Assembly: GCF_900491935.1 (NCBI RefSeq)
Contig: NZ_UEXK01000004.1
Location: forward strand, 4,673,628-4,731,847
Direction: 5' to 3'
Length of the DNA stretch: 58,220 nt
Origin: Klenkia terrae
Lineage (GTDB): Bacteria > Actinomycetota > Actinomycetes > Mycobacteriales > Geodermatophilaceae
Positions 1 through 58,220 of the stretch are shown here, one piece after another (position 1 is the first letter of the stretch; each line of letters opens with the position of its first letter). The translations under genes and the position numbers were made by a program. Under the pieces are notes generated by a model. That model had not been told where the DNA came from. It saw nothing but the letters and a program-made list of their open reading frames with translations, and did not search any database.

Positions 1-67
1 ACCACCGGTCTGACTTGTGGTGTTTGTGTGGTCGGCGCCGCTACCTGCGAGGGCGCCGCAAGGGTTA
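1..67. other. Probable degraded P5/i5 library-adapter sequence
   Basis: This stretch precedes a clear Nextera Read 1 adapter. Positions 31-59 sit exactly where the 29-base P5 flow-cell oligo would lie and match it only weakly, about half the bases, with the best part around 40-50. Positions 60-67 read AAGGGTTA, close to an 8-base i5 index (6 of 8 bases of AAGGAGTA). It is more AT-rich than the neighbouring genes and should not be read as genomic. Bases 1-30 cannot be assigned. Confidence 0.55.
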
Positions 68-100
68 TCGTCGGCGGCGTCAGATGTTTATAGGGGCCAG
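68..100 (+). other. Nextera Read 1 adapter remnant including transposon mosaic end
   Basis: Positions 68-81 match the 14-base Nextera Read 1 sequence TCGTCGGCAGCGTC at 13 of 14 bases. Positions 82-100 match the 19-base mosaic end AGATGTGTATAAGAGACAG at 14 of 19 bases. Most mismatches replace A by G or C. The genomic insert therefore starts at 101, and any reading frame drawn through this part contains artificial residues. Confidence 0.93.
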
Positions 101-979
101 GTCCTGGTCGGGGTCGACGGCTCGGACGGCGCCGACGCCGCCGCGCGGGCCGCAGCCGAGGCGGCCGCGGCACGGGGGGCGACCCTGTGCGTGCTGCGGG
201 TCGTCGACTGGCCGGAGGCCGGCATCGCCGGGCTCCCGCCGGACCTGGACGGCCGGTCGGCGACCCGGGCGGCAGCCGAGCTGCAGGTCCGCTGGCTCGT
301 GGCCCGCCTGGCCCAGTGGCTCCCCGTCGACCGGATCACCGGGGAGGTGGTCGACGGCGACCCGGTGCACGTCCTCCGCGCCCGCTCGCAGGACCTCGAC
401 CTGCTGGTCGTGGGCGCCCACGGCCAGGCCTGGAGCAGCGGCGAGACGCTCGGGTCCATCGCCGCCGGGGTCGTCCGGGGGGCGTCCTGCCCCGTCCTCG
501 TGCACCGGCACGAGCCCGCCCTCGGCGAACCCCACCGAGGGGTCGTCGTGGGCATCGACGGAGGACCCGGCAGCGCGCAGCTGCTGGATGCCGCTGCCGC
601 CGAGGCGCGCCTCCGGGCCACCACGCTGAAGGTGCTGCACACCTGGCCCCAGCTCACCGAGGACGCCGGCACCCCCGTCAAGTGGCGGCTGGACCCCGCG
701 ACGACGACCACCGCCGAGCAGGCCGTCGTCGCCGAGCTGGTCGGCGCCCTGCGACTGCGGTCCGACGTCCCCGCCGTCGACGCCGCGGTCGTCGGCGGCC
801 GAGCGGGCAAGGTCCTGGTCTGGGCCAGCCACACCGCGGAGCTGGTCGTCGTGGGCCGGCCCGAGCTCTCCCCGGACCACGAGATGCGGGCCACGACCCG
901 GCAGGTGTCCCAGCGGGCCGGGTGCCCGGTGCTGGTCGTCCCGCTGGCCACCACGGCCGACGTCCCGGTGCCTGCGTGA
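101..979 (+). CDS. Universal stress protein, tandem UspA domains, 5' end cut by adapter
   Basis: This is a two-domain universal stress protein of about 290 visible residues. Such proteins are cytoplasmic and often bind ATP; in mycobacteria several belong to the DosR dormancy regulon. The first domain opens directly at the adapter junction with VLVGVDGS and ends with the nucleotide-binding pattern G-2x-G-9x-G-S (VGAHG through LGS). The second domain starts at VVVGIDGG but lacks that pattern near its C-terminus (VVGRPELSP), so it may not bind ATP. An in-frame GTG at 17 lies inside adapter-derived sequence and is not the true start; the real N-terminus is missing. The stop overlaps the next gene's GTG by 4 bp, so the two are probably translationally coupled. 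Confidence 0.88.
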   Translation, partial: VLVGVDGSDGADAAARAAAEAAAARGATLCVLRVVDWPEAGIAGLPPDLDGRSATRAAAELQVRWLVARLAQWLPVDRITGEVVDGDPVHVLRARSQDLDLLVVGAHGQAWSSGETLGSIAAGVVRGASCPVLVHRHEPALGEPHRGVVVGIDGGPGSAQLLDAAAAEARLRATTLKVLHTWPQLTEDAGTPVKWRLDPATTTTAEQAVVAELVGALRLRSDVPAVDAAVVGGRAGKVLVWASHTAELVVVGRPELSPDHEMRATTRQVSQRAGCPVLVVPLATTADVPVPA

Positions 980-1887
980 CCCCGTCGCCGGCCGTGTCCC
1001 GCCCCCCGCCACCGCACCCGGTCGTGGCGGCCGTCGACGGGTCGCCCGCATCGGGTGCAGCGGCCCACGCGGCGGCCCGGACCGCCCGCCAGCTGGGCGC
1101 ACGCCTCGAGCTGGTCCGGGTGCTAGCCCTCCCCAGTGAGGACCCGGTGGACGAGCGCGGCAGCGGGGTCGCCCTGCACACCGCCGCCGGCGAGCTCGAC
1201 GTCCTGCGGCGCGAGCTCGTCGCGGTCGCGCCCGACCTCGCCGTCACCGCCGTGGTGCGGCGCGGGCGGGCCGGGGACGAGCTGGTCGAGGCGTCCAGGA
1301 CGGCCGAACGCGTCGTGCTCGGTGAGCACGCAGCGGGTCGGGGGCTGGGCTCGGTGATCGACCTGGTGGTCCGGCGGGCGCGCTCCCCCGTCCTCCTCCA
1401 CCGGCGGGGTCCTCGTCCGGCCGGTGGCGTCGTGGTGGGGGTGGACTGCCTGCCGGGCACCGAGGAGCTGCTGGACGCCGCCGCCGACGAGGCCGTGGCG
1501 CGCGGCGCGGTCCTGCACGTGGTGCACGGGAGGACCTCGCGTCGGCCGGGCTCGGGCATCCTGGACGCCGAGCGCGCCCTGCTCGAGGGCCTCGTGTCGC
1601 GCGCGCAGCTGCCCCGGCCCGGTCTCGTCGTGCACCTCCAGGTCCGGCACGAGGGAGCGGGTTCCCTGCTGCTCGACGCCGCGGACGGGGCCCAGCTGCT
1701 CGTGCTCGGGCGCCGTCCCTCCTCCGCCGAGCGGCGGTCCTCAGGCACCGGGACGACCCTGCTGCTGCGGGCCCCGTGCTCCCTGCTCCTGGTGGCCGTG
1801 GAACGTTCCGCTCCACCGGCGGACCGGCCGGACGACCCCGACGGGGTGGGACCTCCGGCCCTGCCGGCGGCGGCCGGCAGGGCCTAG
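976..1887 (+). CDS. Universal stress protein, degenerate tandem Usp domains
   Basis: This 303-residue protein has two Usp-like halves, opening with VVAAVDGSP near residue 17 and [10 protein letters not shown] near residue 155. Neither half keeps the G-2x-G-9x-G-S/T nucleotide-binding motif: the matching places read [11 protein letters not shown] and [11 protein letters not shown]. It is therefore likely a non-ATP-binding Usp, possibly a partner of the preceding one. The start is the GTG at 976, which overlaps the upstream TGA (GTGA) and leaves the first VDGS strand near the N-terminus as usual. A much longer open frame from 187 is only the shadow of gene 1. A DevR-like box lies inside its 3' end, ahead of devR. 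Confidence 0.82.
1848..1862 (+). promoter_or_regulatory. Putative DevR/DosR box upstream of devR
   Basis: The sequence GGGACCTCCGGCCCT lies 67 bp upstream of the devR GTG, inside the end of the previous gene. It resembles DosR-family binding half-sites of the GGGAC...GNCCC type and recurs in similar form upstream of other units in this island. Autoregulation of devR is the inference. Confidence 0.5.
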
Positions 1888-1928
1888 GTTCGGACGATGA
1901 GGCGGACCGCACGAGGGACGACGCACCC

Positions 1929-4262
<2,334 letters not shown>

Positions 4263-4733
4263 TCACCCGGGGGTGCCGGTCCCCGCGCGCACGACCGTCA
4301 CCGGGCAGTGCGCGTGCTCGACGACCTGGTTGCTGACCGAACCCAGCAGCAGTCCGCGGAACCCACCCTGCCCGCGCGCGCCGACGACGACCAGGTCGGC
4401 CGCGTCGGAGGCCTCCACCAGCGCCCGGGACGGCGGTGCGTGCACCACGTGGCTGGTCACGTCGACCCCGGCGGCGGCCACCTCGGCCACGTGCTGCCGG
4501 AGCTGGTCGGCGACCGCCTGCTCCCACTCCTCCATCGGGGGGATGAAGCCGCCGGTCGCCGCGGCCGGGCTCGGCGCGGTGGTCAGCGACCACGCCCGCA
4601 CCACGTGCACCGGCCAGTGCCCCCGCGCCGCCACGCGCAGCGCCCAGGTCAGCGCCTCCTGCGCGCCGGCCGAGCCGTCGTGCCCCACGACCATCCCGCC
4701 GGTGACCTCGGCATGCTCACGTACGTCGCCCAC
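4263..4733 (-). CDS. Single-domain universal stress protein
   Basis: This 156-residue protein has one Usp domain. It starts MVVGHDGSAG about 13 residues in and ends with the complete nucleotide-binding pattern GARGQGGFRGLLLGS, so ATP binding is likely. The GTG at 4733 was chosen because GAGGAG lies about 7 bases upstream. It is transcribed just ahead of the devS-like kinase with a 12 bp gap, so stress protein and sensor probably share a transcript. A DevR-like box lies about 75 bp upstream of the start. Confidence 0.85.
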   Translation of the reverse strand: MGDVREHAEVTGGMVVGHDGSAGAQEALTWALRVAARGHWPVHVVRAWSLTTAPSPAAATGGFIPPMEEWEQAVADQLRQHVAEVAAAGVDVTSHVVHAPPSRALVEASDAADLVVVGARGQGGFRGLLLGSVSNQVVEHAHCPVTVVRAGTGTPG

Positions 4734-4807
4734 GGGTCTCCTCGGATCGCGTCCGGCCCCGGCCAGGGCCCGGCGCCGATCCTCGTCCCGGGGGGACGCC
4801 GGCGCCA

Positions 4808-4821
4808 GGGTCCGAGGTCCC
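4808..4821 (-). promoter_or_regulatory. Putative DevR box upstream of the usp-devS unit
   Basis: Read on the minus strand this is GGGACCTCGGACCC, a variant of the motif seen at 1848 and 14420. It lies 75-88 bp ahead of the usp start at 4733, within the 110 bp gap behind the next usp gene. It is an imperfect match and is proposed only because of position and recurrence. Confidence 0.35.
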
Positions 4822-4843
4822 ACCCGTGTGCGCGGCCGGCCGC

Positions 4844-5839
4844 TCAGACCGGGACGGTGGCCGCCAGGTGCGGGTGGGTCACGTGCCCGACCCCCGGGCG
4901 GTCGCCCACGCGCTGCAGCAGCACCGGGCACGGGGCGTGCAGGGCGCAGTGCAGCGCCACCGAGCCCAGCACCATCCCCATCAGCTGGCCGGCGCCGTGG
5001 CTGCCGACCACGAGCAGGGAGGCACCGGCCGCCCGGGCCACGAGCGCCTGACCGGGCTGCTCGGCCAGCACGTGCAGCTGCACCGGCACCTCCGGCAGAT
5101 CCGCCTCGGCCGCGGCCGCCCGCACCTCGACCAGCACGCGGTCGGCACCTGCTGCTGCTCGACGCTGCAGGTCCGCGGCCGGCGGTGGCGACACCACGGA
5201 ACTGGTCCGGGCCAGCCCGTCGTCGAAGGCCACGACGACGTCCACCACCGCGTCGACGCGTCCGGCCGCCGCGATCGCGGCGAGCAGTGCAGCAGCCGAG
5301 GTGGGCGAGCCGTCGACGCCGACGACCACCCTGCGGCGGGCCGCGCGCGGGGCGGGGGTGACCGAGGCCGGGACGACGACGAACGGGGAGTGCGCGTGCC
5401 CGGCGCAGTGCAACGACACCGAGCCCAGCAGAAGGCTGCGGATCGCGGTCCGGCCGCGGCTGCCCACGACCAGCAGTGCGGCCCCGCGGGACCGCTCGAC
5501 CAGGTCGATGGCCGGGGAGCCGGCCACGGCGAGCACCTCGACCGGGAGCTCCTCGATCCCCGTCACCCCGGCGGCGACGAGCTCGGCGGTGACCTCCTCC
5601 AGCAGACGCCCGGTCTGCCGGGCCGTCTCCTGCCGGATCTCCTCGAACGGGAACGCGGCGGCCATGTACGAGCCGGCCGTGTAGTAGTCGACGGGGAACG
5701 AGGTGACCACCTGGACGCACGCCCCGCGGCGGGCCGCCTCGGGGAGACCCCAGGCCAGGGCCGCCCGCGCACCGGGCGAGTCGTCCACGCCGATGACGAC
5801 GCGGGGCCGGCCCGGGTCGGTACCGGGCGTCGAGGTCAC
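4844..5839 (-). CDS. Universal stress protein, tandem UspA domains
   Basis: This 331-residue protein has two complete Usp domains. Domain 1 begins VVIGVDDSPG and carries GSRGRTAIRSLLLGS; domain 2 begins VVVGVDGSPT and carries GSHGAGQLMGMVLGS. Both have the G-2x-G-9x-G-S ATP-binding pattern. Length and layout match the tandem Usp proteins of the mycobacterial DosR regulon. The start is the GTG at 5839, which overlaps the TGA of the upstream DUF4342 gene (GTGA) and implies coupled translation. The 110 bp downstream gap separates it from the next usp gene and may hold a separate promoter for that one. Confidence 0.87.
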   Translation of the reverse strand: MTSTPGTDPGRPRVVIGVDDSPGARAALAWGLPEAARRGACVQVVTSFPVDYYTAGSYMAAAFPFEEIRQETARQTGRLLEEVTAELVAAGVTGIEELPVEVLAVAGSPAIDLVERSRGAALLVVGSRGRTAIRSLLLGSVSLHCAGHAHSPFVVVPASVTPAPRAARRRVVVGVDGSPTSAAALLAAIAAAGRVDAVVDVVVAFDDGLARTSSVVSPPPAADLQRRAAAGADRVLVEVRAAAAEADLPEVPVQLHVLAEQPGQALVARAAGASLLVVGSHGAGQLMGMVLGSVALHCALHAPCPVLLQRVGDRPGVGHVTHPHLAATVPV

Positions 5840-6129
5840 TGCTCCGCCAGGGAGGGGGCCGCGTGCCGGTGGACGTCGTCGTGCCAGTCGGCGGCCAGCG
5901 CGGCGAACGCCGCGACCCCCGTCACCACCGGGGCCAGCACGGCGAGGGCAGCAGCCGCGGTGACCGGGACCTCGATGACGGTGTTGCCTGCCTTGTCCTT
6001 GACCACGACGCGGCGGACGTTGCCCTGGTGCAGGAGTGCACCCACCCGCTCGGCGAGGACCTCGCCCTTCACCCTCAGGGTCTCGGAGGCCGTACCGGTC
6101 GGTGGGGCCGGGCTGTCGGTGGTGGTCAC
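5836..6129 (-). CDS. DUF4342-domain small protein
   Basis: This is a 97-residue protein. After a short polar N-terminus it has VKGEVLAERVGALLHQGNVRRVVVKD and then a hydrophobic segment (about residues 55-80, Ala/Val-rich). This pattern is typical of DUF4342, a family of unknown function with a possible membrane-associated C-terminus. The GTG start at 6129 gives the expected length. It overlaps the following usp gene by 4 bp and is probably the first gene of that operon. A DevR-like box lies 65-79 bp upstream, so hypoxia- or redox-linked control is inferred. Confidence 0.68.
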   Translation of the reverse strand: MTTTDSPAPPTGTASETLRVKGEVLAERVGALLHQGNVRRVVVKDKAGNTVIEVPVTAAAALAVLAPVVTGVAAFAALAADWHDDVHRHAAPSLAEQ

Positions 6130-6193
6130 GTCTGCTCCCTCGGATCGCTGGATGTGGCTGCTCCAGTGGCCCGCGGACGCTCGTGCGGCACCA

Positions 6194-6208
6194 GTGCCGG
6201 AAGGCCCG
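6194..6208 (-). promoter_or_regulatory. Putative DevR box upstream of the DUF4342-usp unit
   Basis: On the minus strand this reads CGGGCCTTCCGGCAC, similar to the recurring GGGACCTNCGGCCC pattern but with a shifted spacer. It lies 65-79 bp before the DUF4342 start, the same distance as at devR. It is weaker than the other copies. Confidence 0.3.
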
Positions 6209-6216
6209 CACGGTCC

Positions 6217-6230
6217 GGGACTGCGGCACC
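6217..6230 (+). promoter_or_regulatory. Putative DevR box in the divergent region before the SRPBCC gene
   Basis: GGGACTGCGGCACC on the plus strand is another variant of the recurring motif. It lies in the 221 bp region between divergent genes starting at 6129 and 6351, so it could serve either. I see no clear -10/-35 elements in the rest of this region. Confidence 0.3.
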
Positions 6231-6350
6231 TCCCCATGCGCCGCCGACGACGCAGACTGACCAGGTGGTCCTGCCCCGTGCGTCGCCACCCGCCGCTCCT
6301 CCGGCTGCGCTCCCGCTGCCATCGGGCCGGCCGCTGCTCGGTCGCGGCAG

Positions 6351-6995
6351 GTGATCCGGCTCGCGCCGGCCCCGGGTGCCTCGGCGGCCTGGGCGGGCCT
6401 GGTCCGACCCCGGTTGCAGACCTGGGGAGCGACCCCCGTACCGGCACTGGCCCCCGTGCCCGGCGACGACCTGGTGCCGGCCCGGTGGCAGACCACGCGC
6501 GGCGTCACGATCGCCGCCCCGGTGGAACGGGTGTGGCCCCTCCTCGTGCAGCTGGGCTGGCAGCGCGCCGGGTGGTACAGCCTGGACGCCCTGGAACGGC
6601 TCGTCGGTGCCGGCGACTTCGCCGAGGGTGGGTCCGCCGACGGCGTCCTCCCCAGGTTCCAGGGCCTGGCGGTGGGCGACCCGGTCCCGCTGGGCCCGGG
6701 GACAGCACTGACCGCGGTCGTCGTGGACGCACCCCGGGCCCTGGTGCTGCAGATGGCGATGGACCCGGTGCACGGCACCCCCAGCGCCGTCGGCGACCGG
6801 GCCCGGTTGGACTGGACCTGGGCTTTCGTGCTGGCGCCCCGCCCGCACGGCAGTCGACTCGTCGTCCGGGTGCGGGCGGCCTGGTCCCCGCGGGTGGTCG
6901 GGCTCGCCGTGCCACCGCTGCTGGAGCCGGTGCACCTGCTGATGGAGGCGACGATGCTGCGCGGGATCGCCCGGCGGGCAGCCTCGGCGGGGTGA
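6351..6995 (+). CDS. SRPBCC (START-like) family protein
   Basis: This 214-residue protein opens its domain with GVTIAAPVERVWPLLVQLGWQ near residue 50, the usual first strand and helix of SRPBCC/polyketide-cyclase-like folds. It continues with GWYSLDALERLVGAG and ends with the long amphipathic helix (about 185-210) expected to close the ligand cavity. The family binds hydrophobic ligands; no catalytic residues can be assigned. The GTG start at 6351 has only a weak purine stretch upstream. The stop abuts, in convergent orientation, the end of the minus-strand gene at 6996. Its role in the dormancy island is unknown. Confidence 0.68.
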   Translation: MIRLAPAPGASAAWAGLVRPRLQTWGATPVPALAPVPGDDLVPARWQTTRGVTIAAPVERVWPLLVQLGWQRAGWYSLDALERLVGAGDFAEGGSADGVLPRFQGLAVGDPVPLGPGTALTAVVVDAPRALVLQMAMDPVHGTPSAVGDRARLDWTWAFVLAPRPHGSRLVVRVRAAWSPRVVGLAVPPLLEPVHLLMEATMLRGIARRAASAG

Positions 6996-7568
6996 TCAGT
7001 GCGCTTGCCGCGAGGCCAGCACGAGGCCCGCGTCCCAACCCGGCGCGCGGCAGCCCGACGGCGGGCGGACCAGCTCGGTGTCCTGGCCGCAGCGGCCCAG
7101 CAGCCACGAGGTCAGGGAGTTCGAGTTCCAGACGCCGCCGGTGCACAGGTCGTCGCGGCCCCAGGTCGGGAACGGCACGGTGCGGACGGCGCGCAGGACG
7201 AGCGCGGGGTCGGCCGTCGTCGGTCGCGGGCCCCCCAACGCCTCGGCCTCGTCGGGCAGCACCCCACCCGGCCAGCACCTCACCTCGTACCGGAACCAGC
7301 GGCTGCGGCCCAGCCAGCGGATCCCGACCGCACCGGTGCCCACGCTGCCGCGCTCCGCGGGCGTGCCGGGCACGTTCCAGACCGGCCCCATCTCGATCAC
7401 CGATCGAACACCCGCACGGCGCACGACCAGCGCCGAGTGCACCAGGGCCTGCGCCGGTCGCCCGGCCAGCCGGGAGGTGACTGCCTCCAGGACGCGGCCG
7501 TTGCGGCGCACCGACCAGCCGCCTGCGCCCAGCGGGAGCCAGAACAGGTCCACGCCCTCACCCGTCAC
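6996..7568 (-). CDS. Conserved-looking protein of unknown function
   Basis: This is a 190-residue protein I do not recognise. It starts VTGEGVDLFWLPLGAGG and has a histidine in ALVHSALVV (about residue 45). Near its C-terminus is TGGVWNSNSLTSWLLGRCG, an Asn/Ser/Trp-rich motif loosely reminiscent of permuted NlpC/P60-like or DUF4105-like hydrolases; this resemblance is weak. No signal peptide or membrane segment is evident. The GTG start at 7568 overlaps the upstream gene's TGA (GTGA), so translation is probably coupled. It is the third gene of a minus-strand unit with a usp gene first. Confidence 0.6.
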   Translation of the reverse strand: MTGEGVDLFWLPLGAGGWSVRRNGRVLEAVTSRLAGRPAQALVHSALVVRRAGVRSVIEMGPVWNVPGTPAERGSVGTGAVGIRWLGRSRWFRYEVRCWPGGVLPDEAEALGGPRPTTADPALVLRAVRTVPFPTWGRDDLCTGGVWNSNSLTSWLLGRCGQDTELVRPPSGCRAPGWDAGLVLASRQAH

Positions 7569-7858
7569 GGCAGCGGGTCGGCGGGCAGCCGGGCCACCGG
7601 GAGGTAGACCAGGCGGCCCTGGTGGTCGCGCGCCGGATGCTGGGTCACCGGGTGCAGGGCCAGACGGTACGACCACTCCCCGTCCACGGCGGTGGACAAC
7701 TCGACCAGGCCGGCCGGCACCTCACCGGGGGGCGACGTCCACTCCAGGCCGTGCCCGGGTCCGCACCAGGCACGGGCCGCGGCCCCGGTGTCGGCGGACG
7801 GCTGTGCCGTCGTGCGCCGGGCCGGTCCGGGGCGGCGCCGGGTGCGGACCCGCCTCAT
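7565..7858 (-). CDS. Small protein of unknown function
   Basis: The predicted product has about 97 residues. The first 30 are Arg/Pro/Ala-rich. The rest looks folded, with GLEWTSPPGEVPAGLVELS and LALHPVTQHPARDHQGR. It has no recognised domain, membrane span or signal. The ATG at 7858 is the best in-frame start, but no ribosome-binding site is visible there, so a later start is possible. It follows the usp gene at 7890 by 31 bp and overlaps the next gene by 4 bp; that coupling is the main support that it is real. Confidence 0.5.
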   Translation of the reverse strand: MRRVRTRRRPGPARRTTAQPSADTGAAARAWCGPGHGLEWTSPPGEVPAGLVELSTAVDGEWSYRLALHPVTQHPARDHQGRLVYLPVARLPADPLP

Positions 7859-7889
7859 GGAGGTGCACCCGGCCCGGTGGGGTGGCGCG

Positions 7890-8909
7890 TCATCCGGGGG
7901 CTCCGGCGCCGACAGCGCCGACGACGCCGTCGGCCCGCAGCCGCCCCGGAGCCCAGGACCGGTTCGTCGGGCGGACGACGAGCACGGGGCACGGTGCGTG
8001 CAGGACGCAGTGGAGAGCCACCGACCCCAGCAGCAGACCCCGGAACTCGCCTCGACCTCGGCTGGCGACCACGAGCAGGTCGGCACCTGCCGCCTGGTCG
8101 ACCAGCGCCGGACCGGCCTCGCCCCCGACCGCGAGCCGGTGCACGTCGGCATGCTCCCCACGCGTGGCCTGCAGCAGCGTGGTCAGGCCCTGCTCCAGCG
8201 CAGCCAGCTCGGCGGCGTCCCGCTCGGCCGGGGTCGGGGCGACGGCTGCGTACTGGTCGAACCACAGGTCGGCCACCCCGTAGGCCCGGACAGCGGTGAC
8301 CTGACCTCGGGGGCCGGCTTCCTCCATCGCCCAGGCGACGGCGGCGGCCGAGCGCTCCGACCCGTCGACCCCGGCGACGACGACCGTCCCCGGGCCGGGA
8401 TCGGCCCAGCCACCGGGCTCGGGCACCACCACCACCGGGCAGGCCGACGAGCTCACGCAGTGCAGGGCCACCGACCCCAGCACCGCACTGGCCGCGTATC
8501 CCCGGCCCCGGGTGCCGACCACCATCAGATCCGCATCGTGGGAGCGGTGGACGAGCAGCTCGGCCGGCGGTCCCGGCTCGACGTGGATCGCGACCGGGAC
8601 GGAGAGGAGGGCGGCGTCCTCCTCGCGGACCTGGTCCACCGTCTCCCGGGCCGCCGACCAGGTGTCGTCGTGCAGGGCGTCCAGGGCGCTCAGATCGGTC
8701 ACCTCACCCATCGCCAGCCACCCCATCGAGCCCACCGCCGGGTACGCCGCGACCACCTGCACCTCGGCCGCGTGCCGAGCCGCCCAGTGCAGCGCCCAGC
8801 GCACCGCGGCGCGCGAGCCGGTCGACCCGTCCACCCCGACGAGCACCTGCGGCGGCGTCACCAGGTCGGTGGTGGGGTCGGCGTGCCGGTGTCGGGGTGC
8901 TGCAGCCAC
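7890..8909 (-). CDS. Universal stress protein, tandem UspA domains
   Basis: This 339-residue protein has two Usp domains. The first begins VLVGVDGSTG and ends with GTRGRGYAASAVLGS. The second begins VVAGVDGSER and ends with ASRGRGEFRGLLLGS. The first keeps the full ATP-binding pattern and the second has Ala in place of the first Gly. The GTG at 8909 was chosen because GAGGAG lies about 6 bases upstream. It heads a minus-strand unit with two small unknown genes and is divergent from the nitroreductase gene. The 205 bp between them is rich in GGGAC/GTCCC half-sites. Confidence 0.87.
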   Translation of the reverse strand: MAAAPRHRHADPTTDLVTPPQVLVGVDGSTGSRAAVRWALHWAARHAAEVQVVAAYPAVGSMGWLAMGEVTDLSALDALHDDTWSAARETVDQVREEDAALLSVPVAIHVEPGPPAELLVHRSHDADLMVVGTRGRGYAASAVLGSVALHCVSSSACPVVVVPEPGGWADPGPGTVVVAGVDGSERSAAAVAWAMEEAGPRGQVTAVRAYGVADLWFDQYAAVAPTPAERDAAELAALEQGLTTLLQATRGEHADVHRLAVGGEAGPALVDQAAGADLLVVASRGRGEFRGLLLGSVALHCVLHAPCPVLVVRPTNRSWAPGRLRADGVVGAVGAGAPG

Positions 8910-9012
8910 GGGTGCTCCTCGGTCGGGTCCCGGCCGGGCCGGCCGGTACCTGCATCGTCGTCCCCGGGCGCGTGGCCGGACGCGGCCGTCGGACCCCGGA
9001 CCGCGGGTCGAA

Positions 9013-9040
9013 CGTCCCTCGGGAGGGACCTTCGGCAGCC
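9013..9040. promoter_or_regulatory. Palindrome plus putative DevR box between divergent usp and nitroreductase genes
   Basis: GTCCCTCGGGAGGGAC (9013-9028) is a dyad, and it runs into AGGGACCTTCGGCAGCC (9024-9040). The latter is the best match here to the GGGACCTTCGGC form known from mycobacterial DosR targets. It lies 75-90 bp before the nitroreductase ATG at 9115 and about 105 bp from the usp start at 8909. Shared control of both genes is inferred. Confidence 0.5.
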
Positions 9041-9044
9041 GCCC

Positions 9045-9064
9045 CGGGACCGCCGACCCGGTCC
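9045..9064. promoter_or_regulatory. 20-bp inverted repeat GGGACC-N8-GGTCCC
   Basis: GGGACC and GGTCCC form perfect inverted arms separated by 8 bases, 50 bp before the nitroreductase start. The half-sites match DosR-type GGGAC/GTCCC, but the spacer is longer than the usual four bases. It could be a second operator. Confidence 0.4.
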
Positions 9065-9114
9065 CGGCGACCGGATCCGGCAGAGGCTGGGGGCTCCCCA
9101 CGCCAGGAGCACCG

Positions 9115-9948
9115 ATGGCCCAGCCCACGCACACCAGCACGGCCCCGCCCCCCGGCCGCGACGCCGCGCAGGCACTGACCGACGCCGTCCACCGGGCCGT
9201 CCTGGCACCGTCGCTGCACACCAGCCGGCCGTGGTCCCTCCGGCTGCACCCGGTCGACCGGCCACGTCGCATCGACGTCCGGGCCGACCGGGGCCGGCAG
9301 CTCACGGCGCTCGACCCGACCGGCCGCGCGCTGGTGCAGAGCGTGGGTGCCGCCCTGTTCACCATGCGGGTCGCCCTGGCGGCCGCCGGCTGGGCGACCA
9401 GCACCCGCCGGTGCCCCGACGCGGCCGACCCCGACCTGCTCGCCGTCGTGGACCTCGTCGCCGGGCCGCCCGACGGCGGGATCGCCCCGCTGGTGGACCT
9501 GCTCGGCCTGCGCGACACCGACCGCCCCCGCTTCGGGCCCGGCGCCGCAGGCCTGGCCGACATCGCGCTCTTCCGTGCGGCGGCGCTCGCCGAGGACGCC
9601 GAATTGGCGCCCGTCGGGCGGGCCGATCTTCACCGACTCGGCCCCGGACCGACGGAGGTGGCTGGGGGTGCGCGGCCGGCCACCGTCCGGGACGGCGCCG
9701 AGGCCACCGTGGTTGTGCTGACCACCGCGCGGGACGACGAGCTGGCGTGGTTGCGGGCCGGCGAGGCTCTCCACCGGGTCCTGCTCGAGGTCGCGCGCGC
9801 CGAGTGGGTCGCCACCCCCTTCAGCCAGGCCGTCCAGGACCGGCCCACCCGCGACGAGCTGCGCGGCGTGCTGACCGGCCGACGATGGCCGCAGAGCATC
9901 CTGCGGGTCGGCCCGGCACCGCTGCAGCGGAGCACGGGGCAGGCGTGA
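9115..9948 (+). CDS. Acg-like nitroreductase-family protein
   Basis: This 277-residue protein resembles the Acg/Rv2032-type family of DosR-regulated, nitroreductase-fold flavoproteins. It has AVHRAVLAPSLHTSRPWSLR near residue 25, matching the N-terminal flavin-contact region of nitroreductases. A central part of variable sequence follows. The C-terminal part has WLRAGEALHRVLLEVARAEW and ILRVGPAP near the end. Acg-type proteins bind FMN but often lack normal nitroreductase activity and may store or sequester flavin. The ATG at 9115 has AGGAGC about 10 bases upstream. The stop overlaps the following flavodoxin-like gene by 4 bp, and DevR-like boxes lie upstream. Confidence 0.78.
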   Translation: MAQPTHTSTAPPPGRDAAQALTDAVHRAVLAPSLHTSRPWSLRLHPVDRPRRIDVRADRGRQLTALDPTGRALVQSVGAALFTMRVALAAAGWATSTRRCPDAADPDLLAVVDLVAGPPDGGIAPLVDLLGLRDTDRPRFGPGAAGLADIALFRAAALAEDAELAPVGRADLHRLGPGPTEVAGGARPATVRDGAEATVVVLTTARDDELAWLRAGEALHRVLLEVARAEWVATPFSQAVQDRPTRDELRGVLTGRRWPQSILRVGPAPLQRSTGQA

Positions 9949-10586
9949 CGCTCCCGGTCGCCGTGGGGCGATCAGGACCGGCCCTGGTGCACGCCAGCCG
10001 TGCGGCTGAACTGCTGGTCCCGAACCGGTCCGCCGGGCCGCACGTGCTGGTCGCGACCGCCAGCAGGCACGGCGCCACCGCGGGCATCGCCGACCGCCTC
10101 GTCCACCTGCTGCAGGTCTCCCCCGCAGGACTGCGGTGCGGGCTGCGCGCGGTGGCGATCCCGGTCGAGCGGCAACCCGATCCCGCGCTGTTCGACGCGG
10201 TGGTGCTGGGCAGCGCCGTCTACGCGGGCCGCTGGCTCGAGTCGGCCCGGCACTACGCCACCGAGCACGCCTCCGGCCTGCGCGGGCTGCCGGTGTGGCT
10301 GTTCAGCAGCGGCCCCATCGGCCCGCGGCCGTTCCCCCCTGCCGACCCGTACGACGTCGAACCGCTCGCCGCCGTGGTCGGGGCACGGTCACACCGGGTC
10401 TTCCCCGGCCGGCTCCACGAGGACCTGCTGGGCCCCGAGGAGCTGGCCGTGGTCATCGCGATGCGCGCACCGACCGGCGACTTCCGCGACTGGCCGGCCG
10501 TCGGGAGCTGGGCAGCGGAGATCGCCGAGGACGTGGCCGGTCTTGCCCCCCGGGAGTCAGCCGCCGCGGTCCCCGGGCCGGGCTGA
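9945..10586 (+). CDS. Flavodoxin-domain protein (protoporphyrinogen oxidase HemG-like)
   Basis: This is a 213-residue protein with a flavodoxin-like fold. The phosphate-binding loop of the FMN site is TASRHGATAGIA near residue 37. It is followed by VVLGSAVYAGRW near residue 87 and LFSSGPIG near residue 118, as in flavodoxin-like menaquinone-dependent protoporphyrinogen oxidases. That enzyme activity is only a possibility; a general electron-transfer or quinone-reducing flavoprotein is equally likely. About 30 residues precede the first core strand. The GTG start overlaps the nitroreductase stop (GTGA), so two flavoproteins are made from coupled genes. Confidence 0.75.
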   Translation: MTLPVAVGRSGPALVHASRAAELLVPNRSAGPHVLVATASRHGATAGIADRLVHLLQVSPAGLRCGLRAVAIPVERQPDPALFDAVVLGSAVYAGRWLESARHYATEHASGLRGLPVWLFSSGPIGPRPFPPADPYDVEPLAAVVGARSHRVFPGRLHEDLLGPEELAVVIAMRAPTGDFRDWPAVGSWAAEIAEDVAGLAPRESAAAVPGPG

Positions 10587-10594
10587 CGTCCACC

Positions 10595-11623
10595 GTGCGG
10601 CACCTCCTCGGCGGGCAGGTGGGCCGGCTCGCGCTGACCGTCGCGGTCGTCGTCGTCGTCTTCGCCGGGGTCATGCCCCAGGTGGCGGACTACGGGCAGG
10701 CCTGGGGGCTCGTGACGTCCCTGACCGGGTCCGAGGTGGTGCTGCTGACCGTCGTCGGGGTGGTCAACCTGGTGTCGTTCGCCCCGCTGTGGGTGGCCTC
10801 CGCGCCGGGCCTCACCTGGGGGCGCGCGCTGCTGGCCGACCAGGCGTCGACCGCCGTCGCCAACGCCGTGCCCGTCGGGTTCGCCTTCGGCGTGGGCACC
10901 ACGGCGGCCATGTTCTCCTCGTTCGGCTTCTCGCCCGCCGTGACCACGCGTTCCATCGGGCTCACCGGCATCTGGAACAGCCTGGTCAAGCTGACGATGC
11001 CGGTGCTCTCCCTGGCCGGAGTCCTGCTGGTCGGCCACCCATCCGGTGGGCTCGCGGTGGCGGCGGTCCTGGGCGGTGCCGCCCTGCTGGCCGGCGTCGG
11101 CGTCCTGGTGGCCGCGCTGACCCACCGGCGGTCCGGCGACCGTCTCGCGGGCGGGGCCCAGCGGTTGGCCGGGTGGGCCGCCGGCCGGGTCGGACGCACC
11201 GCACCCACCGCCTGGGCCGAACGCCTGGACCGGTTCCGGGTGGATTCCCTGGAGCTGTTGCGACACCGCTGGGGGCGGCTGAGCCTGGCCGCGCTGGGCA
11301 GCCACGTCGCCTTGTTCCTCGTCCTGCTGGCGTGCCTGCGCACGATCGGCGGAGCAGCCTCCCAACTGCCCTGGGTGGTGGCGCTGGCGGTCTTCTCGGT
11401 GACCCGGCTGGTCACGATCCTGCCCGTCACCCCCGGCGCCCTCGGCGTCGCCGAGCTCAGCTACGTCGCCGGGCTCACCGCGGTCGGGGTCGGCGCCGGC
11501 GAGGCGGCGGGGGCCGTGCTGGTCTTCCGCTTCCTGACCTGGTTCGTGTCCATCCCGCTCGGGCTGGCGGCCTGGGTGCTGTGGCGCCACGGCCTCGGGC
11601 GGGTGGCTGTCGCCGGCCCCTGA
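10595..11623 (+). CDS. YbhN/UPF0104 (LPG-synthase transmembrane-like) membrane protein
   Basis: This is a 342-residue integral membrane protein of about eight hydrophobic segments, the first at residues 12-30. It lacks the C-terminal aminoacyl-transferase domain of lysyl-phosphatidylglycerol synthases, so it corresponds to the stand-alone membrane domain (UPF0104/YbhN). Such proteins are linked to lipid or polyprenyl-linked substrate movement. Motifs such as LPVTPGALGVAELS near residue 275 are characteristic. The GTG at 10595 begins 8 bp after the preceding stop; a CTG overlapping that stop is an alternative. The downstream 68 bp to the convergent ATPase gene shows only weak inverted repeats. 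Confidence 0.7.
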   Translation: MRHLLGGQVGRLALTVAVVVVVFAGVMPQVADYGQAWGLVTSLTGSEVVLLTVVGVVNLVSFAPLWVASAPGLTWGRALLADQASTAVANAVPVGFAFGVGTTAAMFSSFGFSPAVTTRSIGLTGIWNSLVKLTMPVLSLAGVLLVGHPSGGLAVAAVLGGAALLAGVGVLVAALTHRRSGDRLAGGAQRLAGWAAGRVGRTAPTAWAERLDRFRVDSLELLRHRWGRLSLAALGSHVALFLVLLACLRTIGGAASQLPWVVALAVFSVTRLVTILPVTPGALGVAELSYVAGLTAVGVGAGEAAGAVLVFRFLTWFVSIPLGLAAWVLWRHGLGRVAVAGP

Positions 11624-11691
11624 ACCGCGTCCCGTCCTCGTCGCCCGTCGCCGCACCGACCGGCCCGTCCACGCGCCGGCGAGGACGTCGG

Positions 11692-14295
<2,604 letters not shown>

Positions 14296-14419
14296 CGACG
14301 CTCCTCGCGGCCGTCGGCGGGTGACGACCGCTCCCCAGGTTGGGAGCCCGCGCCCCGGCGGACCAGTGCCCTCCGACCCCACCCCGGCTGCCGACGCATG
14401 CCGGACGACCCACGGGTGC

Positions 14420-14433
14420 GGGACCTGCGACCC
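14420..14433 (+). promoter_or_regulatory. Putative DevR box between mgtA and phosphoketolase
   Basis: GGGACCTGCGACCC on the plus strand is a close copy of the recurring island motif. It lies 35 bp before the phosphoketolase ATG and 124 bp from the mgtA start, inside the 173 bp divergent region. Either gene, or both, could be controlled. Confidence 0.45.
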
Positions 14434-14468
14434 CGTCGCCCCTGGACGGCATCGGGCACGGTCGAGGG

Positions 14469-16874
14469 ATGCCCGCCGCCACCGCCGTGCCCGCCGCACT
14501 CGCACCCGTCGACCACTACCCGGTCGAGGAGCTCGAGCTGGACCTCCGCTGGTGGGCCGCGGCCAACTACCTGACGGTCGGGCAGATCTACCTCACCGAG
14601 AACGCTTTGCTGCAGCGCCCGCTCACCCACGCCGACGTCAAGCCGCGACTGCTGGGCCACTGGGGCACCTCCCCCGGCCTCGCCGCCCTGTACGTGCAGC
14701 TGAACCGGCTGATCCGACGCACGGGGCAGGAGGTCCTGTACGTCACGGGACCGGGCCACGGCGGGCCGGCGCTGGTCGCCGCCACCTGGCTGGAGGGCAC
14801 CTACAGCGAGCTCTACCCCGCCGTCGGGCCCGACGCGGCCGGCGTCCGGGCGCTGTTCCGGCAGTTCTCCACCCCCGGCGGCATCCCGAGCCACGTCGGC
14901 GTCCCCACCCCGGGGTCGATCCACGAGGGCGGCGAGCTCGGGTACGCCCTGGTGCACGCCGCCGGGGCCGCCTTCGACCACCCCGACCTGCTGGTCGCCT
15001 GCGTGGTCGGCGACGGCGAGGCCGAGACCGGCCCGCTGTCCGGGTCCTGGAAGGTCCCGGCGTTCCTGGACGCCCGCCGGGACGGCGCGGTGCTGCCGGT
15101 GCTGCACCTCAACGGCTACAAGATCAGCGGGGCCACCGTGTGGGGCCGCTCCTCCGACGAGGAGGTCTGCGGGTACCTGCGGAGCCAGGGGTGGGCGCCG
15201 GTGGTGGTCGCCGGCGACGACCCCCGGCTGGTGTTCACCGACCTGCAGGCCGCTCTGACCGACGCGCACGCCCGGATCAGGCAGATCCAGGACCACGCCC
15301 GCAGCGGCGGGGACGACCTCCGCCCGGGGTGGCCGGCGATCGTGCTGCGCACCCCCAAGGGCTGGACCGGCCCGGACGTCGTGGACGGCGTCCAGGTGCA
15401 GGGCACCTTCCGCGCCCACCAGGTGCCGCTGTCGGGGGTGCAGACCGACGACGCACACCTCGCGCTGCTGGAGACCTGGCTGCGCAGCTACGAGCCCGAC
15501 CAGCAGTTCCCCGGCGGCCGGCTGGCCCCCGAGCTCGCCGGGCTCGCACCGGTCGGCGACCTGCGGATGGGGTCCACGCCGTACGCCAACGGTGGCCGGC
15601 TCCGTCGTCCACTGGACCTCCCGGCGCTGGCCGGCTACGCCCTCGACGTCCCCTCCCCCGGGACCGTCTCGGCGGAGACCACGCACCCCCTCGGCGAGCT
15701 GCTCGCCGAGATCTACCGACGGACGACGACGCCCGACGGCGGCGGGACGTTCCGGCTCTTCAGCCCCGACGAGACCGCCAGCAACCGGCTGCAGTCGGTG
15801 TTCGAGGTGACCGACCGCTGCCTGCAGGCGCAGGTGCTGCCCACCGACGACCACCTCTCCCCGCACGGCCGGGTGATGGAGGTGCTCAGCGAGCACCTCT
15901 GCGAGGGGTGGCTGGAGGGCTACCTGCTGTCTGGCCGGCACGGGCTGTTCGCCACCTACGAGGCCTTCGCCATGGTCAGCGCCTCGATGGTGGTGCAGCA
16001 CGTGAAGTGGCTGCAGCACGCGGCCGAGGTGCCGTGGCGGGAGCCGGTGTCCAGCCTGACGATCCTGCTGACCAGCACCTGCTGGCGCAACGACCACAAC
16101 GGCTTCAGCCACCAGGGCCCCGGGCTGATCGACACGGTGCTGCCGCTGTCGCCCCAGGTGGTGCGGGTCTGGCTGCCGCCGGACGCCAACTGCCTTCTCT
16201 CGATCGCCCGGCACTGCCTGCAGAGCACCGACCACGTCAACCTGGTCGTGGCCGACAAGCAGCAGCACCTGCAGTACCTGACCCTGGCTGAGGCCGAGGC
16301 GCACTGCGCGGCCGGTGCGTCGGTGTGGGACTGGGCCGGGACCGAGCGCGTCACCGGCGACCCGGACGTCGTCCTCGCGGCGGCCGGGGACGTGCCCACG
16401 CTGGAGGTGCTGGCCGCTGCCGAGCTGCTCCGGCACGGCGTGCCCGACCTGGCGCTGCGGGTGGTCAACGTGGTCGACCTGATGGGCCTCCTCCCGTCCG
16501 ACGTGCACCCGCACGGCTTCTCCGCCGACCACTTCCGCCGGCTGTTCACCGACACCGCCGACGTGGTGGTGGCCTTCCACGGCTACCCGCGGGCCGTGCA
16601 CCAGCTGCTGCACGGCCGGCCGGGCACCGCCCGCTTCCACGTGCGCGGGTTCGAGGAGCAGGGGACGACGACGACGCCCTTCGACATGGTGGTGCTCAAC
16701 CGGATGAGCCGGTACCACCTCGTGCTGCTCGCCCTCGCCCACGCCCCGTCGGGCCTCGCCGGCGCCGACGAGCTGGCCGCGACGTGCCGCGACCAGCTCG
16801 CCCGGCACCACGCGTACGTGCGCGAGCACTTCGAGGACCTCCCCGAGGTGCGCGACTGGACCTGGACCGGCTGA
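14469..16874 (+). CDS. xfp: Phosphoketolase (xylulose-5-phosphate / fructose-6-phosphate)
   Basis: This is a full-length 801-residue thiamine-diphosphate enzyme. It would split xylulose-5-P, and often fructose-6-P, with phosphate to give acetyl phosphate plus a C3 or C4 sugar phosphate. The TPP/Mg motif GDGEAETGPLSGSW lies near residue 180, the N-terminal RWWAAANYLTVGQIYL matches the family, and SSLTILLTSTCWRNDHNGFSHQ is the conserved central block. Substrate preference is not readable. The ATG at 14469 is preceded by GAGGG with almost no spacer, so initiation may be weak. It is followed after 3 bp by the ATPase gene, suggesting an operon through 21790. Acetyl phosphate formation would support redox-balanced metabolism in low oxygen. 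Confidence 0.93.
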   Translation: MPAATAVPAALAPVDHYPVEELELDLRWWAAANYLTVGQIYLTENALLQRPLTHADVKPRLLGHWGTSPGLAALYVQLNRLIRRTGQEVLYVTGPGHGGPALVAATWLEGTYSELYPAVGPDAAGVRALFRQFSTPGGIPSHVGVPTPGSIHEGGELGYALVHAAGAAFDHPDLLVACVVGDGEAETGPLSGSWKVPAFLDARRDGAVLPVLHLNGYKISGATVWGRSSDEEVCGYLRSQGWAPVVVAGDDPRLVFTDLQAALTDAHARIRQIQDHARSGGDDLRPGWPAIVLRTPKGWTGPDVVDGVQVQGTFRAHQVPLSGVQTDDAHLALLETWLRSYEPDQQFPGGRLAPELAGLAPVGDLRMGSTPYANGGRLRRPLDLPALAGYALDVPSPGTVSAETTHPLGELLAEIYRRTTTPDGGGTFRLFSPDETASNRLQSVFEVTDRCLQAQVLPTDDHLSPHGRVMEVLSEHLCEGWLEGYLLSGRHGLFATYEAFAMVSASMVVQHVKWLQHAAEVPWREPVSSLTILLTSTCWRNDHNGFSHQGPGLIDTVLPLSPQVVRVWLPPDANCLLSIARHCLQSTDHVNLVVADKQQHLQYLTLAEAEAHCAAGASVWDWAGTERVTGDPDVVLAAAGDVPTLEVLAAAELLRHGVPDLALRVVNVVDLMGLLPSDVHPHGFSADHFRRLFTDTADVVVAFHGYPRAVHQLLHGRPGTARFHVRGFEEQGTTTTPFDMVVLNRMSRYHLVLLALAHAPSGLAGADELAATCRDQLARHHAYVREHFEDLPEVRDWTWTG

Positions 16875-16877
16875 CCG

Positions 16878-19649
16878 GTGGGCGTCTCCCTGCGCAGTGC
16901 CCAGTCGGCCGAAGACGTGGTCGGCGAGCTCGGCACCGACGCCGAGCGGGGCCTGCCGGTGGCCGAGGCAGCCCGGCGGCTCGCCGCGGACGGTCCGAAC
17001 CTGCTGCCCAGCACTGCGCCCGACAGCCGGTTCGTGCGGGTGCTGCGCCAGCTGTCCAACCCGCTGGTGGTCGTGCTGCTCGTCGCGGGCACGGTCACCC
17101 TCGCGCTCGGCGAGTACGTGGACGCCGTCGTCGTGCTCGGTGTGGTCCTGGCCAACACGGTCGTCGGGTACGTGCAGGAGGCCCGGGCGCAGTCCGCGCT
17201 GCGGGCGCTGCAGGACCTGGTGTTCACGGACGCCCGGGTGGTGCGGGACGGGGCCACCCGCTCGGTGCCGTCGGCCGACCTCGTCGTCGGGGACCTGGTG
17301 CTGGTGGAGGCCGGGGACGCCGTCCCGGCCGACGGCCGACTGCTCCGCTCCCGGGAGCTGCGGGTCGACGAGTCGGCCTTGACCGGTGAGTCCGCACCGG
17401 TGGCCAAGGACCCCGCGGTCCTCGCGGTCGGCACGGCCGCCGCCGACCAGCGGAACACGGTGTTCGCCGGCAGCCTGGTCACCGCCGGGGCCGGTGCCTG
17501 CGTGGTCACGGCGACCGGCGCCGACACCGAGCTCGGCGGCATCGACGGCCTGGTCAGCGGGGTCGTGTCGCTCGAGACCCCGCTCACCCGTCAGCTCGGT
17601 CGCTTCAGCGGGATCCTCACGGTGGTCATCCTCGGCCTGGCCGCGGCGACCTCGGTGGTCGGCGTCCTCCGTGGCCTGGACGCCGGGGAGGTCGTCACCT
17701 CGGCCGTCGCGCTCGCCGTGGGTGCCATCCCGGAGGGGCTGCCCGCCGCAGTCACCGTCACCCTTGCCATCGGCGCCGCCCGGATGGCGAAGCGCCGGGC
17801 CGTCGTCCGGCAGCTGCCCGCGGTGGAGACCCTGGGCAGCACGACGGTCATCTGCACCGACAAGACCGGCACGCTCACCGAGAACCAGATGACCGTCCGG
17901 GTGGTCTGGACCTGCGCCGGTGACCACGAGGTGACCGGTTCGGGGTACGCGCCCACCGGGGACGTGCTCGATCCCGCGGGCACCGTGCTGCTGGGTACGG
18001 CCGTGCCCGAGGCGCTGCGCTGGACGCTGCTGGCCGGGGCCGCCTGCAACGACGCGGTGCTGCGCCGCCGGCCCGACGGCGGGGGAACCGAGGTCGTGGG
18101 CGACCCCACGGAGGGCGCCCTCCTGGTCTCGGCCGGCAAGGCCGGGATCGACACGGAGGACTTCCCGCGGGTGGACGTCGTCCTGTTCAGCTCCGGACGC
18201 CGCTACATGGCCACCCTGCACGACCACGGCGACCACCGGGTGGTGCTGGCCAAGGGCGGCGTCGAGGCGGTCCTGGCCCTCTGTGGGTCCCAGCTCGGGC
18301 CCGACGGCGACCGGGTGCCCCTCGACGTCGCCGGCATCGCGCGGGAGTCCGACCGGCTGGCCGCGGCCGGCCTGCGGGTGCTGGCCACCGCCGCGCTGAC
18401 GGTGGACGCCGACCACCGGCTGGCCGAGGTCGACCTGCCGGGGAGCCTGGTGTTCACCGGCCTGCAGGCCATGCTGGACCCCCCGCGCGCCTCCGCGGTG
18501 CACGCCGTCACCAGCTGCCGCACGGCAGGCATCCGGGTCGTGATGATCACCGGCGACCACGCCGCGACCGCGACGGCCATCGCCGTCCAGGTGGGCATCC
18601 TCCGGGCACGGTCGGACGGCGACGTGCTGACCGGCGCCGACCTGACCGCCCTGACCGCGTCCTCTCCGACCGCCTTCGACGGGGCCGTCGGCCGGGCCGC
18701 GGTGTTCGCCCGGGTGTCCCCCGAGCAGAAGCTGCGGCTGGTGCAGTCCCTCCAGGACGCCGGCGCCGTCGTCGCGATGACCGGTGACGGGGTGAACGAC
18801 GCCCCGGCCCTGCGCCAGGCCGACATCGGCGTGGCCATGGGGCGCGGCGGCACCGAGGTCGCCAAGGAGGCCGCCGACGTCGTGCTCGCCGACGACGACT
18901 TCGGCACCGTCGAGGCCGCGGTCGAGGAGGGCCGCGGCGTCTTCGACAACATCTCGAAGTTCATCGTGTGGACGCTGCCCACCAACGCGGCCGAGGGCCT
19001 GGTCATCCTGGTGGCGATCGTCCTCGGGACGGCACTGCCGATCCTGCCCACGCAGATCCTGTGGATCAACATGACCACCGCCGTCCTCCTCGGGCTGACG
19101 CTGGCCTTCGAGCCGCACGGGGCCGACACCATGACGCGCCCACCGCGCCGCCCGGGTACACCGTTGCTGACCGCGTCCCTGGTGTCCCGGGTGCTGCTGG
19201 TCTCCGCGGTCCTCGTCGCCGGCACCTGGTACCTCTTCCAGCAGCAGGTCGACGCCGGGGCCACGCTGCCTGAGGCCCGCACCGCGGCGATGGACCTGTT
19301 CGTCGCGGTGCAGGTGCTCTACCTCTTCAGCTGCCGGTCCCTCGTCGGCCCGTCGTGGCGGGTCGGGCTGCTGACCAACCGGTGGCTCGTCGGCGGCGTG
19401 CTGCTGCAGGTGGTCGCCCAGCTCGCCATCACCTACCTGCCGGCCATGAACGACCTGTTCCAGACCGCCCCCGTCGACGCCGGCACCTGGCTGCGCATCG
19501 CGGTCCTGGCGACCGTCGCGTGGGCCGTCGTCGCCGTCGACGAGCACGTGCGGGGTCGGCGGCGAGCCGACCGCGGGCCGAACGGCGTCCGGGTCGGGAC
19601 GTCGGACCCTCCCGGGCCGGCGGCCCGCCCGGCAGCCTCGAGCACATGA
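16878..19649 (+). CDS. ctpF: CtpF-like P-type cation-transporting ATPase
   Basis: This is a 923-residue type II P-type ATPase, which exports or imports cations at the membrane. It has an N-terminal cation-ATPase domain, LTGES, the ion-site helix motif IPEGLPAAVT, DKTGTLTENQMTV, GDGVNDAPALRQADIG and a C-terminal six-helix domain. The layout and the IPEGLPA sequence resemble mycobacterial CtpF, a DosR-regulon ATPase proposed to move Ca2+ or other alkali/alkaline earth ions. The GTG at 16878 follows the phosphoketolase stop by 3 bp. The final 30 residues are Arg/Pro/Ala-rich. Its stop overlaps the next gene's ATG (ATGA). Confidence 0.87.
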   Translation: MGVSLRSAQSAEDVVGELGTDAERGLPVAEAARRLAADGPNLLPSTAPDSRFVRVLRQLSNPLVVVLLVAGTVTLALGEYVDAVVVLGVVLANTVVGYVQEARAQSALRALQDLVFTDARVVRDGATRSVPSADLVVGDLVLVEAGDAVPADGRLLRSRELRVDESALTGESAPVAKDPAVLAVGTAAADQRNTVFAGSLVTAGAGACVVTATGADTELGGIDGLVSGVVSLETPLTRQLGRFSGILTVVILGLAAATSVVGVLRGLDAGEVVTSAVALAVGAIPEGLPAAVTVTLAIGAARMAKRRAVVRQLPAVETLGSTTVICTDKTGTLTENQMTVRVVWTCAGDHEVTGSGYAPTGDVLDPAGTVLLGTAVPEALRWTLLAGAACNDAVLRRRPDGGGTEVVGDPTEGALLVSAGKAGIDTEDFPRVDVVLFSSGRRYMATLHDHGDHRVVLAKGGVEAVLALCGSQLGPDGDRVPLDVAGIARESDRLAAAGLRVLATAALTVDADHRLAEVDLPGSLVFTGLQAMLDPPRASAVHAVTSCRTAGIRVVMITGDHAATATAIAVQVGILRARSDGDVLTGADLTALTASSPTAFDGAVGRAAVFARVSPEQKLRLVQSLQDAGAVVAMTGDGVNDAPALRQADIGVAMGRGGTEVAKEAADVVLADDDFGTVEAAVEEGRGVFDNISKFIVWTLPTNAAEGLVILVAIVLGTALPILPTQILWINMTTAVLLGLTLAFEPHGADTMTRPPRRPGTPLLTASLVSRVLLVSAVLVAGTWYLFQQQVDAGATLPEARTAAMDLFVAVQVLYLFSCRSLVGPSWRVGLLTNRWLVGGVLLQVVAQLAITYLPAMNDLFQTAPVDAGTWLRIAVLATVAWAVVAVDEHVRGRRRADRGPNGVRVGTSDPPGPAARPAASST

Positions 19650-20050
19650 CCCGGCAGACCGACGACCGACACCGCTGGACCGATCCCCGCACCCGGGCGA
19701 CCGACTCCCTCGCCACCGGTGAGTCCGCCCCCACCAGCAGCGTCACCCTCACCGGCCCCGACCAGGTGACCGTGGTCAGCGGCGGGGTGACCGTGGCGCA
19801 GGCCGACGTCGTCCCGGGCCCGCAGGTCGTGCTCCGCTTTTGGGTGGCCAGCCACTCGCTCACCGCCGACACACGCGCCGAGCTGCTCCGCACCGCCTTC
19901 TCCCACGCGGCCCTGGTGCCCCGGCAGCGGGTGCTGGCCACCGTCCCGCACGAGGAGAGCGACCTCGTCGCCGCGCTGCACGATCACCTCACGGTGACCA
20001 GCACCCACGTCGCCGGTGCGACCTGCCTCGTCGAGGGGCACGTCACCTGA
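19646..20050 (+). CDS. Small protein of unknown function in the phosphoketolase operon
   Basis: This 134-residue protein is not recognised. It has a polar, charged first 30 residues, then a beta-rich stretch (VTLTGPDQVTVVSGGVTVAQ) and an alpha/beta part with TRAELLRTAFSHAALVPRQR. There is no membrane span or signal peptide. The ATG overlaps the ATPase stop by 4 bp, so translation is probably coupled, and the next gene follows after 40 bp. A cytoplasmic accessory or regulatory role is possible but not shown. Confidence 0.6.
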   Translation: MTRQTDDRHRWTDPRTRATDSLATGESAPTSSVTLTGPDQVTVVSGGVTVAQADVVPGPQVVLRFWVASHSLTADTRAELLRTAFSHAALVPRQRVLATVPHEESDLVAALHDHLTVTSTHVAGATCLVEGHVT

Positions 20051-20090
20051 GCGGGGTCCCACCCACCACGACGACCCGGCAGGAGGAACC

Positions 20091-20738
20091 GTGCAGGCCA
20101 TGGACGTCATGACCCGAGAGGTCACGACGGTGGGACCGCAGACCACCGTGCAGGACGCCGGGAGGGCGATCACCGCCCGGGCGGTCGCGGCCCTCCCGGT
20201 CGTGGACGCCGACGGGCAGCTGGTCGGCATCGTCGGCGAGGGCGACCTGCTCCGCGACCAGGTGCCCCCCGACCCGCGCCTGCACCTGGGTCGGGACGTG
20301 GCCTCCCCCCGACCCCGTCCACGGGTCGTGGCCGACGTGATGACCACCCCGGTGCGCACCGTCGGTCACCACGACGACCTGTCCGACGTCGCCACGCTGC
20401 TGGTCGAGGGCCGGTTGCGCAGCGTCCCGGTGATGGCGAACGGCGCGATGGTCGGCATCCTCGGCCGGCGCGACCTGCTGGGCACCCTCATCCGCACTGA
20501 CGAGTCCGTCCGCGCCGAGGTACTGGACCTGCTGGAGCGCTACACCGGCGAGCGGGACACCTTCGACGTCGAGGTGCTGTCGGGTGCGACCACGGTGGCC
20601 CGCACCCGCGGGACCCCGGCCGTCTCGCCGGCGACCGAGCACCGCGCCCTGGACTCCCTGGCCCGCACCGTGCCGGGGGTCCGCGCCGTCGTCGTCCGGT
20701 CGTCGGACGACCTCCCCCATCGAGAGGAAGCATCGTGA
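20091..20738 (+). CDS. CBS-domain pair protein with C-terminal BON-like domain
   Basis: This 215-residue protein has two CBS motifs: DVMTREVTTV near residue 5 and DVMTTPVRTV near residue 84. Each is followed by the usual hydrophobic strand and GIVGEGDLL or GILGRRDLL. Residues 145-210 look like a BON domain. Paired CBS domains bind adenosyl nucleotides and act as energy sensors; Hrp1 of the mycobacterial DosR regulon is a CBS-only relative. The GTG at 20091 is preferred to the ATG at 20100 because AGGAGG ends 4 bases before it. Its stop overlaps the next gene's GTG (GTGA). Confidence 0.83.
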   Translation: MQAMDVMTREVTTVGPQTTVQDAGRAITARAVAALPVVDADGQLVGIVGEGDLLRDQVPPDPRLHLGRDVASPRPRPRVVADVMTTPVRTVGHHDDLSDVATLLVEGRLRSVPVMANGAMVGILGRRDLLGTLIRTDESVRAEVLDLLERYTGERDTFDVEVLSGATTVARTRGTPAVSPATEHRALDSLARTVPGVRAVVVRSSDDLPHREEAS

Positions 20739-21790
20739 GAGCCGCCCGCTGGCACGGCCGCAAGGACATCCGGATCGAGGAGGTGCCCGAGCCGCAGCTG
20801 CGGCCGGGCACCGTGGCCATCGACATCGCCTGGTGCGGCATCTGCGGCAGCGACCTCCACGAGTACCTGGAGGGCCCGATCTTCATCCCGCCGCACGGCC
20901 ACCCGCACCCCGTCTCCGGGGAGTCCGCCCCCGTGGTCATGGGCCACGAGTTCTCCGGCACCGTGACCGCCCTCGGCGACGGGGTCGACGACCTGACCGT
21001 CGGTGAGTCCGTCGTGGTCGAGCCCTACCTGATCGCCGAGGACGTCGACACCACGCCGGGCCAGCCCTACCAGCTCTCCCACGACATGAACTTCATCGGC
21101 CTGGGCGGGGGCGGCGGCGGCCTGAGCGAGAAGGTGGTCGTCCCGCGCCGGTGGGTGCACCCGGTCGAGGACATCCCGCTCGACCAGGCCGCCCTCGTCG
21201 AGCCGCTGGCGGTCGGCCACCACGCCTTCGTGCGCAGCGGAGCGGGCGCGGGGGACGTCGCGCTGATCGGTGGTGCCGGCCCGATCGGGCTGCTGCTCGG
21301 GGCGCTGCTCACCGCGGAGGGCCTGACGGTGGTCATGACCGAGGTGAGTGCCGCCCGCAAGGCCAAGGCCGTCGAGACCGGCGCCGCCGCCCACGTGCTC
21401 GACCCCACCGAGGGCGACGTCGCCGCACGCGTGCGCGAGCTGACCGGCGGGCGGGGGGCCGACGTGGGCTTCGAGTGCTCCAGCGTCGACGCCGTCCTGG
21501 ACACCCTGCTCGACGCGGTCCGGCCCGGTGGCGTCGTCGTGAACGTCTCCATCTGGGGACACCAGCCGGGGGGGGACCTGCAGAAGCTGGTGCTCAAGGA
21601 GATCGACCTGCGCGGCACGATCGCCTACGCCGGCGACCACCCCGCCACGATCGAGCTGGTGCGCAGCGGCCAGGTCGACCTGGCCCCGTTCATCACCGCC
21701 CACATCGACCTGGCCGATCTGGTGGAGCAGGGGTTCGAGACCCTCGTGCACCGCAACGACACCCAGGTCAAGATCCTCGTTCGCCCCTGA
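20735..21790 (+). CDS. bdhA: (R,R)-2,3-butanediol dehydrogenase-like zinc alcohol dehydrogenase
   Basis: This 351-residue medium-chain dehydrogenase would use NAD(H) to interconvert acetoin and 2,3-butanediol or related alcohols. Catalytic zinc residues are seen in WCGICGSDLHEY and GHEFSG, and the cofactor loop is GGAGPIGLLLGAL. The four-cysteine structural zinc loop is absent, replaced by a loop leading to FIGLGGGGGGLSE, as in Bacillus BdhA. The C-terminal ending QVKILVRP also matches BdhA. The GTG overlaps the CBS gene stop, and GAGAGGAAG lies just upstream. As the last gene of the operon it gives a plausible NADH sink under low oxygen. Substrate is inferred from family similarity. Confidence 0.82.
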   Translation: MRAARWHGRKDIRIEEVPEPQLRPGTVAIDIAWCGICGSDLHEYLEGPIFIPPHGHPHPVSGESAPVVMGHEFSGTVTALGDGVDDLTVGESVVVEPYLIAEDVDTTPGQPYQLSHDMNFIGLGGGGGGLSEKVVVPRRWVHPVEDIPLDQAALVEPLAVGHHAFVRSGAGAGDVALIGGAGPIGLLLGALLTAEGLTVVMTEVSAARKAKAVETGAAAHVLDPTEGDVAARVRELTGGRGADVGFECSSVDAVLDTLLDAVRPGGVVVNVSIWGHQPGGDLQKLVLKEIDLRGTIAYAGDHPATIELVRSGQVDLAPFITAHIDLADLVEQGFETLVHRNDTQVKILVRP

Positions 21791-22341
21791 GGAAGATCTG
21801 CGACGGCCACGACCACCCCCGTCCCCGTACCGCTGGTGGGGTGCGCGGTCGATCATCGACGGGCCGCGGGCAGACCGAACCGGTGCCCGCCGACCGACCG
21901 CCGCCTTCGGGGCACCGTGGGCGTCCTCACCCCTGTGTTCCTCCAGCTGCAGCGTGCGGAAGGTTCGTCCACCTGGCAGCGTCGAAGGTGGTCCAGAACA
22001 GGGCCCGCTGTCGGCAGTGAAGAAGCTCGCTACCGGCAGTCGCCCAGGTTCGGTCATCGCCGCCACCTGGTGCTTCGTCGTCCGGCATCGACCCTCGACC
22101 AACACGAAAAGATCCGGTGTGGGAGATGGCTGCGTGGAGGTATCCGTCGCGCTGGGCGCGGGTCACTGCTGGATGAGCCCCTGCGCTCCCGCCCTCGTGA
22201 CCGGTCTGCCTGACTTGGCGGCCAGGACGATTGGCCGGCAGCGCTGGGTACCTCGATGCTCGGGCCTCATTTCTCGACCTCGCGCGATGGTGGGCAACCG
22301 ACCGGGTTGCCGCGGGCTCCCAGCGGCGGTGTGCTTCGGAC

Positions 22342-22370
22342 GGCTCCGGCTCCGGCTCCGGCTCCGGCTG
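22342..22370. repeat. GGCTCC hexanucleotide repeat
   Basis: GGCTCC is repeated about four times plus a partial copy. On the minus strand it would read as a Pro-Glu repeat in an otherwise unsupported frame. Confidence 0.8.
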
Positions 22371-22755
22371 CGGGCTCGGATGAGGCGCTGCCGCCTCAGA
22401 CATCCAGTTGCTCCGCACCGTGCCCTTGTGCACCCACGCCTTCGCACGAAGAACCACATCCGACACACCTCCTGCATCACGGCTGTCCGCACTCGTTGCG
22501 ACAGGTAAGGCGGCCAACCGTTCCCTGCGCAGGCATGAGTGCGAGCAGCAGGGGTGACCGGCTACAGCCAGGCGGGCCCACAGGACCCGATCAGGCCTGA
22601 GCGCCGCCCGGGGAGTCCATCGTTGTCCGGCGGCTCCTGGCTCCGGCTACCGAGCAGAGCCTCATCCAGGCGGGCCTGCCGCGCCCGGCCAGGCCCGCTG
22701 GCCCAGGACGGCAGCATCGGCGTCAGCGCATGCCTGGACCGGCTCGCCGAGTCCC

Positions 22756-22777
22756 GTTGCTGTACCGGTTGCTGTAC
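22756..22777. repeat. Direct repeat GTTGCTGTAC x2
   Basis: Two exact 10-bp copies, at 22756-22765 and 22768-22777, are separated by 2 bp, just beyond the hairpin that follows tRNA-Pro. Such short repeats are sometimes left at tRNA-associated integration sites, but nothing else here proves integration. Confidence 0.6.
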
Positions 22778-22784
22778 TCATGCG

Positions 22785-22819
22785 AGAGGCGAGCCGCCCG
22801 CATGGGACGACTCGCCTCT
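22785..22819 (-). terminator. Hairpin downstream of tRNA-Pro
   Basis: AGAGGCGAG and CTCGCCTCT form a perfect 9-bp stem with a 17-base loop, 17 bp beyond the tRNA 3' end. No T-run follows, which is common for high-GC terminators. Confidence 0.5.
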
Positions 22820-22836
22820 GACCTGCAACTTCTCTG

Positions 22837-22910
<74 letters not shown>

Positions 22911-22985
22911 AGCTCGCGACGCCGTGGCGCCGGTGAGCTGCGTCGAGAAGGTTACCCGACGCCGATCAGCTCCCCCGGGGGTGGG

Positions 22986-24332
22986 TCACTTCGTGTAGAA
23001 CTCCTTGGCCTTGGACTCGCGGACCTTCACCGAGACCTCGATCGGGCTGCCCTCGAAGCCCCACTTCTCCCGCAGCTTGCGCTCCAGGAACCGCCGGTAG
23101 CCGGCCTCGAGGAACCCGGTGGAGAACACCACGAACCGCGGCGGCCGGACGTCGGCCTGCGTGACGTACTTGATCTTCGGGGCCCGTCCGCTGCGCGGCG
23201 GCGGCGGGGTCTCCTGGACCAGGGCCCGCACGTAGTTGTTCAGCTCCGCCGTCGGCACCCGGAACTCCCACGACGCGAGCGCGCCGCGCAGGTGGTCGGC
23301 CAGCTTGGTCACGCCGCGACCCTTGAGCGCGGAGATGTTGACCCGGTGCGCCCACTGGATGCGGGCCAGGTCGCGCTCGATCTCCTTCTCCAGCTGGGCG
23401 TGGCGGTCCTCGTCGAGGGTGTCCCACTTGTTGATCGCGATGACCAGCGCCCGACCGGCCTCGATCACCTGGGTGATCACCCGCTGGTCCTGCTCGCTGA
23501 TCACCTCGTCGGCAGCCAGCAGCACGATGGCCACCTCGGCGGCCTCGATCGCGGCCTCGGTGCGCAGGCTGGCGTAGTACTCGGTGCCGCTGGCCGTCCC
23601 CACCCGGCGGCGCAGCCCGGCGGTGTCGACGAACTTCCAGTCCTCGCCGTCCAGCCGGACGATCGAGTCGACCGGGTCCACGGTGGTGCCGGCGACGGAG
23701 TCGACGACCGAGCGCTCCTCCTTGGACAGCCGGTTGATCAGGCTCGACTTGCCCACGTTGGGCCGGCCCACCAGGGCCACCCGGCGTGGGCCGCCGACCT
23801 CGAGGGACTCCCGCGGCGCCTCGGGCATCGCGTCGAGCACCAGGTCCAGGAGGTCACCGGCGGAGCGCCCGTGCAGCGCGCTGACCGAGAACGGCTCCCC
23901 CAGGCCCAGCGACCACAGCTCGGCTGCACCGGCCTCGGCGCGCTCGTCGTCGACCTTGTTGGCCACCAGGATCACCGGCGTCTTCGACCGGCGCAGCACG
24001 CGCGCGGCGGCCAGGTCGGTCTCGGTGACCCCGACCTGGGCGTCGACGACCAGCACGATGACGTCGGCGGTCTTCATCGCGTACTCGGCCTGCCGGGCGA
24101 TGGCCGCGGCCATGCCCGACGCCTTGGGCTCCCAGCCGCCGGTGTCGACGACGGTGAAGGTCTTGCCGTTCCACAGCGCCTCATAGGCGATCCGGTCGCG
24201 GGTCACCCCGGGGATGTCCTGCACGACGGCGGCGCGGCGGCCGATGAACCGGTTGACCAGGGTGGACTTGCCGACGTTCGGGCGGCCGACGACGGCCACC
24301 ACGGGCAGCGGTCCGGTGGGTGTGGTGCTCAC
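22986..24332 (-). CDS. der: Ribosome-assembly GTPase Der (EngA)
   Basis: This 448-residue double-GTPase acts in 50S ribosomal subunit maturation. Two G domains each open with a P-loop ([13 protein letters not shown] near residue 14 and [13 protein letters not shown] near residue 185). NKVD and NKWD G4 motifs and a C-terminal KH-like domain (about 350-448) follow, with the usual linker [11 protein letters not shown]. Length fits bacterial Der without the long actinobacterial N-terminal extension. The GTG at 24332 overlaps the cmk stop by 4 bp. It is the last protein gene of the parA-to-der block, followed by tRNA-Pro. Confidence 0.95.
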
Positions 24333-25009
24333 GTGTTCGCTCTCTCTCGGGCCAGCTCGACGATCGCGGCGATCGTCTGGTGCCGTTCCCAGTGGGTGCT
24401 GTCCACGGTGACCGCATCGGTCGCCGGGCGCAGCGGGGAGTCTGCTCGGGTGCTGTCGTGCTCGTCGCGGCGCCGCAGGTCCGCGGCGATGGCGGCGATC
24501 TTGGCCGGGTCGGTCACGCCCAGCTGGGCGGCCCGCCGCTGCGCCCGGGCCTCGGGCGCGGCTGTCAGGTAGACCTTGAGCGTGGCGTCGGGCAGGACGA
24601 CGGTGCCGATGTCGCGGCCCTCGACGACCACGGCGGGGGCGCCGTCCACCAGCGAGCGCTGCGCGTCGACCAGCAGCCGGCGCACCGCCGGCACGGCCGA
24701 CACCGGGGACACCGCGCGGGTGACCTCGGTGCCGCGGATCCGGTCGGTGACGTCGACGGCGTCCACGGTGACCTGCTCGGCGGCGGCGTCGGTGCCGATG
24801 CCGATGGCGGCCTCGCCGACCGCCCGGGTGATGCCGTCGGCGTCGTCCAGGTCGACCCCGGCGTCCAGCACGGCGACCGTGGCCGCCCGGTACATGGCGC
24901 CGGTGTCCAGGTAGGCGGCGCCCAGCTCGAGCGCGACGGCGCGGGCGACGCTGGACTTGCCGGTCCCCGACGGTCCGTCGAGCGTGACCTGGCCGCGGAA
25001 GCCCGTCAC
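24329..25009 (-). CDS. cmk: Cytidylate kinase
   Basis: This 226-residue enzyme phosphorylates CMP/dCMP with ATP. The P-loop is [16 protein letters not shown] near residue 10. It is followed by [10 protein letters not shown], the CMP-binding [10 protein letters not shown] near residue 120, and [14 protein letters not shown] near residue 178, all typical of Cmk. The GTG at 25009 overlaps the aroH stop by 4 bp, and the 3' end overlaps der by 4 bp. The aroH-cmk-der chain is common in actinobacteria. Confidence 0.95.
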
Positions 25010-25368
25010 TGCGCGATGTCCTTGCGGAGGGCGACGGCGCCGCGGAGGTAGACGTGCGCCACCTCGGCACGGGGCCGGTCGGTGGCCACGTGCGCCATCA
25101 GCCGCAGCACCCGGGGCAGGGCATGCGGGACGGCCATCTCGGTGGCGCACATCAGCGGGACGTCGCCCAGCCCGAGCTCGCGGGCGGCCAGCGCGGGGAA
25201 CTCGCTGACCAGGTCCGGCGTGGCGGTGAACAGGATGCTGATCAGGTCCTCCGACGTCAGACCGTTGCGGGTCATGACCTCGGCGACCAGCTCGCGGGTC
25301 GCGTCCAGCACCTGCTCGCGCTCGTCGGCGTCGACCTGCGTCGCGCCGCGGATGGCTCGGACGGCCAC
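25006..25368 (-). CDS. aroH: Chorismate mutase, AroH type
   Basis: This 120-residue protein would convert chorismate to prephenate in Phe/Tyr synthesis. It has the AroH-class signature: [15 protein letters not shown] at the N-terminus, [13 protein letters not shown] near residue 41, MCATEMAV near residue 73, and [14 protein letters not shown] at the C-terminus. Length matches the Bacillus AroH trimer subunit. The GTG at 25368 has AGGAG about 7 bases upstream. It lies 62 bp after rluB and overlaps cmk by 4 bp. Confidence 0.93.
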
Positions 25369-25430
25369 GGGCTCACTCCTGTCCTGTGCGGTCCCTCCCG
25401 GGACCTCGATCGGTGGTGTCGGGCGCTCGG

Positions 25431-26309
25431 TCAGAGGCCGACGAGCTCCTGCAGCTGGCCGACCTCGGCGCGGGTGAGCTTGCGGATGACTCCGGTGCGC
25501 ATGCGCGCCAGCTCCAGCGTCCCGACCTTGGTGCGGGTCAGCCGGGAGACCGGCAGGCCGACCTCGGCGAGCAGGCGGCGGACGATGTGCTTGCGGCCCT
25601 CGTGCAGCACGACCTGGACGACGGACTGCCCGGCGTGCTGGTCCATGAGCTCGAAGTGGTCGACCTTGACCAGGCCGTCCTCCAGCTCGATGCCCTCGCG
25701 CATCCGGCGGTCCAGGTCGCGGGCGACCGTGCCCGACACCTGCGCCATGTAGGTCTTGGACACCTCGTAGGAGGGGTGCGCCAGCCGGTGGGCGAGCTCG
25801 CCGTCGGTGGTGAGGATCAGCAGACCCTCGGTGTCCTGGTCCAGCCGGCCCACGTGCACCAGGCCCTTGGCCAGGTCGCCGACCATGTCGCCGACGCACG
25901 GGCGGCCGCGGTCGTCGCTCATCGCGGTCAGCACGCCGAACGGCTTGTTGAGCGCATAGGTGACCCGGTCGTTGCGGATCTCGATCCGGACGCCGTCCAC
26001 CGCGATCTGCACGGTGGCCGGGTCGACCCGCATGCCCTGGACGAGGACGACCTTGCCGTCGACGGTGATCCGGCCCTCGGCGATCATGTCCTCGCTGACC
26101 CGCCGCGAGCCGACGCCGGCCCGGGCCAGCACCTTCTGCAGCCGCTCGCCCTCGCCCTCGGCCACCGGGGTGGTCTCCCGGTCGCTCGGGTGCGCGGGGG
26201 CCAGCTCCATGTCCTCGGACCAGACGCCGTGCTCGTCCCCCTGGCGGGCGGCGGTCTCGTCGGCGGTGCCGTCGGCGGGCTCGTCGGTCGGGGGCGTGCT
26301 GTCGGTCAT
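25431..26309 (-). CDS. rluB: 23S rRNA pseudouridine synthase, RluB/RsuA family
   Basis: This is a 292-residue enzyme. A 55-residue acidic, probably disordered N-terminus is followed by an S4 RNA-binding domain (LQKVLARAGVGSRRVSEDMI near residue 58). The catalytic domain contains HVGRLDQDTEGLLILTTDG, where the aspartate of GRLDQDTEGL is the nucleophile. By family it would modify 23S rRNA near position 2605. The ATG at 26309 has GAGG about 7 bases upstream. It lies 20 bp after scpB in the same transcription direction. Confidence 0.9.
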   Translation of the reverse strand: MTDSTPPTDEPADGTADETAARQGDEHGVWSEDMELAPAHPSDRETTPVAEGEGERLQKVLARAGVGSRRVSEDMIAEGRITVDGKVVLVQGMRVDPATVQIAVDGVRIEIRNDRVTYALNKPFGVLTAMSDDRGRPCVGDMVGDLAKGLVHVGRLDQDTEGLLILTTDGELAHRLAHPSYEVSKTYMAQVSGTVARDLDRRMREGIELEDGLVKVDHFELMDQHAGQSVVQVVLHEGRKHIVRRLLAEVGLPVSRLTRTKVGTLELARMRTGVIRKLTRAEVGQLQELVGL

Positions 26310-26329
26310 CGGTACCTCAATGCTTCGGA

Positions 26330-27214
26330 TCAGGCTTGTGGTCGTTCGGCGATCACGGCGCGGGTCTCGGGCAGCAGCGGGCCGAGCTCGGGGAGCTCGT
26401 CCAGCCCGGTCAGGCCCAGCCGCTCCAGGAAGAGCGGGGTGGTGGCGTACAGCCCGCCACCGCTGTCGGGGTCGGTGCCGCACTCGTACACCAGTCCCCG
26501 GGAGGCCAGGGTACGCACCACCGCGTCCACGCCCACCCCGCGGATGGCCGAGACCCGCGCCCGGGTGACCGGCTGGCGGTAGGCGATGACCGCCAGCGTC
26601 TCCAGCGCCGCCTGGGTCAACCGGCTCCGCTGGCCCTCCAGCAGGTGCCGCTCGACCACCGCGGCGTGCTCCTCCCGGGTGTAGAGCCGCCACCCCTCCC
26701 CCACCCGGCGGAGCACGACGCCGGCCCGCCGATCGTCGTAGTCCCCGCCCAGCGCGGTCAGCGCGGAGCGCACCTGGCCGACCGTGCAGCGCAGCGCCTC
26801 GGCCAGCGTCACCTCGTCGACCGGGGAGTCCACGACGAACAGCAGCGCCTCCAGCCCACCGCGCAGCGCGACCGGGTCGGCGACGGGCTCCTCGTCGTCC
26901 GGCTCGTCCGCCGGCTCCGGCGCGGCCTCCTCGACCAGGACCTCGTCCAGCGGCCGCAGCGGGACGTCGTCCTCCTGGACCTCCGTGTGCCGGGTGGCCG
27001 GTTCTGGGTCCGCGGGCCATCCGACCGGCGTGAGCGGGGCCGGTGCGGGTGCGGGTGCGGGCACCGGGGGGTCGAAGGTCCGGGCCAGGGCGGCGGCGAC
27101 GGCGTCCCAGTCCTTCGGCGCCGGCTCCTCGGCCGCGCCCTCGGCCTCCTCGACCGCGGCCAGCTCGGCGGCCAGCTGGTCCCAGGAGATGGGCCGGCGC
27201 GGCTCGTCGCTCAC
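26330..27214 (-). CDS. scpB: Segregation and condensation protein B
   Basis: This is a 294-residue ScpB with a long actinobacterial N-terminal region (about residues 1-120, rich in Pro, Ala and acidic residues). The winged-helix core begins ALRGGLEALLFVVDSPV, with LTQAALETLAVIAYRQPVTRA near residue 200 and TTPLFLERLGL near the end. ScpB bridges SMC-ScpA in chromosome condensation. The N-terminal 120 residues are about twice the usual added length and contain a PAPAPAPAP stretch. The GTG at 27214 overlaps the scpA stop by 4 bp. Confidence 0.92.
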   Translation of the reverse strand: MSDEPRRPISWDQLAAELAAVEEAEGAAEEPAPKDWDAVAAALARTFDPPVPAPAPAPAPLTPVGWPADPEPATRHTEVQEDDVPLRPLDEVLVEEAAPEPADEPDDEEPVADPVALRGGLEALLFVVDSPVDEVTLAEALRCTVGQVRSALTALGGDYDDRRAGVVLRRVGEGWRLYTREEHAAVVERHLLEGQRSRLTQAALETLAVIAYRQPVTRARVSAIRGVGVDAVVRTLASRGLVYECGTDPDSGGGLYATTPLFLERLGLTGLDELPELGPLLPETRAVIAERPQA

Positions 27215-28053
27215 GCGTACTCCGCGGCCGCGGCCGCCACGGCGTCGTCGTCCTCGCCGGGGAGCCGGCCGTCGACGAGCTCGGGGCCGGTCCAGGAGAC
27301 GGTGAGCTCGCCGAGCGGGGTCTCCTGGGCGACGTCGACCAGCTGCTGCCGGTAGAGCTCCAGCAGCACCAGGAACCGGGCCACCACCTCGAGGGTGTGC
27401 TGGCAGTCGGCGGTCAGCGAGGTGAAGGTGACCCGGCCGCGCTCGGCGACCCGGCGGCGCACGAGCAGCAGCTGCTGGCCGACGTCGACGGCCGAGGTGT
27501 GCAGGTGGGTGACGTCGACGGTGGGCGGGGGCTGGGGGGTGAGCGCCTGCCGGGCCAGGTCGGCGAACTGCTCGGGGGTGACGCCCAGCAGCACCTCGGG
27601 CAGCAGCGCCGCGAACCGCGGCTCCAGGGCCACCGCGCGGGGGAAGCGGCGGGCCGCCTCGGTCTCCCGCTCCCGCAGGAACCCGACCACCTGCTGGTAG
27701 GCCCGGTACTGCAGCAGCCGGGCGAACAGCAGGTCGCGGGCCTCGAGGACGGCGAGGTCGTCCTCGTCCTCCACCTCGGCAGCGGGCAGCAGCCGCGCCG
27801 CCTTGAGGTCCAGCAGGGTGGCGGCGACCAGCAAGAACTCCGACGCCTGGTCCAGGTCGAGCTCGTCGCCCAGGGAGTGCAGGTGGGCGATGAAGTCGTC
27901 GGTCACCTGGGACAGCGCGATCTCGGTGACGTCGAGCTGGTGCTTGCCGATCAGCTGCAGCAGCAGGTCGAAGGGCCCCTCGAAGTTCGTCAGCCGGACG
28001 CGGAACCGCCCGTCACCGGCATCGGCGACGGGCGGTTCGGCGAGGCTGGTCAC
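27211..28053 (-). CDS. scpA: Segregation and condensation protein A (kleisin)
   Basis: This 280-residue kleisin subunit of the SMC complex has the N-terminal SMC-neck binding region FRVRLTNFEGPFDLLLQLIGKH. It is followed by LDVTEIALSQVTDDFIAH and a C-terminal winged helix (about 200-265) that would bind the SMC head. The GTG at 28053 gives a short N-terminal tail. The 93 bp gap to the upstream gene could hold a promoter, but I see no clear elements. Confidence 0.93.
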   Translation of the reverse strand: MTSLAEPPVADAGDGRFRVRLTNFEGPFDLLLQLIGKHQLDVTEIALSQVTDDFIAHLHSLGDELDLDQASEFLLVAATLLDLKAARLLPAAEVEDEDDLAVLEARDLLFARLLQYRAYQQVVGFLRERETEAARRFPRAVALEPRFAALLPEVLLGVTPEQFADLARQALTPQPPPTVDVTHLHTSAVDVGQQLLLVRRRVAERGRVTFTSLTADCQHTLEVVARFLVLLELYRQQLVDVAQETPLGELTVSWTGPELVDGRLPGEDDDAVAAAAAEYA

Positions 28054-28146
28054 CAGACAAGATTAGTTCCTGACCTGGCGGTTCGGCCCCGGTGCAGGGT
28101 CCCGCGGCGTGCGGAGCACGTCGTGGGGGGCACCGGGGTCCTTCTC

Positions 28147-28638
28147 CTACTTCTGCAGGTGCTTGACCAGGACGGAGTTCTCGCCGTGGGCGTCGAGGTC
28201 GGCCAGCAGGACGGCGATCGCCTCGCGGACGATCCGCCCCCGGTCGGCCACCACGCCGTGGTCGCCGCGCAGGGTGAGCCGCGCCGTCTCCAGGGCGAGG
28301 AGCTCCTCGGCCGAGCAGTAGACGGTGATCTTCTCCTCGTGCTTGACCCGGGTGCGCGCACGCGAGCTGTTGGGCAGCGAGCGCATGTTGGCCAGCTCGT
28401 CGCGGGACCCGGCGTCGCCGTGGATGAGCTGCAGCGACGTGGTCGGGACGGCGTCCTCGGCCGGCAGCACCGGCTCGGAGGACCGCCGCGAGGAGTTGCC
28501 GCGCAGCGACGGGCTGGCCGCGGCGGCCGCCAGCGAGGGCAGCTGCGAGACCGGGGCGGCGGACTCGGCGTCCGACGCGGCGTCGGTGCGCCGGAAGAAC
28601 AGCTCGCTCGCGCCGGGGAGGACGGGACGACGGGTCAC
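28147..28638 (-). CDS. Putative DNA-binding partner of ParA (ribbon-helix-helix-like)
   Basis: This is a 163-residue protein with a Ser/Ala-rich, low-complexity N-terminal half. The C-terminal module starts KITVYCSAEELLALETARL (about residue 104), followed by a helical end GRIVREAIAVLLADLDAHG. A beta strand followed by two helices, with positive charge before the strand (RARTRVKHEEK), suggests a ribbon-helix-helix DNA-binding dimer. The GTG overlaps the parA stop by 4 bp, so it is probably made in step with ParA. It may act as the ParB-like partner. The domain call is inference. Confidence 0.6.
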   Translation of the reverse strand: MTRRPVLPGASELFFRRTDAASDAESAAPVSQLPSLAAAAASPSLRGNSSRRSSEPVLPAEDAVPTTSLQLIHGDAGSRDELANMRSLPNSSRARTRVKHEEKITVYCSAEELLALETARLTLRGDHGVVADRGRIVREAIAVLLADLDAHGENSVLVKHLQK

Positions 28639-29552
28639 AGTGCGAGGACCTCCTTGGCCAGGTCGCGGTAGGCCTGCGCGCCGACCGACGTCGAGGCCCA
28701 GGTCGTGATCGGCTGCCCGGCGACGGTGGTCTCCGGGAACCGCACGGTGCGGGTGATCACGGTCTGGAACACGGTGTCCCCGAACGCCTCGACCACGCGG
28801 CTGAACACCTCGCGGGCGTGCACGGTCCGCGAGTCGTACATCGTGGCCAGGATGCCGTCGACCTCCAGGGAGGGGTTGAGCCGCTCCTTGACCTTGTCGA
28901 TGGTGTCCACCAGCAGCGCGACGCCGCGGAGGGAGAAGAACTCGCACTCCAGCGGGATGATCACGCCCTGCGCGGCGGTCAGCGCGTTGACGGTCAGCAG
29001 ACCCAGGCTGGGCTGGCAGTCGATGAGCACGTAGTCGTACTCCTGGCGCACCTCGGCCAGCACCCGCAGCAGCGACTGCTCACGGGCGACCTCGCTGACC
29101 AGCTGCACCTCGGCGGCGGACAGGTCGATGTTGGACGGCGCCAGGTCCAGCCCGCGCACGTGGCCGACGTTGCGCACGATGACGTCGCGCAGCGTGGTGT
29201 GCCGCTCCATGAGCGCGTTGTAGACGGTGCGCTCGAGCTGCTGGGACTGGATGCCCAGCCCGACCGACAGCGCGCCCTGCGGGTCCAGGTCGACCAGCAG
29301 CACCCGGCGGCCGTGCTCGACGAGCGCGGCCCCCAGGTTGATCGTGGACGTGGTCTTGCCGACCCCGCCCTTCTGGTTGCACATGGCCACGATGCGGGCG
29401 GGGCCGTGCCGGTCCAGCGGCTTGGGCGTGGGCAGCGGGCGCTGCCGGGCCTTGGCCGGGTCGACGCGTCCGGCCGGTACGCCCATCTCCACATCCGCCG
29501 CCTCCGCGCGCGGTCGCGCGGTCGCGGTCCTCGTCACGACGGGTGTCGCCAT
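28635..29552 (-). CDS. parA: ParA/Soj-like partition ATPase
   Basis: This is a 305-residue deviant Walker ATPase. A 50-residue Pro/Arg-rich N-terminus precedes CNQKGGVGKTTSTIN (K61-GGVGKTT), then LLVDLDPQGALS and LIDCQPSLGLL. These ATPases move or position DNA or protein cargo. It lies beside scpAB, as the Rv1708-like ParA does in mycobacteria, and not beside a parB, so it is probably not the main chromosomal ParA. The ATG at 29552 has GAGG immediately upstream. It is followed by the small DNA-binding-like gene with a 4 bp overlap. Confidence 0.9.
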   Translation of the reverse strand: MATPVVTRTATARPRAEAADVEMGVPAGRVDPAKARQRPLPTPKPLDRHGPARIVAMCNQKGGVGKTTSTINLGAALVEHGRRVLLVDLDPQGALSVGLGIQSQQLERTVYNALMERHTTLRDVIVRNVGHVRGLDLAPSNIDLSAAEVQLVSEVAREQSLLRVLAEVRQEYDYVLIDCQPSLGLLTVNALTAAQGVIIPLECEFFSLRGVALLVDTIDKVKERLNPSLEVDGILATMYDSRTVHAREVFSRVVEAFGDTVFQTVITRTVRFPETTVAGQPITTWASTSVGAQAYRDLAKEVLAL

Positions 29553-29719
29553 CCTCGGTGCCTCTTCCCTGGTCGAACATCCGGTCCTGGGGCGGTCCCG
29601 ACCCCGGCGCTTCCCCGGCGCCGTGTCGACTTGTCGCCCTACGACCCATCCATCGGCAGTTGTCGCCGTGGGTGTGACCCCTTCCTGCACCGCCCGTCCC
29701 ACGAGCGACAAGCACGTGG
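29553..29719. promoter_or_regulatory. parA upstream region with TTGTCGC repeats
   Basis: This 167 bp region between xerD and parA has TTGTCGCC at 29631-29638 and 29660-29667, start-to-start 29 bp, and an inverted copy (GCGACAAG) at 29705-29712. The spacing could suit a regulator or partition site. No canonical parS (TGTTTCACGTGAAACA-like) is present. Confidence 0.3.
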
Positions 29720-30676
29720 TCAGCGCAGTGCGCGGGGATGGCTCGTTGCGTAGACCTCGCGCAGCCGGTCGACCGTCACCAGCGTGTAGACCTGGGTCGT
29801 GGTCACCGAGGCGTGGCCGAGCAGTTCCTGCACGACCCGGACGTCGGCACCGCCGTCGAGCAGGTGCGTGGCGAACGAGTGCCGCAGCGTGTGCGGGGAG
29901 AGGTCGGCCAGGTCGGCCAGCCCGGCCCGCTCGGCCGCGGTCCGCAGGATCGCCCAGGCCGACTGCCGGGACAGCGGCCCGCCCCGGCTGTTGAGGAACA
30001 GCGCCCCGCGGACGGCGCGACCGGTGGCCAGCGCCGGCCGGGCCCGCACCAGGTAGTCCTGCACCGCCCGGACGGCGTAGCTGCCCACCGGGACCACCCG
30101 CTGCTTGCCGCCCTTGCCGGCCAGCCGGACCACCGAGGAACCGGCGTCCAGGTCGTCCACGGCCAGCCCCACGGCCTCGGAGATGCGGGCGCCGGTGCCA
30201 TACAGCACCTCCAGCAGCGCCCGGTCCCGCAGCGGCCGCGGGCCCTCGCCGGAGCCGGCGGCGTCCAGCAGCGCCTCGACCTGCTCGACGGTGATCGCCT
30301 TGGGCAGCCGGCGCGCGGGGGTGGGCGGGCGCACCTCGGCCGCGACGTCGTCGGGGACCAGCCCGTCGAGCAGGGCGAACCGGTGCAGCCCGCGGACGGC
30401 GACCACCGCCCGCGCCGCCGAGGACGCCGACAGCGCCGGGTGCTCGTCGTCCCCACTGCGCAGCGCGACCAGGAACGCGGCGACGTCGGACTCCCCCACC
30501 TCGCCGAACCCGCGCACGCCGCCGGCCTCGAGGAAGTCGGCGTAGCGGCGCAGGTCCCGCCGGTAGGAGCTGATCGTGTTGGCCGCCAGCCCGCGCTCGA
30601 CGGTCAGGTGGTCCAGGTAGCCGCCCACGACGCGCGCCACCGGCGGCCCGGGGGCACGCGCGGTCAGCGAGGTCAT
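29720..30676 (-). CDS. xerD: Tyrosine recombinase XerD
   Basis: This 318-residue site-specific recombinase acts at dif to resolve chromosome dimers. The N-terminal SAM-like DNA-binding domain (about 10-105) includes [18 protein letters not shown]. Catalytic residues visible are Arg in [13 protein letters not shown], Lys in AGKGGKQR, His and Arg in [12 protein letters not shown], His in [11 protein letters not shown], and Tyr in TQVYTLV. The location next to parA and the NUDIX-pyrG genes matches actinobacterial XerD. The ATG at 30676 gives a normal N-terminus. The neighbour at 30780 is divergent. Confidence 0.92.
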
Positions 30677-30779
30677 CGCCCCACTCCACCCGACCACCGG
30701 CGGGTCGTGCACCTGACACGCCGGGCCGGTCCTGGTGATCACCCGGTGCGAGCGGTCCACCACCCGCAGGATCGCCCCC

Positions 30780-31418
30780 ATGCGCCTGTACGCCGACCGC
30801 CCGGTCCTCCGCACCCGCCAGCTCACCGCCGACCTGCTCCTGCTGGGCTGGGCGGTGCTGTGGGTGCTGGTCGCCCGGGTCGTGCACGCCGCCGTCCTCG
30901 TGCTGGCCGAGCCCGGCGTGCAGCTGGAGTCCCTGGGCCGCTCGATCGGCGAGACGATGGGCGACGCCGCGGGGGTGGCCGGCGACGTCCCGCTGGTCGG
31001 GGACGACCTGTCCTCGCCGTTCGAGGCCCTCGGCGAGACCGGGGACGGCGTGGCCGGCGCCGGCCAGGGGCTGCAGGACGCCGTGCACACCCTGGCCTGG
31101 GTGCTCGCCGTCGCGCTGGTGGTCATCCCGGTCGGCTGGGCCGTGGTCCGCTGGGCCGGCTGGCGGCTGGGCTGGGCCCGGGAGGCCGCCGCGGCCGACC
31201 GGCTGCGGACGCTGGACCCCGACCTCGAGCTGCTGGCCGCCCGGGCCGTGGCCACCGCCCCGCTGCCGGCGCTGGCCGGGCTGCCGGCCGGCACCGGTGC
31301 GGCCTGGCGGGCCGGGGAGCCGACCGCCGTCCGCGCGCTGGCCGACCTGGAGCTGCACAGGCTGGGCCTGCGCAGCTCCAGGTCAGAACGCGGTGTCGAC
31401 CGCGCGCAGCTGCGGTGA
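30780..31418 (+). CDS. Membrane protein of unknown function
   Basis: This 212-residue protein has two clear membrane spans: residues 17-42 ([21 protein letters not shown]) and residues 104-125 ([18 protein letters not shown]). Between them is an extracytoplasmic loop of about 60 residues rich in Gly, Asp and Ala. The C-terminal 80 residues are Ala/Leu-rich and cytoplasmic. No known domain is recognised. It is a lone plus-strand gene in a minus-strand block, divergent from xerD, and its last 36 bp overlap the end of the convergent NUDIX gene. Confidence 0.72.
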
Positions 31419-31960
31419 GGCCGACCGGTGCGCGGCCGCGGCCAGGATGCCGATGACGGCCAGCGAGTTGCGCACCGTGCCGTCGAAGACCATCTGCAGC
31501 GCCCGGTCGAAGGGCACCCGCTCGACGGTCATGTCCAGCTCCTCGTGCTCCACGGTGAACCCCTCCGGCCGGTCCACCGGCGAGAGGCCCTGCGCCAGGT
31601 AGAGCCCGACCAGCTCGTCGCAGAACCCCGGGGTGGACAGCGAGGTGGTCAGCAGCTCCCACCGCTCCCCGGCCAGCCCGACCTCCTCGGCCAGCTCCCG
31701 CTTCGCGGTCTCCAGCGGCGGCTCGCCGTCGGCGTCCCGGAGCCCGGCCGGCAGCTCCCACAGGTGCTCGCCGATCGCGTGCCGGTACTGCTTGAGCATG
31801 ACCACCGCGCCGTCGTCGTCCAGCGCCAGGACGCCGACCGCGCCGGGGTGGGTCACGATCTCGCGCACGGACGAGCCGCCCTCGGGCATGGCCACGGTGT
31901 CCTTGCGCAACGAGATCACCCGGCCGGTGTAGATCTCCTCGCTGGCGAGGACCTCGTACA

Positions 31961-31961
<1 letters not shown>
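31383..31961 (-). CDS. NUDIX hydrolase, ADP-ribose pyrophosphatase-like
   Basis: This 192-residue protein carries the Nudix box in the order G-x6-E-x7-REL-x-EE-x-G (GLRDADGE ... RELAEEVG near residue 95). The preceding WELPAG and following STPGFCDE motifs are those of ADP-sugar pyrophosphatases such as the Rv1700 protein beside pyrG in M. tuberculosis. It would hydrolyse ADP-ribose or related nucleotide sugars. The ATG at 31961 overlaps the pyrG stop (ATGA), implying coupling. Its 3' end overlaps the convergent membrane-protein gene. Confidence 0.88.
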
Positions 31962-36004
<4,043 letters not shown>

Positions 36005-36008
<4 letters not shown>

Positions 36009-37111
36009 GCGGCCGGGCCGAGGAGCTCGCGGTAGACGGCGACCAGGGAGCGGGCCGTGGCGGCCTCGTCGGGCCAGGTGGCGGCCCGGGCGACACCGGC
36101 CGCGGCCAGCCGTCCCGCGCGCTCGGGGTCGGCGAGGACGGCCTGCACCGCGGCGGACAGCGCGGCGGCGTCGCCTGGCGGCACCAGCTCGGCGGCGTCG
36201 CCCACCAGCTCGGGGATCCCGCCCACCCGGGTGGCCACCAGCGGGGTGCCCGAGCGGAGTGCCTCCTGCGCGGTGAGCGACCGGGCCTCCCACCCCGAGG
36301 GCAGCACGCACACGTCGGCGGCGGCCAGCAGGTCGGCGATGTCGGTCCGCCGGCCCAGCAGCTGCACCGGCAGCTGCTCGGCGGCGATCCGGGCCGCCAG
36401 CTCGGCCCGCTGCGGGCCGTCCCCGGCGATCACCACGGACGGGCCCGAGGACCAGCCGGCCGCGGCGTCCAGCAGGGTGCCGTAGCCCTTCTGCGGGTGC
36501 AGCCGGCCCACGGCCACGACCAGCGGGCGGCCCTCGGGCACGCCGAGGTCGGCGCGGACGTCGGCGCGGGAGCGGGCCGCCGGGGGCAGCGGCGGGGCCG
36601 AGACCGGCGCGACCCGGACGTCGCGCGCCCCGGCCCGCCAGGCGTTCTCGGCCAGGTCGCCCGAGGCGGCCAGCACCAGGTCGGCGGACCGGATGGTGGC
36701 GGCCTCCACCCGGCCCAGCAGCGCCTGGCGGGGTCCGCCGCCGGGCTGCAGCGCGTTGTGCAGGGTCAGCACCAGCGGCGCGGCACCGCTGCCGACCCGG
36801 CGGGCCAGGGCGGCCACCAGGCCGGCCCGCAGCCCGTGCGCGTGCACCAGGTCGGCCCCGGCCGTGGCCCGGGCGAGCGCTGCGACGGCGCGCGGGTCGC
36901 CGGGCACCGCGGAGATCTGCACCGGGCGGAAGTCGGCGCCGGTGGTCGAGAAGCCGAAGAGCTCGTCGGTGGCGGCCGGCCCGCACACCCGGGTGGCCGC
37001 ACCGGCCCGCAGCAGCGTGGGCAGCAGGGACCGCACGTGCGTGCCGACGCCCCCGGTGCTGGTGGCCAGCACCTGCGCGACCCGTCGTCCCTGCAGGTCC
37101 GCTGCGCTCAC
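36005..37111 (-). CDS. Glycosyltransferase, GT4-like
   Basis: This 368-residue GT-B fold enzyme opens RRVAQVLATSTGGVGTHVRSLL, the usual acceptor-side glycine loop. The C-terminal donor domain has VAVGRLHPQKGYGTLLDA near residue 207 and the EARSLTAQEALRSGTPLVATRVGGIPE block near residue 290, with the acidic residues of the E-x7-E type motif. The sugar donor and acceptor cannot be read. The GTG at 37111 overlaps the murJ-like stop, and its 3' end overlaps the large membrane protein by 4 bp. The grouping points to synthesis of a lipid-linked glycan. Confidence 0.85.
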
Positions 37112-38796
37112 CGTGCCTCCTCCGCCGTCGTGGGTCCCGCCGTGGGTTCGTCCGTGGGCTCTGCCGTGGCCGCCGTCCCGTCGTCCGGTCCGCGCAGGCC
37201 GGCCACCGCCGCCAGCAGCGGTCCGCGTGCCAGCCCCATCATGACCGCCCCCGCCACGACCAGGACGACGACGCCGGCGAGGACACCGATGCCGATCGCG
37301 GCGAGCACCCCACCGGTGGGCACCGGGTCCGACCCCAGCGCCCGGGACACCGCCAGCCCGGCCGCACCGCCCAGCACGGCCGCCAGCACCGCGACCGAGC
37401 CCACCCGGGGCAGCCCGGCCAGTGCCCGGCCGCCGACCACCCGGGCGACCACCACCAGCAGTCCGGAACCGGCGACGGTCACCCCGATGGTGTGCCCGAG
37501 CGCCAGCGCGACCGCGCGGTCCTCGACCGGCAGCACCTCGGCCAGCACCAGGTCGGCGGCGACCGCGACCAGCCAGCCACCGGCCACGCAGGCCGTCGGC
37601 GACCGCCACGACCCGCGGGCGTAGAGCGCCCGGGTGAGCACCGCGACCAGGCCGTAGCCCAGCAGACCGGGCACGAAGGCCACGATCGTCGGGGCCAGCA
37701 GGGCCGCCGACCCCGCGTCCGCCGGGGAGGCCAGGTACACCCGGGCCATCGGTCCCGACACCGCCACCAGCCCGGCGGCGGCGACCGCGGACAGCGCCAC
37801 CACCAGGACGACCACCGGGGCCAGCGCCCGCCGGAACCCTTCGTCGTCCCCGACGGCGGCCCGCTCGGTCAACCCGGGGTAGGCCGAGGTGGCCAGCGGG
37901 ACGGCCAGCGCCGCCCACGGCAGCAGGAAGAGCGTCATGCCGGCGAAGTAGACGACCTGGGTGCCGTCGGGCACCGCACCCGCGTTGGCCAGCCGGATCG
38001 CGACCACGGCGACCAGCTGCTGGCCGGCGAGGGTGAGCACCCCGGCCAGCGCCAGCCGGCGGACCCGGGGTGCCGCGCCGACCGGGAACCGCAGCCGGGG
38101 CCGTAGGCCCAGGCCCAGCCCGCGCATCGGCAGCAGCAGGCAGCCGGCGAGGGCGACCACGCCCAGCGTGGTGCCGACCCCGAGCACCAGCTCGGCCGGC
38201 CGGGACAGGTCTGCGACGTCCCGGCCGCCGCCGATGCCGGCGAAGGTCAGGTAGGCCCCGGCGACGACGACCGAGGACAGCAGCGGGGCCAGGGCCGGGC
38301 CGGCGAACCGGCGGTGGGCCTGCAGCACGCCGGTCAGCACGATGCCGATGCCGTAGAGCACGACCTGGGGGGCGAACACGACCAGGAACCGGGCGGCGAG
38401 CTCGACCTTGGCCGGGTCCGCGGCGCCGTCGCCGAGCAGGGCGCCGGCGATCGGGCGGGCCAGCAGCGCCAGGGCGACCGCCAGCGGGGTGAGCACCAGC
38501 AGCGACCAGCCCAGCAGCGCCGAGGCGGTCTGCCGGACCTGCTCGCGGTCGCCCGCGGCGATCCCGCCGGCCAGCATCGGCACGACCAGGCTGGCCAGCG
38601 CCCCGCCGGCCACGACCTCGAAGACGATGTTGGGCACGTTGTTGGCGGCCAGGTAGGTGTCGCCGGTCGAGCCCGCGCCGACGGTGTTGGTGAACACCAC
38701 GCTGCGGCCGAACCCGGCGACCCGGGACAGCACCGTGAGCACCGCGATCAGCGCCGCGGCGCCGGCCACCCCCCGGACGACCTGCTGGCGGGTCAC
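37108..38796 (-). CDS. murJ: MurJ/MviN-like lipid-linked glycan flippase
   Basis: This 562-residue protein of about 14 hydrophobic segments belongs to the MOP exporter superfamily. The N-terminus has TVLSRVAGFGRSVVFTNTVG and TYLAANNVPNIVFEVVAGGAL, typical of MurJ, which flips lipid II. The last 30 residues are Thr/Glu/Pro-rich. The gene sits in a steA-to-pyrG position with a WecA/MraY-like enzyme and a glycosyltransferase, so its substrate may be another lipid-linked sugar. GTG start at 38796, 1 bp after the preceding gene's stop. Confidence 0.85.
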   Translation of the reverse strand: MTRQQVVRGVAGAAALIAVLTVLSRVAGFGRSVVFTNTVGAGSTGDTYLAANNVPNIVFEVVAGGALASLVVPMLAGGIAAGDREQVRQTASALLGWSLLVLTPLAVALALLARPIAGALLGDGAADPAKVELAARFLVVFAPQVVLYGIGIVLTGVLQAHRRFAGPALAPLLSSVVVAGAYLTFAGIGGGRDVADLSRPAELVLGVGTTLGVVALAGCLLLPMRGLGLGLRPRLRFPVGAAPRVRRLALAGVLTLAGQQLVAVVAIRLANAGAVPDGTQVVYFAGMTLFLLPWAALAVPLATSAYPGLTERAAVGDDEGFRRALAPVVVLVVALSAVAAAGLVAVSGPMARVYLASPADAGSAALLAPTIVAFVPGLLGYGLVAVLTRALYARGSWRSPTACVAGGWLVAVAADLVLAEVLPVEDRAVALALGHTIGVTVAGSGLLVVVARVVGGRALAGLPRVGSVAVLAAVLGGAAGLAVSRALGSDPVPTGGVLAAIGIGVLAGVVVLVVAGAVMMGLARGPLLAAVAGLRGPDDGTAATAEPTDEPTAGPTTAEEAR

Positions 38797-38797
38797 C

Positions 38798-39628
38798 TCA
38801 GGGAGTGCGCCGGCCGAGCCGGTCGACCTCGCGCAGCACCGGGGTGGACTCGATGACCCGGGTGAAGCTGACCTTCTCGCTGGCCAGGGTCAGCCCGGTG
38901 ATCAGCGCCAGCGCCGCCGTCCGGACCGCCCGGGAGCGCCCGGCCGCCAGCCGCAGACCGAGGACGGCGCCCAGGGCGTTGGCCCCGGCGTCGCCGAGCA
39001 TGACCCGCTCGTCGAGGTCGGTCGGCAGGACGGCGAGGGAGGCACCGAGCGGGCCGGCCACCAGCGGCCCGGCCGGGCCGGCGAGCAGGCCGGCGGCCAG
39101 CAGCGACCCGGCCTTGGCCGCGCGGCCGGGGCGCAGGTCGAGCAGGTTCACCAGGTTCGCGGTGCCGGCCACCAGCCCGGTGGTGAGCACGCCGTCGACC
39201 ACCGCCGTGGTCCCGCTCCCCCGCCGGGTCAGGACGGCGGCGGCGACGCCGGCGGCCCCGATGCCGGCGACCTTGACCGCACCGGCGGAGACCCGACCGG
39301 CGCGCAGCGCGGCCAGGTGGCCGGCCAGGCCCTTGTCCCGGGCCTGGTCGGGGCGGGCGCCGGCCAGGTCGTCGTACCCGCCGACCAGCCCAGAGACGGT
39401 GCCCACCAGGGCGGCCGCCGGTCCCCAGCCGGCCGGGGCGCCCGCGGCGGACGTCGCCGTCGCGGCGGCGGCGAGCACCGGTCCGCCGAGCAGGGTCAGG
39501 GGCCGCCCGGCGTAGTTGGTCCGCCGCCAGCGCGCGGCCGCGGGCCGGTCGGCGACGGCGAGCGCGCCGGCCAGCCCGGCCCGGGCCAGGACCGCCCCCG
39601 CGGCGGCGAGGGCGAGCCGGGAGGTCAT
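38798..39628 (-). CDS. WecA/MraY-like polyprenyl-phosphate sugar-1-phosphate transferase
   Basis: This 276-residue polytopic membrane protein is shorter than MraY or WecA (about 320-360) but keeps the family's cytoplasmic motifs. These are the acidic pair in GGYDDLAGA near residue 85, the NLVNLLDLRPGRAAK loop near residue 160, and MLGDAGANALGAVLGL near residue 211. It would transfer a sugar-1-phosphate from a UDP-sugar to undecaprenyl or decaprenyl phosphate. The shortened N-terminus means loss of one or two usual helices. The ATG overlaps the mctB stop (ATGA). Confidence 0.77.
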   Translation of the reverse strand: MTSRLALAAAGAVLARAGLAGALAVADRPAAARWRRTNYAGRPLTLLGGPVLAAAATATSAAGAPAGWGPAAALVGTVSGLVGGYDDLAGARPDQARDKGLAGHLAALRAGRVSAGAVKVAGIGAAGVAAAVLTRRGSGTTAVVDGVLTTGLVAGTANLVNLLDLRPGRAAKAGSLLAAGLLAGPAGPLVAGPLGASLAVLPTDLDERVMLGDAGANALGAVLGLRLAAGRSRAVRTAALALITGLTLASEKVSFTRVIESTPVLREVDRLGRRTP

Positions 39629-40611
39629 CAGTTCCCGGCCCCGCTCGCGGCGGCGGCCGGGACCGGCGGGACCGGCTGGGCGTCGTCCCCGGTTCCGTAC
39701 TTGCCCGAGGTGCCCTCGCCCTCGGCGGACAGGGCCAGCACCGTGCTGATCCGGCCCTCCGGGGCGTTGGCGTTGTCGACGGTGGAGACCCGGGTGGAGG
39801 CCTCGGTGTCCGCGCGGATGGTGCCGACCAGGCCGCCGTCGGCCGCGGCACCGGCGTCCCCGGACACCACGGCGCCCGAGCCCTGCTCGTCGAGGGCGAC
39901 GACCAGCTGGACCAGGGTGGTGTTGCGGTCGACGGCGTCCTCGCCGGTCAGCGAGCCCGACGTCAGCACGACCGCGTAGTCCGCGGGCGCCACGCTCGAG
40001 CTGTCCTGGGTGAGCACGCCCAGGGTGGACAGGCCGCCGAGCACCTGGGCGGTCGCGGTGGTGGCGGGGGTCTCCTGCGGCTGGCCCTCGGCGGCCGGCG
40101 GGATCATCAGCACCTGGGCCAGCAGGCTGGCGACCAGCTCGCCGGTGTCCGCGGAGCCCTCGGGCAGCGTGACCCCGGGCGGCAGCGCGCCGGGGGTGGT
40201 CAGGTAGCCCTGCAGGCTCGAGGAGGTCTCGGGGTCGCTGTAGGCCGGGTTGAGCCGGAGGGTGCCGGTGACCGTCGCGCCGGCGTCGCCCAACAGCGAC
40301 GTCACCTCGTCGACGGCGTCGGTGTCGACGTCCTCGTTGCCCACCAGCAGCAGCACCGACCGACCGGTCAGGGTGCCGGCGACCAGCGCCGGGCCGACCT
40401 CCTCGGCGAAGCCGCCGGTGGAGTCGAGCTGGGCCTGCAGGCCCTGGTTGGTGTCCTCCAGCGACCGCTTGTCCTCCTGGAGCCCGCTGACCTGGGTCTG
40501 CAGGTTGTCCAGCAGACCGCCGTTGAGCGCGGTCGTGCCGATCACGATGCCCAGCGCGACGGCGAGGAAGACCGCGATCAGGGAGACGAGGTGGTAGCGG
40601 AAGTCGATCAC
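39628..40611 (-). CDS. mctB: MctB-like copper-transport family protein
   Basis: This 327-residue protein has one N-terminal membrane anchor (IDFRYHLVSLIAVFLAVALG), then a coiled coil (about 32-70, LLDNLQTQVSGLQEDKRSL), then a soluble alpha/beta domain outside the membrane. It is the counterpart of Rv1698, described as MctB, which affects copper resistance and also channel formation in mycobacteria. Its place between steA and pyrG is the same as there. No Cys/His metal cluster is obvious, so copper binding is not shown by sequence. The GTG at 40611 overlaps the steA stop by 4 bp. Confidence 0.82.
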   Translation of the reverse strand: MIDFRYHLVSLIAVFLAVALGIVIGTTALNGGLLDNLQTQVSGLQEDKRSLEDTNQGLQAQLDSTGGFAEEVGPALVAGTLTGRSVLLLVGNEDVDTDAVDEVTSLLGDAGATVTGTLRLNPAYSDPETSSSLQGYLTTPGALPPGVTLPEGSADTGELVASLLAQVLMIPPAAEGQPQETPATTATAQVLGGLSTLGVLTQDSSSVAPADYAVVLTSGSLTGEDAVDRNTTLVQLVVALDEQGSGAVVSGDAGAAADGGLVGTIRADTEASTRVSTVDNANAPEGRISTVLALSAEGEGTSGKYGTGDDAQPVPPVPAAAASGAGN

Positions 40612-41798
40612 GAGAAGAGGTTCTCCAACCAGAACACGAGGCTTTCCCACTGGTCGACGAGCAGGTCGACGTAGATGCGGCCGGCCGTGGACACCGCGAG
40701 CGCGGCGCCGATCGAGACGAAGGCGGCCAGCACCAGCAGGACGAGGGCGAGGGTCGAGATGCGGCTGCGGTACAGCCGGGAGACGCCCTTGGCGTCCACC
40801 AGCTTGCCGCCCAGCCGCAGCCGGGTGAGGAAGGTCGAGGCCATGCCGCCGCGGCCCTTGTCCAGGAACTCGACCAGCGTGGCGTGGGTGCCGACGGCGA
40901 CGATGAGCGTGGCGCCCTTCTCGTCGGCCAGCAGCATCGCGATGTCCTCGCTGGTGGCCGCGGCCGGGAAGGTGATCGCCTCGACGCCGAGGTCCAGCAC
41001 GCGCTGCAGGCCCGGGGCGCGGCCGTCGGCGTAGGCGTGCACGACCACCTCGGCCCCGCAGCGCAGCACGGAGTCCGAGACGGAGTCCATGTCCCCGATG
41101 ATCATGTCGGGCTGGTAGCCGGCCTCGATGAGCGCGTCGGCCCCGCCGTCGACCCCGATCAGCACCGGGCGGTAGTCCCGCACGTAGGACCGCAGCGCCG
41201 CCAGGTCCTCCTTGTAGTCGTAGCCCCGGACGACGATCAGCACGTGCCGGCCGTCGATCTCGGTCGTGACGTCGGGGACGCCGACGCCGTCGAGCAGGAG
41301 GGCCCGCTCGGTCTTCATGTACTCCATGGTGTTGGCGGCGAAGGCCTCCAACTGGGTGGACAGCCCGGCGCGGGCCTCGGTCATCGCCTCGGCGATGGTG
41401 GCCTCGGTCTGCTCGGTGCCGGTGGCCACCTCGACGTCGTCGACGTAGAGGGCGTTGCCCTCCAGCCGGGCGGTCGCGCCCTCCTTGACCGCGGCGAAGA
41501 CCTCGCGGCCGACGCCGTCGACCAGCGGGATGCCGGCGGCGGCCAGGATGCCCGGGCCCAGGTTCGGGTAGCGCCCGGAGGTGCTGGCCGCGGCGTTGAC
41601 CACGCCGGCGACCTTGCAGGAGACCAGGGAGTCCGCGCTGACCCGGTCGATGTCCACGTGGTCGATCACGGCGATGTCGCCGGGGCGCAGCCGCTTGGTC
41701 AGGTTCTTCGTGCGGCGGTCGAGCCGCACGGTCCCGGTGACGCCGGGGGCGGTCTCGGTGGCGCGCCCACGCCGCAGGGAGCCGATACGCATGGTCAC
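40608..41798 (-). CDS. steA: SteA-like cytokinetic-ring protein
   Basis: This 396-residue protein has the layout of actinobacterial SteA. The N-terminal region has VRLDRRTKNLTKRLRPGDIAVIDH. A thiamine-pyrophosphokinase-like domain (about 200-330) contains DYRPVLIGVDGGADALIEAG and DMIIGDMDSVSD. One membrane span lies near residues 350-372. SteA with SteB promotes daughter-cell separation in Corynebacterium. A SteB equivalent is usually the next gene; here that place is taken by the MctB-like protein, which has the same topology. The start is GTG 41798, with an alternative ATG six bases later. Confidence 0.85.
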   Translation of the reverse strand: MTMRIGSLRRGRATETAPGVTGTVRLDRRTKNLTKRLRPGDIAVIDHVDIDRVSADSLVSCKVAGVVNAAASTSGRYPNLGPGILAAAGIPLVDGVGREVFAAVKEGATARLEGNALYVDDVEVATGTEQTEATIAEAMTEARAGLSTQLEAFAANTMEYMKTERALLLDGVGVPDVTTEIDGRHVLIVVRGYDYKEDLAALRSYVRDYRPVLIGVDGGADALIEAGYQPDMIIGDMDSVSDSVLRCGAEVVVHAYADGRAPGLQRVLDLGVEAITFPAAATSEDIAMLLADEKGATLIVAVGTHATLVEFLDKGRGGMASTFLTRLRLGGKLVDAKGVSRLYRSRISTLALVLLVLAAFVSIGAALAVSTAGRIYVDLLVDQWESLVFWLENLFS

Positions 41799-41970
41799 GA
41801 TCGTCGCACGACCCCCCGTGCAGGCCCCCTACCGACGCGCTCCCGGCCACCCCCGGGCGCCGGCGGGAGGGCATGCAACCGGTCACGCATCGTGAGCGAC
41901 ACCGCCGCCCGGAGACTCGCCGAGCGGGGTTGCGACGCCACGTCCGAGCCGGTTCGGCACGGCCTCTAGC

Positions 41971-42867
41971 GTGGCTCGGGTGACTGGTGGGGCCCGGGCA
42001 GGGCGAGCTGCAGCGACTGTCCGGACCGACCCCGCCGGCGACGGGCCCGGTGCAGCCACCGCAGACACCCGCCCCGAGGACGTCGTCGCCGAGCAGGCCC
42101 GGGCGCAGGCGCGCGCCGCCGCACCCGACGAGGTCGAGCAGGCCCTGACCGACAACCCGGTCACCCCCGCGGCCCCCGTCCAGGTCGCACCCGCGCCCGT
42201 GGCGTCCCAGCCCGCACGTAAGCGGAAGAAGGGCGTCAACCTGCGGGAGGTCCGCCGGCAGCAGACCCGCGAGGCGATCGTGGACGCCGCGGCCGCGCTG
42301 TTCGCCGAGCGCGGGTTCGACCACGTCAGCGTGCTGGAGATCGCCCAGCGGGCCGGCGTGGTGGAGAAGACGGTGTTCAACCACTTCCCGGTCAAGGAGG
42401 GCCTGGTCTTCGAGGCCGACCCGCCGATGCAGGCCGCGCTGCTGGACGCCGTCCGGCGCCGCCGGGCCGGCGAGTCGGTCGCCGCCGCGGCCGGCACCTT
42501 CATCGTCGCGGCGTGCAGCCGGCTCGGGGACCCGGCGGCCGCGCCGACGGTGGCCGAGATGGCCCGGGTCATCCGCGGGTCCCGGACGCTGCAGGTGCGC
42601 GAGCGGGAGATCCTCGGCCAGCTGACCGACGCCCTCGCCGAGCAGATCACCCTGGAGACCCGCGCCGCCCCCGGCGAGCTCGAGCCGTGGCTGGCCGCGC
42701 ACTCGGTGCTGGGGCTGTACCAGTCGCTGCTGGAGATGGCCCGCGACCGCGTGCTGTCCCCCACCGACCCGCCCGGCGACCTGGTGGCCGAGCTGCGGGC
42801 CAGCGGCGAGCGCGGGCTGTCCCTGCTGCAGTTCGGCCTGGCCAGCTACTCGAAGCGCCGGGCCTAG
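41971..42867 (+). CDS. TetR-family transcription regulator with long N-terminal extension
   Basis: This 298-residue protein has a TetR helix-turn-helix beginning about residue 95 (QTREAIVDAAAALFAERGFDH, then VSVLEIAQRAGVVEKTVFNH). The ligand-binding domain follows to residue 290. The first 78 residues are Ala/Pro-rich and probably disordered, ending in the basic stretch RKRKKG. That extension is unusual; a start further in, for example the GTG at 41980, would shorten it only slightly. It is alone on the plus strand, and its last 4 bp overlap the end of convergent recN. Targets are unknown; the nearest divergent gene is steA, with 172 bp between them and no obvious palindrome. Confidence 0.8.
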   Translation: MARVTGGARAGRAAATVRTDPAGDGPGAATADTRPEDVVAEQARAQARAAAPDEVEQALTDNPVTPAAPVQVAPAPVASQPARKRKKGVNLREVRRQQTREAIVDAAAALFAERGFDHVSVLEIAQRAGVVEKTVFNHFPVKEGLVFEADPPMQAALLDAVRRRRAGESVAAAAGTFIVAACSRLGDPAAAPTVAEMARVIRGSRTLQVREREILGQLTDALAEQITLETRAAPGELEPWLAAHSVLGLYQSLLEMARDRVLSPTDPPGDLVAELRASGERGLSLLQFGLASYSKRRA

Positions 42868-44651
42868 CGCGCCTCGGCTGCGTTCTGCAGCAGCTCGCGG
42901 GCGTGGGCCTGGCCGGTGTCGCTGTCGGTGAGGCCGGACAGCATCCGGGCGAGCTCCCGGACCCGGTCCTCCCCCGTCACCGCGCGGATGTCGGTGGCGG
43001 TGACCCCGGCCCCCGCGTCGGCGTTCTTGTCCACGACGAGGTGGGTGTCGGCGAACGCGGCGACCTGGGCCAGGTGGGTGACCACCACGACCTGGTGCTC
43101 CACGGCCAGCCGGGCCAGCCGGCGGCCGATCTCGCCGGCCGCCTGCCCGCCGACCCCGGCGTCGACCTCGTCGAAGACCATGACCGGCACCGGGTCCGCG
43201 CCGGCGAAGACCACCTCGATGGCCAGCATCACCCGGGACAGCTCACCGCCGGAGGCGCCCTTGTGCACCGGGCGGGCCGGCGCGCCGGGGTGCGCAGCCA
43301 GCAGCAGGGCGACCTCGTCGGCACCCTCGGGGCCGGGGGCCTCCGGGTCGGTCTCCACCGAGAAGGACACCCGGGCGGCGGCCATGGCCAGCCCGGCGAG
43401 CTCGCGGCCCACGTCGGCGGCGAAGCCCTCGGCGGCGGCGGTGCGGCCCGCGGTGACCCGGGCCGACAGGTCGCGCAGCGCCTCGCGGGCGGCGTCGCGC
43501 TCGGCGGTCAGCTTCTCCAGGGCCTCGTCGGAGACGTCCAGGCGGTCCAGCCGCTCCTCGGCGTCCTGTGCCCAGGCCAGCACCCCGGCCACGCCGCTGC
43601 CGGCGTCGGCGTAGGCGCGCACCAGGGCGGTGATGGTGGCCCGGCGGTCGAGCACCTCGGCCAGGCGGGCCGGGTCGGCGTCCAGGTCGGCCACGTAGCC
43701 GGCGAGCTCGACCCCGACGTCGCCGACCACCGCGGCGACGTCGGCCAGCCGGCCGGCCAGGGCGCGGAGGTCGGGGTCGCCGGCGGCGGCCAGCGCCCGC
43801 TGGCCGGCCGACAGCGCCGTGACGGCGTCCTGCGGTGCGTCGTCGGACCCGCCCAGGTCGCCGGTGGTGTCCCCCACCAGCGCCAACCGGGCCTCGTCCG
43901 CGGCCGCGCGCAGCGCGTCGGCGTCGCCCAGCCGGGCCGCCTGCGCGTCGAGCTGGGTGTCCTCGTCGGGCAGCGGCGCGACCGCCGCGATCTCCTCCAG
44001 GCCGCGGCGCAGCACCTCGGCGGTCTGGGCCAGCTCGCGGGTCTGCGTCCGGCGGCGCTCCAGGTCCTCGGCCAGCTGCCGCCAGTGGGCATGGGCCTGC
44101 CGATGGGCCTCGACGAGCTCCAGCTGCGCGGCACCGGCGTAGCGGTCCAGCGCCCGGCGCTGCTCGGCCGGACGGGTCAGCCGCAGCTGGTCGGTCTGGC
44201 CGTGCACGGCCAGCAGGTCCTCGGCGAGCTCGGCGACCACGCCGACCGGCACGCTGCGGCCGCCCAGGTGCGCCCGGGAGCGGCCCTCGGCGCTCACCGT
44301 GCGGGCGAGGATGAGGGTGCCGTCCTCGTCGGGCTCGGCGCCGGCGTCCGCGGCCCGGGCCCAGACCGGCGAGTCGGCGGGCAGCGAGAGGCGCCCCTCC
44401 ACCCCGGCCCGGCCGTTGGCCCGCACCCGGCCCGGGTCGGCCCGCCCGCCGAACAGCAGGGTCAACCCGGTCACGACCATGGTCTTGCCGGCGCCGGTCT
44501 CCCCGGTGACGACCGTCAACCCGGGGTCGAGGTCGAGGGTCACGTCGTCGATGGCGCCCAGGCCGTGGATGTGCAGCTCGGTCAGCGCACCGTTGCGGAC
44601 CGGCCCCGGGGACGACGGCTTGGGTGCGCGCTCGGGCTCACGCCTGGCCAC
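42864..44651 (-). CDS. recN: DNA repair protein RecN
   Basis: This 595-residue SMC-like ATPase handles double-strand break ends. The N-terminal head has TVVTGETGAGKTMVV (Walker A near residue 46). Two long heptad-rich arms flank the middle, and the C-terminal head has HKGASGGELSRVMLAIE (signature) and VMVFDEVDAGVGG (Walker B). The GTG at 44651 overlaps the end of nadK by 14 bp and gives an N-terminal tail of about 22 residues before the core; a later start is possible. The nadK-recN order is conserved in actinobacteria. Confidence 0.94.
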   Translation of the reverse strand: MARREPERAPKPSSPGPVRNGALTELHIHGLGAIDDVTLDLDPGLTVVTGETGAGKTMVVTGLTLLFGGRADPGRVRANGRAGVEGRLSLPADSPVWARAADAGAEPDEDGTLILARTVSAEGRSRAHLGGRSVPVGVVAELAEDLLAVHGQTDQLRLTRPAEQRRALDRYAGAAQLELVEAHRQAHAHWRQLAEDLERRRTQTRELAQTAEVLRRGLEEIAAVAPLPDEDTQLDAQAARLGDADALRAAADEARLALVGDTTGDLGGSDDAPQDAVTALSAGQRALAAAGDPDLRALAGRLADVAAVVGDVGVELAGYVADLDADPARLAEVLDRRATITALVRAYADAGSGVAGVLAWAQDAEERLDRLDVSDEALEKLTAERDAAREALRDLSARVTAGRTAAAEGFAADVGRELAGLAMAAARVSFSVETDPEAPGPEGADEVALLLAAHPGAPARPVHKGASGGELSRVMLAIEVVFAGADPVPVMVFDEVDAGVGGQAAGEIGRRLARLAVEHQVVVVTHLAQVAAFADTHLVVDKNADAGAGVTATDIRAVTGEDRVRELARMLSGLTDSDTGQAHARELLQNAAEAR

Positions 44652-45675
44652 CGGGCACCTCTCCCCCGGGGCCGTCGGCGGTGTCGTCGCGCAGCAGGAC
44701 GTTGCGGGAGCGCGGCAGCTCCTGGCCCGGGCCGACGTGCCCGCGGGCGCCGCGGAAGCCGCGCACGGGCAGCCCGAACTTGGCCACCAGCCGGTCGCCG
44801 AAGCTGCGCGGGTGCACCCGGGCGATCCGCACCGGGCGGTCCGAGCGGCGCACGTCGACCCGGCCGCCGAGCGGGATCTCCACGGTGCGGCGGCCGTCGG
44901 CCGAGACGCGGGCGCGGGTGCCGTCGGCCGGCACGCCGATGGTCAACACGGACTCCGGGGAGGTGACCAGCGGGCGGGCGAAGAGCGCATGGGCGTTGGT
45001 GGGCACCAGCAGCAGCGCCTCGACGTCGGGCCAGACCACCGGTCCGCCGGCGGAGAACGCATAGGCCGTCGACCCGGTGGGGGTGGCGGCCAGGACGCCG
45101 TCGCAGCCGAAGCTCGTCAGCGGGCGGCCGTCGATGGCGATGACCACGTCGAGCACCCGCGAGCGCTCCACCTTCTCCACCGAGGCCTCGTTGAGCGCCC
45201 AGGTGCCCCCGGTGCGCACGCCGTCGGCGTCGAACACGTCGACCTGGAGCGTGAGCCGCTCCTCGACCGAGTACTCGCACTGCTCGATGGCCGAGAGGGT
45301 CTCCTCGACCGTCTCGGGCTCGGTCTCGGCCAGGAAGCCGACCTTGCCCAGGTTGACGCCGGTGAGCGCGGCGTCGGTGGCCCGGGCCAGCTCGGCGGCG
45401 CGCAGGAAGGTGCCGTCGCCGCCCATCACGATGACCACCTCGGCACCCTCGGCCGCGGTCGGCCCGAAGGGGACCACCTCGGCGCCCTCGATGGCGAGGT
45501 CGACCGCCTCGTCCTCCAGCAGGCGCACGACCAGGCCGGCCTCGCTCAGCCGCCGGGCCGAGGCCTGGGCGAGGGCGATGATGTCGGCGCGGCCGGTGTG
45601 CACCGCGAGGAGCACCCGCCGGACGCCGTCGGCCGGGGTGCAGGCGCTGGTCTCGGGGGGCTGGCTGACGGTCAC
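44638..45675 (-). CDS. nadK: NAD kinase
   Basis: This 345-residue enzyme phosphorylates NAD to NADP. Family motifs are VIVMGGDGTFLRAAEL near residue 82, LNEASVEKVERS near residue 165, and TPTGSTAYAFSAGGPVVWP near residue 203. The C-terminal 50 residues extend beyond the usual end and are basic. The GTG at 45675 overlaps the tlyA stop by 4 bp. The tlyA-nadK-recN arrangement is as in mycobacteria. Confidence 0.94.
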   Translation of the reverse strand: MTVSQPPETSACTPADGVRRVLLAVHTGRADIIALAQASARRLSEAGLVVRLLEDEAVDLAIEGAEVVPFGPTAAEGAEVVIVMGGDGTFLRAAELARATDAALTGVNLGKVGFLAETEPETVEETLSAIEQCEYSVEERLTLQVDVFDADGVRTGGTWALNEASVEKVERSRVLDVVIAIDGRPLTSFGCDGVLAATPTGSTAYAFSAGGPVVWPDVEALLLVPTNAHALFARPLVTSPESVLTIGVPADGTRARVSADGRRTVEIPLGGRVDVRRSDRPVRIARVHPRSFGDRLVAKFGLPVRGFRGARGHVGPGQELPRSRNVLLRDDTADGPGGEVPGGQA

Positions 45676-46469
45676 TGGGGGCCTTCCTGGACTGCTCGGG
45701 CGATGGCGTCGGGGTCGGGCGGCGGGGCGGCGGCCCGCAGGTGGAGGAAGAACTCCACGTTGCCCGCCGGTCCTGGCAGCGGGCTGGCCACGACCCCGGC
45801 GGTGCCCCACCCCAGGTCGTGAGCGGCCCGGGCGACGGCGGTGACCGCGTCGGCCCGGTGGCCGAGATCGCGGACCACGCCACCGGTGCCCAGCCGTTCC
45901 CGGCCGACCTCGAACTGCGGCTTGACCATCGGCAGCAGGTCGCCGTCGGGACGGGTGCAGGCCAGCAGGGCGGGGAGCACCAGCCGCAGCGAGATGAAGG
46001 ACAGGTCGGCGACCACCAGGTCGACCGGGCCGCCGATCGCCTCGGGGGTCAGCGTGCGGACGTTGGTCCGCTCGTGCACCGCGACCCGGTCGTCGGTGCG
46101 CAGCGACCAGGCCAGCTCGCCGTACCCGACGTCGACGGCGACCACCTCGCGGGCGCCCCGGGACAGGCAGACCTCGGTGAACCCGCCGGTGGAGGCGCCG
46201 GCGTCGAGCACCCGCCGTCCGGCGACGTCGACGCCCAGGCCGTCCAGGGCGCCGATCAGCTTGTGCGCGCCGCGGGACACCCAGGACGGCTCGTCCGGGT
46301 CGGTGCGGACGACGACCGGGGTGCCGGCCTCGACGCCGGTGGCGGGCTTGGTCGCGGCCTGGCCCGCGACGGTGACCCGGCCCTGCGCGATGAGGGCCTG
46401 GGCGTGCTCGCGGGAGCGGGCCAGCGACCGGCGGACCAGCTCGGCGTCGAGCCGGGCTCGGCGGGCCAT
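45672..46469 (-). CDS. tlyA: TlyA-type rRNA 2'-O-methyltransferase
   Basis: This 265-residue protein has an N-terminal S4 RNA-binding domain (about residues 5-65, LARSREHAQALIAQGRV) and an FtsJ-like methyltransferase domain. Its SAM loop is LDAGASTGGFTEVCLSRGA near residue 88, and it has the catalytic-type KPQFEVGRE near residue 182. TlyA methylates 16S C1409 and 23S C1920 in mycobacteria, which sensitises ribosomes to capreomycin. The short linker RGAHKL before the methyltransferase domain is conserved. The ATG at 46469 is clear. Confidence 0.93.
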   Translation of the reverse strand: MARRARLDAELVRRSLARSREHAQALIAQGRVTVAGQAATKPATGVEAGTPVVVRTDPDEPSWVSRGAHKLIGALDGLGVDVAGRRVLDAGASTGGFTEVCLSRGAREVVAVDVGYGELAWSLRTDDRVAVHERTNVRTLTPEAIGGPVDLVVADLSFISLRLVLPALLACTRPDGDLLPMVKPQFEVGRERLGTGGVVRDLGHRADAVTAVARAAHDLGWGTAGVVASPLPGPAGNVEFFLHLRAAAPPPDPDAIARAVQEGPQ

Positions 46470-46497
46470 CAGCGCGGCCGGCCGGGGGCGCGGACGG

Positions 46498-46710
46498 TCA
46501 CAGCTGGTCGATCGTGGCGAGCAGCCGGTGCAGGCGGTCGTGCTCGTCGGCCAGGACGGCGGCGTGCCCGGACACCGGCAGGTCGCGCAGCGCGGCCGTC
46601 AGCGCGGACCCGCCGTCGAGCGCCGGAGCGGGTGCGGCCGGGGCGGCGTCGGGACGCAGCCAGCCGCCCGGGCGCGCTGGGCCGGGCTGCGGTGCCACCG
46701 GGGTGCTCAC
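46498..46710 (-). CDS. Small hypothetical protein upstream of tlyA
   Basis: This is a 70-residue product. The first 40 residues are Pro/Ala/Gly-rich; the rest, LTAALRDLPVSGHAAVLADEHDRLHRLLATID, is a probable helical pair. Small hypothetical genes at this position are common in actinobacteria (compare Rv1693). The GTG at 46710 has GGAGG about 11 bases upstream. It lies 28 bp before tlyA and probably shares its transcript. Function unknown. Confidence 0.62.
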   Translation of the reverse strand: MSTPVAPQPGPARPGGWLRPDAAPAAPAPALDGGSALTAALRDLPVSGHAAVLADEHDRLHRLLATIDQL

Positions 46711-46869
46711 GCGTGCTGCCTCCTCCCGCCGTCGGGTGCTGCCGGTCGACCGGCGGACGTCTGCGAGGTTACCGGCCGCGACCGACGGCGCAGGTCGCCG
46801 CAGGGGCCACCGGTAGCGTGCCGGGCGATCCCGCCGTCGGCGGGCCCGACCCCCTGGAGGCGACGGCAC

Positions 46870-47208
46870 GTGGCCACGCTCGAGCAGTGCATGACCGCCC
46901 TGGAGGGCTTCGTCGGCGACCTCGCCGCCAATCCCGCGCTCAGCGGGCTGGACCGCACGGTGTCCTGCCGGATCACCGACCTGTCGCAGGTCGTGCAGGG
47001 CCGGCTGGCCAACGGCAGCGCGCAGGACATGACCGCGGTGCCCGACGGACCGGCCGTCCCCAAGGCCGACATCCGGATCACCACCTCCAGCGACGACCTG
47101 CTGGCCCTCACCGACGGCTCGCTGTCCTTCGGGTCGGCCTGGGCCTCGGGCCGGGTCAAGCTCGAGGCCGGGCTGCGCGACATGCTGCGGCTGCGCTCCC
47201 TGCTCTGA
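46870..47208 (+). CDS. SCP2 sterol-carrier-like domain protein
   Basis: This 112-residue protein is a single SCP2-type domain. After a helical start (LEQCMTALEGFVGDLAAN) come strands with DRTVSCRITDLSQVVQGRL and ADIRITTSSDDLLALTDGSLS. It ends in the helix-forming FGSAWASGRVKLEAGLRDMLRL, the typical SCP2 close. Such domains bind lipids or act as alkyl-sulfatase dimer tails; the ligand is unknown. The GTG at 46870 has GGAGG upstream. It is a lone plus-strand gene between the tlyA unit and the convergent HAD gene. Confidence 0.8.
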   Translation: MATLEQCMTALEGFVGDLAANPALSGLDRTVSCRITDLSQVVQGRLANGSAQDMTAVPDGPAVPKADIRITTSSDDLLALTDGSLSFGSAWASGRVKLEAGLRDMLRLRSLL

Positions 47209-47235
47209 CCCGGGCGGCCCCGAGCCGAGAGCCCC

Positions 47236-48399
47236 TCAGCTCTCGGCCAGTCCCCACCGGGACAGGGTGCCGGCGACCTCGGCGCCGCCCCCCGCGGTGA
47301 CCGCCGGGGCCGCGGAGTCGTCGGGGTGCGCCGCCCAGTGCGCGACGCACAGCGCGCGCAGGCCGTCGAAGCCGTCGTCCTCGGGTCCGTCGTCCGGGCC
47401 GTCGTCGGGCCCGGCGCCGTCCTGGCTCAGGCGCAGGCCGTCGTCGCCGGCGACCGCGGTCCACCTCCCGCAGCGCCAGCCGTCGCCCTCGGGCTGCACC
47501 GCCGGGTGCACGCGGTTCACCCCCGCCACGTCGGCGGCGACGAGGTCCGGGCGTGCCTGCGGCCCGGCGGCGAGCAGGACCGCGGGGGTGGTGACGCCGG
47601 AGAAGACCAGCAGGGTCGGTGCCCCCACCCGCAGGCCGCCCTCGATGTCGGTGTCCAGCCGGTCGCCGACGACCAGCGGGGTGCGCGCGGCGGTGCGCCG
47701 GACGCACTCCGCGTGCATCGCCGGGTCGGGCTTGCCGGTCACCACCGGGGCCTGCCCGGTGACCGTGCTGACCACCCCGACCAGCGCGCCGTTGCCGGGC
47801 AGCACGCCGCGCGGGGACGGGATGGTGGCGTCGGTGTTCGTCGCCACGTGGGTGGCCCCGGCCCGGACGGCGACCACGGCCTCGGCCAGCTGGGTCCAGC
47901 CCACGTCCCGCCCGTAGCCCTGCACCACCGCGACCGGGGAGTCCTCGGCGCGCTCCACCACGCGCAGCCCGGCCGCCTGCAGCGCGGCGGCCACCCCCGG
48001 CCCGCCCACCGGCAGCACCGCTGCACCGGCGCCGAACCGCTCGGCGACCACGGTCGCGGCGGCCTGCGAGCTGGTGATGACGTCCTCGGCGGCCGCCCCG
48101 ATGCCCAGCTCGGTCAGGTGGTCGGCCACCTCCTGCGGGGTGCGGGCGGCGTTGTTGGTGACGAACCCCAACCGCATGCCGGCGCCACGCGCCTCCTCCA
48201 GGGCCGGTGCGGCACCGGGCACGGCGTCGGGACCGACGTACAGCACGCCGTCGAGGTCCAGCAGCGCCACGTCGTGCACCTCGCACGGCCGGCGCGGGGC
48301 ACCGCGGGCGAGCAGGGGCAGGGCGGCGTCGGCGGTCACCGGGTGATCCGACCACAGCGGCCCGGTCGCCAGCACGCCGGGCGACGGGCTCGGTGCCAC
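47236..48399 (-). CDS. HAD-family phosphatase (glycerol-3-phosphate phosphatase-like)
   Basis: This 387-residue NagD-type HAD hydrolase has motif I in LLDLDGVLYVG near residue 48, motif II in FVTNNAARTPQEVADH, and motif III/IV in TGKPDPAMHAE and VVGDRLDTDIEGG. Its relative at this position in M. tuberculosis, Rv1692, removes phosphate from glycerol-3-phosphate. An extra C-terminal 110 residues carry an acidic linker (DDGPDDGPEDDG) and a small helical end. The GTG at 48399 is the longest start; GTG at 48339 would remove 20 residues of low-complexity sequence and is an alternative. The next gene is divergent, only 13 bp away. Confidence 0.85.
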   Translation of the reverse strand: MAPSPSPGVLATGPLWSDHPVTADAALPLLARGAPRRPCEVHDVALLDLDGVLYVGPDAVPGAAPALEEARGAGMRLGFVTNNAARTPQEVADHLTELGIGAAAEDVITSSQAAATVVAERFGAGAAVLPVGGPGVAAALQAAGLRVVERAEDSPVAVVQGYGRDVGWTQLAEAVVAVRAGATHVATNTDATIPSPRGVLPGNGALVGVVSTVTGQAPVVTGKPDPAMHAECVRRTAARTPLVVGDRLDTDIEGGLRVGAPTLLVFSGVTTPAVLLAAGPQARPDLVAADVAGVNRVHPAVQPEGDGWRCGRWTAVAGDDGLRLSQDGAGPDDGPDDGPEDDGFDGLRALCVAHWAAHPDDSAAPAVTAGGGAEVAGTLSRWGLAES

Positions 48400-48412
48400 C
48401 TACGATCGCGGG

Positions 48413-49693
48413 ATGCCCTCGTCCAGCGCGGCCGGCTCCGGCCTGCGCGTGCACCCGTTCCGGGCGCTCACCTACGCCGCCCGGAGCCCCGAGCAGCTCG
48501 CCCGGGTCAGCTCCCCCGCCTACGACCTGGTCACCGCTGCGGGCCGGAGCCGGCTGGCCGCGGCCGACCCGCACAACGTCGTCCGGCTGATCCTGCCGGC
48601 GGTCGAGGACCGGCCCGGCGAGGCACCCGCGGACCGGACGGCCCGCTCGGCCGCCCTGTCCGCGGCCACGCTGCGGGACTGGCAGACCTCCGGCGTGCTC
48701 GTGCAGGACGGCACGCCCGCGCTGTGGAGCTACCGGATGAGCGGGCCCGACGGCGCCGCCACCACCGGTTGGCTGGTCGCCGTGGAGCTGCCGCCGGCCG
48801 GCTCCCGCGCCGTGCTGCCGCACGAGGACGTGTTCGCCCCCGCGGTGGAGGGCCGCCGGTCGCTGCTGGCCGCGACCGGCACCGACCTGGAACCCATCGT
48901 GCTGGCCCACGACCGGTCCGACGCCGTGGCGCGGTGGACCGCCGACGTGCTCGAGCGGCCCGTGGACCTGCAGGTCACCGATGCCGACGGGGTCCGGCAC
49001 GAGCTGCGGCGGGTCGAGGACCCGGCGGCGCTGGCCGACCTCACCGAGGGGTTCGCCGGGGTGGCGGCGGTCATCGCCGACGGTCACCACCGGTTCGCCG
49101 CGGCCCGGGCCCACGCGGGCCCCCACGGGGGGTCGGTGCTGGCGCTGCTGACACCGATGGGTCCCGGCGGCCTCCGGGTGCAGGCGATCCACCGGGTCGT
49201 GCCCGGGCTGGACCTGGCGGCGGCCGGCGAGCTGGCCTCCACCGGCTTCCGGGTCACCCGCGTGGACACGACGGCGGTCGAGGGCGGCGCGGCGGCGGTG
49301 GCCCGGGACTGGGTGGCCGAGCCCGGGCAGGACTGCTTCCTGGTCACCGACGGCACCGACGTCCTGCTGCTCTCGTCGCCCACGGACGCGGTGCGGGCGC
49401 GCATCCCGACCGGCCAGCCGGACAGCTGGCGGTCGCTGGACGTCGTGCTTGCCCACGCCGGGCTGCTCAGCGGCCTGTGGGGGCTGCCCGACGACCCGAC
49501 GGCGGTGCTGGTCGCCCACGACGTCCCCGAGGCGCTGCGGCTGGCCCGGGAGCGGGACGGGGTGGCCCTGCTGCTGCGGTCGTCGTCCCCGGCCGACGTC
49601 GCCGCGGTGGCCCGGGACGGCGCCCGGATGCCGCGCAAGTCGACGCTGTTCGTGCCCAAGCCGCGCACCGGCCTGGTGTTCCGCCCGCACTGA
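48413..49693 (+). CDS. DUF1015-family protein
   Basis: This 426-residue protein matches DUF1015. It has LRVHPFRALTYAARSPEQLARVSSPAYDLV at the N-terminus, NVVRLILPAVED near residue 55, and the conserved ADGHHRFAAARAH near residue 223. It ends with PRKSTLFVPKPRTGLVF. The family is widespread but its reaction is not established; the DGHHR motif suggests a ParB/sulfiredoxin-like nucleotide-binding active site. The ATG at 48413 is well placed. It is divergent from the HAD gene and convergent with ssb. Confidence 0.88.
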   Translation: MPSSSAAGSGLRVHPFRALTYAARSPEQLARVSSPAYDLVTAAGRSRLAAADPHNVVRLILPAVEDRPGEAPADRTARSAALSAATLRDWQTSGVLVQDGTPALWSYRMSGPDGAATTGWLVAVELPPAGSRAVLPHEDVFAPAVEGRRSLLAATGTDLEPIVLAHDRSDAVARWTADVLERPVDLQVTDADGVRHELRRVEDPAALADLTEGFAGVAAVIADGHHRFAAARAHAGPHGGSVLALLTPMGPGGLRVQAIHRVVPGLDLAAAGELASTGFRVTRVDTTAVEGGAAAVARDWVAEPGQDCFLVTDGTDVLLLSSPTDAVRARIPTGQPDSWRSLDVVLAHAGLLSGLWGLPDDPTAVLVAHDVPEALRLARERDGVALLLRSSSPADVAAVARDGARMPRKSTLFVPKPRTGLVFRPH

Positions 49694-49699
49694 ACCGGC

Positions 49700-50098
49700 T
49701 CAGGCATCGGTTGAGGCACCGGCTCGGGCGGGGTCGGCGGCGCGGCGGCTGGCCGGGACCCGGCACTTGCGCACCCGCCGGCAGTCGACCTCGTGGGCGA
49801 CGGCGGTCCCGCCGGGCGTCCGCCAGAACCTACGGCGCAGCGACCCCTCGACCTCCAGGACGTCGTCGGGCTGCCAGCCGGCCGAGCGGGTGATCAGCGC
49901 CGCCGCGAAGGAGACGCAGGTGATCGTGTCCTGACGCGGCTCGCGCGGGCGGGCGCGGGCGGGGTCCGGCGGTGGTCGGCGGACGGTCAGGGAGAAGACG
50001 AGCAGGGTGTCGCCGCTGGGCAGCTCCCGCAGCTCGGCCGGGGCGGACAGCCGCCCGCGCAGGGTGATCTCGTTGCGGTCGACCAGGGACAGGCTCAT
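49700..50098 (-). CDS. ssb: Short single-stranded DNA-binding protein paralogue
   Basis: This 132-residue protein has an OB fold. It starts SLVDRNEITLRGRLSAPAE and has DTLLVFSLTVRRPP, ITCVSFAAALI and DDVLEVEGSLRRRFWRT, all at expected SSB positions. The C-terminus (RAGASTDA) lacks the acidic DDDIPF tip by which housekeeping SSB recruits partners, and the tail is short. It is therefore probably a specialised paralogue (SsbB-type or similar), not the replication SSB. The ATG at 50098 is preferred to an upstream frame extension. It lies 84 bp downstream of the Arg/Gly-rich repeat protein gene. Confidence 0.83.
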   Translation of the reverse strand: MSLSLVDRNEITLRGRLSAPAELRELPSGDTLLVFSLTVRRPPPDPARARPREPRQDTITCVSFAAALITRSAGWQPDDVLEVEGSLRRRFWRTPGGTAVAHEVDCRRVRKCRVPASRRAADPARAGASTDA

Positions 50099-50182
50099 GC
50101 AGGCAGCCTCGCCGCGGGCGGGTGCCCCCACCAGGCCCGCCCACGATCTGTGGACGGGCCCGGTGGTTGTGGACGACGGAGG

Positions 50183-52624
50183 TCAGTCCGTCGGTCGGTC
50201 GTGCTCGCTCAGCTCACCGGGCGCGGCGAACAGACCCGACTGGTCGGCCGGCAGCGGCTTGGGCTGCACCTGGGTGACCTGCTCGGCGGGCTGGCCGTCG
50301 GAGAACCCGGGGGCCGGGATCTCGCCGAGGAGCTCGGCGACCTCGGACTCGACGTCCTGCTCGTCGGGGTCGTACTCGGTGCCGAGCCCGGCCTCCTCCG
50401 GAGACACGTCGTCGTCCTCGTCAGCGTCGTCCTCGTCAGCGTCGTCCTCGACGGCGTCGTCGTCCTCGGCCGCCACCTCGCTGCCGGCGGCGGCGTCCTC
50501 GACCACGGGGACCTCCACCGCGTCGCCCTCGGCCTCGTCGTCCTCGGCCTCACCGTCGGCGGAGTCGACGACGCCCTCGTCGTCACCGTCCTCGTCCTCG
50601 TCCTCGTCGTAGTCGACGTCGTCGAAGCGGGCAGCCACCCCGGTCTCGTCGTCGGGGTCGGCGGCCATGACGGCCTCGAACCAGGTGTGCGCCTGCTGGT
50701 CCTCGCCGCGCGCGACCAGCAGGTCGGCGTAGGCGGTGGCCAGCCGGAGCTGCCCCAGGTCGCCCGAGTCGAGCTGCTCGGGCGTGGGTCGGCCACCCAG
50801 CGCGGCCTCGAGCACCAGCGCGGCGGCCGGCAGCTCCCCGAGGTCCTGGCGGGCCCCGGCCTCGACCAGGCGGAGCTCGACGACCTCCTCGGCCGGAGGT
50901 CCATCGGTCAGCGCCTCGGCGACCAGGCGCAGGGCCACGTCGGGCCGGCCCAGCGCGCGCTCGCAGTCGGCGAGGACGGCCCGGTAGGAGTCGTCCCCGC
51001 TCATCCGGCGGTAGGCACGCAGCTCGCGGGCCGCCTCGGTGAAGTCGCCGGCGTGGTAGGCCGCCACGCCGACGGCCTCGCGGACCACGGCGATGCGGGA
51101 GGCCCGCTCGCGTGCGGCCTGGGCGTGCAGGAGCGCAGCGGCCGGGTCCTCGTCGAGCAGGCCGCCGGCGGCGGCCAGGTGCTGGCCGACGACGTCGGCG
51201 TTGCGGGACTCCAGGCCGCGCAGTGCCCGGCGGACGGTGCCGTCGAGCTGCTGCGGGTCGGCCCACTCCGGGATCGGCGGCCCGACGGCTCGGCGGGTGT
51301 CGCCGGAGTCCCGGGGACCGCTGTCCCGCCGGTCCTGCTGGGGACGGTCGCCACCACGCGCGGGACGGCGGTCGGTCCCGGCCGGTCGACCGCCACCGGA
51401 GGACGGGCGACCGCCACCCCGCTGCGGCCGGTCGCCACCAGCGCCTCCGCGGTCCTGCCACGCCGGCCGGTCACCGCCGGCGGGACGGCCACCACCGGCG
51501 GGACGGCGGTCCTGCCACTGCGGGCGGTCGCCACCGGAGGGCCGGTCCCCACCGGCCGGACGACGGTCCTGCCACGCGGGGCGGTCACCGCCGGCGGGGC
51601 GGTCGCCGGACGGGCGGCGGTCCTGCCGCTGCGGGCGGTCCCCACCGGAGGGTCGGTCACCGCCAGCCGGGCGACGGTCCTGCCACGCCGGGCGGTCGCC
51701 ACCGGCGGGGCGGCCACCGGACGGGCGACCACCACCCGCGGGGCGGCGGTCCTGCCACTGCGGACGGTCGCCACCGGAGGGCCGGTCCCCACCGGCCGGG
51801 CGACGGTCCCGCCACGACGGACGGTCACCACCGGCGGGACGATCGCCGGACGGGCGACGGTCCTGCCACGACGGGCGACCACCGCTGGCACCGTCGCGAC
51901 CCGGGCGGTCGGCACCGGGGCCGCCGGTGCGGGGCTTGGCGGAGCCGCCGTAGCGCGGCTGCCAGTCCCCGCTCAGCCGGGCACGCTCCCGCGCACCGGG
52001 CAGCTGCTCGCCCGAGGGCGACGCCTGCCGCGGGGCAGCGGGCCCACGGGCACCGGCGGAGCGGTCCTGCCAGGCCGGGCGACCGCCGTCGCGCCCACCG
52101 GCACCACGGTCCTGCCACTGCGGCCGGTCACCCTGCGGGCGGCCACCCTGGGGACGGCCAGCCTGCGGACGACCCTGGGCACCACCGGCACCGGGTCGAC
52201 GCTCCTGCCAGTCAACGCGGCCGCCCTGTCCACCGGCCGCGGGCCGACGGTCCTGGCCCGGTCGGCCGGTCGATCCACCACGGGACCCGGACGGCGCACC
52301 ACGGCCACCCTCGGCCGGTCGCCGGTCCTGCCAGCCGCCGCTCGAGCGCCCGTCCCCGCGGGAGGGACCGCCCTCGCGTCGGGCACCGGGGCCGCCGGCG
52401 GAGTCACGACGCGGGCCGGCGCTCCAGCCGCGCGAGTCACCACCGGGTCGACCGCCACGGTCGTCACGTGACGCTGCGCCGCCCTCGGGGCGGGGACGGC
52501 CCTGGCCGGCCACACCGCGGCGGTCTCCGCCGGCCGGTCGGCCGGGACGGCCGGCGCCACCGCCGGGGGGACGACCGCTGCCGCCCCTGTCGGATCCGCC
52601 GTTGCCGCGTCGCGGTGAAGTCAT
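50183..52624 (-). CDS. Arg/Gly-rich disordered repeat protein with TPR-like domain and acidic tail
   Basis: This 813-residue protein has three very different parts. Residues 1 to about 430 are disordered and rich in G, R, D, P, Q and W, with tandem copies of a motif such as GGDRPAWQDRRPAG. A folded helical part (about 440-640) resembles TPR repeats (LHAQAARERASRIAVVREAV; AGDFTEAARELRAY). The C-terminal 170 residues are strongly acidic (DEDEDEDGDDEG). A shorter relative without the long repeat occurs near tlyA in mycobacteria (Rv1691). RG-rich plus acidic segments suggest RNA or DNA binding or condensate formation; that is inference. The ATG at 52624 is clear. The gene lies 83 bp after the rRNA terminator. 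Confidence 0.85.
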   Translation of the reverse strand: MTSPRRGNGGSDRGGSGRPPGGGAGRPGRPAGGDRRGVAGQGRPRPEGGAASRDDRGGRPGGDSRGWSAGPRRDSAGGPGARREGGPSRGDGRSSGGWQDRRPAEGGRGAPSGSRGGSTGRPGQDRRPAAGGQGGRVDWQERRPGAGGAQGRPQAGRPQGGRPQGDRPQWQDRGAGGRDGGRPAWQDRSAGARGPAAPRQASPSGEQLPGARERARLSGDWQPRYGGSAKPRTGGPGADRPGRDGASGGRPSWQDRRPSGDRPAGGDRPSWRDRRPAGGDRPSGGDRPQWQDRRPAGGGRPSGGRPAGGDRPAWQDRRPAGGDRPSGGDRPQRQDRRPSGDRPAGGDRPAWQDRRPAGGDRPSGGDRPQWQDRRPAGGGRPAGGDRPAWQDRGGAGGDRPQRGGGRPSSGGGRPAGTDRRPARGGDRPQQDRRDSGPRDSGDTRRAVGPPIPEWADPQQLDGTVRRALRGLESRNADVVGQHLAAAGGLLDEDPAAALLHAQAARERASRIAVVREAVGVAAYHAGDFTEAARELRAYRRMSGDDSYRAVLADCERALGRPDVALRLVAEALTDGPPAEEVVELRLVEAGARQDLGELPAAALVLEAALGGRPTPEQLDSGDLGQLRLATAYADLLVARGEDQQAHTWFEAVMAADPDDETGVAARFDDVDYDEDEDEDGDDEGVVDSADGEAEDDEAEGDAVEVPVVEDAAAGSEVAAEDDDAVEDDADEDDADEDDDVSPEEAGLGTEYDPDEQDVESEVAELLGEIPAPGFSDGQPAEQVTQVQPKPLPADQSGLFAAPGELSEHDRPTD
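51450..51890. repeat. In-frame tandem repeat array inside the Arg/Gly-rich gene
   Basis: The unit containing GGTCCTGCCA recurs with starts at 51451, 51508, 51565, 51619, 51676, 51748, 51805 and 51859 (some copies differ by one or two bases). Spacings are 57, 57, 54, 57, 72, 57 and 54, all multiples of three, so each unit encodes 18, 19 or 24 residues of the DRPxWQDRRP type. Confidence 0.85.
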
Positions 52625-52706
52625 GGTTCGTCGTACCTCTTGCCCGTCGATGTCGCCACCGGACGAACGTCGCGGTGGTCAGGATCCGGAATGCACACAA
52701 ACGACG

Positions 52707-52738
52707 AAGGGGGCCAGAGCCTCAGCTCTGACCCCCTT
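52707..52738 (-). terminator. rRNA operon terminator
   Basis: AAGGGGGCCAGAGC pairs with GCTCTGACCCCCTT across a 4-base loop: a 14-position stem with one mismatch. It lies about 11 bp beyond the 3' end of 5S rRNA and before the repeat-protein gene, so it should stop rRNA transcription. Confidence 0.85.
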
Positions 52739-52749
52739 GTCGGAATGGT

Positions 52750-52866
52750 GTCCGGCGGCGTCCTACTCTCCCACCCAGTCCCCCGGGCAGTACCATCGGC
52801 GCTGAGAGGCTTAGCTTCCGGGTTCGGAATGAGACCGGGCGTTTCCCTCTCGCCATGACCGCCGTA
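52750..52866 (-). rRNA. rrf: 5S ribosomal RNA
   Basis: On the minus strand the gene begins TACGGCGGTCATGGCGAGAG, contains CCGAACCCGGAAGCTAAGCC, and ends near AGTAGGACGCCGCC. These are standard actinobacterial 5S features over about 117 nt. End positions are approximate to within a few bases. Confidence 0.95.
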
Positions 52867-53017
52867 ACGCTGTGAAAGTTTCCACCCCTGTCGCACCCGG
52901 TCAAAGGGATGCTGGTGGGGCGGTCTGTGGAGCACACACGAGGTGTGTCCGTTCTTTCAGAACCGCACAGTGGACGCGAGACAAGATCTTGCTGATTGCG
53001 TGAATGTTTGAGGTGAG
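52867..53017 (-). other. 23S-5S spacer
   Basis: About 150 bp between 23S and 5S rRNA on the minus strand. It contains no tRNA gene. It includes a TTGAATGTTTG-like AT-rich stretch next to 23S and a processing-stem-like region, as usual for these spacers. Confidence 0.8.
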
Positions 53018-56147
<3,130 letters not shown>

Positions 56148-56242
56148 GAACACACAAACAAACAATCACTACAAGATGCTCGCGTCCACTGTGCAGTTCT
56201 CAAAGAACGAACGACCACCCACCCCACACCCACCACCAACAC
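56148..56242 (-). other. Truncated 16S-23S spacer, possibly running into P5 adapter
   Basis: The part next to 23S (to about 56212) is normal spacer; on the minus strand it includes TTCGTTCTTTGAGAACTGCA, typical of actinobacteria. From about 56213 the sequence becomes a C/A-only low-complexity run that loosely matches the P5 oligo part GACCACCGAGATCTACAC. It ends directly at a Read 1 adapter. The 16S gene is missing, and the true spacer probably ends here. Confidence 0.55.
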
Positions 56243-56275
56243 CCGCCGGCAGGGTCAGGTGTGTATAGGAGCCGG
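56243..56275 (+). other. Internal Nextera Read 1 adapter remnant (chimeric junction)
   Basis: The 33 bases match the full Nextera Read 1 adapter plus mosaic end at 26 positions, including GGCAG, GTCAG and TGTGTATA. Mismatches are T to C, A to G/C and one C to G, as at the contig ends. An adapter cannot be genomic here, so the sequences on either side are not necessarily neighbours on the chromosome. Confidence 0.92.
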
Positions 56276-56977
56276 GTGCACGCGCGCCCACCCGGCGCCC
56301 ACCGGGCGCCCGCTCCCCCGCCGGTGGTCCGTCCCCCGGCGCCGGTCGAGCCCGAGGTGCCGGAGGTCCTCGAGGTCGACGAGGTCATCGAGGTCGAGGA
56401 GGAGGTCCCGGCCGAGCCGGAGGGCGAGGAGCAGGTCGCCGTCTGGGCGCTGGTGGAGCGGGCCCAGGCCGGGGAGGCCGAGGCGTTCGGCCAGCTCTAC
56501 GACCGGTACGCCGACATGGTGTTCCGGTACCTCTACCACCGGGTGTCCGACCGGCAGACCGCCGAGGACTTCACCAGCGAGACCTTCGTGCGGGCGCTGC
56601 GCCGGATCGACTCGCTGTCCTTCCAGGGCCGCGACGTCGGTGCCTGGCTGGTCACCATCGCCCGCAACATCGTCCGCGACCACGTGAAGAGCAGTCGGTT
56701 CCGCCTGGAGGTCACCACCGCCGACATGCGCGACGCCGACCGGGTGACCGCCGGCCCGGAGGACGCGGTCCTGCAGGGGCTGACTAACGCGGAGCTGCTG
56801 GCCTGCGTCGCGCAGCTCGGCGACGAGCAGCGCGAGTGCATCGCGCTGCGTTTCCTGCAGGGGCTGTCGGTGGCCGAGACGGCGGCCGCGATGGGCAAGA
56901 AGGACGGCGCGATCAAGGCCCTGCAGCACCGGGCCGTGAAGCGGCTGGCCGGCCTGCTGCCGGAGGGACTGCGATGA
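56276..56977 (+). CDS. bldN: BldN-like ECF sigma factor, 5' end cut at adapter
   Basis: Visible are 233 residues of an ECF sigma factor. The first 65 are Pro/Glu-rich, then comes region 2 (WALVERAQAGEAEAFGQLYD; RYLYHRVSDRQTAEDFTSET; GAWLVTIARNIVRDH) and region 4 (LGDEQRECIALRFLQGLSVAETA). The block SSRFRLEVTTADM after region 2 and KKDGAIKALQHRAVKRL at the end closely match Streptomyces BldN, which controls development and has an N-terminal pro-sequence. The first genomic base is about 56276, in frame but not a proven start; an upstream GTG at 56261 lies in adapter. The probable anti-sigma gene follows after 121 bp. Confidence 0.85.
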   Translation: MHARPPGAHRAPAPPPVVRPPAPVEPEVPEVLEVDEVIEVEEEVPAEPEGEEQVAVWALVERAQAGEAEAFGQLYDRYADMVFRYLYHRVSDRQTAEDFTSETFVRALRRIDSLSFQGRDVGAWLVTIARNIVRDHVKSSRFRLEVTTADMRDADRVTAGPEDAVLQGLTNAELLACVAQLGDEQRECIALRFLQGLSVAETAAAMGKKDGAIKALQHRAVKRLAGLLPEGLR

Positions 56978-57098
56978 CCCGGGCGGGTGTGGTCGCAAGT
57001 TACCCTCGGGTACCCCGTACCGGGTGGCGCACCCGGTCGTTGAGCGCACTGACCCGGTCCACCGGGTCGACGGGTGTGCGCGGGGATCGGGGAGCACG

Positions 57099-58129
57099 GT
57101 GAACGACGCGGAGCTGCAGACGGCCCTGGCCGCGCGCCTGCGGTCGCTGTCCCGGGACGAACCCGACCTCACCGCCGACGTGCGGGCCGCGCAGCGTGCG
57201 CGGCTGGTGGCGATGGCCGCCGTGCGATCGGTGGGGGCGACCGCCGTCCGGACCCCGGACGCCGGGGCCAGCCGCTGGCAGCGGCTGCTCGCCGGGCGGG
57301 CCGACGACGCGCCGGTCAGCCGCTGGCGCACCCGGCTGACGGCCGGGCTGGTCGGGGCCGCGATGTCGGTGGGCGCGCTGTCCGGTCTGCTGGCGCTGGC
57401 CCAGGACGCCGAACCCGGCGACCTGCTCTACGGCCTCAAGCGCGGCGGCGAGGAGACCCAGCTCGCGCTGGCCTCCGACGAGGACCGCGGGCTCACCCTG
57501 CTGACCTTCGCCAGCACCCGGCTGGCCGAGCTGGCCGACCTCACCGGCTCCGAGGCCGGCGCCGCACCGGCCTCGGTGGGCGGTGACCTGCCGGGCACCG
57601 GCGTGGCCGCCTCCGGGGCGGACGCCGGGACCGTGGTCGACGTGCTGACCACGATGGACGACCAGACCATCGAGGGCACCGCCGCGCTGACCACCACCGC
57701 GGTCCAGGCCGGCGACGAGGCTGCGCTGGACACGCTGGCGGAGTGGACGACCGGTCAGCGGGCGGGGCTGGACGCACTCGACGTCCCCGTCGGCGCCGAG
57801 GAGGCGGTGGCCGCATCGGTGGGCCTGGTCGACGAGGTGGCCGCCCGCGGCGCGGCGCTGCAGGCCGTGCTGGCCTGCCCCGCCGGCGCGGCGGACGCCG
57901 GCAGCGACCGGCTGGGCGTCGTCCCCGGGCCGTGCCTGGCCGACGTCCCGGTGCCGACGTCCTCGGCGACGCCGTCGACGGGCGCGGGCACCACCGTCGC
58001 GCCGGGTGCGCCGACCGCCCAGGCCCCGGCCCCCGGCGCTCCGGCGCAGCCGACGACCACGGTGCCCGGCCAGTCCGGCGGCGGTGCGGGGGCCTCGACA
58101 CCGGCCCGGACGTCGACCCAGGCCCCGGC
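57099..58129 (+). CDS. rsbN: RsbN-like membrane anti-sigma factor (DUF5667), 3' end cut at adapter
   Basis: About 343 residues are visible. The cytoplasmic N-terminal part (1-77) includes AAQRARLVAMAAVRS. One membrane span lies at about 78-101 (TAGLVGAAMSVGALSGLLAL). It is followed by the DUF5667 hallmark PGDLLYGLKRGGEETQLALA near residue 106 and a long extracytoplasmic tail ending in Ala/Pro/Thr/Gly-rich sequence. RsbN in Streptomyces has this layout and inhibits BldN. The GTG at 57099 has GGGAG about 7 bases upstream. Genomic sequence ends near 58129; the last residues and stop of the open frame are adapter-derived, so the true C-terminus is missing. Confidence 0.8.
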
Positions 58130-58220
58130 CCGTCTCTTATACACACCCCCGCGCCCACGAGACCAGAGAGGAACTCGTATCCGGTCGTCTGCTCGCTAAA
58201 AAAAAAATAGTAGAATCCTA
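58130..58220 (-). other. Nextera Read 2 / i7 / P7 adapter read-through with poly-A
   Basis: Positions 130-148 of this last kilobase match the mosaic end CTGTCTCTTATACACATCT at 16 of 19 bases. 58149-58163 matches CCGAGCCCACGAGAC at 14 of 15. 58164-58171 reads CAGAGAGG, identical to a standard Nextera i7 index. 58172-58195 matches the P7 oligo ATCTCGTATGCCGTCTTCTGCTTG at about 20 of 24. A run of ten A at 58198-58207 follows, as in reads that run past the end of a fragment. None of this is genomic. Confidence 0.96.

Follow-up and report, generated by a model that had tools for sequence, protein, structure and literature searches.

Right end of the main Klenkia terrae scaffold: an adapter-marked and almost certainly false join between an rRNA operon and bldN-rsbN

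Three kinds of described system come close to the locus analysed here: i) draft assemblies with residual Nextera adapter, in which the mosaic end with the Read 1 or Read 2 tag is found at contig ends, together with index- or P7-like remnants; ii) short-read assemblies misjoined at an rRNA repeat, where the sequence breaks off within the 16S-23S spacer and the rest of the operon turns up at another place in the scaffold; and iii) the bldN-rsbN locus of actinomycetes, in which the gene for a BldN-type sigma factor is followed by that of its partner (PMC4255298). The present locus shares these traits and departs from each system in one respect. The adapter copies recovered here by a scan, 37 in number, carry two or three mismatches, and the one at position 56243 is contig-internal, with no gap beside it; the wrong partner of the rRNA spacer is an adapter-tailed single-copy piece and not a repeat copy; and both genes of the bldN-rsbN pair are truncated by the ends of the piece on which they lie.

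The published description (PMC7311423) presents Klenkia terrae IHUMI-26.3, deposited as CSURP6454, as a draft of 23 scaffolds (4,806,923 bp, of which the major scaffold accounts for 4,731,847 bp), sequenced on a MiSeq and assembled with CLC 7.5 from trimmed paired-end reads. Nextera XT is named there for the stool libraries, while the library of the isolate is given by reference to an earlier protocol. In that paper the words operon and bldN do not occur and the word adapter occurs once, with respect to library making (a count that does not amount to a systematic literature search for the join). The assembly analysed here, which we take from its equal sizes to be that of IHUMI-26.3, has 23 contigs and 4,806,923 bases. 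The window, i.e. the whole stretch of DNA that was analysed, comprises the final 58,220 bases of scaffold C4 (4,731,847 bases), and one N (C4:4673627) directly precedes its first position.

The sequence evidence makes it almost certain that the right end of the window is a chimera that originated in sequencing or assembly, and that the apparent neighbourhood of the rRNA operon and bldN is false. The first-pass annotation had proposed such an artefact, and the proposal is borne out by the adapter at the junction, by a slot elsewhere in the scaffold that overlaps the piece at 54 of 54 bases, by the gene order in relatives and by the location of the 16S half of the operon. The false join is an ordinary artefact and not a real feature, and there is nothing unusual about either the bldN-rsbN pair or the rRNA operon, both of which belong elsewhere. 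With this reading a false gene neighbourhood is removed and the truncation of two genes is explained, in a genome that serves here as the one representative of its species. The features concerned are collected in Table 1.

Table 1. Features of the window at the junction and at the contig ends (positions in the window)
Feature	Position	Strand	Remarks
Left contig end	1..100	+	bases weakly P5- and i5-like (alignment score 8, no control), then Read 1 adapter
Read 1 adapter copy near left contig end	68-100	+	28/33
5S rRNA of broken operon	52750..52866	-	Rfam RF00001, 100 bits
23S rRNA, full length	53014..56151	-	Rfam RF02541, 2802.6 bits, model 1-2925
23S-proximal 95 bases of 16S-23S spacer	56152..56246	-	last true operon bases in contig; 95/95 identical to both other operons
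Degraded Nextera Read 1 adapter	56243..56275	+	26/33; marks false join; first 4 bases common to spacer
bldN-type ECF sigma factor gene, 5'-truncated	56276..56977	+	PF04542 and PF08281 over cut-off
First insert bases, with errors	56276..56294	+	13/19 against C4:1422357-1422375, ungapped
Overlap with true left neighbour	56295..56348	+	54/54 identical to C4:1422376-1422429
rsbN-like gene (DUF5667), 3'-truncated	57102..58129	+	PF18915, 32.6 bits, cut-off 27; coordinates do not fix the start codon
Degraded Nextera Read 2 adapter	58130..58163	-	30/34 with Read 2 reverse complement on + strand
Library-molecule tail	58164..58220	+	index-like octamer CAGAGAGG, degraded P7-like bases, poly-A; local alignment to assumed index and P7 letters

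Adapters were scored against the letters that we take to be those of Nextera Read 1 (33 nt) and Read 2 (34 nt), the index and P7 letters being assumed in the same way, and 200 random sequences with the order-1 composition of the window served as control for both adapters on both strands. The control maximum was 23 for either adapter on either strand, against 26 of 33 at the junction, and synthetic sequence is thus present at 56243-56275 above chance; outside the copies at 68, 56243 and 58130 the top adapter score in the window was 19. The copy at the junction had initially been counted as a third, internal Read 1 copy: its score and its place stand, but it is the second Read 1-type copy and the third adapter overall. 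The description of the adjoining 1.85 kb as flanked by a Read 1 adapter on the left (56243) and a Read 2 adapter on the right (58130) was correct. Among the 16 adapter mismatches, 14 replace an A or T by a G or C; our guesses at how the degradation came about are that the letters were corrected towards the G+C-rich genome and that such copies survived trimming. The junction sequence could in principle be a natural Tn5-like transposon end, since the mosaic end of Nextera derives from Tn5, but the match continues through the synthetic parts of the tag, index-, P5- and P7-like bases occur at other copies, and the pair of genes recognised in the 1.85 kb code for a sigma factor and a DUF5667 protein, all of which makes such an origin, in place of a kit adapter, extremely improbable. 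A TruSeq-type adapter was also considered and rejected (no matches with up to three mismatches, and none to its 13-base core with up to two).

On the side of the rRNA operon, the sequences diverge beyond position 56246 (as judged by eye from the alignment). The full 16S-23S spacer is 426 nt in both other operons (from coordinates), and the spacer in the window is cut 95 bases from the 23S gene and about 331 short of the 16S gene, not exactly where the 16S should begin, as had been claimed. A 16S half is present near the beginning of the same scaffold (C4:2731-4319), directly past a 100-N gap, where a spacer remnant of 69 bases, identical to that of another operon, precedes the 16S gene (C4:2800-4319); beyond this 16S gene lies tyrS (TIGR00234, 334.7 bits). 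The window itself contains a DUF1015 gene (48413-49693; PF06245, 182.6 bits). The gene order in relatives, given below, suggests that the 16S half at the scaffold start and the 23S/5S half in the window belong together in the strain, and if these halves make up one operon, about 262 spacer bases would be missing. Directly downstream of the 5S gene an 813-aa open frame was found on the minus strand (50183-52624), the first half of which is repetitive and rich in Gly, Arg, Pro and Asp; two TPR matches in this frame were both under the cut-off.

The other side of the junction carries a protein with sigma-70 regions 2 and 4 above cut-off, for which the top NCBIfam match was the BldN family (TIGR02952; E 3e-59, 199.7 bits, below the cut-off of 206.45). 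The gene is single-copy in the genome at E <= 1e-30 and the adjoining DUF5667 gene agrees with an rsbN-like partner. A slot for this pair is found 1.4 Mb into the same scaffold, at a single N (C4:1422430). The 54 bases to the left of this N are identical to window positions 56295-56348, and genome-wide these bases match at 100% in the window and the slot only, the next matches being of 80% and 78%. The bldN frame runs on upstream in the left side of the slot, and to the right of the N lies an rsbN-like 3' end, the frame end of which resembles the RsbN-type proteins of four congeners (by eye). In one congener (L041) the sequences that flank bldN correspond to C4:1417705-1422368 and to the stretch that starts at C4:1422456. 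The first bases of the insert fit the slot at only 13 of 19 positions, and errors therefore extend slightly into the insert. The two sides of the junction have separate partners, the bldN piece at C4:1422430 and the 16S half with its spacer at C4:2731-4319. Judged from these matches, the single-N gap is almost certainly the true place of the 1.85-kb piece, and the piece has the look of an adapter-tailed contig that failed to merge into it. The start of the small unplaced contig C8 (17-815) corresponds to congener sequence situated a few kilobases downstream of rsbN, and at this place scaffold C4 is interrupted by 200 N (at 1427739). C8 is probably another displaced piece of the bldN-rsbN neighbourhood.

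Gene order was compared in bldN loci from GTDB (the best 80 of 302 confirmed relatives, with at least 3 kb upstream of bldN in 76 and at least 9 kb in 66), among which the four closest named loci were from Klenkia, and in six stretches of congener DNA, each 11-18 kb long with bldN inside, four of which also belong to the 80-locus set. Within the sequence present per locus, none of these 80 loci (best 80 of 302) contained 23S, 16S or 5S DNA at bldN, and no 23S DNA was found near bldN in the six congener stretches. In 79 of these loci (best 80 of 302), on the other hand, the upstream flank of the slot is present within the 6 kb that precede bldN, the sole miss (L211) being a locus that begins at bldN, without upstream bases; the downstream flank is present, at whatever position, in 69 of the same 80. 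In a single-contig congener (G006) the order tyrS, 16S, 23S, 5S, DUF1015 is unbroken (tyrS region 4056265-4057243, by homology; DUF1015 gene 4066020-4067261), where the two families were assigned on the copies of the Klenkia terrae genome itself and not on those of G006. This congener has three 23S genes, all of them more than 600 kb away from its bldN gene (1271331). Short-read contigs are often interrupted by rRNA, and a 23S match was absent in three of the seven congeners searched; absence in drafts is therefore weaker evidence than the arrangement in G006. The synteny of bldN-rsbN and of rRNA operons, which the first-pass annotation had named as a check, thus agrees with an artefact, and bldN directly upstream of a 23S gene was encountered neither among the 80 loci (best 80 of 302) nor in the six stretches.

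These comparisons also bear on the possibility that a real rearrangement put bldN-rsbN beside the rRNA operon in this strain and that the adapter-like stretch is incidental. The junction indeed contains no N and rRNA operons are able to recombine, but an adapter match above all 200 random controls, a 1.85-kb piece that terminates in a second adapter, and an arrangement seen in no relative examined (neither the best 80 of 302 loci nor the six congener stretches) render a rearrangement very improbable, as does the slot at C4:1422430, which keeps both gene ends and the identical 54-base overlap, something that is not expected after a gene has moved. That the culture was a mixed strain, some cells having a second bldN-rsbN copy beside the rRNA operon and the adapter again being incidental, we consider next to impossible.

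For an artefact, the following course of events would account for the observations. One contig would have run through the 5S and 23S genes into the 16S-23S spacer and stopped there; a second, short contig would have carried bldN and most of rsbN, with untrimmed and error-ridden Nextera adapters at both ends; and the Read 1 adapter would be the point at which the two were fused, without a gap being recorded. The home of the short contig would then be C4:1422430 and the real continuation of the spacer the 16S at C4:2731-4319. The 1.85 kb had been likened to a single library fragment or a short contig, and the second of these fits better, because inserts of MiSeq Nextera libraries are usually shorter than 1.85 kb. 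Untrimmed adapter sequence presumably caused the fusion, and the join was most likely made by the assembler or scaffolder and not by a chimeric library molecule. Counting against this course is that no N stands beside the adapter at 56243, although 27 of 29 measured copies in the assembly have one nearby, and that P5/i5-like bases are missing from it. Ligation or PCR may alternatively have combined a spacer fragment with an adapter-bearing bldN fragment in the library, to be copied by the assembler, in which case the join would still be an artefact. The spacer adjoins the adapter directly, without the P5/i5-like bases that several other copies in the assembly show, and gap-free adapters are also present in contigs C1 and C9, which speaks for such a chimera; the molecule would, however, have to outcompete the normal coverage of a three-copy spacer, and the errors around the adapter seem to resemble a poorly supported contig end, so that we regard a library chimera as possible yet rather unlikely. 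Similarity between P5 and the spacer was rejected as a cause of the fusion (score 9, equalled or beaten in 435 of 2384 control stretches).

Fusion of contigs by the assembler or scaffolder has to be seen against the state of the assembly as a whole. A genome-wide scan with the 19-base mosaic-end pattern (at most three mismatches, the reversed pattern as control) recovered 37 places, all with two or three mismatches and none with zero or one, as if only degraded adapters had escaped trimming; the reversed pattern gave 0. With 15 of 19 bases in agreement with the pattern, the copies at 68 and 56243 fall outside the 37. In the distinct copies that were measured (29 out of 37 listed) the commonest changes were A to G and A to C. 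An N run lies at most 152 bases upstream in 27 of these 29, and the loci of the other two, in C1 and C9, contain none. Degraded adapters remain in the assembly by the dozen, and some of its joins are marked by an adapter without a gap; conclusions about synteny or about where genes end consequently need checking when they are drawn from it.

Further instances were noted in passing. Contig C1 has an internal Read 1 adapter (4357-4389, 31/33) without a gap, and the blocks on either side of it are in the opposite order in G004, the sole strong match to both blocks among three relatives searched; a gapless adapter-marked join is therefore probably not unique to the window. The small unplaced contig C9 contains internal adapters at 5693 (Read 1, 27/33) and at 8882 (Read 2, 26/34). 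At the very start of scaffold C4 (1-2630), finally, the blocks at about 1-1503 and 1519-2573 are separated by some 100 kb in each of the three relatives searched, which probably represents another false join, or else a rearrangement in the strain.
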